DNA of 37,640 nucleotides from Deltaproteobacteria bacterium. Lineage in GTDB: Bacteria > Desulfobacterota > GWC2-55-46 > UBA9637. The position numbers were made by a program, and so were the translations under genes. Location: positions 1-37,640 of the forward strand of contig JACRNJ010000008.1 in the NCBI GenBank assembly GCA_016219285.1, in the 5' to 3' direction. Under the pieces are notes generated by a model. It ran no database searches. It was not told where the DNA came from and worked only from the letters and a program-made list of their open reading frames with translations. Shown in pieces: positions 1 to 37,640 of the stretch. Every line of letters starts with the position of its first letter. The first letter of the stretch is position 1.

Positions 1-477
1 CTTTGTTTGATTAACAACAATAGAACTTCTTAAAAAAGCAGAAAGAAATTTGGTTGATACTTTTTTACTATTAAGAATTACAAATTCTGTTGAACATATT
101 CCATCAAATTCTGCAAGATGAACTTTGTTTAAATATGGACGGAGTTTAGGAAAAAGGACATCACCTTTTTTAAAATAAAGTGCCGTTCTAAAACTTTCTT
201 TCTGTGAACTGTTAGAATATGCACCAGTGTTGCTTTCAATATCTTCTAACCCAATGTACGGTAGATTATCAAGATTTTCGGATAGGGTTATTTTAGAAAA
301 AGAAGCCGTTAATTTAAGACTACTTAAAGGATGCTTGGATTTTTTTAATCTGTCAATTTCGAATCGTCTTTCTAAATGATAATAATCAGGGTCCAGCCGT
401 TTTTCAATCTCGCTTCGGTTGAGAATGAAAACTTTGTTTTTATTTACTGGTTGTGAACGGGTAAAACTGCTCATCAT
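1..477 (-). CDS. Restriction-modification specificity subunit (HsdS-like), 5' part only
   Basis: The gene runs off the left edge; about 159 N-terminal residues are visible. In type I and BcgI-like systems this subunit carries the target recognition domains that choose the DNA sequence for the methylase/nuclease partner. The visible part has a typical methylase-S half-domain: PYIGLEDIES at about residue 70, then KKGDVLFPKLRPYLNKVHLA and FDGICSTEFVIL, which is the usual GDVLxxKxRPYLNK...STEF signature. Two adjacent ATGs (477 and 474) are possible starts; the first makes an ATGA overlap with the stop of the upstream methylase gene, implying translational coupling. The second recognition domain, and any separate restriction subunit, lie outside the window. 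Confidence 0.85.
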   Translation of the reverse strand, partial: MMSSFTRSQPVNKNKVFILNRSEIEKRLDPDYYHLERRFEIDRLKKSKHPLSSLKLTASFSKITLSENLDNLPYIGLEDIESNTGAYSNSSQKESFRTALYFKKGDVLFPKLRPYLNKVHLAEFDGICSTEFVILNSKKVSTKFLSAFLRSSIVVNQTK

Positions 478-2621
478 TTTTCCGTCTTGCTAATGTGAGT
501 AATAAATTTTGAAAGTTCTTTGCTGATTTCAATCAACTCATTGGTGCCTGTGTTTCTGCCTGTGGCGTCATAGCCAATATCTTCGGCTATCGCCATAAAA
601 ATCGGATAGTCGTCAAGCGCCTGTTGTTTGGCTGCAAAATATTTTTCAGTCAGTTCTTCTTTCAGGTTGTTCACTTTGTCGGTAAATGCAGTTTGGAGTT
701 TTGCTTTCTCCTCTTTTATCAGTTCGCCAATTTCTTTTTTACTGGTTTTCGGGTTTTTCTGCTTGGCTTCTTCTTCCAACTTTTTAATTGCTGTATTCTT
801 TTCTTTTTCCCATTTCTCAACTGTCTCAATAAACTTGTTATCAGTTTTCAGTTTCGCTTTCAGTTTTTCTTTTTGGTCGGAAATTTTTTCTGTTGTTTTC
901 TCTTTGTGTTTTCGCAAAAACAAAACTGAACTTTTTACTCCCGCGCCAGTCGCAGTAAAAGCGGTTTGAGGCATTGAAACCACTGCAATAATGCGATAAA
1001 GTTCTTCAAGATTATCTCTTACATACTGCAAACTGCTGTTAGTTAAAATCCCATCGGGGATTACAATTGCCAAGTAACCTTGTTCGGTTAAAAACTTATG
1101 ACATTGTTCTAAAAATAAAATCTCCGTGCTTTGGCTGTCTCGTATTGTTTCTTTGGTTGTTGTATTTGTGCTTAACCAGTCCAGTTCTTTTTTGCCTAAA
1201 CTGTATTGGTGCATATACGCTTTTTCGGTTTGCTTGATGATGCTTCCGAAAGGCGGATTGGTAATGATAAAATCAAAAGTGCCGTATTCAAACTCCTTGT
1301 TCTTTGATTTAGTTTGCAATTCTTCATCACTTAAAAGTCCGTCTGCTGCAATAACATTGGTGTGTCCGTCATCGTGAATAATCATATTCATTTTGGCGGT
1401 TCGTGCAATCTGGTCGTTTATCTCAATGCCGAATAAATTATTTTCAGCAAAGTCGTGCCAATGGCGGAAATGGTCTTTTTCTTCTTTGTCCTTATCATAA
1501 AATTCACTGGCTTGCTCTCTCACTTTGTCCAGCGCATACAAGAGAAAACCACCACTGCCGCAACTTGTGTCTAAAACACGCTTTGAGTTGTCAATAGGCA
1601 AGCTGTCAACAATAAATTTTACAATAGGTCGTGGGGTAAAATACTGTCCGAAATCGCCACGGAAATAACTGCCCATAAAAGTTTCGAATGCTTTGCCCTT
1701 GCTGTCAAGGTCGGTTTTATTGAGGTTAATCCGTTGCAGATATTTTACAATGGTTTGTGTTTCTTCGGCTGAAAGATTGATGTCTTCTTTAAAAACTTCG
1801 GGGTCTTTTTTTCTGCCTTGTGAGTACAGTTCTTTAACTCTTTTTAAAAGTTCATTGGGTGTTTCGTCTCTGAAAATCTGAAAGTCGTAAGGGTCGCCAG
1901 TTTTACGAGGATGTTTTTCATCCCAAATTTTGCAGAAGATTAGTTTATCCAATTCATCAAATGCTACTGATGGATTTCTTTGCCCGCCTCCCCAAAGCGC
2001 CTGATGCGCCTGAATGAAAATTTTTGTGAGTTCACTTTCGCTGACAACTTCCAATTCAAAAAACTTTTGTTTTACACCATATTCAACTTCGGATTCTCTT
2101 ACTCCGGCATCGCTTTGAGAAATACCGCCTTTCACATACTTGTATGGCGCAAGTTTCTTTACTCCGAACTGCGGAATATCCGGCGCCGAAATTCTGCTCT
2201 TGGGTTTCTTTTCGGGAACTTCGTAATACTCATTCTTTATTCGTGAAGTTATCCATACAAATTTGCCGCCTTCAGCAACTGCATAGCTGTATGCCTGGTC
2301 AACGGCTTTGTTAAATTCCTGGTCGGTTATTTCTTCTTTTTTACATTCAGCAACAATAAAAGGGCTTTCACATTCATCATCTGCGTAAACTATGATGTCT
2401 GCTTCTTTGGTTTCCGAACCCATCTGCACCGACACATAATTCTTAACTCGGTTTGCAGGATAGCCATAAATGAGGACTAAACTTAAAAATGCTTCCGCCT
2501 GAACTTTTTCTTCGGGGTTGTTGAAATTGCGTTTCTTATTCTGATGGATGTAAGTAATGAAGTTTCGCTCTTCATCAAACCTGACAAGTCCTTTTTCTAT
2601 TCCTGTTTCAATTAAATTCAT
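474..2621 (-). CDS. N6-adenine DNA methylase with N-terminal restriction-type nuclease-like domain
   Basis: A 715-residue protein. Residues ~36-130 resemble the N-terminal (PD-(D/E)xK) domain of type I HsdR: QAEAFLSLVLIYGYP, then D75 in EADIIVY and E92/K94 in VAECKK fit the catalytic D...ExK pattern. Residues ~310-575 are an HsdM-type methylase: FGQYFTPR (324-331), SAM-binding motif I DTSCGSGGF (351-359) and catalytic motif IV NPPF (455-458). A Lys/Glu-rich region at ~575-665 is probably coiled coil, as used for subunit contact. The gene is followed with a 4-bp overlap by the specificity subunit. A nuclease and methylase in one chain with a separate S subunit is the BcgI (type IIB) arrangement. 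Alternatively the N-terminal domain is inactive and an HsdR lies to the left. Methylase assignment is firm; the class of system is inferred. Confidence 0.85.
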   Translation of the reverse strand: MNLIETGIEKGLVRFDEERNFITYIHQNKKRNFNNPEEKVQAEAFLSLVLIYGYPANRVKNYVSVQMGSETKEADIIVYADDECESPFIVAECKKEEITDQEFNKAVDQAYSYAVAEGGKFVWITSRIKNEYYEVPEKKPKSRISAPDIPQFGVKKLAPYKYVKGGISQSDAGVRESEVEYGVKQKFFELEVVSESELTKIFIQAHQALWGGGQRNPSVAFDELDKLIFCKIWDEKHPRKTGDPYDFQIFRDETPNELLKRVKELYSQGRKKDPEVFKEDINLSAEETQTIVKYLQRINLNKTDLDSKGKAFETFMGSYFRGDFGQYFTPRPIVKFIVDSLPIDNSKRVLDTSCGSGGFLLYALDKVREQASEFYDKDKEEKDHFRHWHDFAENNLFGIEINDQIARTAKMNMIIHDDGHTNVIAADGLLSDEELQTKSKNKEFEYGTFDFIITNPPFGSIIKQTEKAYMHQYSLGKKELDWLSTNTTTKETIRDSQSTEILFLEQCHKFLTEQGYLAIVIPDGILTNSSLQYVRDNLEELYRIIAVVSMPQTAFTATGAGVKSSVLFLRKHKEKTTEKISDQKEKLKAKLKTDNKFIETVEKWEKEKNTAIKKLEEEAKQKNPKTSKKEIGELIKEEKAKLQTAFTDKVNNLKEELTEKYFAAKQQALDDYPIFMAIAEDIGYDATGRNTGTNELIEISKELSKFITHISKTEK

Positions 2622-2683
2622 TCGGTTTCCGTAGCAATATTTTTAATTGCCAATTCTTAAAAATTACGAAGCCGGGAAATTTC

Positions 2684-4546
2684 CTATTCCTTCTCTATCA
2701 CCATCAACGTCTCATCAGGATTCACCGAATCCCCGACCTTCACATAAATCTTTTTCACCACGCCGTCCATGGGGGTATGCACCTCGTTTTCCATCTTCAT
2801 GGCCTCTACGGTCAAAAGCGTATCGCCTGCAGAAACCTTTGCGCCTTCGGATACCTTTATGCTGGTAACCTTGCCAGGGATAGGGGCTGTAACATCGCCC
2901 TTCTTTTGTGCCTTCGGCCTTACTGAGGTTGTCGTTGGCCGCGCTTCTATCTCTCCGGCTGTTGTGGGGATAACCTCGGTAAGGGATTCTATCATAACCT
3001 CTTCCAGACGATTATCTATCTTCAAAAAGAACGGCCTCTTGCCTTCAACCTTGTGCCCTGCGCCTGCAACCTTTACCCGATAAGATTCACCGTGAACCGT
3101 GATGATAAATTCGCTCGGCGCCAGATTTGCCATTAAAGGAGCCTGTTGCGTCTCTGCCTCTTTTGGCTCTTCAAGCGGTTCTGGCTCAAGCTTGCCGCTT
3201 TCCCTCTGCTCAAAATATTCCAGCGCAACATTGGGAAAAAGTGCATACGACAGGACATCTTCGGTATTTTTTGCTCTGCCTCCCAGATCCCTGGTAAGTT
3301 TGTCAAGTTCAGGCTCCAGAAGGTCTGCCGGTCTGCAGACAATAGATTCTTCACTGCCAATTGCCTTTTTCTGAATTTTTTTATCTACCTTTCCGGGCGG
3401 ATTGCCGTAAAGACCTTTAAAGTAGTTTTTTGTCTCGCTGGTGATGACCTTATATCTCTCGCCGGTAAGGATATTCAGGGTCGCCTGCGTTCCCACAACC
3501 TGGCTTGTGGGCGTAACCAACGGAGGGTAGCCCATATCCTTCCTCACCCTCGGAATTTCTTCCAGAACCTCATCCATCTTGTCAATGGCATTCTGTTCTT
3601 TTAACTGCTGTGCCAGATTGGAGATCATACCGCCCGGTATCTGCACCACCAAAGTTTTTGTGTTGATGCCGGTGTATTCGCTTTCAAACCTCTTATATTT
3701 TTTGCGAAGCTTTCGGAAATATTCCGCGATGTCCGCAAGCATGGCAATATCAAGCCCCGTGTCATACGGAGTCCCTTTCAGCGCCTCCACGAGGCTTTCC
3801 GTGGGGGGCTGGGCTGTGCCTGACGACATGGATGATATGGCTGTATCAATCATCTCAGCGCCCGCCTCTATGGCCTTGAGATAGCTCATAGCCGCAAGAC
3901 CGCTGGAATCGTGGGTATGTATGTGGATAGGAAGTTTTATCTTTTCCTTGAGCAACTTCACCAAGTCATAAGCGGCATACGGCGTGAGAAGCCCTGCCAT
4001 GTCCTTGATGCAGAGAGTGTCCGCGCCCATGTCCTCAAGCCTCTGCGCCATCTCCGCAAAACCCTCGTGCGTATGCACAGGACTTGTTGTGTAGCATACG
4101 CAGGCCTCTACAATAGCCTTGTTTGCTTTTACCGCCTTAACCGCAACCTCTACATTTCTTATGTCATTCAGTGCGTCAAATATGCGGAATATGTCCATGC
4201 CATTTTTTACAGAACGTTCCACAAATTTTCTTACTACATCGTCCGAATAGTGGCGGTATCCCACAAGATTCTGCCCCCGAAGGAGCATCTGGAGCTTTGT
4301 ATTCGGCAAGGCCTTTCTCAAATCCCTGAGCCTCTGCCAGGGGTCTTCCCTTAAAAAACGAAGGCAGGTGTCAAAGGTTGCGCCGCCCCACACCTCAAGG
4401 CTGTAATAGCCGACCTTGTCCAGCTTTTCAGAAATAGCCAGCATATCCTCAGTCCGCATCCTTGTTGCAAAGAGCGATTGATGGGCATCTCTCAGAACCG
4501 TATCGGTGATCTTCACTCTATGGTTTTTTGTTTTGTTTTTGGACAT
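2684..4546 (-). CDS. pycB: Pyruvate carboxylase subunit B (carboxyltransferase + biotin carrier)
   Basis: A 620-residue protein homologous to oxaloacetate decarboxylase alpha/PycB. It moves CO2 from carboxybiotin to pyruvate, giving oxaloacetate. Domain order: HMGL-like TIM barrel carboxyltransferase starting ITDTVLRDAHQSLFATRM and containing the metal-site IHIHTHDSSGLA; a PYC/OADA conserved domain; a Pro/Glu linker; and a biotinyl domain with the biotin lysine in VEAMKMENE (K584). The ATG at 4546 is chosen because GGAG lies just upstream and homology begins there; the 20 upstream in-frame residues look non-coding. The partner PycA is upstream on the same strand, and no oadB/oadG membrane subunits are seen, so pyruvate carboxylase is more likely than a sodium-pumping decarboxylase. 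A palindromic repeat element separates the two subunit genes. Confidence 0.9.
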   Translation of the reverse strand: MSKNKTKNHRVKITDTVLRDAHQSLFATRMRTEDMLAISEKLDKVGYYSLEVWGGATFDTCLRFLREDPWQRLRDLRKALPNTKLQMLLRGQNLVGYRHYSDDVVRKFVERSVKNGMDIFRIFDALNDIRNVEVAVKAVKANKAIVEACVCYTTSPVHTHEGFAEMAQRLEDMGADTLCIKDMAGLLTPYAAYDLVKLLKEKIKLPIHIHTHDSSGLAAMSYLKAIEAGAEMIDTAISSMSSGTAQPPTESLVEALKGTPYDTGLDIAMLADIAEYFRKLRKKYKRFESEYTGINTKTLVVQIPGGMISNLAQQLKEQNAIDKMDEVLEEIPRVRKDMGYPPLVTPTSQVVGTQATLNILTGERYKVITSETKNYFKGLYGNPPGKVDKKIQKKAIGSEESIVCRPADLLEPELDKLTRDLGGRAKNTEDVLSYALFPNVALEYFEQRESGKLEPEPLEEPKEAETQQAPLMANLAPSEFIITVHGESYRVKVAGAGHKVEGKRPFFLKIDNRLEEVMIESLTEVIPTTAGEIEARPTTTSVRPKAQKKGDVTAPIPGKVTSIKVSEGAKVSAGDTLLTVEAMKMENEVHTPMDGVVKKIYVKVGDSVNPDETLMVIEKE

Positions 4547-4585
4547 CTGCGCCTCCAAACTATTTGAAAAATATATTATATGTAA

Positions 4586-4811
4586 GTTGACGCTCAAAAA
4601 TTGCACAGATGCAAGGCGGTTGTAGTTTGCCGATTTATCGGCGCTTTTAAAAACGCCTAATTAATCGGGCAGCTACGGGTATGTTGACCCTTGACAAATC
4701 TGTGGCTTGTCAAAGGCAAGCCCTTGGCTTTTGCCAAGAACAGCTTTGTCAAGGGTTGAGCGCAGAAACCGCAGCGACAACGCAAGCAGATAGGCACTTT
4801 TCAGCGTTAAC
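4586..4811. repeat. Palindromic composite repeat between pycA and pycB (copy E)
   Basis: Terminal inverted repeats GTTGACGCTCAAAA (4586-4599) and TTTTCAGCGTTAAC (4798-4811) match at 12 of 14. Inside are nested palindromes: GTAGTTTGCC (4622) with GGGCAGCTAC (4667-4676), enclosing hairpins GCCGATTTATCGGC and GGCG...CGCC; and a perfect 12-bp pair ACCCTTGACAAA (4687-4698) / TTTGTCAAGGGT (4745-4756) enclosing CTTGGC-TTTT-GCCAAG. The first palindrome recurs at 17.7 kb and the CCCTTGACA palindromes recur at 32.5 kb. No coding potential is evident; it looks like a non-autonomous mobile or structural element lying within the pyc transcription unit. Confidence 0.75.
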
Positions 4812-4814
4812 CAA

Positions 4815-6233
4815 TCAAAACCCATGATACGCCGCTATTGCAGCAGATATGGCTGCCACCTTGTCAATCGGGTCCTCGTATTCCGCGTAATCCAGCATAT
4901 CCTGCTTTCTGTCTATATAACCCGTATCAAAATTGCCGCTTCTGAAATCAGGGTCGTTCATTATCTTTCTCAAAAACGGGATGGTGGTCTTTACCCCGCG
5001 GATTACAAATTCGTCAAGGGAACGGTGCATCCTGCTGCATACCTCATCCCAGTCCATGCCTCTTACTACCAGTTTTGCCACCATAGAATCGTAATAATCA
5101 GGTATTATATAATCCTTGTATATTGCGCCGTCTATTCTAACGCCAATGCCGCCCGGCGAATAATAAGCCGTAACCCTTCCGCCGTTTGGACGAAAGTTGT
5201 TTTTTGGATCTTCTGCACAGATGCGGCATTCCATTGCAAAGCCTCTTATTTTAATGTCATCTTGCTTGATGCCCAGAGGTTTGCCGGCGGCAATCTCTAT
5301 CTGCTTTTTTACCAAGTCAATGCCGGTAACCTCTTCGGTTATCGTATGCTCAACCTGTATCCTTGTGTTCATCTCAAGGAAATAAAAATTTCGCTTATCA
5401 TCAACAAGAAACTCCACGGTGCCTGCATTGGTATAATTTGCCGCTCTGGCCGCTTTTACAGCAGCCTGCCCCATCTTTTCTCTCAGGCCTGCGTCAAGTA
5501 TAAGAGACGGCGCAATCTCTATGAGCTTCTGATGTCTTCTCTGGATTGAACAATCTCTTTCCCCCAGGTGGATGATATTTCCGTGCTTATCTGCAAGAAT
5601 CTGAAATTCTATATGGTGAGGTCTTTCAATATATCTTTCAATAAATACATCGGATACGCCGAATGCCGCCTTGGATTCGGACTGGGCAATCTCAAAATTT
5701 TTCATAAGCTCTTTTTCATCTTTCGCAATCCTGAGCCCCCTGCCGCCGCCGCCGCCCGACGCCTTTATCATTACCGGATAGCCGATGCCTTTTGCAAATA
5801 TCCTAGCCTCTTCTGCATCCTTGAGACTGCCTTCTGTTCCAGGGACAATTGGCACTTCGGCTTTTTTCATCATCTTCCGAGCCATGACTTTGTCGCCCAT
5901 GTTGGCAATAGCCTGACTGGATGGGCCGATAAAGGTTATCCCCTTTTTTTCGCAAAGCTCTGCAAAACTGGGTTTTTCTGAGAGAAAACCGTAGCCAGGA
6001 TGTATTGCATCCACGCCGACCTTGAGCGCAAGGTCAACTATCCTGTGAATGTTCAGATAGCCTTCAATCGGACCCGGGCCGACAAGATAAGATTCATCAG
6101 CCTTTTTAACATAAAGGGATGTGGCATCGGGCTCTGAATAGATGGCGACAGTTGCTATGCCAAGCTCTTTGCATGCCCTTATGACCCTTGAGGCTATCTC
6201 GCCCCTGTTTGCTACAAGCACCTTTTTAAACAT
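4815..6233 (-). CDS. pycA: Pyruvate carboxylase subunit A (biotin carboxylase)
   Basis: A 472-residue biotin carboxylase (AccC/PycA family) that uses ATP and bicarbonate to carboxylate the biotin on the carrier domain of PycB. It starts with the family hallmark MFKKVLVANRGEIASRVIRA. The ATP-grasp glycine-rich loop is at residues ~155-170 (MIKASGGGGGRG), and the carboxylase core includes EMNTRIQVEHTITEEVTGIDLV and the later RICAEDP. Length is normal. A pure acetyl-CoA carboxylase AccC is possible, but pairing with PycB points to the two-subunit pyruvate carboxylase of many anaerobes and thermophiles. No good Shine-Dalgarno lies next to the ATG: AAAGGA is ~26 nt upstream, separated by the small palindrome TTAAGTT-CTA-AACTTAA, which could bring it closer in the mRNA or serve as an operator. 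Confidence 0.92.
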   Translation of the reverse strand: MFKKVLVANRGEIASRVIRACKELGIATVAIYSEPDATSLYVKKADESYLVGPGPIEGYLNIHRIVDLALKVGVDAIHPGYGFLSEKPSFAELCEKKGITFIGPSSQAIANMGDKVMARKMMKKAEVPIVPGTEGSLKDAEEARIFAKGIGYPVMIKASGGGGGRGLRIAKDEKELMKNFEIAQSESKAAFGVSDVFIERYIERPHHIEFQILADKHGNIIHLGERDCSIQRRHQKLIEIAPSLILDAGLREKMGQAAVKAARAANYTNAGTVEFLVDDKRNFYFLEMNTRIQVEHTITEEVTGIDLVKKQIEIAAGKPLGIKQDDIKIRGFAMECRICAEDPKNNFRPNGGRVTAYYSPGGIGVRIDGAIYKDYIIPDYYDSMVAKLVVRGMDWDEVCSRMHRSLDEFVIRGVKTTIPFLRKIMNDPDFRSGNFDTGYIDRKQDMLDYAEYEDPIDKVAAISAAIAAYHGF

Positions 6234-6735
6234 AAATATTCATTAAGTTTAGAACTTAATCCTTTATACAATAATCAGCTTTTTATACATTTTATGTATG
6301 CAAGCATGTCTTGGTGTCTTCAGCTATGCCCAATTACTTTAACAATAATTACTATTGGGGGGGGGTGAATCAATGGACAGCAAACTTTGATAAGAGCAAG
6401 TAATTTTAGTTATCATAGACTACATAACTATAGTGAACGCATTAAATAAGTTGACATGGTATTAAAAAATCCTAAATCCTAATGTCTAATTTCTAATGAA
6501 TATCCAATGATTAAATTTCCAATGTTTTCCCCCTTAATAAAGGGGGTCAGGGGGTTGTTTTTTTTGACATTTGACATTTTATCCTTAACAGATATTCTTC
6601 CTGTCAAGGATTTATTAGAAATTAGCCCCAGATTGAATCTATCGGGGGTTAGAAATTAGACATTTATTGTAGTATCTATTTGTTTTTGTCGTTGACTATA
6701 ATGGATACCTTTTGGCTTTTACACAGTTTGAAAAT
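6234..6735. other. 500-bp intergenic stretch with heptad repeats and a C5/G5 hairpin
   Basis: No credible gene is seen. The stretch holds a run of nine G (6357-6365), a 7-bp-period tract at ~6468-6530 (ATCCTAA ATCCTAA TGTCTAA TTTCTAA), a perfect hairpin CCCCCTT-AATA-AAGGGGG (6529-6546), and more loose heptads to ~6660. Around 6685-6705 is a TTTTTGTCGTTGACTATAA segment that resembles the right flank of the palindrome at 17.7 kb (TTTTTGTCGTCCACTATAG). Confidence 0.6.
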
Positions 6736-6828
<93 letters not shown>

Positions 6829-6870
6829 ATAAATACATCGCTAAAACTTGCTTTCTAAATATTCACATAC

Positions 6871-7020
6871 TTAAGGACACTCTGAAAAACTCTTTTCATG
6901 TCATTCCCGCATGTTTTTAGCGGAAATCCAGTTCTTGTAAATTTAATGACTTATGGATGCCCGACAGAAGCATTCGGGCATGACAATTTTAAAAAAGGTA
7001 GTTTTTCAGAGGTTCCTTAA
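6871..7020. mobile_element. MITE-like 150-bp element with 21-bp terminal inverted repeats
   Basis: The left end TTAAGGACACTCTGAAAAAC (6871-6890) and the right end (7000-7020, AGTTTTTCAGAG-GT-TCCTTAA) are inverted copies matching at 19 of 21. The interior has a second inner palindrome built on ATGTCATTCCCGC...CGGGCATGACA, a motif seen as dispersed repeats in many proteobacteria. There is no ORF of note. The size, terminal repeats and lack of coding fit a miniature inverted-repeat element; a target duplication is uncertain because the ends are TTAA-like. Confidence 0.65.
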
Positions 7021-7117
7021 CTTAAAGGAATATGTTGCATTTTATTCAGTCATCTTTTTCTTGTCCCCTGATAGAAACTTTCAGGGGCAGGCTTTGGCTA
7101 AAATATTGTATGTAGCT

Positions 7118-7299
7118 AAAAAAAATAAAAACCCAACTGCTTTTTTTGGGTTAGCCGCCTGGGAGAATAACCCTCTGAATGAATTTACACATAGGTATTG
7201 ACATTACCCTAGGAAACATTTGCAACATTTGTCCTCATAGGGTATGATTATGCGCCATAGCCTAATCCTCCTTTATTTACAATGATATTTGGATGTTAT
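7118..7299 (-). ncRNA. Candidate ~180-nt small transcript
   Basis: The segment is bounded by the consensus promoter at 7305-7333 and an intrinsic terminator (AACCCAA...TTGGGTT followed by a T-rich run, 7118-7152). Inside, AAGGAGG (7264-7270) is followed by very short frames: ATG at 7258 encodes only MAHNHTL, and a later ATG preceded by GAGG encodes 25 residues (MLQMFPRV...VILPGG). The segment ACCCTATGAGGA...TCCTAGGGT can form a hairpin around the direct repeats CAAATGTTG/CAAATGTTT. Either a structured small RNA or a transcript for a tiny leader peptide or protein is possible. I do not recognise a known RNA family. Signals are good but function is unknown. Confidence 0.45.
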
Positions 7300-7304
7300 C
7301 CATT

Positions 7305-7333
7305 ATTATAGAGATGGATTAGGCTGTTTTCAA
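7305..7333 (-). promoter_or_regulatory. Near-consensus sigma-70 type promoter on the minus strand
   Basis: TTGAAA (7328-7333), a 17-bp spacer and TATAAT (7305-7310), reading leftward. It predicts a start near 7298. It lies inside a 10-bp inverted repeat: AGCCTAATCC (7314-7323) upstream and GGATTAGGCT (7258-7267) downstream. Confidence 0.6.
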
Positions 7334-7383
7334 TTCTTAATTTGGACACAGACGATTCAATATAATATTTGAAGAGGGCATTT

Positions 7384-7659
7384 ATGAGATATTTTGCTAT
7401 TCTCTGCGCCATGATATATATTCTAAATCTGACGCTTGCTGCCAATATTTATGGCGAAGATTCTGCCAATATTACAAAAGACAGCACAAACGGTTCTGCG
7501 GTTACCGAGAAATATCCTGATACAGCAACACAACGAGGAGAAAAAAATACTGTTGAGGATAAGGCCGACAACACCAACTTTTCTGATTACCCAAAATCTT
7601 TTATCATCCCAAGAGGAGTCTGCGAAACAAACGAACCATCTATGATTATTAACAGATAA
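7384..7659 (+). CDS. Small secreted or periplasmic protein of unknown function
   Basis: A 91-residue ORF from ATG 7384 with GAGGG nearby; an in-frame TTG at 7369 is less likely. Residues 1-24 (MRYFAILCAMIYILNLTLAA) form a convincing signal peptide ending near an Ala-rich cleavage site. The mature part is polar, rich in Asn/Thr/Lys/Asp, with one Cys near the C-terminus (PRGVCETNEPS). No family is recognised. A TATAAT at 7361-7366 lies just upstream, but its -35 region is poor. It precedes the Crp/Fnr-type gene by ~100 bp with a repeat remnant between them. It could be a genuine small lineage-specific gene or a remnant. Confidence 0.5.
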   Translation: MRYFAILCAMIYILNLTLAANIYGEDSANITKDSTNGSAVTEKYPDTATQRGEKNTVEDKADNTNFSDYPKSFIIPRGVCETNEPSMIINR

Positions 7660-7679
7660 AGCGGGGGAGAAGCTTGTCT

Positions 7680-7720
7680 GTAAAATAGCTAGTAAAAATC
7701 TTACCGTTTTACAAACCTGC
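7680..7720. repeat. Degenerate copy of the GTAAAATAGC hairpin (copy A)
   Basis: GTAAAATAGC...GTTTTAC followed by AAACCTGC matches the left hairpin and first core arm of the palindrome islands at 26971 and 32420, with a diverged loop. Only this left part is present. Confidence 0.6.
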
Positions 7721-7755
7721 TTGCAATATCCAAAAAGATTAAATATAATTTAAAC

Positions 7756-8457
7756 ATGACCGAAGAATCACTTTGTCTTTTATGCCACTGCCGGATTAAG
7801 GAAAACACCCTGTTTTCCAACCTTACCGATGAACAGCTTGAAATCTTCAAACATGCTGTTACCACATCATTACATAAGAAAAAAGATGTAATATTTGTAG
7901 AAGGCGGACCATGCCCAGGTTTTTATGTAGTAAAATCCGGAAGGGTGAAACTCATAAAAACCGCAAGAGATGGCAAGGAACAGATTATAAAGATACTCCA
8001 ACCTGGAGAGCTTCTTGGCATGGAAACATTTTATAACGGCAAGAGGTACGGCAACACCGCAATGGCAATGGATGACTGCGAACTCTGCTTCATAGAAAAA
8101 AATGCATTTTTCAGGATAATTGGAGAACACCCCTCTATCGCAAAAAAGATAATAATAGCCTTAAGCAAGGACCTTGACAACGCTTATAGTAAGATAGGCA
8201 GTATGGGTCTTATGACAGCAAGGGAAAAGATGGCTCATCTTCTTTATACCTTATCAAAGGAATATGGTTTTACGGAAAATGGAAAGATAAAGCTAAACCT
8301 CTCACTTTCAAGGCTTGAAATAGCAGAGCTTTTAGGCATAACCCAGGAAACGGCCATACGTCTTTTAAAAAGCTTTAAGGAAGATGGTGTCATTGATATA
8401 AAAAGAAAAGAGATTATTATAAAATCCATTGCCAAGTTGGAGGCGCTGGGTGAGTAA
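7756..8457 (+). CDS. Crp/Fnr-family transcriptional regulator
   Basis: A 233-residue DNA-binding regulator. Residues ~20-140 form the cyclic-nucleotide-binding-like beta-barrel (IFVEGGPCPGFYVVKSGRVKL...GELLGMETF), followed by the dimerisation helix. Residues ~150-225 are a Crp-type winged helix-turn-helix (LSRLEIAELLGITQETAIRLLKSFKEDGVI). Three cysteines near the start (C7, C10, C12; CLLCHC) recall the cysteine-rich N-terminus of Fnr-type sensors, but the spacing differs from classical Fnr and there is no obvious matching central cysteine, so cluster binding is uncertain. The E-SR pattern of Fnr/Crp recognition helices appears here as TQETAIR. It is transcribed away from neighbouring tRNA genes; the target genes cannot be told from the window. 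Confidence 0.9.
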   Translation: MTEESLCLLCHCRIKENTLFSNLTDEQLEIFKHAVTTSLHKKKDVIFVEGGPCPGFYVVKSGRVKLIKTARDGKEQIIKILQPGELLGMETFYNGKRYGNTAMAMDDCELCFIEKNAFFRIIGEHPSIAKKIIIALSKDLDNAYSKIGSMGLMTAREKMAHLLYTLSKEYGFTENGKIKLNLSLSRLEIAELLGITQETAIRLLKSFKEDGVIDIKRKEIIIKSIAKLEALGE

Positions 8458-8465
8458 ACAGAACA

Positions 8466-8528
8466 GTTGTTAGTTTCTAGTAAAAGCCTTTTTACTTCTT
8501 ACCACTACCCACTTACCACTCATCACTG
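8466..8528. repeat. Heptad-period tract
   Basis: 7-bp-period sequence TTACTTC TTACCAC TACCCAC TTACCAC TCATCAC between the regulator and the tRNA-Arg pair. The related complementary phase GGCAGTG GTCAGTG ATGAGTG occurs at ~8712-8735 on the other side of the tRNAs. Confidence 0.6.
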
Positions 8529-8536
8529 TTTTTAAA

Positions 8537-8612
8537 TGGTGCGCCTGAGAGGATTTGAACCTCTGGCCCTCAGCTCCGGAGGCTGATGCTCTATCCACTG
8601 AGCTACAGGCGC
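8537..8612 (-). tRNA. tRNA-Arg (CCG)
   Basis: A complete cloverleaf with encoded CCA. The acceptor GCGCCTG pairs with the 3' end, and the anticodon loop CTCCGGA between TCAGC/GCTGA gives anticodon CCG. It sits directly downstream (6 bp) of a second Arg tRNA, so the two are probably co-transcribed. Confidence 0.95.
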
Positions 8613-8618
8613 AATCCG

Positions 8619-8692
8619 CGCGCCCGGCAGGAGTCGAACCTGCGACCTTCGGATTCGAAGTCCGTCGCTCTATCCGGCTGAGCTACGGGCGC
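8619..8692 (-). tRNA. tRNA-Arg (TCG)
   Basis: A complete cloverleaf. The acceptor GCGCCCG, T arm with GGTTCGACTCC and anticodon loop TTCGAAT give anticodon TCG. The 3' CCA is not encoded (CGG follows the discriminator), unlike the other complete tRNAs here. Confidence 0.93.
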
Positions 8693-8811
8693 AATGAAAT
8701 ACAGTAATTAATGGGCAGTGGTCAGTGATGAGTGAAAACTAAAAATATCTTTAAACTAACACAGATCTCTAGCAGGATGCCAGGTGCATGGTTTGGCCAA
8801 AATCTGCCACT

Positions 8812-8862
8812 GAAAGCATCTGGCAAGTTTTCTCAAAAATCAATGTGCTATTTTGGGACCAT
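8812..8862. repeat. Degenerate copy of the palindrome-island right end (copy B)
   Basis: TGGCAAGTTTTCTCAAAAATC...GCTATTTTGGG corresponds to the right end of the islands at 27120-27154 and 32733-32766 (GCAGGTTTCCCCAAAAATC...CTATTTTTGGG). The 8693-8878 gap otherwise shows only heptad-like sequence. Confidence 0.5.
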
Positions 8863-8878
8863 GAAATTGTGTTTGTGG

Positions 8879-9367
8879 TTAATCTCTCATGTTCACAAAC
8901 TGCAAACTTACCCCCAAATCCTTTGTCTTAAGAATTTGGATTACTTCCTGCAGGTCGTCTATCTTTTTGCCTGTTACCCTTACCTGGTCATCCATTATCT
9001 GAGCCTGAACCTTAATTCCAGATTTTTTAATAACCTCTGCAATTTCTTTCGCCTTTTCTTTTTGAATACCTTGAAGGATCTTTATTACCTGCCTTTTAAG
9101 CCCGCCGGAGGCATCTTCAACCTTGCCGTATTCAAGGGATTTCAGCGAGATACCTCTTTTTACAAATTTACCCTGCAGAAGGTCTATTACACTCTTTAGC
9201 CTGTTGTCGCTATCTCCGATGACTGTTATCTCTTCTTTTTTTTCCCATTTTATCTCGCTTTTACTCCCCTTAAAATCAAAGCGCTGGCTTATCTCCTTGA
9301 TGGCCTGATTTACTGCGTTGTCGACCTCTTGCGGGTCAACCTTTGAAACGATATCAAATGACGGCAT
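8879..9367 (-). CDS. YajQ-family nucleotide-binding protein
   Basis: A 162-residue protein of the YajQ (UPF0234) family, small proteins with two ferredoxin-like domains that bind nucleotides and in some bacteria act as c-di-GMP effectors. It begins [21 protein letters not shown] and contains the family segments [13 protein letters not shown] and [46 protein letters not shown] 9367 is chosen because GGAGGAG lies upstream and the family starts at MPSFD; the 16 in-frame residues before it derive from repeat DNA. A GGDEF protein elsewhere in the window makes a c-di-GMP link conceivable, but there is no direct evidence. Confidence 0.9.
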
Positions 9368-9534
9368 ATTTACTCCTCCTTTTTCCCATCTATAAATCCA
9401 AATTTCAAAATCCAAATGTCAAATAAAATCCGAAGTAGATAAAGATTGAGCTTACGCGCCAAATAACAAAAAATGTTTCTATCAGTGAATCATTTGGCAT
9501 TTATTTGGACTTTGAGCTTTGACATTTGGAATTT

Positions 9535-10263
9535 TTATTTTACCACCTTCACACCTTCCGGAATCTTGAATTTGAATATGCTGGTGGAAATGGATTGGTT
9601 TATCTTTATATTTTCAAATATAACTCTAGTCTCATTTCCTATTAAGTCATATACTATGGTTTTGACGACAAAAAATGTTTTTTTATCCACTGCGATATAA
9701 AGTTTCTGGACATTTGGTTGAGGCGCTTTGGGCTTCAGTTTTAGCACGTAGCTTATGTTGTCCTGTTCTGCCAGTTCTATATCAAAATCTTTTTTTAGAT
9801 TCCCCATGCCTGATAGAAAATTATTTGATATGGATGTTTCATTGGTTGAGGCATTGCCGGTCATAACCTGTCCAATATCCTGCTGATATGCCCAGAGGGT
9901 TTTACCATCGCTTACTATGATGTCAGTATTCGGCGACCTATATTCCCATTTCATCATGCCTGGTTTTTTAAAGTAAACAACCCCTTCAGCCTTTTGTGTC
10001 TGTTTTATTGAGGCAGATGTTGTAAGCTGGACAAAATTTGCCTGAATGTCATAAATTCCATCATATGTTTTCTGAATCTTTGAAACAATAGTGTTAAGGT
10101 CGTCGGCATATACGACAGTGAACAGTAAAAAAGAGGCCAGAGGTAAGAGGCAAAAGGCAAGAGGTAAAATACAAAATTCTCTCTTGCTTCTTGCTTCTGA
10201 CTTCTTGCTTCTAACTCCGAACTCCGAACTTTGAACTTTGAACTTTCTACTCACGCATCCCAC
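9535..10263 (-). CDS. lolA: Outer-membrane lipoprotein carrier protein LolA
   Basis: A periplasmic chaperone that carries lipoproteins from the inner-membrane LolCDE complex to the outer membrane. The mature part fits LolA: DDLNTIVSKIQKTYDGIYDIQANFVQ, then GVVYFKKPGMMKWEY and DGKTLWAYQQD. The start is unusual: the reading frame begins at GTG 10263 (or GTG 10254), overlapping the end of ftsK, and no ATG is available. The first ~45 residues, including the hydrophobic core FCILPLAFCLLPLASF, are encoded by a 7-bp-period repeat tract. This gives a basic N-region, a hydrophobic core and a plausible VYA cleavage site, so the repeat seems to serve as signal peptide. ftsK-lolA is a common order in deltaproteobacteria-like genomes. 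Function is well supported; the exact start is not. Confidence 0.9.
   Translation of the reverse strand: MGCVSRKFKVQSSEFGVRSKKSEARSKREFCILPLAFCLLPLASFLLFTVVYADDLNTIVSKIQKTYDGIYDIQANFVQLTTSASIKQTQKAEGVVYFKKPGMMKWEYRSPNTDIIVSDGKTLWAYQQDIGQVMTGNASTNETSISNNFLSGMGNLKKDFDIELAEQDNISYVLKLKPKAPQPNVQKLYIAVDKKTFFVVKTIVYDLIGNETRVIFENIKINQSISTSIFKFKIPEGVKVVK
10132..10257. repeat. 18 in-register heptads encoding the LolA signal region
   Basis: Read from 10132 on the plus strand the sequence divides into 7-mers without a break: agaggcc agaggta, then agaggca aaaggca and on through ttcttgc ttctgac to tccgaac tttgaac. The unit drifts gradually. It lies inside the lolA reading frame and touches the end of ftsK. 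Confidence 0.85.
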
Positions 10264-12412
10264 CTTCTTTCTTAACCAGCACCTCTCTCGGCCTGCTGCC
10301 TTGAGACTGACCTACAATGCCTTCTGCCTCCATCTTTTCTATTATCCTTGCAGCAGTATTATAACCTATTCTAAGACGTCTCTGGATATATGATGTAGAT
10401 GCCTGCTCCAGTTGTATAACCAATGCAACTGCCTCATCATATCGTCTGTTAAACTCCTCTCCAAGGTCATCATCTACTACCCCTTTCTCTTCAGCCTTTG
10501 CCTCTGATATGGCCTTATCATAGGTTGGTTTGCCCTGTTTCTTTAGAAAGTCGGTAACCCTTTTTATCTCAATTTCTGAAATATATGCGCCATGTATTCT
10601 TTTAAGCTTTGATGAGCCAGGCGGCAGGAATAGCATATCTCCCTCGCCGAGAAGAGTCTCTGCCCCGCCTGTATCAAGGATTGTCCTGGAATCTGTCCTG
10701 GAAGCAACCTGAAGTGATAATCTGGCAGGGAAGTTCGCCTTTATCAGTCCTGTTATGACATCAACAGAAGGCCTCTGTGTTGCCACCAGCAGATGTATGC
10801 CCGCAGCCCGTGCCATCTGAGAAAGCCTCACCAGTGATTCTTCAACCTCTTTGCCTGATGCCATCATTAAATCAGAGAGTTCATCTATCACTACCACAAT
10901 ATACGGCAGCCTGCGATGGGCTTCTTTATCCTCATCCTTGGAGCCTTCCTCGTCAAAAAGCTGATTATATTTATCAATGCTCTTTGTCCCTTTTTCTGCC
11001 ATGAGTTTATATCTTTCACCCATTTCATTTACCATGCCCCTTAATACCACAGCTGCCCTTTTTGCGTCAGTAACAACAGGTGTAAGGAGGTGAGGTATGC
11101 CCTCATATGCGGAAAGCTCCAACATCTTTGGGTCTATCATTAAAAACCGGACATCAACAGGCGTTGCTTTGTAGAGTATGCTCAAAATAATATCATTTAC
11201 GGTAACACTTTTGCCGGCGCCTGTTGCGCCTGCCATTAAGAGATGCGGCATTTTTGCAAGATCGGCAACAACTGGATTGCCCGATATGTCTTTCCCTAAC
11301 GCAAATGTCAGGTTGGAGTTATTTTTTGAATATGCATGGCTTTCCAGCATCTCTCTCAGATAAATCTTTTGTCTGGCAATATTGGGAACCTCTATGCCAA
11401 CCACTGCCTTTCCTGGAATTGGCGCAACTATACGGATAGATGTTGCGCGCAGCGCAAGGGCAAGGTCATCCGATAGATTGACGATGCTTGCCACCTTTAC
11501 GCCTGGAGCAGGTTCAAATTCATACATATTGACAACCGGACCAGGTGTTACTGCCATTACCTGGCCATCAATGCCATAATCTTTAAGTTTTTTTTCAAGG
11601 ATTTTGGAATTTGTACGGAGAGCCTCTTCATCCAGAGATTGTGTTTTATCCGGCGGGCTGTCTAAGAAAGAAAGCGGGGGGAGTTGAAATTCCCCTGATG
11701 CCTTTAAAAACTCAAAATGTTCCTGAGCAGGTTCTTTTGCTTTAGGCTGTTTCTGGGGGACAGGGGGAACTATTATGGCAGGACGTTCTATTGGTTTTAC
11801 TTCTTGTTTCTCATCGTGCTGGGCAAAACGCACCCTGCTTCCGGACTCATGTTCCGATATGTCTTTTTTTTCTTCCTCTTTAGCCCCCTGACTTCTGACT
11901 TCTGATTTCTGTTTGTAGATGTTATAGCCTTTGCTCACTATACTTATCAAAGAAATACCTGTGGCAAATATTGTAGAACTTAGAAGCATGGCTGAAAGGA
12001 AGATTAGCGTTCCGGTCCAGCCCAAATAATTCCACAGCAAAAGGCATACATATTTTCCAACTATGCCTCCGCTCAAAATATCATTTCCAACCAGGCTGCT
12101 TAAAAGTCCTGAGAATGATATGAGGAGGAAGGCCAGACTGATTGGAATAGAGAGTCTGAAGTTCAATTTGCGCCTTATCAAAAATTCCAGCGCAAGTATT
12201 ATAATAAGGATAGGAAAGAGGTATGCTGAATAGCCAATCATCTTGAATAAGAGCCATGCAGAGTATCCACCGACGATACCGCCCCAATTAGATGCAATGT
12301 CAGCTTCGGAATAAGAAAAAAGGCTGACCATGGCAAACAGTGAAATGCCTAAAAGGGCAATGCCTGTTACTTCTTGTTTTAATCCCTTTTTTTTCTCTTT
12401 AGAGTTTTCCAT
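10247..12412 (-). CDS. ftsK: DNA translocase FtsK/SpoIIIE
   Basis: A 721-residue septal DNA pump that resolves chromosome dimers and clears DNA from the division site. Four hydrophobic segments occupy roughly residues 15-160. A charged linker follows, then the translocase: alpha/beta motor with Walker A AGATGAGKSVTVND, Walker B YIVVVIDELSDLMM, and QRPSVDVITGLIKANFPARL. The C-terminal gamma winged helix (RRYDEAVALVIQLEQASTSYIQRRLRIGYNTAARIIEKME) reads KOPS sites. The linker contains KSEVRSQ, encoded by the heptads CAGAAGT (11889-11915). The linker is short for FtsK, as in SpoIIIE-like forms. The start ATG has no clear Shine-Dalgarno and is preceded by repeat DNA. It overlaps the likely start of lolA. 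Confidence 0.95.
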   Translation of the reverse strand: MENSKEKKKGLKQEVTGIALLGISLFAMVSLFSYSEADIASNWGGIVGGYSAWLLFKMIGYSAYLFPILIIILALEFLIRRKLNFRLSIPISLAFLLISFSGLLSSLVGNDILSGGIVGKYVCLLLWNYLGWTGTLIFLSAMLLSSTIFATGISLISIVSKGYNIYKQKSEVRSQGAKEEEKKDISEHESGSRVRFAQHDEKQEVKPIERPAIIVPPVPQKQPKAKEPAQEHFEFLKASGEFQLPPLSFLDSPPDKTQSLDEEALRTNSKILEKKLKDYGIDGQVMAVTPGPVVNMYEFEPAPGVKVASIVNLSDDLALALRATSIRIVAPIPGKAVVGIEVPNIARQKIYLREMLESHAYSKNNSNLTFALGKDISGNPVVADLAKMPHLLMAGATGAGKSVTVNDIILSILYKATPVDVRFLMIDPKMLELSAYEGIPHLLTPVVTDAKRAAVVLRGMVNEMGERYKLMAEKGTKSIDKYNQLFDEEGSKDEDKEAHRRLPYIVVVIDELSDLMMASGKEVEESLVRLSQMARAAGIHLLVATQRPSVDVITGLIKANFPARLSLQVASRTDSRTILDTGGAETLLGEGDMLFLPPGSSKLKRIHGAYISEIEIKRVTDFLKKQGKPTYDKAISEAKAEEKGVVDDDLGEEFNRRYDEAVALVIQLEQASTSYIQRRLRIGYNTAARIIEKMEAEGIVGQSQGSRPREVLVKKEGGMRE

Positions 12413-12417
12413 TTCTA

Positions 12418-12484
12418 TTGATTTCGGATTGACGATTTACGAATTACGATTTGAAAATCTAAAATCGTAAATCTAAAATCTCAA
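12418..12484. repeat. Heptad tract between dcd and ftsK
   Basis: 7-bp-period GATTTAC/AAAATCT-type sequence fills nearly the whole gap between the dcd stop and the ftsK start (for example GATTGAC GATTTAC GAATTAC GATTTGA). Confidence 0.7.
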
Positions 12485-13038
12485 ATTTTTGGTAAAGTTA
12501 TCCCCACTTGGGATTGATACTTGCCTTTCTTATCTTTGTATGACACTTCAGGCGCCTCATCGCTTTCAAAGAAGAGAACCTGCGCGATGCCCTCGTTCGC
12601 GTATATCTTTGCAGGCAGAGGCGTTGTGTTTGAGATTTCGAGGGTTACAAATCCTTCCCACTCAGGCTCAAAAGGCGTAACATTGGTGATGATGCCGCAG
12701 CGGGCGTAAGTGGATTTGCCCACGCATATCGTCATAACATTGCGCGGAATGCGGAAATACTCCACGCTCCTTCCGAGGGCAAAGGAATTTGGCGGTATTA
12801 TGCAGATATCTCCTTTGAAGTCTACGAAAGACTTGCTGTCAAAGTCCTTTGGGTCAACAATGGCATTGTTTACATTTGTGAATATTTTGAATTCATCTGA
12901 TATACGGATGTCATAGCCGTATGACGAAACGCCATAGGAGATGCAGCCCTTGCGCACCTGCTTTTCCTCAAACGGTTCAACCATTTTTGGATTATGCTCC
13001 ACAGACATCCTCCTGATCCATCTGTCATTTTTTATCAT
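12481..13038 (-). CDS. dcd: dCTP deaminase
   Basis: A 185-residue dCTP deaminase of the trimeric dUTPase fold, converting dCTP to dUTP for dTMP synthesis. Family signatures: [11 protein letters not shown] at the start, SSYGYDIRI, the substrate loop [10 protein letters not shown] and [14 protein letters not shown] with the catalytic Glu, then GIAQVLFF. The C-terminus [12 protein letters not shown] is normal. ATG 13038 is preferred: AAGGAGG lies 11 nt upstream, while the in-frame TTG three codons earlier is only 2 nt from it. It is divergent from the GntR-type gene. A bifunctional dCTP deaminase/dUTPase cannot be excluded by eye. Confidence 0.93.
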
Positions 13039-13162
13039 GTGCCTCAAGACCTCCTTTATAAAAACCAGAGGCTAATACTTTGCAGCTTCTGCTGTTTGTA
13101 TAAAAAAGATAACGCAAAATTGAGAATAAGGCAAATAGAAATATGGTTGACTCAAAAAGGTG

Positions 13163-13191
13163 TTGACCTTTAAATATGTATGCTATATATT
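13163..13191 (+). promoter_or_regulatory. Putative promoter of the GntR-type gene
   Basis: TTGACC (13163-13168), a 17-bp spacer and TATATT (13186-13191), about 70 bp before the TTG start. The surrounding AT-rich dyad-like sequence could host the regulator's own operator. Confidence 0.5.
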
Positions 13192-13258
13192 TACACAACA
13201 TATCTGAAGTTATTCATGCCTATAAAACATAATCTGATTTTTCGGAGTTAAAGAAGTT

Positions 13259-13945
13259 TTGAGACAAACCGGTAAAATACTAGAATATCCTGTAGGGCGA
13301 CACCTCACCCTAAGGGAAAGAATCGTTGATTTTGTTAAAGAAGCAGTAATAAATGGCGAATTTAAACCAGGAAAGCGGGTGCCTGAACCGGAGCTTGCTG
13401 AAATGTTCGGCATAAGCAGAACCCCTATACGAGAGGCCTTCAGGCAGCTGGAGTCAGAGGGGTTTATCACCTTTACCCCAAGGAAAGGTGCGATTGTAAG
13501 CCCTATCACAGACAAGGATGTAATAGAGTTTTATGCCATTAAGGGCCTTCTGGAAGGGTATGCGGCAAAGATGGCATGCTGCAAGATAAGCGACAAAGAA
13601 ATAAGGCGGATGGAAGATTTGAATTCGCAGATGATAAGATGCGCTGAAAAAAATGATGTAAAAAACTTTTTTAAATTAGACAATCAATTGCATGATGTGT
13701 TTTTAAAGCTCTGCGGAAATGATAAACTTGACAATCTGATTCACACCATTGTGCAACAATTTGAACGTTTCAGAAGAACCTCCCTATCCCTGCTTGGCAG
13801 GATGCAGAGTTCTGTCAAGCAGCATTATGATATTATAGAGGCATTTAAGAAAAGAGATGTAGACCTTGTGGAAAGACTTGTAAAGGCTAATGCAGAAATG
13901 GGCGGTGAACTGCTGGCTCAAGAGATATTAAAGGAAAAGATTTAG
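13259..13945 (+). CDS. GntR-family regulator, FadR/FCD subfamily
   Basis: A 228-residue ligand-responsive repressor or activator. Residues ~15-80 are a GntR winged helix: LRERIVDFVKEAVINGEFKPGKRVPEPELAEMFGISRTPIREAFRQLESEGFI. Residues ~88-220 are the all-helical FCD ligand/metal domain with DNQLHDVF and QHYDIIEAFKKRD. The last usual metal His (AH in many members) is Asn here (KANAEM), so metal binding may be altered. The start is TTG with GGAG 12 nt upstream; no ATG is near. The ligand is unknown. The downstream pseudouridine synthase, 62 bp away, is probably not its specific target. Confidence 0.9.
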   Translation: MRQTGKILEYPVGRHLTLRERIVDFVKEAVINGEFKPGKRVPEPELAEMFGISRTPIREAFRQLESEGFITFTPRKGAIVSPITDKDVIEFYAIKGLLEGYAAKMACCKISDKEIRRMEDLNSQMIRCAEKNDVKNFFKLDNQLHDVFLKLCGNDKLDNLIHTIVQQFERFRRTSLSLLGRMQSSVKQHYDIIEAFKKRDVDLVERLVKANAEMGGELLAQEILKEKI

Positions 13946-14007
13946 TATGGCATTAATCGCATCTACATAGGCTGCCGCAAGGCTGGCCGGAACTATCCTA
14001 AAATTTA

Positions 14008-14955
14008 ATGACCCACACCTTTACCGTTGCCCCTTCAGATGCAAATATACGGCTGGATATCTTCCTTTCGCAAAAACTCCCGGATTTAACCCGCTCAAGA
14101 ATAAAAAATTTAATAGAAGGCGGGCTGGTATCTCTTAATGATAAGCCTGCCAAGGCAGGCGCCAAGATAAAGGCAGGCGGCAGGATTAGCATTACTATTC
14201 CTGAGCCTCAACCTGTTAAGGCAGAGCCTGAAAAAATTCCTTTAGACATACTTTACGAAGATAAGCATATCATAGTTATAAATAAACCCCCTGGCCTGAC
14301 AGTGCATCCAGGCGCAGGCCGTGCAAAAGGGACCCTGGTAAATGCCTTGCTCCATCATTGCAAAGACCTTTCCGGAATCGGCGGCGCCCTGAGGCCGGGC
14401 ATAGTTCACCGTATTGATAAAGATACCTCTGGAGTTATGGTAGCGGCAAAAGCAGATAAAAGCCACCAATTCCTGTCCAAACAATTTAAAGAACATTCAA
14501 TCAAAAGAAAATATTTAGCGCTTGTCTGGGGTATTGTTAAAAATGATGAAGGGACGATTGACCTTCCCATAGGAAGGCATGTCTCTGAAAGGAAAAAAAT
14601 GTCTGTCCGTGTGCAGAAGGGCAGAAGGGCTGTCACGCATTACAAGGTTATAAAAAGGTTCACTAATTTTACACTCCTAGAAGCAACCCTGGAAACAGGC
14701 AGAACGCATCAGATAAGGGTCCATCTTTCAGCCATTCATCACCCTGTTGCAGGAGATTCAGTCTATGGCAAAAAAAGTATGCCTTCCGGGCTTTCCCCCG
14801 TAATAACAATGTTTTTAAAAAACCTTAAACGTCAGGCCCTTCACGCGCAAACCCTCGGCATTATTCATCCTGAAACAAAGGAGTATATGGAATGGACAGC
14901 GCCGCTACCTGATGATATAAAGGGTATCATAACTGCATTGGAGGATGCTTGCTAA
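14008..14955 (+). CDS. RluD-type 23S rRNA pseudouridine synthase
   Basis: A 315-residue RluA/RluD-family enzyme that isomerises uridines in 23S rRNA. The N-terminal S4 RNA-binding domain (RLDIFLSQKLPDLTRSRIKNLIEGGLVSLN) occupies residues ~15-70, and the catalytic domain follows with LYEDKHIIVINKPPGLTVHP and catalytic D137 in GIVHRIDKDTSG. TGRTHQIRVHL near the C-terminus is the RluA-family signature. Length is normal. The gene end overlaps the likely TTG start of pgeF by 7 bp, implying coupling. RluD (positions 1911/1915/1917) is the best guess because of the S4 domain, but other family members are possible. Confidence 0.92.
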   Translation: MTHTFTVAPSDANIRLDIFLSQKLPDLTRSRIKNLIEGGLVSLNDKPAKAGAKIKAGGRISITIPEPQPVKAEPEKIPLDILYEDKHIIVINKPPGLTVHPGAGRAKGTLVNALLHHCKDLSGIGGALRPGIVHRIDKDTSGVMVAAKADKSHQFLSKQFKEHSIKRKYLALVWGIVKNDEGTIDLPIGRHVSERKKMSVRVQKGRRAVTHYKVIKRFTNFTLLEATLETGRTHQIRVHLSAIHHPVAGDSVYGKKSMPSGLSPVITMFLKNLKRQALHAQTLGIIHPETKEYMEWTAPLPDDIKGIITALEDAC

Positions 14956-15740
14956 AACAAACTGACGGCATACAATATGCTTCATCGTCCATATTGGAAT
15001 CCGTTGATTTTATAAGCCACGGCTTTTTGTCCAGAATCGGCGGCATAAGCAAGCCTCCGTTTGCATCTTTAAATTTTGATATGAGAGATGGGGATGCTGT
15101 TGAAAATGTAAAGCATAGCAAGGCTATCGCCGGAAGGCTGTTTGGATTTGGCGCATCAAGGCTTTTAACAATAAATCAAGTTCATGGAAGCGATGTGCTT
15201 GCAATTGACAAACCTGTAAAAGATGTATCAGGCCTTTCTAAAACATCAGCAGATGCTATAATAACAAACCAGGTCAGTCTTGCCATAGGGGTTTTGACCG
15301 CAGACTGCGTTCCAATCTTACTGCTTGACCCTGTTAAAAATGTTGTCGGCGTTGTCCATGCAGGCTGGAGGGGAACGGCAAAAACTGTTGTTCAAAAGGC
15401 AATAGAAACTATGGTAAAACAGTTTGGCTCTGACACTAAGGCAATCCTGTCAGCAATCGGGCCTTCCATAGGACCATGTTGCTATAAAGTGGATGAGGCG
15501 GTTATAAAAGAGTTTGGAGTTGCTGAATTTATAAAGAAACAAGACAATGCATGGATGCTTGACTTAAAAAAGGCAAATTTTTCTCAGATGTTAAATATAG
15601 GCCTCTTAGAAAAAAATATTTCCATAGAAGATTTCTGCACATCATGCAGAAATGATATATTCTTTTCCTACAGGAAAGACGGCAAGGTTACAGGCAGGCA
15701 GTTGAATTTTATAATGATGAGAGAGAAAGGAAAAAGATAA
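14949..15740 (+). CDS. pgeF: Peptidoglycan editing factor PgeF / YfiH laccase-domain protein
   Basis: A 263-residue DUF152/YfiH protein. In E. coli YfiH (PgeF) removes wrongly incorporated L-Ser from peptidoglycan precursors; relatives show purine nucleoside phosphorylase activity. Metal ligands are present: [18 protein letters not shown] and VVHAGWRGT (His/Cys/His), plus SIGPCCYKV. The start is TTG 14949 with GGAGG four nt upstream, overlapping the rluD stop. rluD-pgeF adjacency is widely conserved. The C-terminus ([10 protein letters not shown]) is as in the family. The old name polyphenol oxidase is not well supported. Confidence 0.88.
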
Positions 15741-15793
15741 TGGCCGTAAAAAAATCAACGCCCCAGTTCAATAAAAATACAAGGAGGTCTCAA

Positions 15794-16879
15794 ATGTCCA
15801 AACTTGAACAAACAATCAGTTTCATCAAGCCAGTTAATCCAGTATTTTACGAAAAGGCGCAGTCAAGACTTGATAATCTTACCAAGCCGCAGGGGAGTCT
15901 TGGAAGGCTGGAGGAGTTTGCGGCCAGGGTTGTTGCAATCAATGAAAATATAAAGCCGGCGCTGAATAAAAAGGCCATATTCACCTTTGCAGGAGATCAT
16001 GGTGTGGCAGAGGAAGGAGTTTCTGCATTTCCAAAAGAGGTTACGCCGCAGATGGTTTTGAATTTCCTGCGGGGTGGCGCAGGAATAAATGTGCTGGCAA
16101 GGCACAGCGGCGCGGAGGTAGTGGTTGTTGACATCGGCGTTGACTATGAATTTGGAAATGTTAAAGGTCTATGTCACAGAAAGGTCATAAGGGGAACTAC
16201 GAATATCCGCAAAGGCCCTGCCATGTCAATGGATGAGGCGATTAAGTGCATGGAGGTTGGGATTGAACTTGCGGATGAATATGCCAAAAAAGGGTATCAC
16301 ATCTTCGGCACTGGCGAGATGGGGATTGCAAATACAACACCGTCAAGCGCCATTGCGGCGGTGTTTTCAAAGAGAACGGTGGAAGAGGTAACGGGCAAAG
16401 GCACAGGCATAAACGACGATACATTTAAAAACAAGGTGCGTGTCATTGAAGATGCCATAAAAATAAATAAACCGAATCAAAAAGACCCATTGGATGTTTT
16501 GGCCAAACTTGGCGGCGCAGAGATAGCAGGCATTGCAGGGCTGATATTGGGCGCCGCAGCAAATCGCATCCCTGTTGTTATTGACGGCTTTATCTCAACA
16601 GCAGGGGCATTGCTCGCTTATGAGCTTTGCCACACAGTTAGAGATTATATGTTTGCGGCTCACACATCAGTTGAACGCGGCCACTGGATTATGCTGGAGA
16701 AGATGGACTTAAAGCCGATATTAAACCTCAATATGAGACTTGGAGAAGGCACAGGCGCAGCGCTGGGCATATCGCTCATAGAGGCAGGTGTTAAGATATA
16801 CAACGAGATGGCAACCTTTGGAGATGCGGGGGTGTCGGAGAGAAAGGATGAGTCAGAAGCCTGCCCCTGCAGGCTTTAA
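15794..16879 (+). CDS. cobT: Nicotinate-nucleotide-dimethylbenzimidazole phosphoribosyltransferase CobT
   Basis: A 361-residue enzyme that makes alpha-ribazole phosphate, the lower-ligand precursor of cobalamin. It shows [51 protein letters not shown], and near the C-terminus the catalytic-Glu region [18 protein letters not shown] 15794 follows AAGGAGG; the in-frame start at 15740 would add 18 non-homologous residues. The last dozen residues ([12 protein letters not shown]) look like read-through into flanking repeat-like DNA. cobS follows after 28 bp, so these two late cobalamin-assembly genes are coupled. No cobalamin riboswitch is seen upstream. Confidence 0.93.
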
Positions 16880-16907
16880 GCGGGGGACAGAAGTCAGAAG
16901 CAAAAAA

Positions 16908-17669
16908 ATGAAATCTTTTTTATTAGCATTACAACTCCTCACCATCATTCCCATCAAAATCAAAGGCAATACCGATGAGAGGGAGTTGGGCAGAAGCACG
17001 GCCTTTTTCCCACTGGTTGGAGCAGTCCAGGGGATAATCCTTGTTGCGGCAAACCTTATTTTTTCAAGATTTTTGCCAACTGATATTTCAAGCGCCCTTG
17101 TTTTAGTGGTTTTAATCCTTATTAACGGTGGTTTTCATCTGGATGGTTTTGCTGACACAGTAGACGGTATTGCAGGCGGCAGCACAAAAGAAGAACGATT
17201 AAACATAATGAAGGACAGCAGGGTTGGGGCTATCGGGGTTGTGGCTATTGTCCTTGTTTTGCTCTTAAAGTTTCTGGCTATCAATGCGCTCGCCGCTAAT
17301 CACTCGACACTAACCACCAATAGCATACTCTTTATTTTGCCTGTTATCGGCCGATGGTCAATGGTTCCTATGGCATACTGCTCAGGGTATGCACGGCCAA
17401 CAGGCGGTCTTGGCAGGGCATTTGCCGAGTACACAGGAATAAAGGAGTTTCTGTTTGCAACTGTTTTTGCATTATTTGTTTCAATAATCCTTTTAAGTTG
17501 GAATGGTCTGATTTATGCAGGTATTATATTTATTGTTGTCTATATAAGCACACTATTTTTTAATAAAAAGTTAGGCGGTGTGACAGGCGATGTATTTGGT
17601 TTTCAGAATGAGATGAGCGAGGTGATTTATTTAGTGTTAGCTGCAATAAAAACAGATGGTATTGTTTAA
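16908..17669 (+). CDS. cobS: Adenosylcobinamide-GDP ribazoletransferase (cobalamin synthase) CobS
   Basis: A 253-residue integral membrane enzyme joining adenosylcobinamide-GDP to alpha-ribazole (phosphate), after CobT. It has five to seven hydrophobic helices, the active-site signature GGFHLDGFADTVDGIAGG with metal-binding Asp residues, and MKDSRVGAIGVV. ATG 16908 is chosen because the family starts MKSFLLALQLLTIIPI. The ~40 codons upstream overlap cobT in another frame. The gap just before the ATG is a heptad remnant (CAGAAGT CAGAAGC), leaving a weak ribosome site. Residues ~129-138 (AANHSTLTTN) sit in a loop and may be another short repeat-derived insertion. Confidence 0.92.
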   Translation: MKSFLLALQLLTIIPIKIKGNTDERELGRSTAFFPLVGAVQGIILVAANLIFSRFLPTDISSALVLVVLILINGGFHLDGFADTVDGIAGGSTKEERLNIMKDSRVGAIGVVAIVLVLLLKFLAINALAANHSTLTTNSILFILPVIGRWSMVPMAYCSGYARPTGGLGRAFAEYTGIKEFLFATVFALFVSIILLSWNGLIYAGIIFIVVYISTLFFNKKLGGVTGDVFGFQNEMSEVIYLVLAAIKTDGIV

Positions 17670-17693
17670 CATATTATAGGCAGCGACATAAAT

Positions 17694-17773
17694 TTGTAGT
17701 CTGCCGATTTATCGGCGGTTTTAAAATACGCCCATGGGGCGCCCAACATAAGGTTGGGTCGGGCAAACTACAG
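17694..17773. repeat. Palindromic repeat (copy F)
   Basis: GTAGTCTGCC (17696-17705) pairs with GGGCAAACTAC (17761-17771). Nested hairpins inside are GCCGATTTATCGGC, GGCGG...CGCC and CCCAAC-ATAAG-GTTGGG. The first 35 bp align closely with the 4622-4657 part of copy E; the loop is different. Confidence 0.7.
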
Positions 17774-17841
17774 CTACTTATTTTTGTCGTCCACTATAGC
17801 TGTTGAAAAAGACACCAACGGCATTGAGGTTTACGCGCCTC

Positions 17842-17870
17842 TTGACAAAGATTTTGAAAGAATATATCTT
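17842..17870 (+). promoter_or_regulatory. Putative promoter just before the HAMP gene
   Basis: TTGACA (17842-17847), a 17-bp spacer and TATCTT (17865-17870). The predicted start is ~6 nt before ATG 17883, which would give a leaderless transcript. Confidence 0.35.
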
Positions 17871-17882
17871 AATAAAAATCAT

Positions 17883-18431
17883 ATGGATAAATCTATTCCT
17901 GTAAACAGGGCAAAAAATATCAGACGGCATTGTTTTGCAGCAAGAGAACTCCGGATTACCATAGCCCTTCTTGTAGTATTGGCATTATTAGGAGGGGCGT
18001 TTTTGCAGTCTACATTCGCAAAGTTCAATACATATTTTGGTTTTACAACACCTGTTTTAAGCATCTTTCTTACCATAGGCTATATAGCGCTTGTTTCATT
18101 CCTGACCATCTTTTTTGCCCATAGATTCCTGGGTCCGTTTAAAAGGCTGGAATATGAAATGAAGGTAATTATGAGCGGAGCACTGGATAAAAGGCTCACT
18201 ATCAGAACAAAAGATGATCTGTATGTCAGAAATTTTGTTGTCTATGTCAATAAATTTATAGAAAACTTTGAAAACACGAGCAAGGACTATAACAATCTCC
18301 ACAGCGCCATATCTACCGAACTAACAAATATAATTAAAAAAATTGAACAGGGACAATACAACATGGAGGATATAAAAGAAACCCTCAAAACTCTCCAGCA
18401 ATACAGCCACGAATCAAGAGAAAAGTGGTAA
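17883..18431 (+). CDS. HAMP-domain inner-membrane protein
   Basis: A 182-residue protein (from ATG 17883) with two transmembrane helices (ITIALLVVLALLGGAFLQ and VLSIFLTIGYIALVSFLTIFF) flanking a short periplasmic loop. A HAMP signal-relay helix pair follows (HRFLGPFKRLEYEMKVIMSGALDKRLTIRTKDD), then a C-terminal coiled-coil-like region. It has no output domain (kinase, cyclase or chemotaxis), like other short HAMP-only proteins of deltaproteobacteria. The frame is open upstream to 17754, but that part overlaps palindrome F. No Shine-Dalgarno precedes ATG 17883. It may partner with a separate signalling protein. Confidence 0.75.
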   Translation: MDKSIPVNRAKNIRRHCFAARELRITIALLVVLALLGGAFLQSTFAKFNTYFGFTTPVLSIFLTIGYIALVSFLTIFFAHRFLGPFKRLEYEMKVIMSGALDKRLTIRTKDDLYVRNFVVYVNKFIENFENTSKDYNNLHSAISTELTNIIKKIEQGQYNMEDIKETLKTLQQYSHESREKW

Positions 18432-18456
18432 CCTCCACGTTAAAAGGCTCATTCCA

Positions 18457-19341
18457 ATGAAATCGAATCCTCTTAATGAAGCAAGGGCAGTATTAGCAGC
18501 GCCTTCTGGCAGAGTAAACCTTTTCCTCAAAAACCTCCTTTTCATTACCATTATCATCATCCATGTTATGATAGCCGTGCCAGTCTTGGGTGGGCATTCT
18601 GGCAAGCATAATTCCTCTCCGGCAAACACAAACCATCTAATAAAAGATACTCAATACTCTAATGTAATGGCTGTCATTGATGGAGATACCATTGAGATTG
18701 AAGGAAAAAAGAGGGTAAGGTATTTGGGAATAGACACTCCAGAGGCAGGGCAGCCATTCTATAAAGAGGCAAAAAACAAGAACAAAGAGCTTGTCTTGGG
18801 AAAGATTGTCAGATTGGAGATATGCAAGGCCGAACCAACGGATAAGCACGGAAGGCAACTGGCCTATGTTTATATTGGTCAAACTATGGCCAATGCAGAG
18901 CTTTTAAAGAGCGGCTATGCCAGGTTATTAAATATTTCTCCATGTGGCGCTGAGAAAGCTGAGGAGTTCAGAAAATATCAGAAAGAGGCTATGGACAAGA
19001 AAATTGGGCTGTGGGGTGAAAGGAAACAAATTATAACAAAGGATTTTATCTCTGCATCAGATGCCATCAGATTTATTAATGAAAAAAAAGCAATTTACGG
19101 AATGGTAGTTGGTGTAAGACAGGGAAGAAAGGCAATCTTTCTGGATATGGGAAACACAGCTAAAGTAGGTTTAAGGGTTGTAATATTTAATCAGGACAAA
19201 AAGAACTTTGAGGATGACGGTATTAATCCATTGACTTATTATAAGGCTAAAGAAGTAGTTGTATATGGAAAACTCAAGATGTATAAAGGAACACCTGAAG
19301 TTGTGATAGGGAGTCCATCACATATAGAGGTATGGCAATAG
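18457..19341 (+). CDS. Membrane-anchored or secreted thermonuclease-like (SNase) protein
   Basis: A 294-residue protein with a hydrophobic segment at residues ~23-45 (FLKNLLFITIIIIHVMIAVPV), a signal or anchor placing it outside the cytoplasm. Residues ~68-160 are a staphylococcal-nuclease domain with the catalytic set: VIDGDTIEI, RVRYLGIDTPE (Arg and Glu) and KHGRQLAYVYIG (Arg). This predicts Ca-dependent cleavage of DNA and RNA. Residues ~180-293 resemble a second OB-type module (GMVVGVRQGRKAIFLDMGNTAKVGLRVVIF...KEVVVYGKLKMYKGTPEVVI), which would bind nucleic acid. It lies 25 bp after the HAMP gene, so the two are probably co-transcribed. A helix-hairpin-helix is not seen. Confidence 0.85.
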   Translation: MKSNPLNEARAVLAAPSGRVNLFLKNLLFITIIIIHVMIAVPVLGGHSGKHNSSPANTNHLIKDTQYSNVMAVIDGDTIEIEGKKRVRYLGIDTPEAGQPFYKEAKNKNKELVLGKIVRLEICKAEPTDKHGRQLAYVYIGQTMANAELLKSGYARLLNISPCGAEKAEEFRKYQKEAMDKKIGLWGERKQIITKDFISASDAIRFINEKKAIYGMVVGVRQGRKAIFLDMGNTAKVGLRVVIFNQDKKNFEDDGINPLTYYKAKEVVVYGKLKMYKGTPEVVIGSPSHIEVWQ

Positions 19342-19395
19342 AAGTCTGACACTGGGTAATGTTGACAAAAAAACACAAAAAGGCTATTTTAAAAA

Positions 19396-19471
19396 TGGAG
19401 CCGGCGAAGGGAATCGAACCCTTGACCTGCTGATTACGAATCAGCTGCTCTGCCAACTGAGCTACGCCGGC
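19396..19471 (-). tRNA. tRNA-Thr (CGT)
   Basis: A complete cloverleaf with encoded CCA. The acceptor GCCGGCG pairs at the 3' end, and the anticodon stem-loop CTGAT-TCGTAAT-ATCAG gives anticodon CGT. Confidence 0.95.
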
Positions 19472-19646
19472 AAACTGTTAATTTAAAGTTATCTCATGTT
19501 CTTGCAAATGGTAAATGATGAAATACCTTTTGTCAATTACTTTCAGTGCGGACTTTAGAAACATATGCTGATATAATCCAGTGTAAACCATGTCATGTGA
19601 ACAAGGTTATTAACTTAAGTGAAAGCAGTGATATACAAATTAAAAT

Positions 19647-21107
19647 ATGCCTAAAAATACAAAAACCACAGATACCGCTGCACAAAAGAATAAAATTCTC
19701 ATCATAGATAACGACCTGACAATCAAGGCTATGCTTGAGGATATGCTTCGTATTCATGGCCATACAACAATACTCCATGCAACAAACGGCCGTGACGGGA
19801 TAAGGCTTGTAAAGGAACATGCCCCCGACATAATCCTATTGGATGTTGTAATGCCGGAGATGGGTGGTATAGGGACATGTCAGGCAATACGCAAGATGGA
19901 TATGCCCGTCCGTCCTTCTATCATCATGATATCCGATAAAGGCGATAAAGATGCCATAGTTGAGGCTCTTGAAAATGGAGCTGACGACTTTATAATAAAA
20001 CCTGTTGATGCATTAGAACTCATTGCCAGAATTAAGGCGCAGTCCAGAATAAGAGACTTTTACCATGGAGTCTATGAAGATAAAAAAAATCTGGAAACCA
20101 TACTGGACATCATAAAGACTATTTCTTCAATGCTTAAAACCAATGAGGTGCTTTCTACAATTGTCAATAGGGTCGCTGATATTACAGCCGCTGCCAGGTG
20201 TTCGATAGTACTTATTGCAAATGAGGATGTGGGCTATGTGCTTGCATCACATGAAAAACCTGAGATAAAAAAGATTAAGCTTGATTTAAACAAATATCCT
20301 GAAATAAAAGAGGCAGTAAAGAATAGAAGACCTGTTGTTGTGGAAAATATAGCAAAACATCCGCTTATGGCGGGAGTACGAGATCTTGTAAAAGACCTTC
20401 AGAAAATGAATGAGCTTGTCCTGCCCATTGTATGGGAAGATAAGGTTATTGGCACCATCTTCTTAAGAACGCGAAGACCTGCCAAATGTTTTACAGAAAA
20501 AGAGATAAACCTCTGCCGGATAATATCAAGTTCGGCCTGCCAAGCAATAAAAAATGCAAGAATATTTGAAGATATTTCCAAGGAAAAAGATATGATGAAA
20601 ACATTGGCTGTAACCGACAGTCTAACCGAACTTTATAATCACGGCTTTTTCTATACCAGGCTTGAAGAAGAATTCAACCGCGCAGTCAGATATGGGACCC
20701 CCATTTCACTAATAATGATGGATTTGGATGACTTTAAAAAGATAAATGACTCATACGGCCACAGAACAGGAGACCATGTTTTAAAAGAAGTGGCTGGTTT
20801 AATTAAGAAACTGGTAAGAAAAACTGATATGGTTGCGCGGTATGGCGGAGAAGAGTTTGCCGTAATACTTCCGCATACCAATATAAAGGGCGCAGAAGAG
20901 GAAGCTGAAAGGATACTCGCAGCTATATTAAGCCATAGCTATGCACATTTAGCCAAAGAAACCATAAGCATGAGTATAGGTGTGGCCTCTTCCCCTTGCA
21001 AAAAACCGATAACAAACTTTGGCGACTTGGTTAATTTTGCAGATACTGCCCTCTATGAGGCAAAAAGAAGCGGGAAAAATAAGGTTGTTGTATTTGGACA
21101 GAAATAA
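19647..21107 (+). CDS. Response regulator diguanylate cyclase (REC-GAF-GGDEF)
   Basis: A 486-residue c-di-GMP synthase. Residues ~15-133 are a receiver domain with phospho-acceptor D66 (LLDVVMPEM), the acidic pocket at IIDND and K118 (IIKP). Residues ~160-305 are a GAF sensor domain (VLSTIVNRVADITAAARCSIVLI...VIGTIFLRTRRPAKCFTEKE). Residues ~320-484 are GGDEF with MMDLDDFKKINDSYGH and active-site GGEEF (400-404). RKTD (391-394) sits five residues before the GG and matches the RxxD product-inhibition site, so the enzyme should be active and feedback controlled. No cognate kinase is adjacent. The ATG lacks a Shine-Dalgarno; a TATACA at 19632-19637 suggests a very short leader. Confidence 0.93.
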   Translation: MPKNTKTTDTAAQKNKILIIDNDLTIKAMLEDMLRIHGHTTILHATNGRDGIRLVKEHAPDIILLDVVMPEMGGIGTCQAIRKMDMPVRPSIIMISDKGDKDAIVEALENGADDFIIKPVDALELIARIKAQSRIRDFYHGVYEDKKNLETILDIIKTISSMLKTNEVLSTIVNRVADITAAARCSIVLIANEDVGYVLASHEKPEIKKIKLDLNKYPEIKEAVKNRRPVVVENIAKHPLMAGVRDLVKDLQKMNELVLPIVWEDKVIGTIFLRTRRPAKCFTEKEINLCRIISSSACQAIKNARIFEDISKEKDMMKTLAVTDSLTELYNHGFFYTRLEEEFNRAVRYGTPISLIMMDLDDFKKINDSYGHRTGDHVLKEVAGLIKKLVRKTDMVARYGGEEFAVILPHTNIKGAEEEAERILAAILSHSYAHLAKETISMSIGVASSPCKKPITNFGDLVNFADTALYEAKRSGKNKVVVFGQK

Positions 21108-21117
21108 AAAAACCGTT

Positions 21118-21192
21118 GTGCGTGTCCGTTATTCGTGACCGTGTAAGGAATTTGCTTTTCACGGACACGGACCACGGTCACGGTTCACGGAT
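21118..21192. repeat. CACGGTC-type heptad tract between convergent genes
   Basis: A 7-bp-period tract (CACGGAC CACGGTC ACGGTTC ACGGATT) preceded by its inverted form. CGTGTCCGT (21121-21129) pairs with ACGGACACG (21161-21169), and CGTGACCGTG (21134-21143) with CACGGTCACG (21173-21182). These arms alternate rather than nest. A T-rich stretch follows on plus, so it may terminate the cyclase transcript; it overlaps the 3' end of thiC. Confidence 0.6.
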
Positions 21193-22462
21193 TTTTATTT
21201 GAAACCTTTATCGCGCATAAACTCCCGCACATTGTGCAAACCTCTTTATCGGATGGTGGGCTGCTTTGTCTTAAAAGCCTGGCCCTTTCAGGATCAACTG
21301 ACAATCTTATCTGCTCATCCCAGTTTAGAGATTTTCTTGCCTTAGCCATTTGAATGTCCCTGTTCATAGCGCCTTTTACACCTTTGGCAATATCTGCTGC
21401 GTGGGCTGCAATCCTGGATGCGACGACACCTTCTTTCACATCTTCAATTGTTGGAAGCCTTAAGTGCTCTGAAGGGGTAACATAACATAGAAAATCTGCG
21501 CCTGCCGCACCTGCAATGGCGCCGCCTATAGCAGATGTGATATGGTCATAACCAGGCGCAATATCGGTAACAAGAGGGCCGAGAACATAAAATGGTGCGC
21601 CGTGGCAGAGCCTTTTCTGTAAAAGTATGTTTGCCTCTATCTGGTTTATTGGCACATGACCTGGTCCCTCTATCATAACCTGCACCCCTTCTGACACTGC
21701 CATTTGTGCAAGCTCGCCGAGGGTTACAAGCTCTTCTATCTGTCCTCTGTCAGTAGCATCGGCAAGACAACCAGGCCGCAAACCATCTCCAAGACTAAGC
21801 GCCATATCATACTTCTTTGCAATTTGTAGAAGTCTGTCATAATTTTCAAATAAAGGGTTTTCCTTTTTATTGAAGTTCATCCACTCTGCCGTAAGGGCGC
21901 CTCCCCTGCTCACAATACCCATGAGCCTGCCCTCTTTCCTGATATGCTCTATAGAACGTTGTGTTACACCGCAATGGACAGTAATAAAATCAACGCCATC
22001 CTCTGCATGTCTTTCAATTATCTCAAAAATCTCATCAACCTCAAGCTCTACAAGAGATTTACCTTTTCTCACAGCCTCCAAAGCAGCCTGATAAATTGGC
22101 ACTGTGCCGATTGGAACCGGAGATTCTTTGATAATGGTCTTTCGTATCTCATCCACCTGGCCACCTGTTGACAAATCCATCACAGCGTCTGCGCCTGCAT
22201 TTACTGCGGCATGAAGCTTTTCTACTTCTTCCTTGAGATTTACCCTGTCCTGAGATGTGCCTATATTGGCATTTACCTTTGTTCGGAGTCCTTTGCCTAT
22301 TGCAAGCGGCTCAATTGATTTGTGTTTATTATTTTTTGTTATGATTACCGTGCCGTCTGCAATGGATGAACGGATATACTGCGGCTCCACGCCTTCCTTG
22401 AGCGCAACCTGTTTCATCTCATTGGTTATTGCGCCGTTTTTTGCTTGTTCTAATTGGGTCAT
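21185..22462 (-). CDS. thiC: Phosphomethylpyrimidine synthase ThiC
   Basis: A 425-residue radical SAM enzyme rearranging aminoimidazole ribotide to HMP phosphate, the pyrimidine half of thiamin. It shows ANIGTSQDRVNLKEEVEKLHAAVNAGADAVMDLSTGG, TVHCGVTQRSIEHI, SLGDGLRPGCLADATD, MIEGPGHVPINQIEAN and GAPFYVLGPLVTDIAPGYDHITSAIG. The C-terminal cluster cysteines appear as CTMCGSLC (409, 412, 416). It is the short ThiC form without the long N-terminal extension. ATG 22462 follows GAGGGGAG; the 18 in-frame codons upstream are heptad-repeat DNA. It is the last gene of the riboswitch-led thi cluster. Confidence 0.95.
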   Translation of the reverse strand: MTQLEQAKNGAITNEMKQVALKEGVEPQYIRSSIADGTVIITKNNKHKSIEPLAIGKGLRTKVNANIGTSQDRVNLKEEVEKLHAAVNAGADAVMDLSTGGQVDEIRKTIIKESPVPIGTVPIYQAALEAVRKGKSLVELEVDEIFEIIERHAEDGVDFITVHCGVTQRSIEHIRKEGRLMGIVSRGGALTAEWMNFNKKENPLFENYDRLLQIAKKYDMALSLGDGLRPGCLADATDRGQIEELVTLGELAQMAVSEGVQVMIEGPGHVPINQIEANILLQKRLCHGAPFYVLGPLVTDIAPGYDHITSAIGGAIAGAAGADFLCYVTPSEHLRLPTIEDVKEGVVASRIAAHAADIAKGVKGAMNRDIQMAKARKSLNWDEQIRLSVDPERARLLRQSSPPSDKEVCTMCGSLCAIKVSNKNP

Positions 22463-22494
22463 ATTAGCTCCCCTCTTTAAAAAGTCTGTTGAAG

Positions 22495-22562
22495 AATGTC
22501 TAATTTCTAAATTCAAATTTCTAACAAAATGTCCAATGCCAAAATATCCAATCTAATCGTTT
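22495..22562. repeat. Heptad tract upstream of thiC
   Basis: TGTCTAA TTTCTAA ATTCAAA TTTCTAA and following 7-mers fill much of the gap between thiE and thiC; the same phase continues into the last codons of thiE (about 22575-22612). Confidence 0.7.
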
Positions 22563-22585
22563 GGCATTTGAAGTTTTATTAGGAA

Positions 22586-23239
22586 TTAGAAATTATGACT
22601 TTGCAATTTCAATCTATTCTTTGACTCTCTTACACTCTTTTCTATCTCCATTACTGCCTTTCTCACATTCTCCGCGCCTATTATTGCCGATATCAGCGCC
22701 ACTCCGTCAGCGCCTGCACCCATAGCATCCTTGATATTATTCTTCTTTATTCCTCCAATTGCAAAAACAGGTATCTTAATTTCAGCCTTTACCCTTCTTA
22801 TTATATCAACACCTAATGGTTCTCCATACCGTACTTTAGATGGTGTGTAAAAGAGCGGGCCTATGGTTATCAAGTCAGCCCCATCTTGCTCGGCCTTCTT
22901 TGCCTCTTTTAGCGAATGGGTTGAAACACAGACGATTGACTTTGGAAATATCCTTTTTACATCCTTTGCGGAAAAACCCTTCTGCCCCAAATGTACGCCA
23001 TCTGCTTCAACTGCAATAGCGATATCAATCCTGTCATTTATAAAGAGTTTTGCGCCATACTGACTCGTTAACTTTTTTATGCTTTGAGCCAGTTCAAATA
23101 ATTCATTTGCATTTAAATCTTTTTCCCTTAACTGTACTGCTTTGATGCCGCCCTTCAATGCCTCTTCAATAACTGCTGCAAGTAACCTCCCGCCTGTTTG
23201 GTGTCTGTCAGTGATAAGATAGCAGTTGAAATTAATCAT
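22586..23239 (-). CDS. thiE: Thiamin-phosphate synthase ThiE
   Basis: A 217-residue TIM-barrel enzyme that couples HMP-PP with thiazole phosphate to form thiamin phosphate. It shows YLITDRHQT, GIKAVQLREKDLNANELFELAQ, KLFINDRIDIAIAVEADGVHLGQ, TIGPLFYTPSKV and VFAIGGIKKNNIKDAMGAGADGVALISAI. The C-terminal tail RESKNRLKLQSHNF is beyond the usual end and is encoded by adjacent repeat DNA. The ribosome site is weak. It lies between lgt and thiC, consistent with one transcript. Confidence 0.93.
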   Translation of the reverse strand: MINFNCYLITDRHQTGGRLLAAVIEEALKGGIKAVQLREKDLNANELFELAQSIKKLTSQYGAKLFINDRIDIAIAVEADGVHLGQKGFSAKDVKRIFPKSIVCVSTHSLKEAKKAEQDGADLITIGPLFYTPSKVRYGEPLGVDIIRRVKAEIKIPVFAIGGIKKNNIKDAMGAGADGVALISAIIGAENVRKAVMEIEKSVRESKNRLKLQSHNF

Positions 23240-23278
23240 AAAGAATTCCAGGGGGCGGAATGTAGAAGAAAAAGCTGC

Positions 23279-24079
23279 TTACTTCTTGCTTCTGATTCCC
23301 GACTCCTGATTTAGAGGCTGCCACATCTTTCCCTTCATTATTGCGCCCAACACTACAAGCGCTATCACAAGGCTCACCACCTGTGCTGCCTTGAGCGGCC
23401 CCATCATAAGGCTGTCTGCCCTGAAGCTTTCTACAACAAAACGTCCAAAGGAATAAAGCATGATATACATTGCGAAGATAAAACCGTTTTTACATCTCCT
23501 TTTTCTTAAACCAAACCAAAGCAATAAAAATATAAAAAGGTTTATTCCCATTTCGTACAACATTGTTGGATGCAACGGAGTATCCGGAAACTCTGTCCCT
23601 GCAATGCTTCCTGGAGGAAATATTATGCCCCATGGCATAGTTGTCGGCCTTCCGTGGGCATCACCGTTCATAAAGTTCCCGAACCTGCCAAATGTCTGAC
23701 CAAGGATTAGGGCAGGCGCAACACAGTCTGTCATACTCCAGAAAGATATTTCTCTGCGATTAAGATATAAATATGCAACCAAAATCCCGCCTATAAGACC
23801 GCCATGTATTGCAAGGCCTCCGTGCCATACAGCAGGTATCTCTTTTAGGTTTGAAAAATAGTAACTCCAGTTGAAAACAACATAATATATCCTCGCCCCA
23901 ACAATACCGCCCAGCACAGACCAGAGGATAAAGTTCATAACATCATCCTCTGTCATTTTAATATCTTTACGTCTGACCTCTTTTTTTATGAGAATACTGC
24001 CAACCAGAATTGCAATCACATACATGAGGCCGTAAAAGCGAATCTGAATGGGACCAAATTCAAATAAGATTGGATGCAT
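23279..24079 (-). CDS. lgt: Prolipoprotein diacylglyceryl transferase Lgt
   Basis: A 266-residue inner-membrane enzyme that attaches diacylglycerol to the lipobox cysteine of prolipoproteins. It has about seven hydrophobic helices. Signatures: MHPILFEFGPIQIRFYGLMYV at the start, WHGGLAIHGGLIGG with the catalytic-region His, LILGQTFGRFGNFMNGDAHGRPT (the Lgt signature Arg/Asn region) and HPTMLYEM. ATG 24079 is preferred to the track start 12 codons earlier, whose codons are heptad DNA. The last residues NQESGIRSKK are also repeat-encoded. It lies between thiG and thiE in the thiamin operon, an odd position for a lipoprotein-processing gene. Confidence 0.93.
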   Translation of the reverse strand: MHPILFEFGPIQIRFYGLMYVIAILVGSILIKKEVRRKDIKMTEDDVMNFILWSVLGGIVGARIYYVVFNWSYYFSNLKEIPAVWHGGLAIHGGLIGGILVAYLYLNRREISFWSMTDCVAPALILGQTFGRFGNFMNGDAHGRPTTMPWGIIFPPGSIAGTEFPDTPLHPTMLYEMGINLFIFLLLWFGLRKRRCKNGFIFAMYIMLYSFGRFVVESFRADSLMMGPLKAAQVVSLVIALVVLGAIMKGKMWQPLNQESGIRSKK

Positions 24080-24094
24080 AAGTCGCTTCGCTCC

Positions 24095-24183
24095 ATTGAA
24101 AATTGAAAAATGCAAAATGAAAATTTGAGGAAAGCCTTAAAGGTTTGAAAATTTGCAATTTACAATTTGCACTTTGCAATTTC
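24095..24183. repeat. Heptad tract between thiG and lgt
   Basis: 7-mers GAAAATT GAAAAAT GCAAAAT GAAAATT and, after a short break, TTTGCAA TTTACAA TTTGCAC TTTGCAA. Confidence 0.7.
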
Positions 24184-24184
24184 A

Positions 24185-24949
24185 TTAAATCATTCCCTCT
24201 ATCGGACTTGATGCGGTTGCATATAATTTCTTAGGTATCCTGCCAGAAATGTACGCAAGTCTGCCAGCCTCTACCGCAAGCCTCATTGCCCTCGCCATGT
24301 TCACAGGGTCTTTTGCGCCTGCAATACCTGTATTCATTAGAAGCCCGTCGCAGCCAAGCTCCATTGCAATTGCAGCATCCGATGCCGTACCTACGCCTGC
24401 GTCCACAATCACCGGCACCTTTACTGTCTCCAATATAATCCTGATGTTATATGGATTCCTTATGCCAAGACCTGAGCCAATTGGAGCAGCCAGAGGCATA
24501 ACAGCGGCACAGCCAATATCCTCCAGTTTTTTTGCCATAATCGGGTCATCATTGGTATACGGCAAGACAATAAAACTCTCTTTTACAAGAACCTTTGCAG
24601 CCTCAAGCAGGGCCTCGTTGTCAGGGAAAAGAGTCTTCTCGTCTCCGATTACCTCAAGTTTTACAAACTCAGTTCCCAGAACCTCTCTTCCAAGCATGGC
24701 TATTCTTATGGCATCCTGTGCTGTATAGCAGCCAGCCGTATTGGGAAGTAGTGTGTATTTTTTTAAATCAATATAATCCAGCAGAGATTCTTTGCCCCTG
24801 TCAAGATTGACTCTTCTAATCGCAACGGTTACAACCTCAGCGCCAGATTCTTCCAAAGCCTTAACCATTATCTCATTTGACGGATATTTCCCTGTCCCAA
24901 CCATAAGACGGGATTTGAATTCATATTTTCCGATTTTTAATGTGCTCAC
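24185..24949 (-). CDS. thiG: Thiazole synthase ThiG
   Basis: A 254-residue TIM-barrel enzyme that forms the thiazole ring from DXP, dehydroglycine (from ThiH) and ThiS thiocarboxylate. It starts [27 protein letters not shown] and contains [55 protein letters not shown] (catalytic Lys region), [54 protein letters not shown]. The start codon is GTG 24949 after GGAGGTATTAG. It lies downstream of thiS across a ~90-bp repeat-filled gap. Confidence 0.95.
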
Positions 24950-24957
24950 CTAATACC

Positions 24958-25036
24958 TCCATATTGTAAATTGAAGATTGAAAATTTGAAATTTCAAAAT
25001 TTGCAATTTTCATTTTACAATTCGGCATTTTACAAA
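24958..25036. repeat. Heptad tract between thiS and thiG
   Basis: TTGTAAA TTGAAGA TTGAAAA TTTGAAA TTTCAAA and further 7-mers fill the gap upstream of thiG. Confidence 0.7.
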
Positions 25037-25041
25037 TGCCG

Positions 25042-25305
25042 CTATCCTCCTCCCACCATCCTTACAATCTCAACCTTGTCCCCATCGTTCAAAACCGTTT
25101 CAGCAAACTTGCTTTTTGACACAATCTCAAGGTTCAACTCCACAGCAATGCCCTGCGGTTTTATATCCAACACCTTCAACAGTCCAAGAACAGTCGTATC
25201 TTCTGAAACATCTCTCTCTTTCCCATTAACTATAATCTTGATGTTTTTATTGGCTTCTAACTTTTGATTTTTGACTTTTGACTTTTGACTTTTAAAAGTA
25301 GACAT
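25042..25305 (-). CDS. thiS: Sulfur carrier ThiS with repeat-derived N-terminal extension
   Basis: An 87-residue ubiquitin-like sulfur carrier; the C-terminal glycine is converted to thiocarboxylate and gives its sulfur to ThiG. The core IKIIVNGKERDVSEDTTVLGLLKVLDI...VLNDGDKVEIVRMVGGG matches ThiS, which normally is ~66 residues and starts at this beta strand. The extra ~20 residues (STFKSQKSKVKNQKLEANKN) are encoded by (GTCAAAA)n heptads at ~25252-25295. No ATG lies closer to the core, and a purine-rich GGGGAAGAGGG precedes ATG 25305, so the extension is probably translated. The start overlaps the end of the HydG-like gene by 14 bp. Confidence 0.9.
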   Translation of the reverse strand: MSTFKSQKSKVKNQKLEANKNIKIIVNGKERDVSEDTTVLGLLKVLDIKPQGIAVELNLEIVSKSKFAETVLNDGDKVEIVRMVGGG

Positions 25306-26719
25306 CCCTCTTCCCCTGTCGTATCTCTTGCAGCTTTTTTAAAACCTCTTTTTTGAGAGCAGTCTCTTTTATCTCTTCAACACCCTTTGCTATGACTTCA
25401 GCGCCCAGCTCCCGTACGCCGTTCTTGGCATAATCCAAAACATACTCCTGTAAGGTGAGAAGCGCATTTGCCTGACAAAACTTTTCCATATTTCCTGATA
25501 AGGTCATACCGGTAAAATCTGCCCCTACTCTACCCACACGATAACAGGTAGTGCAGAGACTCGGCAGAAACCCATTTTGAGCAATCGCCCCAATCATCTC
25601 CTCCAATCCGCGATGGTCATTGGTAGAAAACTGCTCAACTGGTTTATTGTCGGTGGGCGCAGCCCACCCTGCTTTTCTGTCATTTTGAAATTTGAAATTT
25701 GAATTTTGAAATTTATTCAGTGTATATCCCCCCGGTTCTGTCTTTGACCCCGCGCTTATCTGTGATGCGCCGATTTGAATCACCTTGTCCCGCAGAGCGG
25801 CGGACTCTCTCGTTGACACCACAACTCCGGCGCAAGGCACAGCCAAACGATAAACCGCAACTATCTTTTTAAATTCCATATCCGAAACAGGAAAAGGCGC
25901 ATGACTTACCGGCGAACCGTCTGCGGGTCTTAGCCTCGGCACGGAAATGGTATGAGCATGACTGCCGAATCTTTCATAGAGATGCTGTGAGTGGGCAATG
26001 GTTGCCAACGCATCATAGCGGTAATCATACAATCCGAGCAAGGCGCCGATCCCGACATCCTCAAAACCCGCCTCTATTGCCCTGTCCATAACACACAGAC
26101 GGTAGTCATAATCTTTCTTTTGTCCCGAAGGGTGCATTGTCTTGTATGTTGGTCTGTGATAGGTCTCCTGAAACGCCTGATACACGCCGACACCGGAATC
26201 TTTGAGCCTTCGGAAATCTTCAACCTCCATCGGCGGCGCATTCAGATGAACAATCCTGATGCCGGTATTTTTATAAACAGCCTTAACAGCATCAACAAGA
26301 TAATCAACGCCTGATGCCTTCGGGTCTTCGCCGGAGACAAGGAGTATCCTTTTAAAACCCATTCCCTCCAGCGTCTTTGCCTCTTTGATTATTTCGTCTA
26401 TGGTTAAGGTCTTTCTGACAGCGTCCCTGTTGTCTTTTCTGAAACCGCAGTAAAGGCAATTGTTCACGCACTCATTGGAAAGATAGAGCGGCGCAAAAAG
26501 GACGATCCTCTTGCCAAAAACCTTTTCCTTAACTTCACCTGCTTTTTTAAATATCCTCTGCAAAAAAACAGGCTCTTCCACAGACAAAAGCGCTGCCGCA
26601 TGTTCAAGGCTTAAACCATTCGCGGCATCGGCCTTGGCCAGAATATCATCAACCAGAGAGACATCAGGCTGAACCGCATCCGACAGGATATTTTCTATGT
26701 TTTGCGTATCAATAACCAT
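25292..26719 (-). CDS. Radical SAM tyrosine lyase, HydG-type, in the ThiH position
   Basis: A 475-residue radical SAM enzyme of the ThiH/HydG family, which splits tyrosine to p-cresol and dehydroglycine. The SAM cluster motif is C84-x3-C88-x2-C91 (CVNNCLYC). Unlike ThiH (~370 residues), it has a C-terminal extension with C389-x2-C392-x22-C415 (CTTCYR...FCQANALLTLQEY), the second-cluster signature of HydG, the [FeFe]-hydrogenase maturase. It is first in the thiamin operon, directly under the TPP riboswitch and overlapping thiS, so its job here is presumably thiazole formation. No hydE, hydF or hydrogenase gene is in the window. Residues ~336-358 (KFQNSNFKFQNDRKAG...) are an insertion encoded by a GAAATTT heptad tract, in a linker ahead of the C-terminal domain. 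Confidence 0.85.
   Translation of the reverse strand: MVIDTQNIENILSDAVQPDVSLVDDILAKADAANGLSLEHAAALLSVEEPVFLQRIFKKAGEVKEKVFGKRIVLFAPLYLSNECVNNCLYCGFRKDNRDAVRKTLTIDEIIKEAKTLEGMGFKRILLVSGEDPKASGVDYLVDAVKAVYKNTGIRIVHLNAPPMEVEDFRRLKDSGVGVYQAFQETYHRPTYKTMHPSGQKKDYDYRLCVMDRAIEAGFEDVGIGALLGLYDYRYDALATIAHSQHLYERFGSHAHTISVPRLRPADGSPVSHAPFPVSDMEFKKIVAVYRLAVPCAGVVVSTRESAALRDKVIQIGASQISAGSKTEPGGYTLNKFQNSNFKFQNDRKAGWAAPTDNKPVEQFSTNDHRGLEEMIGAIAQNGFLPSLCTTCYRVGRVGADFTGMTLSGNMEKFCQANALLTLQEYVLDYAKNGVRELGAEVIAKGVEEIKETALKKEVLKKLQEIRQGKRDVYF
25677..25722. repeat. Heptad tract inside the HydG-like gene
   Basis: GAAATTT GAAATTT GAATTTT GAAATTT, read in frame as part of residues ~335-346. Confidence 0.75.
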
Positions 26720-26728
26720 AACAAATAA

Positions 26729-26760
26729 AAAGCCGCCTCCATAAGGAGAGCGGCTTTTTT
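26729..26760 (-). terminator. Riboswitch-controlled terminator before the HydG-like gene
   Basis: On the minus strand AGCCGCTCTCC-TTAT-GGAGGCGGCT is followed by TTTTTATTT, ending ~8 nt before ATG 26719. The only Shine-Dalgarno-like sequence (GGAGG) is in its 3' arm, so the hairpin could block both elongation and initiation. The 5' arm GCCGCT is complementary to AGCGGC at the 3' edge of the TPP aptamer, giving a plausible antiterminator. Confidence 0.75.
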
Positions 26761-26763
26761 ATT

Positions 26764-26818
26764 TTTGGGTTTAGATTTCGGATTTCAACTCCCAACTCCA
26801 AACTCACAACCCCAAACT
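26764..26818. repeat. Heptad tract inside the riboswitch expression platform
   Basis: GATTTCG GATTTCA ACTCCCA ACTCCAA ACTCACA ACCCCAA lies between the TPP aptamer and its terminator, lengthening the expression platform. Confidence 0.65.
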
Positions 26819-26824
26819 GTTATA

Positions 26825-26922
26825 ACGCCGCTTCCCTACGCCGGTATTACCCGGATCAGGTTGTTAGGGTCTACCCCGATTACATCGGAGGACTCTCAGC
26901 CTTTATGGCTCCCCTAGCACAA
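26825..26922 (-). promoter_or_regulatory. TPP riboswitch (THI element)
   Basis: The aptamer is complete: GCTAGGGGAGCC, GGCTGAGAGTCC, a variable P3 stem (TCCGATGTAATCGGGGT), AACCTGATCCGGGTAATACC and GGCGTAGGGAAGC. All conserved thi-box blocks are in order. It reads into the HydG-like/thiS/thiG/lgt/thiE/thiC genes. TPP binding should stabilise P1 and favour the downstream terminator, shutting the operon off when thiamin is plentiful. Confidence 0.96.
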
Positions 26923-26970
26923 GATAAAATTTATCAGGGCATTACACTGAAGTCAAGCCTGAATTGCTTC

Positions 26971-27154
26971 CGTAAAATAGCGATTGAAGCACTCGCTATT
27001 TTACAAACCTGCGATTTGCCTGCCATACTTCGTTATCGGCCAATTTTTACTCCTCACCGTATCGGTGAATATACGGCTCGTCGTAAAAATTGTCCGCTGC
27101 CTTGTCTGGCAGGCAACTTGCAGGTTTCCCCAAAAATCAATGTCTATTTTTGGG
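26971..27154. repeat. Nested palindrome island (copy C, intact)
   Basis: Left hairpin GTAAAATAGCGA...TCGCTATTTTAC (26972-27004). The core arms AAACCTGC + TTGCCTGCCA (27005-27025) pair with TGGCAGGCAA + GCAGGTTT (27107-27127) and enclose CAATTTTTAC (27041-27050) / GTAAAAATTG (27083-27092), which in turn enclose CACCG-TAT-CGGTG or the alternative CCGTAT...ATACGG. Right hairpin CCCAAAAAT...ATTTTTGGG (27129-27154). The 26923-27259 gap has no gene; this island fills it. Confidence 0.85.
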
Positions 27155-27259
27155 TGTTTATAAGCTCACTGCAATATACTAACAATCAATATAAACAAAG
27201 TAGAAAAAAGAAGACATATCTTCTGTATTCTTGAGTTATAATTTCTGATTTTCATTGAT

Positions 27260-27336
27260 TGGTCGGGGCGGCGGGATTCGAACCCACGGCCACTAGCACC
27301 CCATGCTAGTGCGCTACCAGGCTGCGCTACGCCCCG
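27260..27336 (-). tRNA. tRNA-Pro (GGG)
   Basis: A complete cloverleaf with encoded CCA. The acceptor CGGGGCG pairs at the 3' end, and the anticodon stem-loop CTAGC-ATGGGGT-GCTAG gives anticodon GGG. Confidence 0.95.
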
Positions 27337-27383
27337 ATGCATCGGTTTAAAACTTAAACTCAAATCTAATAGAAATTACAAAT

Positions 27384-27743
27384 TCATCCAAGAATCTTTT
27401 TTATAAAATATAACTCTTCTTTCATAGCCTTTAACGCCTTTAAAATCCTGGGGTCCTGGAATTTTATATCCAACTGCATATTATTACGTATCTTAAGCCA
27501 CTGCTTTATTTTTGTCTTTGCCCCATCAAGAGTGTATCCCTCATTATATAAAAGCCTCTTTATTTCTAAAATAAGCTCTATATCGTTTTTCCTGTAGACC
27601 CTCTGTTTTGTTATTGATTTCTGAGGATTAATTATCTTGAATTCTGTTTCCCAGTATCTAAGAACATAAGGCTTTACACCGGTTATTTTGCTAACCTCGC
27701 CTATCTTAAAGTAAAGCTTATCAGGGATACCAACCTTTGTCAT
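27384..27743 (-). CDS. MerR-family transcriptional regulator
   Basis: A 119-residue protein. Residues ~12-80 are a MerR winged helix ([55 protein letters not shown]), followed by a short helix rather than a long ligand-binding domain. Genes of this type stand right after ihfA in many deltaproteobacteria-like genomes, as here, so it is likely co-transcribed with pheT-ihfA. The ATG at 27743 is taken; the frame is open three codons further to a TTG. There is no clear Shine-Dalgarno. No metal-binding cysteines are present, so it is not a metal sensor of the classic kind. Target genes are unknown. Confidence 0.85.
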
Positions 27744-27807
27744 AAAGAACAAGGTTTAATAAGGTTGAGGCTAATGGTTTTCTCAACATCAGCCTTGACC
27801 TCAGCCT

Positions 27808-28086
27808 TTATTTTGCATTTACTGCGTCTTTCAGAATATGGCTTGATTTGAAGGTTAAAACCTTCCTTGCTGTTATAGTCAGCTCTTTGCCGGTCTGCGG
27901 GTTTCTGCCTCTCCTTGCCCTCTTCTGTCTTACAACAAAATTTCCAAAACCAGATATTTTTACATTATCTCCTTTCTCAAGAGAGTCTTTGATTGTATCA
28001 AATATCAGCTCCACTACCTCCGCTACATCCTTTTTTGAGAAACCAACTTTTTCAAAAATATTTTCTACAATATCTGATTTGGTCAT
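27808..28086 (-). CDS. ihfA: Integration host factor alpha subunit (HU/IHF family)
   Basis: A 92-residue DNA-bending protein. It starts MTKSDIVENIFEKVGFSKKDVAEVVELIFDTIKDSLEKGDNVKISGFGNFVVRQKRARRGRNPQTGKELTITARKVLTFKSSHILKDAVN, with the RGRNPQTG beta-arm containing the intercalating Pro. Position directly after pheT and a basic arm of IHF-alpha type favour IHF over HU. AAGGAGG precedes the ATG. It works as a heterodimer with IHF-beta, not in this window, or possibly as a homodimer. Confidence 0.92.
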   Translation of the reverse strand: MTKSDIVENIFEKVGFSKKDVAEVVELIFDTIKDSLEKGDNVKISGFGNFVVRQKRARRGRNPQTGKELTITARKVLTFKSSHILKDAVNAK

Positions 28087-28097
28087 CCTACACCTCC

Positions 28098-30536
28098 TTA
28101 TTCTCCTCTAATCTCTGCGCCAAATTTATCTTTTAAGTTTTTTAAGATATTTGCATGAATGTTATTAACCTCATCATCAGCCAACGTTTTATCTGGAGAA
28201 CGATACATAAAACGCATGGCAATGCTGCATTTACCTTCCTGAATATTCTCGCCGTAGTATACATCAAAAACCTTAACTTCCTCAAGAAGTTTAATCTCTA
28301 ATCTTTTAACAGCATTATATAATTCCTGAAATGGAATCTCTCTGTTTATTATCATTGCTGCATCCCTAATTATCATTGGGTACTTGGGAATTGGGGTGTA
28401 TTTGTTCTGGCCGCTCAGAAACATGCTCATAGAATGCATGTCCAGTTCAAATATATATGCAGACTGTTTTATATCCAGTTCTTGCATAGTATCCGGATGA
28501 ACCTCTCCAATTATTCCAACTTCCTTATTGTTTATCTCGACAATACCGCCCTTACCTGGATGTAAAAATGGAATATCTGTCTTTGGAATAACTGCATACC
28601 CTGTAATGCCAAACCCTGTGAAGACCTGTTCCACCGCACCTTTCACATCATAAAAATCTACAGCTTCTCTGCCAATATTCCATGCCTCTCCATACCTAAA
28701 GCCGCTTATGAGTCCGCTTATCAATTCCCTTTCTTCGGTTTTTTGCCCATGAGGAATAAATATTCTCCCAATCTCAAAAATCTTGATATCGCGGTTATTA
28801 TGATTCAAATTATATATCAGGGTTTGTAGAAGACCTGAAATAAGGCTTTGCCGCATAACCGATTGTTCTTCTGTTAATGGATTTAAAAGTTTAAGGCCAC
28901 CTTCTATATTGCTTGATGTGATATCAAAAAATTGCGGCGATACAAAACTATAGTTGATGGCCTCTAAAAAACCATTGTTCGCTAAAATACCTCGCACCTT
29001 TTCTCTTATAAAATCTACATGCGATGCCTTTACAGCAGCCAGCTCAGAGGTCGGCATGGTGGCAGGTATATTTTCATATCCATAAACTCTTGCAATCTCC
29101 TCAATAATGTCTATCTCATTTAAAATATCCACCCTGCATGAAGGCGGAGCAACATTCCATATCTTTGAATCATCAACTTTAGGCCGTCTAACCGTTTTAA
29201 AGGAAATTCTAAGTCTGCTCAAACAATCTTCAACCTCTTTTGCCTTTATATTAATTCCAAGAAGTTTATTGATTCTGGAAAGCCTGATATTAATTGACAC
29301 CGGCTCATATGGTCTAGGATACTCATCAATGGCTCCACTTACTATATCGCCGCCTGCCAGTTCTTTTATCATTTGAACAGCCTTATCCAATGCCCTTGTT
29401 ACGCCATCTATATCTGCGCCTCTTTCAAATCTGTAGGATGATTCTGTAGAAATTCCCAATGCCTTTGATGTCGTCCTCACGCATGAAGGGTTAAAATATG
29501 CACTCTCAAGAAGTATATTCCTTGTAGCATCATGTATCTCAGATTCCTTACCACCCATTATACCGGCTAATGCAATAGGTTTTTTGGCATCACAAATAAC
29601 AAGCATCTCTTTTGTAAGCACTCTTTCAACACCGTCAAGGGTTTGTATCTTTTCGCCTTGATTTGCCCTTCTCACAATAATCCGCTTGCCTGATACAAGG
29701 TCGTAATCAAATGCATGAAGAGGCTGACCATATTCAATCATTACATAATTGGTTATATCCACCACATTGTTTATCGACCTGAAACCGGCGGTTTCCAATC
29801 TCCATTTCAGCCAGTCAGGCGAATGGCCTACCTTTATATTTTCAACAACACGCGCAGCATACCGTCTGCAAAGGGCGGGCTCGGCAATAGAAACGGATAT
29901 GAGATTTTCGATTTTCGATTTTCGATTTTCGATTTTTAAATTCTTAATTCGTAAATCGTAAATCGTAAATTTATTTTCCCCCTTGCCCCCTGTTATTGCC
30001 GCCACTTCCCTTGCTATCCCAAAGATGGATAAACAATCAGGCCTGTTTGGCGTAACATTTACATTCAGTACAACATCATTTAAACCCATAGCCTCTGTAA
30101 AATCCTTGCCAATGGGAATATCTTGCGGAAGTATCATTATGCCTTCCGATATGTCCTTAAGACCAAGCTCTGACTCGGAGCACATCATGCCTTCAGATTC
30201 TACACCTCGTATCTTTGCCTTCTCTATTTTTATACCTTTGGGAAGTATTGCCCCTGGAAGTGCAAGCGCCACCTTATCGCCATTTTTCATGTTCTTGGCG
30301 CCGCAAACAATAGAGTGAATATCTTTATCCGTCTTTACCTTGCAAAATGAAAGTTTGTCGGCATTTGGATGTTTTTCTACCGAGATGATTTGAGCTATCA
30401 CAACAGCTTTAATTCCTTTATCTAATGTCTCAATGCCTTCCACCTCAAGCCCTGCCATGGTCAGTTGCTCTGCAAGCCTATAAGGTGGAGGAAGATTTTT
30501 TATATATTCTTTAAGCCAGTTGTAACTGATTTTCAC
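28098..30536 (-). CDS. pheT: Phenylalanine-tRNA ligase beta subunit PheT
   Basis: An 812-residue beta subunit of the (alpha-beta)2 enzyme; it binds tRNA-Phe and edits mischarged Tyr-tRNA. Domain order: core entry MKISYNWLKEYI, tRNA-binding OB domain (VVIAQIISVEKHPNADKLSFCKVKT), the B3/B4 editing domain, B5 (VSINIRLSRINKLLGI), the aminoacyl-synthetase-like core and the C-terminal FDX-ACB domain (YPMIIRDAAMIINREIPFQELYNAVKRL). The start is GTG with GGAGGG upstream. Residues ~188-212 (YDLRIKNLKIENRKSKIENL) are an insertion encoded by GATTTAC/GATTTTC heptads in the stretch between the N-terminal domains and B3/B4. A separate small gene and a 250-bp gap lie between it and pheS. Confidence 0.96.
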   Translation of the reverse strand: MKISYNWLKEYIKNLPPPYRLAEQLTMAGLEVEGIETLDKGIKAVVIAQIISVEKHPNADKLSFCKVKTDKDIHSIVCGAKNMKNGDKVALALPGAILPKGIKIEKAKIRGVESEGMMCSESELGLKDISEGIMILPQDIPIGKDFTEAMGLNDVVLNVNVTPNRPDCLSIFGIAREVAAITGGKGENKFTIYDLRIKNLKIENRKSKIENLISVSIAEPALCRRYAARVVENIKVGHSPDWLKWRLETAGFRSINNVVDITNYVMIEYGQPLHAFDYDLVSGKRIIVRRANQGEKIQTLDGVERVLTKEMLVICDAKKPIALAGIMGGKESEIHDATRNILLESAYFNPSCVRTTSKALGISTESSYRFERGADIDGVTRALDKAVQMIKELAGGDIVSGAIDEYPRPYEPVSINIRLSRINKLLGINIKAKEVEDCLSRLRISFKTVRRPKVDDSKIWNVAPPSCRVDILNEIDIIEEIARVYGYENIPATMPTSELAAVKASHVDFIREKVRGILANNGFLEAINYSFVSPQFFDITSSNIEGGLKLLNPLTEEQSVMRQSLISGLLQTLIYNLNHNNRDIKIFEIGRIFIPHGQKTEERELISGLISGFRYGEAWNIGREAVDFYDVKGAVEQVFTGFGITGYAVIPKTDIPFLHPGKGGIVEINNKEVGIIGEVHPDTMQELDIKQSAYIFELDMHSMSMFLSGQNKYTPIPKYPMIIRDAAMIINREIPFQELYNAVKRLEIKLLEEVKVFDVYYGENIQEGKCSIAMRFMYRSPDKTLADDEVNNIHANILKNLKDKFGAEIRGE
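29901..29972. repeat. Heptad tract inside pheT
   Basis: GATTTTC repeated four times followed by degenerate units and GTAAATC repeated, perfectly 7-bp spaced, wholly within pheT and without frame interruption. Confidence 0.85.
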
Positions 30537-30783
30537 CTGAAAATCCCTCCAAATCTGTCATTCCCGCAGCGCCTTTGAGCCATCATCACATACATACATC
30601 GCCCCAATGATTACAAGATCCAGTGATTGCTGTTAACCTCAAACATGCTGTTATTTGTTGCAGGCAGGTTTGAAGAATTCACATTTCAAAAAAGAGAAAA
30701 TAAATCTGACCCTTCCCATATTTAAAGGTTTCTTACTTTTAGACTCATATAGCCAAATTCTGTTTGCGCTTGTATGCAACCGC

Positions 30784-31185
30784 TTAATGCAGTTTACCAA
30801 TAAAATCTTTTGCGGATTTTATGGCATCCTTAACAATAGTAGTGCTATGTAAAAGCCCTCTGTAATATCCTGCAATATGTAATTCATCATAAATATCATC
30901 AAACTCTTTTAACAGTTTACCGTTATGCACTGATAGATATTTCTGTAAAGCCTTTCTATACTCCTCTACCTTTTTCGGCAATTCCTTTTTTGAAAGTCCT
31001 TTTTTTAATAAGACTTCATTGATAGCCTCTAATACACCAAGATAAGCAACACCACATGCAGATTTTACATATTTAGCGTCTGCATACCGATTATTCTCAA
31101 TCGTAGACTTATTCAATATCTCCTTCGCATTTTCTATATATCTCAATGCCTCTCTTTTCATATCTAAGCTCACTTTATTCAGCAT
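30784..31185 (-). CDS. DUF5618-like small helical protein (HEPN-type) between pheS and pheT
   Basis: A 133-residue, all-helical protein. The sequence (REALRYIENAKEILNKSTIENNRYADAKYVKSACGVAYLGVLEAINEVLL, then KELPKKVEEYRKALQKYLSVHNGKLLKEFDDIYDELHIAGYYRGLL) closely resembles what I know as DUF5618, a HEPN-like family. No RxxxxH ribonuclease motif is obvious. The ATG at 31185 or the in-frame ATG at 31161 could be the start; neither has a strong ribosome site. It sits in the pheS-pheT interval on the same strand, so it would be transcribed with two essential genes. An antitoxin or nucleotidyltransferase partner is not adjacent. Function unknown. Confidence 0.7.
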   Translation of the reverse strand: MLNKVSLDMKREALRYIENAKEILNKSTIENNRYADAKYVKSACGVAYLGVLEAINEVLLKKGLSKKELPKKVEEYRKALQKYLSVHNGKLLKEFDDIYDELHIAGYYRGLLHSTTIVKDAIKSAKDFIGKLH

Positions 31186-31266
31186 TAAACCACATTTTTA
31201 TCTCTTTCAAGCAAAACCTGAAAAGTGTTAGCTAAAATTCAAAACCGCACTGTTTGAAAATAAACA

Positions 31267-31315
31267 GTTTCAAGATGCAAGTTTTATTTGCGACTTAAAT
31301 CTTGCATCTTGAAAC
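31267..31315 (-). terminator. 15-bp hairpin directly after pheS
   Basis: GTTTCAAGATGCAAG (31267-31281) and CTTGCATCTTGAAAC (31301-31315) are perfect inverted repeats with a 19-nt loop starting 4 bp after the pheS stop. On the minus strand it is followed by TGTTTATTTTC, an imperfect U-run, so it may be a weak terminator or an mRNA 3' stabiliser. The arms also follow the 7-bp period. Confidence 0.5.
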
Positions 31316-31319
31316 TTTT

Positions 31320-32336
31320 CTAAAACTGCCTCAAAAATCTTATATCATTCTCAAAAAATAGTCTTATATCGTCTATACCAAACTTGAGCATTGCAATACG
31401 TTCAATTCCGAGGCCAAATGCAAAACCTGAAAATTTCTCAGCATTATATTCCACAGCCTTGAATACCATAGGATGAATCATGCCTGCGCCAAGTATCTCC
31501 AGCCAACCGCTTCCTTTACACACCCTGCACCCTGTGCCGTTGCAGATAACACACTGAATATCTACCTCTGCGCTTGGTTCTGTAAATGGGAAAAAACTCG
31601 GTCTAAAGCGGATGCTAATATCTTCCCTGAAGAGGGAATGAAGAAATGAGGTCAGAACACCTTTAAGGTCGCCAAAAGTAATTGAGTCATCAACCATAAA
31701 CCCTTCCACCTGGTGGAACATTGGTGTATGGGTTACATCTGAATCTCGTCTATAGACCTTCCCAGGCGCAATCACCCTTAAGGGAGGTTTTTGTGTCTGC
31801 ATGACCCTTATCTGTACAGGTGAAGTATGGGTTCTCAGAAGGTAGTCATCACTGATATAAAATGTATCCTGCATGTCCCTGGCAGGATGGTCTTTGGGTA
31901 TATTCAAGGCCTCGAAATTATAATAATCAGTTTCCACCTCAGGACCTTCTGCTACGGTAAAACCCATTCCAGAGAATATCCTTATAACCTCGTCCATTAC
32001 CTGCGTTATTGGATGCCTTTTACCCAATGACATATATCTTCCAGGCAGGGTAATATCAAGTTCTTCTGTCTTTAGTCTCTGCTCACTTTCCGCATGTATA
32101 AACCCGGTTAAAAGGCTGTTAATCTTTTCTTCTATCCTGCCCCTTATAGTGTTAATTAACTCCCCTATAATTGGCCGCTCTTCCGGCGGGAGTTTTCCTA
32201 ATTCTTTTGTGAGGGAGGCCAGTTCCCCTTTTCTTCCAAGATATTTAATTTTAACTTCTATAACTGCTTCTTTGCCTTTAACAAAGCCTATCTCTTTAAT
32301 GGCAGCTTGTTCTAATTGTAGAAGCCTGTCCCTCAT
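31320..32336 (-). CDS. pheS: Phenylalanine-tRNA ligase alpha subunit PheS
   Basis: A 338-residue class II synthetase subunit holding the active site. The N-terminal coiled-coil arm (residues ~1-85) binds tRNA. The catalytic part shows motif 1 HPITQVMDEVIRIFSGMGF, DYYNFEALNIPKDHPARDMQDTFY, LLRTHTSPVQIRVM, motif 2 PGKVYRRDSDVTHTPMFHQVEGF and motif 3 GFAFGLGIERIAMLKFGIDDIR. Length and start are normal. Four cysteines in CVICNGTGCRVCKGSGW form a CxxC...CxxC knot resembling a zinc site, found in many PheS proteins. It lies between the rplT-side palindrome island and the DUF5618-like gene. Confidence 0.96.
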   Translation of the reverse strand: MRDRLLQLEQAAIKEIGFVKGKEAVIEVKIKYLGRKGELASLTKELGKLPPEERPIIGELINTIRGRIEEKINSLLTGFIHAESEQRLKTEELDITLPGRYMSLGKRHPITQVMDEVIRIFSGMGFTVAEGPEVETDYYNFEALNIPKDHPARDMQDTFYISDDYLLRTHTSPVQIRVMQTQKPPLRVIAPGKVYRRDSDVTHTPMFHQVEGFMVDDSITFGDLKGVLTSFLHSLFREDISIRFRPSFFPFTEPSAEVDIQCVICNGTGCRVCKGSGWLEILGAGMIHPMVFKAVEYNAEKFSGFAFGLGIERIAMLKFGIDDIRLFFENDIRFLRQF

Positions 32337-32419
32337 GCGCTTAATCCCCGTTAGAAATTTTGAAGAAAGAATTCACTCTATCACCTAATATAATCATTAG
32401 CATGACAAATTTTGAATCC

Positions 32420-32766
32420 GTAAAATAGCGATTAAAAACCTCGCTATTTTACATCTTCCACCCTTGACAAATTATAATTTGTCAAGGGTCCACTTGCAAT
32501 CGCTTCGCAGCAAGTGGAGCCAGCCGATTTGCCTGCTATACTTCGTTATCGACCAATTTTTGTTCCTCACCGTATCGGTGAACATACGGCTCGTCTCAAA
32601 GAACACACCCCTTTAGTCCCCTATCGAGAGGGGATTTAGGGGTGTGTTGTCTAACAGCCAACTTGCCCTTGACAGGTGAAACGTCTGTCAAGGGCTTGCC
32701 CTTGACTAAACTAAAGTTTTGTCAAGGGCTTGCAGGTTTCCCCAAAAATCAATGTCTATTTTTGGG
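32420..32766. repeat. Nested palindrome island with further palindromes inserted (copy D)
   Basis: It has the same skeleton as copy C: GTAAAATAGCGA...TCGCTATTTTAC (32420-32452), GATTTGCCTGC, TACTTCGTTATCG, CAATTTTT, the CACCGTATCGGTG block, CAACTTG, GCAGGTTTCC and the CCCAAAAAT hairpin. Into it are set a perfect 30-bp palindrome ACCCTTGACAAATTA/TAATTTGTCAAGGGT (32460-32489), CCACTTGC...GCAAGTGG, a long imperfect AACACACCCC...GGGGTGTGTT palindrome (32601-32649), and two GCCCTTGAC...GTCAAGGGC hairpins. It fills the 460-bp gap between pheS and rplT; no gene is seen there. Confidence 0.85.
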
Positions 32767-32797
32767 TTGAATTATATAAGTGCCGTTAATATAGATT

Positions 32798-33157
32798 CTA
32801 ACGTGGTGAGTTTGCCTTTGCCATTGAAACAATCTGTGAGAAGCCACGCGGATTATTTATCGCAAGATGGGCAAGATTTTTCCTGTCAACTTCTATATTG
32901 GCCTTTTTCATACCCTTCATGAGCTGGCTATAAGACATATCGTTCAATCTTGCTGCTGCATTTATCCTGGCTATCCAAAGGCTCCTGAATTCTCTTTTCT
33001 TTGCCTTCCTGTCTCTATATGCGTATGCAAGCGCCCTGTCCACAGCCTCTGTTGCAATACGATATAATTTACCTCTTGCGCCCCTCATCCCCTTGGCAGT
33101 CTTTAATATCTTTCTTTTTTTCTTTTTGGCATTAACGCCTCTTTTAACTCTTGGCAT
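32798..33157 (-). CDS. rplT: 50S ribosomal protein L20
   Basis: A 119-residue basic 23S rRNA-binding protein needed for early 50S assembly. The sequence [79 protein letters not shown] is a textbook L20. It follows rpmI in the thrS-infC-rpmI-rplT order. In several bacteria L20 represses its own operon through the leader; no specific site was identified here because the intervening DNA is repeat sequence. Confidence 0.97.
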
Positions 33158-33181
33158 ATCGTTAAACCCCCTTTTGATAAT

Positions 33182-33330
33182 TACGAATTAAATACGAAGA
33201 AAATCCCAAATCGCAAGCACCAAATTCCAAATAAACTTCAAACTCCAATGCCCAAAACTAATTCTGGTTTTTAGAATTTCGGTCATTGGAATTTATTTGT
33301 AATTTGAAATTTGGATTTTGGAATTTGCAT
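33182..33330. repeat. Long heptad tract between rpmI and rplT
   Basis: ATCCCAA ATCGCAA GCACCAA ATTCCAA on one side and ATTTGTA ATTTGAA ATTTGGA TTTTGGA ATTTGCA on the other. The two halves are roughly complementary, so the tract can fold back on itself. It fills nearly the whole gap. Confidence 0.75.
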
Positions 33331-33333
33331 CAT

Positions 33334-33531
33334 TTACCCATACGGCAGCAACTTCTTTATCTGGTCATGGTTAGCTTTTTCAACATAGACGGCCTTTCTC
33401 ATACCCCGCGATGTCCTTGCAGAGTTAGATAATAATAGATGCCTGCGGCCTGCCTTTGACCTTTTAAATTTTCCAGTACCTGTAACACAGAAGCGCTTTG
33501 CAGCGCCGCTGTTGGTTTTTATCTTCGGCAT
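33334..33531 (-). CDS. rpmI: 50S ribosomal protein L35
   Basis: A 65-residue ribosomal protein: PKIKTNSGAAKRFCVTGTGKFKRSKAGRRHLLLSNSARTSRGMRKAVYVEKANHDQIKKLLPYG. It is the normal L35 length and has the conserved K-T-x-S-GAAKRF start. GGAGG precedes the ATG. It lies between infC and rplT in the canonical order, though both gaps are filled with repeats. Confidence 0.97.
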   Translation of the reverse strand: MPKIKTNSGAAKRFCVTGTGKFKRSKAGRRHLLLSNSARTSRGMRKAVYVEKANHDQIKKLLPYG

Positions 33532-33547
33532 AAAACCTCCTTTTTTG

Positions 33548-33620
33548 TGATTTACGATTTTAGATTTGAGATTTGAGATTTTTAATTCGTAATTCGTAAT
33601 TCGTAAATCGTAATTCGTAA
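33548..33620. repeat. Heptad tract between infC and rpmI
   Basis: GATTTAC GATTTTA GATTTGA GATTTGA GATTTTT then AATTCGT AATTCGT AATTCGT AAATCGT AATTCGT, one of the most regular tracts. Confidence 0.85.
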
Positions 33621-33621
33621 A

Positions 33622-34134
33622 TTATTTTGCCGCTGGGGAAATAATCATTGTAAGGCTCTTCCCTTCCATGCGTGGCTGCTGTTCTATAACACCTTTATCT
33701 TTAATCACATCAACCACCTTTTTGAGCATCTCTCTTCCTAAATCTATATGCGCAAGCTCTCTTCCCCTAAATACAATTGTTATCTTGGCCTTATCTCCAT
33801 CTGCAAGAAACCTTTCTACATGCCGCATCTTAAAATTGAAATCATGTTCATCTGTCTTTGATCTCATCTTAACTTCTTTGAGATGGATAACAACCTGTTT
33901 CTTTTTTGCATCGTGCGCCTTTTTACTCATCTGATATTTATATTTTCCATAATCCATTATCCTGCACACTGGAGGGGTTGCATTCGGCGATATTTCTACC
34001 AGGTCTAAACCTGTATCCTCCGCAAGTTTGACGCCATCTCTTGTCGTCATAACACCAAGCTGCTTTCCCTCATGGTCAATTATACGCACCTGCGGCGCCC
34101 TTATGCCCCTATTTATTCTTGTATGATCCTTTAT
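33622..34134 (-). CDS. infC: Translation initiation factor IF-3 with apparent ATA start
   Basis: A factor that keeps 30S free and checks initiator tRNA and start codon. The homologous frame extends upstream of the first standard start (GTG 34089): residues IKDHTRINRGIRAPQVRIIDHEG include the conserved RINxxIRAPxVRxID start of IF-3. The only suitable start is ATA at 34132-34134, six nt after AGGAGGT; an in-frame stop lies a little further up. infC uses rare AUU, AUC or AUA starts in many bacteria so that IF-3 represses its own translation. From ATA the protein is 170 residues, the normal length. N-domain GLDLVEISPNATPPVCRIMDYGKYKY and C-domain KEVKMRSKTDEHDFNFKMRHVERFL are intact. Confidence 0.95.
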   Translation of the reverse strand: MKDHTRINRGIRAPQVRIIDHEGKQLGVMTTRDGVKLAEDTGLDLVEISPNATPPVCRIMDYGKYKYQMSKKAHDAKKKQVVIHLKEVKMRSKTDEHDFNFKMRHVERFLADGDKAKITIVFRGRELAHIDLGREMLKKVVDVIKDKGVIEQQPRMEGKSLTMIISPAAK

Positions 34135-34144
34135 AACACCACCT

Positions 34145-34212
34145 CCTGTGATTTACGATTTACGATTGTCTATTTTCGAATGAATAATAATTCGTAAAAC
34201 GGAAATCGACAT
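34145..34212. repeat. Heptad tract between thrS and infC
   Basis: GATTTAC GATTTAC GATTGTC TATTTTC GAATGAA TAATAAT TCGTAAA and similar 7-mers; it occupies the infC leader. Confidence 0.7.
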
Positions 34213-34217
34213 TCGTT

Positions 34218-36143
34218 TTACCCTGCTGAATTAGGTTTGCTTTCTTTGCTGACAAGTCCAATGAACTCATCCACAGACATTGGCTCTAATGTGGCGCCGA
34301 TTCTTGTCCTCGGCGCAACTACCTGCTTTTCTTCTTCACTGTTCCCGATTACAAGCATATAGGGAATCTTCTTTAACTGAGCCTCCCTCACCTTGAGCCC
34401 GAGTTTTTCGTTCCTTATATCAAGTTCTACCCTGATATTTTCTTTCCGTAATCTATCATAAACCTCTCTTGCATAGTCATTATTCTTTTCGGTAATAGTA
34501 AGCGCTATAACCTGCACAGGGGCAAGCCATAACGGGAATGCCCCTGCATAATGCTCTATCAAAACCCCGAAGAATCTTTCAAGAGAGCCCATGAGTGCCC
34601 TGTGTATCATTATAGGCTGGTGCTCTTTGCCGTCTTCTCCCCTGTAAGCAACAGTAAATCTTTGTGGCAGATTAAAATCAACCTGGATGGTAGAACACTG
34701 CCACGCCCTTCCCAGCATATCCTTTATCTTTATATCTATCTTTGGGCCGTAAAAAACACCTTCACCTGGGTCAACCTGAAATGGAAGCCCCGTCTTTTCC
34801 AATGCATTCTTTAATGCGCTTTCTGCCTTTGTCCAATTATCAAGCGCACCAACAAATTTTTCAGGCCTTGTAGAAAGATATATATCGTAGTTATTAAACC
34901 CAAAACTCCTTAATATGTAAAGCGTAAAATTCAATACCGACGCTATCTCATCTTCCAGTTGATTAGGCCTGCAGAAGATATGGGCATCATCCTGGGTAAA
35001 TCCCCTCACCCGAAGCAGGCCGTGCAGCACACCAGATCTTTCAAATCTATAAACAGTTCCGAGCTCTGCATACCGGATGGGCAAATCCCTGTAGCTTCTG
35101 ATCTGACTCTGATATATCTGAATATGAAACGGGCAATTCATCGGCTTAACAATAAAATCCTGGCCTTCTATATCCATTGGCGAGTATAGATTTTCCCTGT
35201 AAAACTCCCAGTGCCCGCTTGTCTTCCATAAATCAACCTTGGCTATGTGCGGGGTGTATATAATCTTATAATCATGTTTGTAATGCTCCTTTTTCCAAAA
35301 ATCCTCTATCAAACTTCTAACAACCGCACCATTTGGATGCCAGCATACAAGCCCTGAACCAATATCATCGCTTATGCTGAAAAGGTCTAACTCTTTTCCC
35401 AACTTTCTATGGTCCCTTTTCTTCGCCTCTTCTATTTTGTAAAGATAATCTTCCAATTCTTGTTTTGTAGGAAATGCTGTGCCATATATCCTCTGGAGCA
35501 TCTTGTTCTTTTCATTGCCATGCCAGTATGCGCCTGCAATCCCTGTTAACTTAAACGCCTTTATCCAACCTGTTGCAGGAAGGTGCGGTCCGCGGCATAA
35601 GTCAAAAAAACCACCCTGCTTATAGATACTGACTTTATCCTCAGGTATCTCGTTTATGAGCTCCTGCTTATAAATCTCTCCCATGTCGCCAAATAATTTC
35701 AGCGCAACTTTCTTCTCTATCTCGCTCCTCTCAAACGGCATGTTCTTTTTTATAATCTCCAGCATGCGTTTTTCTATCTTACCTAAATCTTCAGGGGTAA
35801 ATGGACGTGGTGAATCAAAATCATAATAAAAACCATCCTCTATTGACGGGCCTATGGTTACCTTCACGCCGTCAAAAAGCTCCTTTACTGCTTGAGCCAT
35901 CACATGAGATGCGGAGTGGCGGTAGATAGCAAGCCCTTCTTTTGAATCAATTGTAACAGGTTTTATAAGGCCGTCCTCGTTTAGTGGAAATGAAAGGTCA
36001 ATATATCTTTCATTAAGCTGAGCCGCTACAACATTCTTCAAAAGCCCTTTATCAAAATCCTTTAAGGCAATTTCTGCGGTAGTACCTGTGGTGTATTGCT
36101 TGTCTTTACCATCAGGGAATGTTATTTTTATTAAATGTTCCAT
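34218..36143 (-). CDS. thrS: Threonine-tRNA ligase
   Basis: A 641-residue class II synthetase. Residues ~1-62 are the TGS domain. The SAD editing domain follows, with HSASHVMAQAV and the later CRGPHLPATG, which removes serine mischarged to tRNA-Thr. The catalytic core has FIVKPMNCPFHIQIY (Zn Cys), RYAELGTVYRFERSGVLHGLLRVRGFTQDDAHIFC, and motif 3 HRALMGSLERFFGVLIEHYAG. The C-terminal anticodon-binding domain (PVQVIALTITEKNNDYAREVYDRLRKENIRVELDIRNEKLGLKVREAQ) completes the enzyme. The short tail ESKPNSAG is normal. It is the first gene of the translation cluster. Confidence 0.97.
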   Translation of the reverse strand: MEHLIKITFPDGKDKQYTTGTTAEIALKDFDKGLLKNVVAAQLNERYIDLSFPLNEDGLIKPVTIDSKEGLAIYRHSASHVMAQAVKELFDGVKVTIGPSIEDGFYYDFDSPRPFTPEDLGKIEKRMLEIIKKNMPFERSEIEKKVALKLFGDMGEIYKQELINEIPEDKVSIYKQGGFFDLCRGPHLPATGWIKAFKLTGIAGAYWHGNEKNKMLQRIYGTAFPTKQELEDYLYKIEEAKKRDHRKLGKELDLFSISDDIGSGLVCWHPNGAVVRSLIEDFWKKEHYKHDYKIIYTPHIAKVDLWKTSGHWEFYRENLYSPMDIEGQDFIVKPMNCPFHIQIYQSQIRSYRDLPIRYAELGTVYRFERSGVLHGLLRVRGFTQDDAHIFCRPNQLEDEIASVLNFTLYILRSFGFNNYDIYLSTRPEKFVGALDNWTKAESALKNALEKTGLPFQVDPGEGVFYGPKIDIKIKDMLGRAWQCSTIQVDFNLPQRFTVAYRGEDGKEHQPIMIHRALMGSLERFFGVLIEHYAGAFPLWLAPVQVIALTITEKNNDYAREVYDRLRKENIRVELDIRNEKLGLKVREAQLKKIPYMLVIGNSEEEKQVVAPRTRIGATLEPMSVDEFIGLVSKESKPNSAG

Positions 36144-36157
36144 ACAATTTAAATAAT

Positions 36158-36273
36158 AAAAGGTATCAACCCTCTTTAATGCAGGAATTAGGGATTAGCA
36201 GTCAGGTGTTAGCTTTTTACTAATCCATAAACCATAATCTCTAATCCATGTCTTCTCAGGGTTGACACCTTTT
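36158..36273. repeat. Inverted repeat with heptads upstream of thrS
   Basis: AAAAGGTATCAACCCT (36158-36173) and AGGGTTGACACCTTTT (36258-36273) are inverted copies matching at 15 of 16, enclosing 7-bp-period sequence (GGAATTA GGGATTA GCAGTCA GGTGTTA). The structure lies in the thrS leader region; a regulatory role is possible. No T-box motif was seen. Confidence 0.65.
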
Positions 36274-36307
36274 AAATTTTAATACTACAAATTTCTCTCC
36301 GTATATA

Positions 36308-36352
36308 TGGTAGGCACGGGCGGTCTCGAACCGCCGACCTCTACCGTGTCAA
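36308..36352 (-). pseudogene. Orphan 3' half of tRNA-Val (GAC): probable attachment site of an integrated element
   Basis: Reading leftward: anticodon loop TTGACAC, 3' anticodon strand GGTAG, variable AGGTC, a perfect T arm GGCGG-TTCGAGA-CCGCC, acceptor strand CGTGCCT, A, CCA. Homology stops exactly at the 5' edge of the anticodon loop: the next bases do not pair with GGTAG, and no 5' half (D arm, acceptor) occurs further right in the window. Elements that integrate in tRNA genes leave the displaced 3' fragment at one end and rebuild the full tRNA at the other. By orientation this is the left end, and the element extends right beyond the window. Confidence 0.8.
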
Positions 36353-36424
36353 AGTCCCCAAAAGGGTAAGTTGGGGTTTACAAATTTTTATAAGCGTTTA
36401 TTTATCAATCGTTTCTTGCATTAT

Positions 36425-36462
36425 GGGATAAAGGGCTTTTACAGCCTTTTATCCCGCTTTTT
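36425..36462 (+). terminator. Hairpin with T-run near the left element end
   Basis: GGGATAAAGGGC-TTTTACA-GCCTTTTATCCC followed by GCTTTTT. It may isolate the element's genes from chromosomal transcription. Just after it are the direct repeats ACTATACAA (36471-36479 and 36482-36490). The 36144-36533 gap has no gene: it holds the thrS leader repeat, the att site and this hairpin. Confidence 0.55.
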
Positions 36463-36533
36463 GAGTGTCTACTATACAAAAACTATACAATGAAAAGCAA
36501 GAGAAAAAAGGAGTATGGAAAGGAGGTATCAAA

Positions 36534-36992
36534 ATGCCACGCATTAAGAAATATATACCTTTTCAGAACATGAGAATTGAGCTTATAAGAGAAGCGCCAG
36601 TCAGAAAATATCAGGTGTGGAACGCACGGGGTCTTTACGATGCCATACACAAAGAGGTCTCACGGTTGGACAGAGAGTGTTTCTGGGTGGTTCCACTTAC
36701 TGGGAAAAACCACATCATAGGCATTAACCTTGTCTCTATGGGCAGCCTTACCAGTTCAATAATACACGCAAGGGAAGTCTTTAAGCCTGCGATCCTTACC
36801 AACGCTGCAGGTGTGATACTGGTGCATAATCACCCATCAGGAGACCCCACGCCAAGCAAGGAAGACAAAGAGGTAACAAAACGGCTTAAGGATGCAGGGG
36901 GTATCCTTGGTATAGGGATGCTGAAACATATCATCATCGGCGATGGAGAATATTACAGTTTTGCGGATGAGTGTCTGCTGTCCGGGCAGTAA
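36534..36992 (+). CDS. RadC-like JAMM/JAB-domain protein
   Basis: A 152-residue protein consisting essentially of the RadC JAB domain, without the helix-hairpin-helix part of chromosomal RadC. The JAMM metalloprotease-type metal site is complete: E48 in DRECFWV, and H98-x-H100-PSGDPTPS-x2-D111. Such short RadC proteins are frequent on plasmids, prophages and integrative elements; their function is unsettled despite the DNA-repair name. ATG 36534 has AAAGGAGGT seven nt upstream; the in-frame GTG 36465 would add 23 non-homologous residues. It is the first gene inside the presumed integrated element, and its terminator follows closely. Confidence 0.88.
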   Translation: MPRIKKYIPFQNMRIELIREAPVRKYQVWNARGLYDAIHKEVSRLDRECFWVVPLTGKNHIIGINLVSMGSLTSSIIHAREVFKPAILTNAAGVILVHNHPSGDPTPSKEDKEVTKRLKDAGGILGIGMLKHIIIGDGEYYSFADECLLSGQ

Positions 36993-37010
36993 GACAGCGA
37001 TTCAATCTCA

Positions 37011-37043
37011 AGCCTCAGAGGTTTTATACTCTGGGGCTTTTTT
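37011..37043 (+). terminator. Intrinsic terminator of the RadC-like gene
   Basis: AGCCTCAGAG-GTTTTATA-CTCTGGGGCT followed by a T-run; nine of ten stem positions pair. Confidence 0.8.
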
Positions 37044-37100
37044 ATTCTCTGGCGCTATACTGCTATCCTCTCTATCTCTTTTTTATTTATTATAGAAAAG

Positions 37101-37200
37101 AAGGTCATAAAGGTCATACAGTCATTAGTGTTGAAATATCATACACTTAACTTATGACCTTTGAAAAAATGAAAGGTCATAGAGAGACGCCAAAGGTCAT
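37101..37200. repeat. Five AAGGTCAT repeats (iteron- or operator-like)
   Basis: AAGGTCATA occurs in tandem at 37101-37109 and 37110-37118, inverted at 37153-37162 (TATGACCTTT), and direct at 37172-37181 and 37192-37200. The inverted and third direct copies form a perfect 10-bp hairpin with loop GAAAAAATG. They lie between two terminators, in a ~310-bp gap without a gene. An origin/iteron cluster or a multi-site operator for the downstream toxin-antitoxin genes are the main options. Confidence 0.7.
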
Positions 37201-37221
37201 TTAAAAATCTCTTGCCATCAC

Positions 37222-37255
37222 CCTGCCTGTTAATGAAAGATAGGCAGGTTTTTTT
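37222..37255 (+). terminator. Intrinsic terminator upstream of the TumE-like gene
   Basis: CCTGCCT...AGGCAGG followed by seven T. It may end a transcript coming through the AAGGTCAT repeats or insulate the following promoter. Confidence 0.65.
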
Positions 37256-37261
37256 ATTTCC

Positions 37262-37289
37262 TTGACAATAATGTTATAGGGTGTATAAT
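37262..37289 (+). promoter_or_regulatory. Consensus promoter of the TumE-like gene
   Basis: TTGACA (37262-37267), a 16-bp spacer and TATAAT (37284-37289), both perfect. The predicted start is ~5-6 nt before ATG 37301, so the mRNA would be leaderless. Confidence 0.75.
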
Positions 37290-37300
37290 GCCCATTAGAT

Positions 37301-37591
37301 ATGTCAAAGGCTAAACTCATAGTGAAAGATAAAGAGGAGTTTCAGGACGGAACTATTGCAGAAATAAAATTATGGGAAGTCCCTAAAACAGAGGATAAGC
37401 CGCATGGCTACAAATATTCTCTGGTTTATATTATAGAAGGTAAACGGGTTATCGGTTATGACAATGCAGAGGGCAAGGGAGACCACAGGCATTACAGAGA
37501 ACATGAGGAAAACTACCGATTCACCACAGTAAGAAAACTCATTAAAGACTTTTTCAAGGATATTGATGACTACAAAAAAAGGGGGAGGTGA
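37301..37591 (+). CDS. TumE-like toxin (DUF6516 family)
   Basis: A 96-residue protein. The pattern VKDKEEFQDGTIAEIKLWEVPKTEDKPHGYKYSLVYI...KRVIGYDNAEGKGDHRHYREHEENYRF, then TVRKLIKDFFKDI, matches what I know of the TumE/DUF6516 family: small proteins with a central YDN...GDHRH motif encoded next to an HTH protein and described as toxins of TumE-TumA toxin-antitoxin modules. The His-rich GDHRHY segment is the likely active or metal site. A perfect-consensus promoter lies directly upstream with almost no leader. A second gene starts 7 bp after the stop. Such pairs commonly stabilise integrated elements. Family assignment is from memory of motifs, without a search. Confidence 0.7.
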   Translation: MSKAKLIVKDKEEFQDGTIAEIKLWEVPKTEDKPHGYKYSLVYIIEGKRVIGYDNAEGKGDHRHYREHEENYRFTTVRKLIKDFFKDIDDYKKRGR

Positions 37592-37598
37592 ATAAACC

Positions 37599-37640
37599 AT
37601 GAAAGTTAAAAAGGTAAAGATAGGAATAAAAAACCTGAAA
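37599..37640 (+). CDS. Start of the probable TumA-like antitoxin gene, cut by the window edge
   Basis: ATG 37599 is preceded by GGGGGAGGTG at good spacing. Only 14 codons (MKVKKVKIGIKNLK) are visible. The strong ribosome site contrasts with the leaderless toxin gene and would give more antitoxin than toxin. Assignment as antitoxin rests on position only. Confidence 0.5.
   Translation, partial: MKVKKVKIGIKNLK

Follow-up and report, generated by a model that had tools for sequence, protein, structure and literature searches.

The palindromic island at positions 26970-27154 is very probably a non-autonomous DNA transposon of the MITE type, moved in trans by a target-duplicating (DDE-like) transposase, and not a REP/IS200 unit. 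It lies within the window, by which we mean the whole stretch of 37,640 nucleotides that was analyzed, and it combines terminal inverted repeats and target-site duplication with multiple copies, short length and non-coding sequence. A preliminary description of this DNA had suggested a non-autonomous element moved by a REP/IS200-type transposase; the non-autonomous mobile element was borne out, while the proposed mover conflicts with the 5-6 bp target duplications and the empty site presented below. The element was not found described in the open-access literature, and the family, its phylum-wide structured core and the micro-palindromes are new here.

Ends, target duplications and copies of the element

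The boundaries of the island (copy 1, canonical 185-bp form, 26970-27154, plus strand) were set by comparing 71 copies of this multi-copy family, which moves the left edge one base outward from the 26971 first given. Its terminal inverted repeats, CCGTAAAATAGCGATT on the left (26970-26985, plus strand) and CCCAAAAATAGACATT on the right (27139-27154, read on the minus strand), are imperfect, and each belongs to its own hairpin. DNA folding placed the left hairpin at 26972-27004 and the right hairpin at 27129-27154, with the nested quasi-palindromic core AAACCTGC...GCAGGTTT and its conserved internal loops between them (27005-27127, plus strand; 146.5 bits against the core covariance model, with covariation). 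Folded as DNA, copy 1 reached -50.9 kcal/mol compared with -19.6 ± 3.1 in dinucleotide shuffles (z -10.1), in agreement with the order of left hairpin, nested core and right hairpin first reported. The element has no coding capacity: a 109-aa mechanical ORF crossing copy 1 begins and ends outside it, variants measure 139-349 bp, and length differences of a single base pair would shift any reading frame. Copy 1 is flanked by a tRNA-Pro on one side and, on the other, by a TPP riboswitch that precedes a radical-SAM/BATS gene. In two relatives (L160, L159) the riboswitch region corresponding to 26816-26925 holds palindromes, where the window has a short hairpin only.

The outer ends common to all copies, CCGTAAAATAGCGATT...AATGTCTATTTTTGGG, are imperfect inverted repeats of one another. 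Exact 5-6 bp direct repeats were found immediately outside 36/71 copies, where shuffled flank pairs gave an expectation of 0.7; when a single mismatch or a displacement by one base was tolerated, duplications were present at 57 of the 71 compared with 6.7 by shuffling. These 71 are the copies with distinct flanks and are not all independent, since at least one pair (L006/L056) represents the same insertion in two species. The second copy in the window (349 bp, 32418-32766, plus strand; fold z -12.6) confirms the recurrence of the skeleton that had been noted there. It sits within the rplT-pheS operon, as identified by Pfam, splitting rplT from pheS, and is bounded by TTGAAT on the left (32412-32417) and on the right (32767-32772). 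A relative, G007, retains the empty allele ACAAATTTTGAATTGTGTAA with a single TTGAAT, whereas the window has ACAAATTTTGAAT-element-TTGAATTATATAA. Counted against the MITE reading are the failure to find an autonomous relative with these ends among the loci examined and the absence of an exact flanking duplication at copy 1. The element is missing from the copy 1 site in relative G004, yet about 100 bp alongside it is also unaligned, so this is not a clean empty site.

Related pieces had also been reported at 7680 and 8812. Sequence comparison showed these to be present, but as degenerate fragments of a left end (7672-7713, also given as 7676-7713) and a right end (8820-8858). A Crp/FNR-type regulator gene and two tRNA-Arg genes lie between the two (7676-8858). 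A composite transposon spanning both fragments was considered; a direct repeat was not seen by eye and they are regarded as remnants.

Far from being limited to the copies first noted, the family gave 105 BLAST matches in its own genome (2.28 Mb) and 32 cores by a covariance model of the core, the search that the preliminary description had proposed. All ten order relatives carried the element (3-51 cores each), and 48 matching stretches were found in named groundwater Deltaproteobacteria MAGs, e.g. GWC2_42_11, GWF2_42_12 and NC_groundwater_1906. In another family of the class, one genome (G016) had about 46 core matches; its 174-175 bp element shares the architecture with diverged hairpins, and exact 5-bp duplications (TTTAA, CTAAG, ATGTA) were present at 3/5 copies. 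At two loci, element sequence continues into apparent transposase genes named by eye, the right part into the start of an IS4-like gene (L019) and the core into an IS256-type gene (L010).

Elements with other interiors, measuring 102 bp (L136), 106 bp (L102) and 227 bp (L140), had these ends and 5-6 bp duplications too, and near-empty elements with these ends and 5-bp duplications measured 22 bp (L138), 28 bp (L141, L144) and 37 bp (L127). Because elements of 22-227 bp share ends and duplications, some with quite different interiors, it is the ends which define the unit. The smallest (22-37 bp) may be mobile or collapsed remnants. In the mechanism we propose, a transposase supplied in trans would recognize the ends (about 11-17 bp, CC[CG]NAAAATAG..ATT), each presented in a hairpin, would excise or copy the MITE and join it to staggered target cuts, and fill-in of these cuts would generate the 5-6 bp duplications.

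Palindromes inserted into copy 2

The nesting and extra length of copy 2 arise because small palindromes (the CCCTTGAC..GTCAAGGG micro-family, 28-30 bp, 4-bp duplications) have been inserted into the MITE. This micro-family, CCCTTGACA...TGTCAAGGG (also CCCTTGAC...GTCAAGGG), ranges from 28 to 83 bp and has three members in copy 2. The insertions comprise a 28-bp palindrome CCCTTGACAAATTATAATTTGTCAAGGG (32461-32488) with the duplication TCCA, and palindromes of 29 bp (32666-32694) and 30 bp (32699-32728) of the CCCTTGACA micro-family, each with the duplication CTTG. A 47-bp palindrome, AACACACCCC...GGGGTGTGTT (32602-32648), replaces part of one core arm, a substitution seen in many copies, and the left arm, which differs from the canonical one, holds a palindrome CCACTTGC...GCAAGTGG (32490-32517). 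Across the DNA examined, 4-bp duplications accompanied micro-family members in 22/26 cases; shuffling alone gives 7.4, as in many cases the insertion lies at one common site within the MITE. Free-standing sites are better evidence, and these include a 68-bp member in the window (4688-4755, TTGA) and members elsewhere with TCAA (L145), TAAA (L005), CAAA (L011) and CAAG (L021). Smaller palindromic elements would thus enter the MITE and add nesting, after which the composite would spread.

A REP-like palindrome beginning TTGTAGTTTGCCGATTTATCGGCG occurs at 4622-4676 and 17694-17726. The first of these ends in CTAC, giving GTAG...CTAC as in RAYT-type REPs.

Structure and distribution of the core

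Covariation was assessed in an alignment of 16 diverse cores, three of them from outside the order. Thirty-three cells were altered on both sides of a pair compared with a shuffled mean of 11.8; the shuffle leaves relatedness in, so that these counts support structure but do not by themselves prove selection. Of the cells, 96.3% were paired, compared with 31-44% when partners were slid. Near-invariant mismatches and internal loops (GATTT/AACTT, ATACTTCGTT, GCCTCGTCTG) interrupt the stems, and the T.C and G.T mismatches and unpaired internal loops were unchanged in 16/16 cores. The constrained architecture proposed in the preliminary description therefore stands, with compensatory changes present in the arms. 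The internal switch it had proposed, CACCG/CGGTG versus CCGTAT/ATACGG, proved not to be conserved: the CGTAT/ATACG stem is retained in all 16 aligned cores, one-base changes aside, whereas the CACCG/CGGTG alternative is absent from class-level copies and from the L053/L099 types.

We interpret the core as a structured quasi-palindromic cassette whose arms would be kept paired, and whose mismatches and loops would be held fixed, by selection on the folded single strand. This strand is more likely DNA than RNA, since varying pairs interchange C-G, T-A and G-C with almost no G-U intermediates. An alternative is that the arms only look compensated, the palindromes having been homogenized by intrastrand template switching during replication with no structural selection. 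At locus L059, GATTT is changed to AAGTT, making this part of the arms perfectly complementary, and L039 carries an apparent inverted copy of one half. Template switching does seem to correct arms, with L059 resembling such an event, and part of the compensation could come from it rather than from selection. As the whole explanation it is unlikely, though to be taken seriously: the invariant mismatches argue against homogenization alone, which should erase them, and loop motifs outlast stem changes across the phylum.

By covariance model the core was found in 16/63 class genomes and in 18/395 phylum genomes, often in multiple copies, the weakest matches (E near 1e-4 to 1e-3) being less certain. 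Cores across the phylum have altered stems and retain motifs such as CGTT, CTCCTC.ACGTA and GCCTTG. One genome (G030) carries the core about 20 times; the MITE terminal repeats were absent from the 13 copies inspected and no duplications were seen. The core is therefore separable from the MITE ends and is probably older than them. When carriage on phages or plasmids was looked for, only one diverged, distant core homologue turned up, on a plasmid of Trichlorobacter lovleyi, where annotated genes flank it.

That the core functions as a structured RNA (an sRNA or cis-regulatory element) whose spread is secondary is improbable. Compensatory changes with conserved loops and homologues throughout the phylum would fit such a function, and copy 2, between rplT and pheS, would be included in any transcript of that operon, but the occurrence is sporadic and multi-copy, a constant gene neighbour was not noticed, Rfam gave zero matches on the island and core, G-U intermediates are few, and target duplications accompany the element.

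The transposase and comparison with known systems

An autonomous parent with the MITE ends was not found among the DDE_Tnp_1 and DDE_Tnp_1_4 loci and end-pattern places examined. The DDE_Tnp_1 loci checked had different ends or none, and DDE_Tnp_1_4 gave a single match, in G009. With respect to Y1 transposases, the preliminary description had pointed to a RAYT or HUH gene; Y1 genes gave 8 matches in the element's own genome and were barely associated with it. At E 0.001, Y1 matches were absent from three core-bearing genomes (G222, G252, G334), and Y1 genes are therefore unnecessary for core multiplicity. A further phylum relative (G257) has 28 Y1_Tnp matches; these are fragments, several of which lie at the ends of contigs, the pattern that assembly breaks in a multi-copy IS200-type element would produce.

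Single-strand transposition by Y1/HUH enzymes leaves no 5-6 bp target duplication, and the REP/IS200 reading fails for the whole element because such duplications are present. That the island is a REP/REPIN-like unit which a RAYT or an IS200/IS605-type Y1 transposase moves in single-stranded form is thus highly improbable: both ends are hairpins, Y1 genes are present in the genome, lone core copies lie within 1.5 kb of Y1 genes at L113 and L237, and the core alone, in lineages such as G030, could still move so, but the duplications and empty site refute it for the MITE as a whole, and just 3/38 Y1 loci had core matches nearby, one of them weak.

Bacterial MITEs include Correia/NEMIS, ERIC, RUP and Nezha. 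Like these, the element is short and non-coding, with terminal inverted repeats, target duplication, many intergenic copies and no transposase of its own. It is unlike them in having 5-6 bp duplications rather than TA, terminal repeats each within its own hairpin, and a class-wide to phylum-wide structured core with other palindromic elements nested inside. The core also resembles integron attC and other folded single-strand recombination sites, being a quasi-palindrome whose stems vary and whose unpaired bases are conserved. The attC boxes are RYYYAAC / GTTRRRY, and these were not seen by eye at the element's ends. With REPINs and RAYT-associated REP doublets (PMC3116915) the element shares short dispersed hairpins forming a larger palindrome and non-autonomy; it differs from them in its target duplications, in showing no clear RAYT association and in ends unlike the 16-mer REP pairs of that study. 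Within the same broad bacterial group, dispersed, intergenic, partly palindromic multicopy nucleotide sequences have been described for Geobacter metallireducens (PMC2700814) and also for Pelobacter carbinolicus (PMC3543383), and some of these families are read there as regulator sites or RNAs; the likeness drawn here is one of general description.

A more speculative extension, which we consider unlikely, is that the core is a folded single-strand substrate for recombination or mobility, ancient and phylum-wide, with its own recognizing enzyme, and that both in this order and in G016 a transposon with terminal inverted repeats and target-site duplications has captured it; on this view the 22-37 bp palindromes with duplications are themselves mobile.

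Under the MITE reading, what looked like a curious palindrome is a mobile element defined by its boundaries, target duplications and empty site, and complex nested palindromes in bacteria can grow as small palindromic elements insert one after another. Selection on folded single-stranded DNA can be tested on the core, whose stems vary freely and whose mismatches and loops have been preserved throughout a phylum. Should the 22-37 bp palindromes be mobile as such, they would be among the smallest transposable elements described, and current models needing two separated transposase sites would have to account for them.
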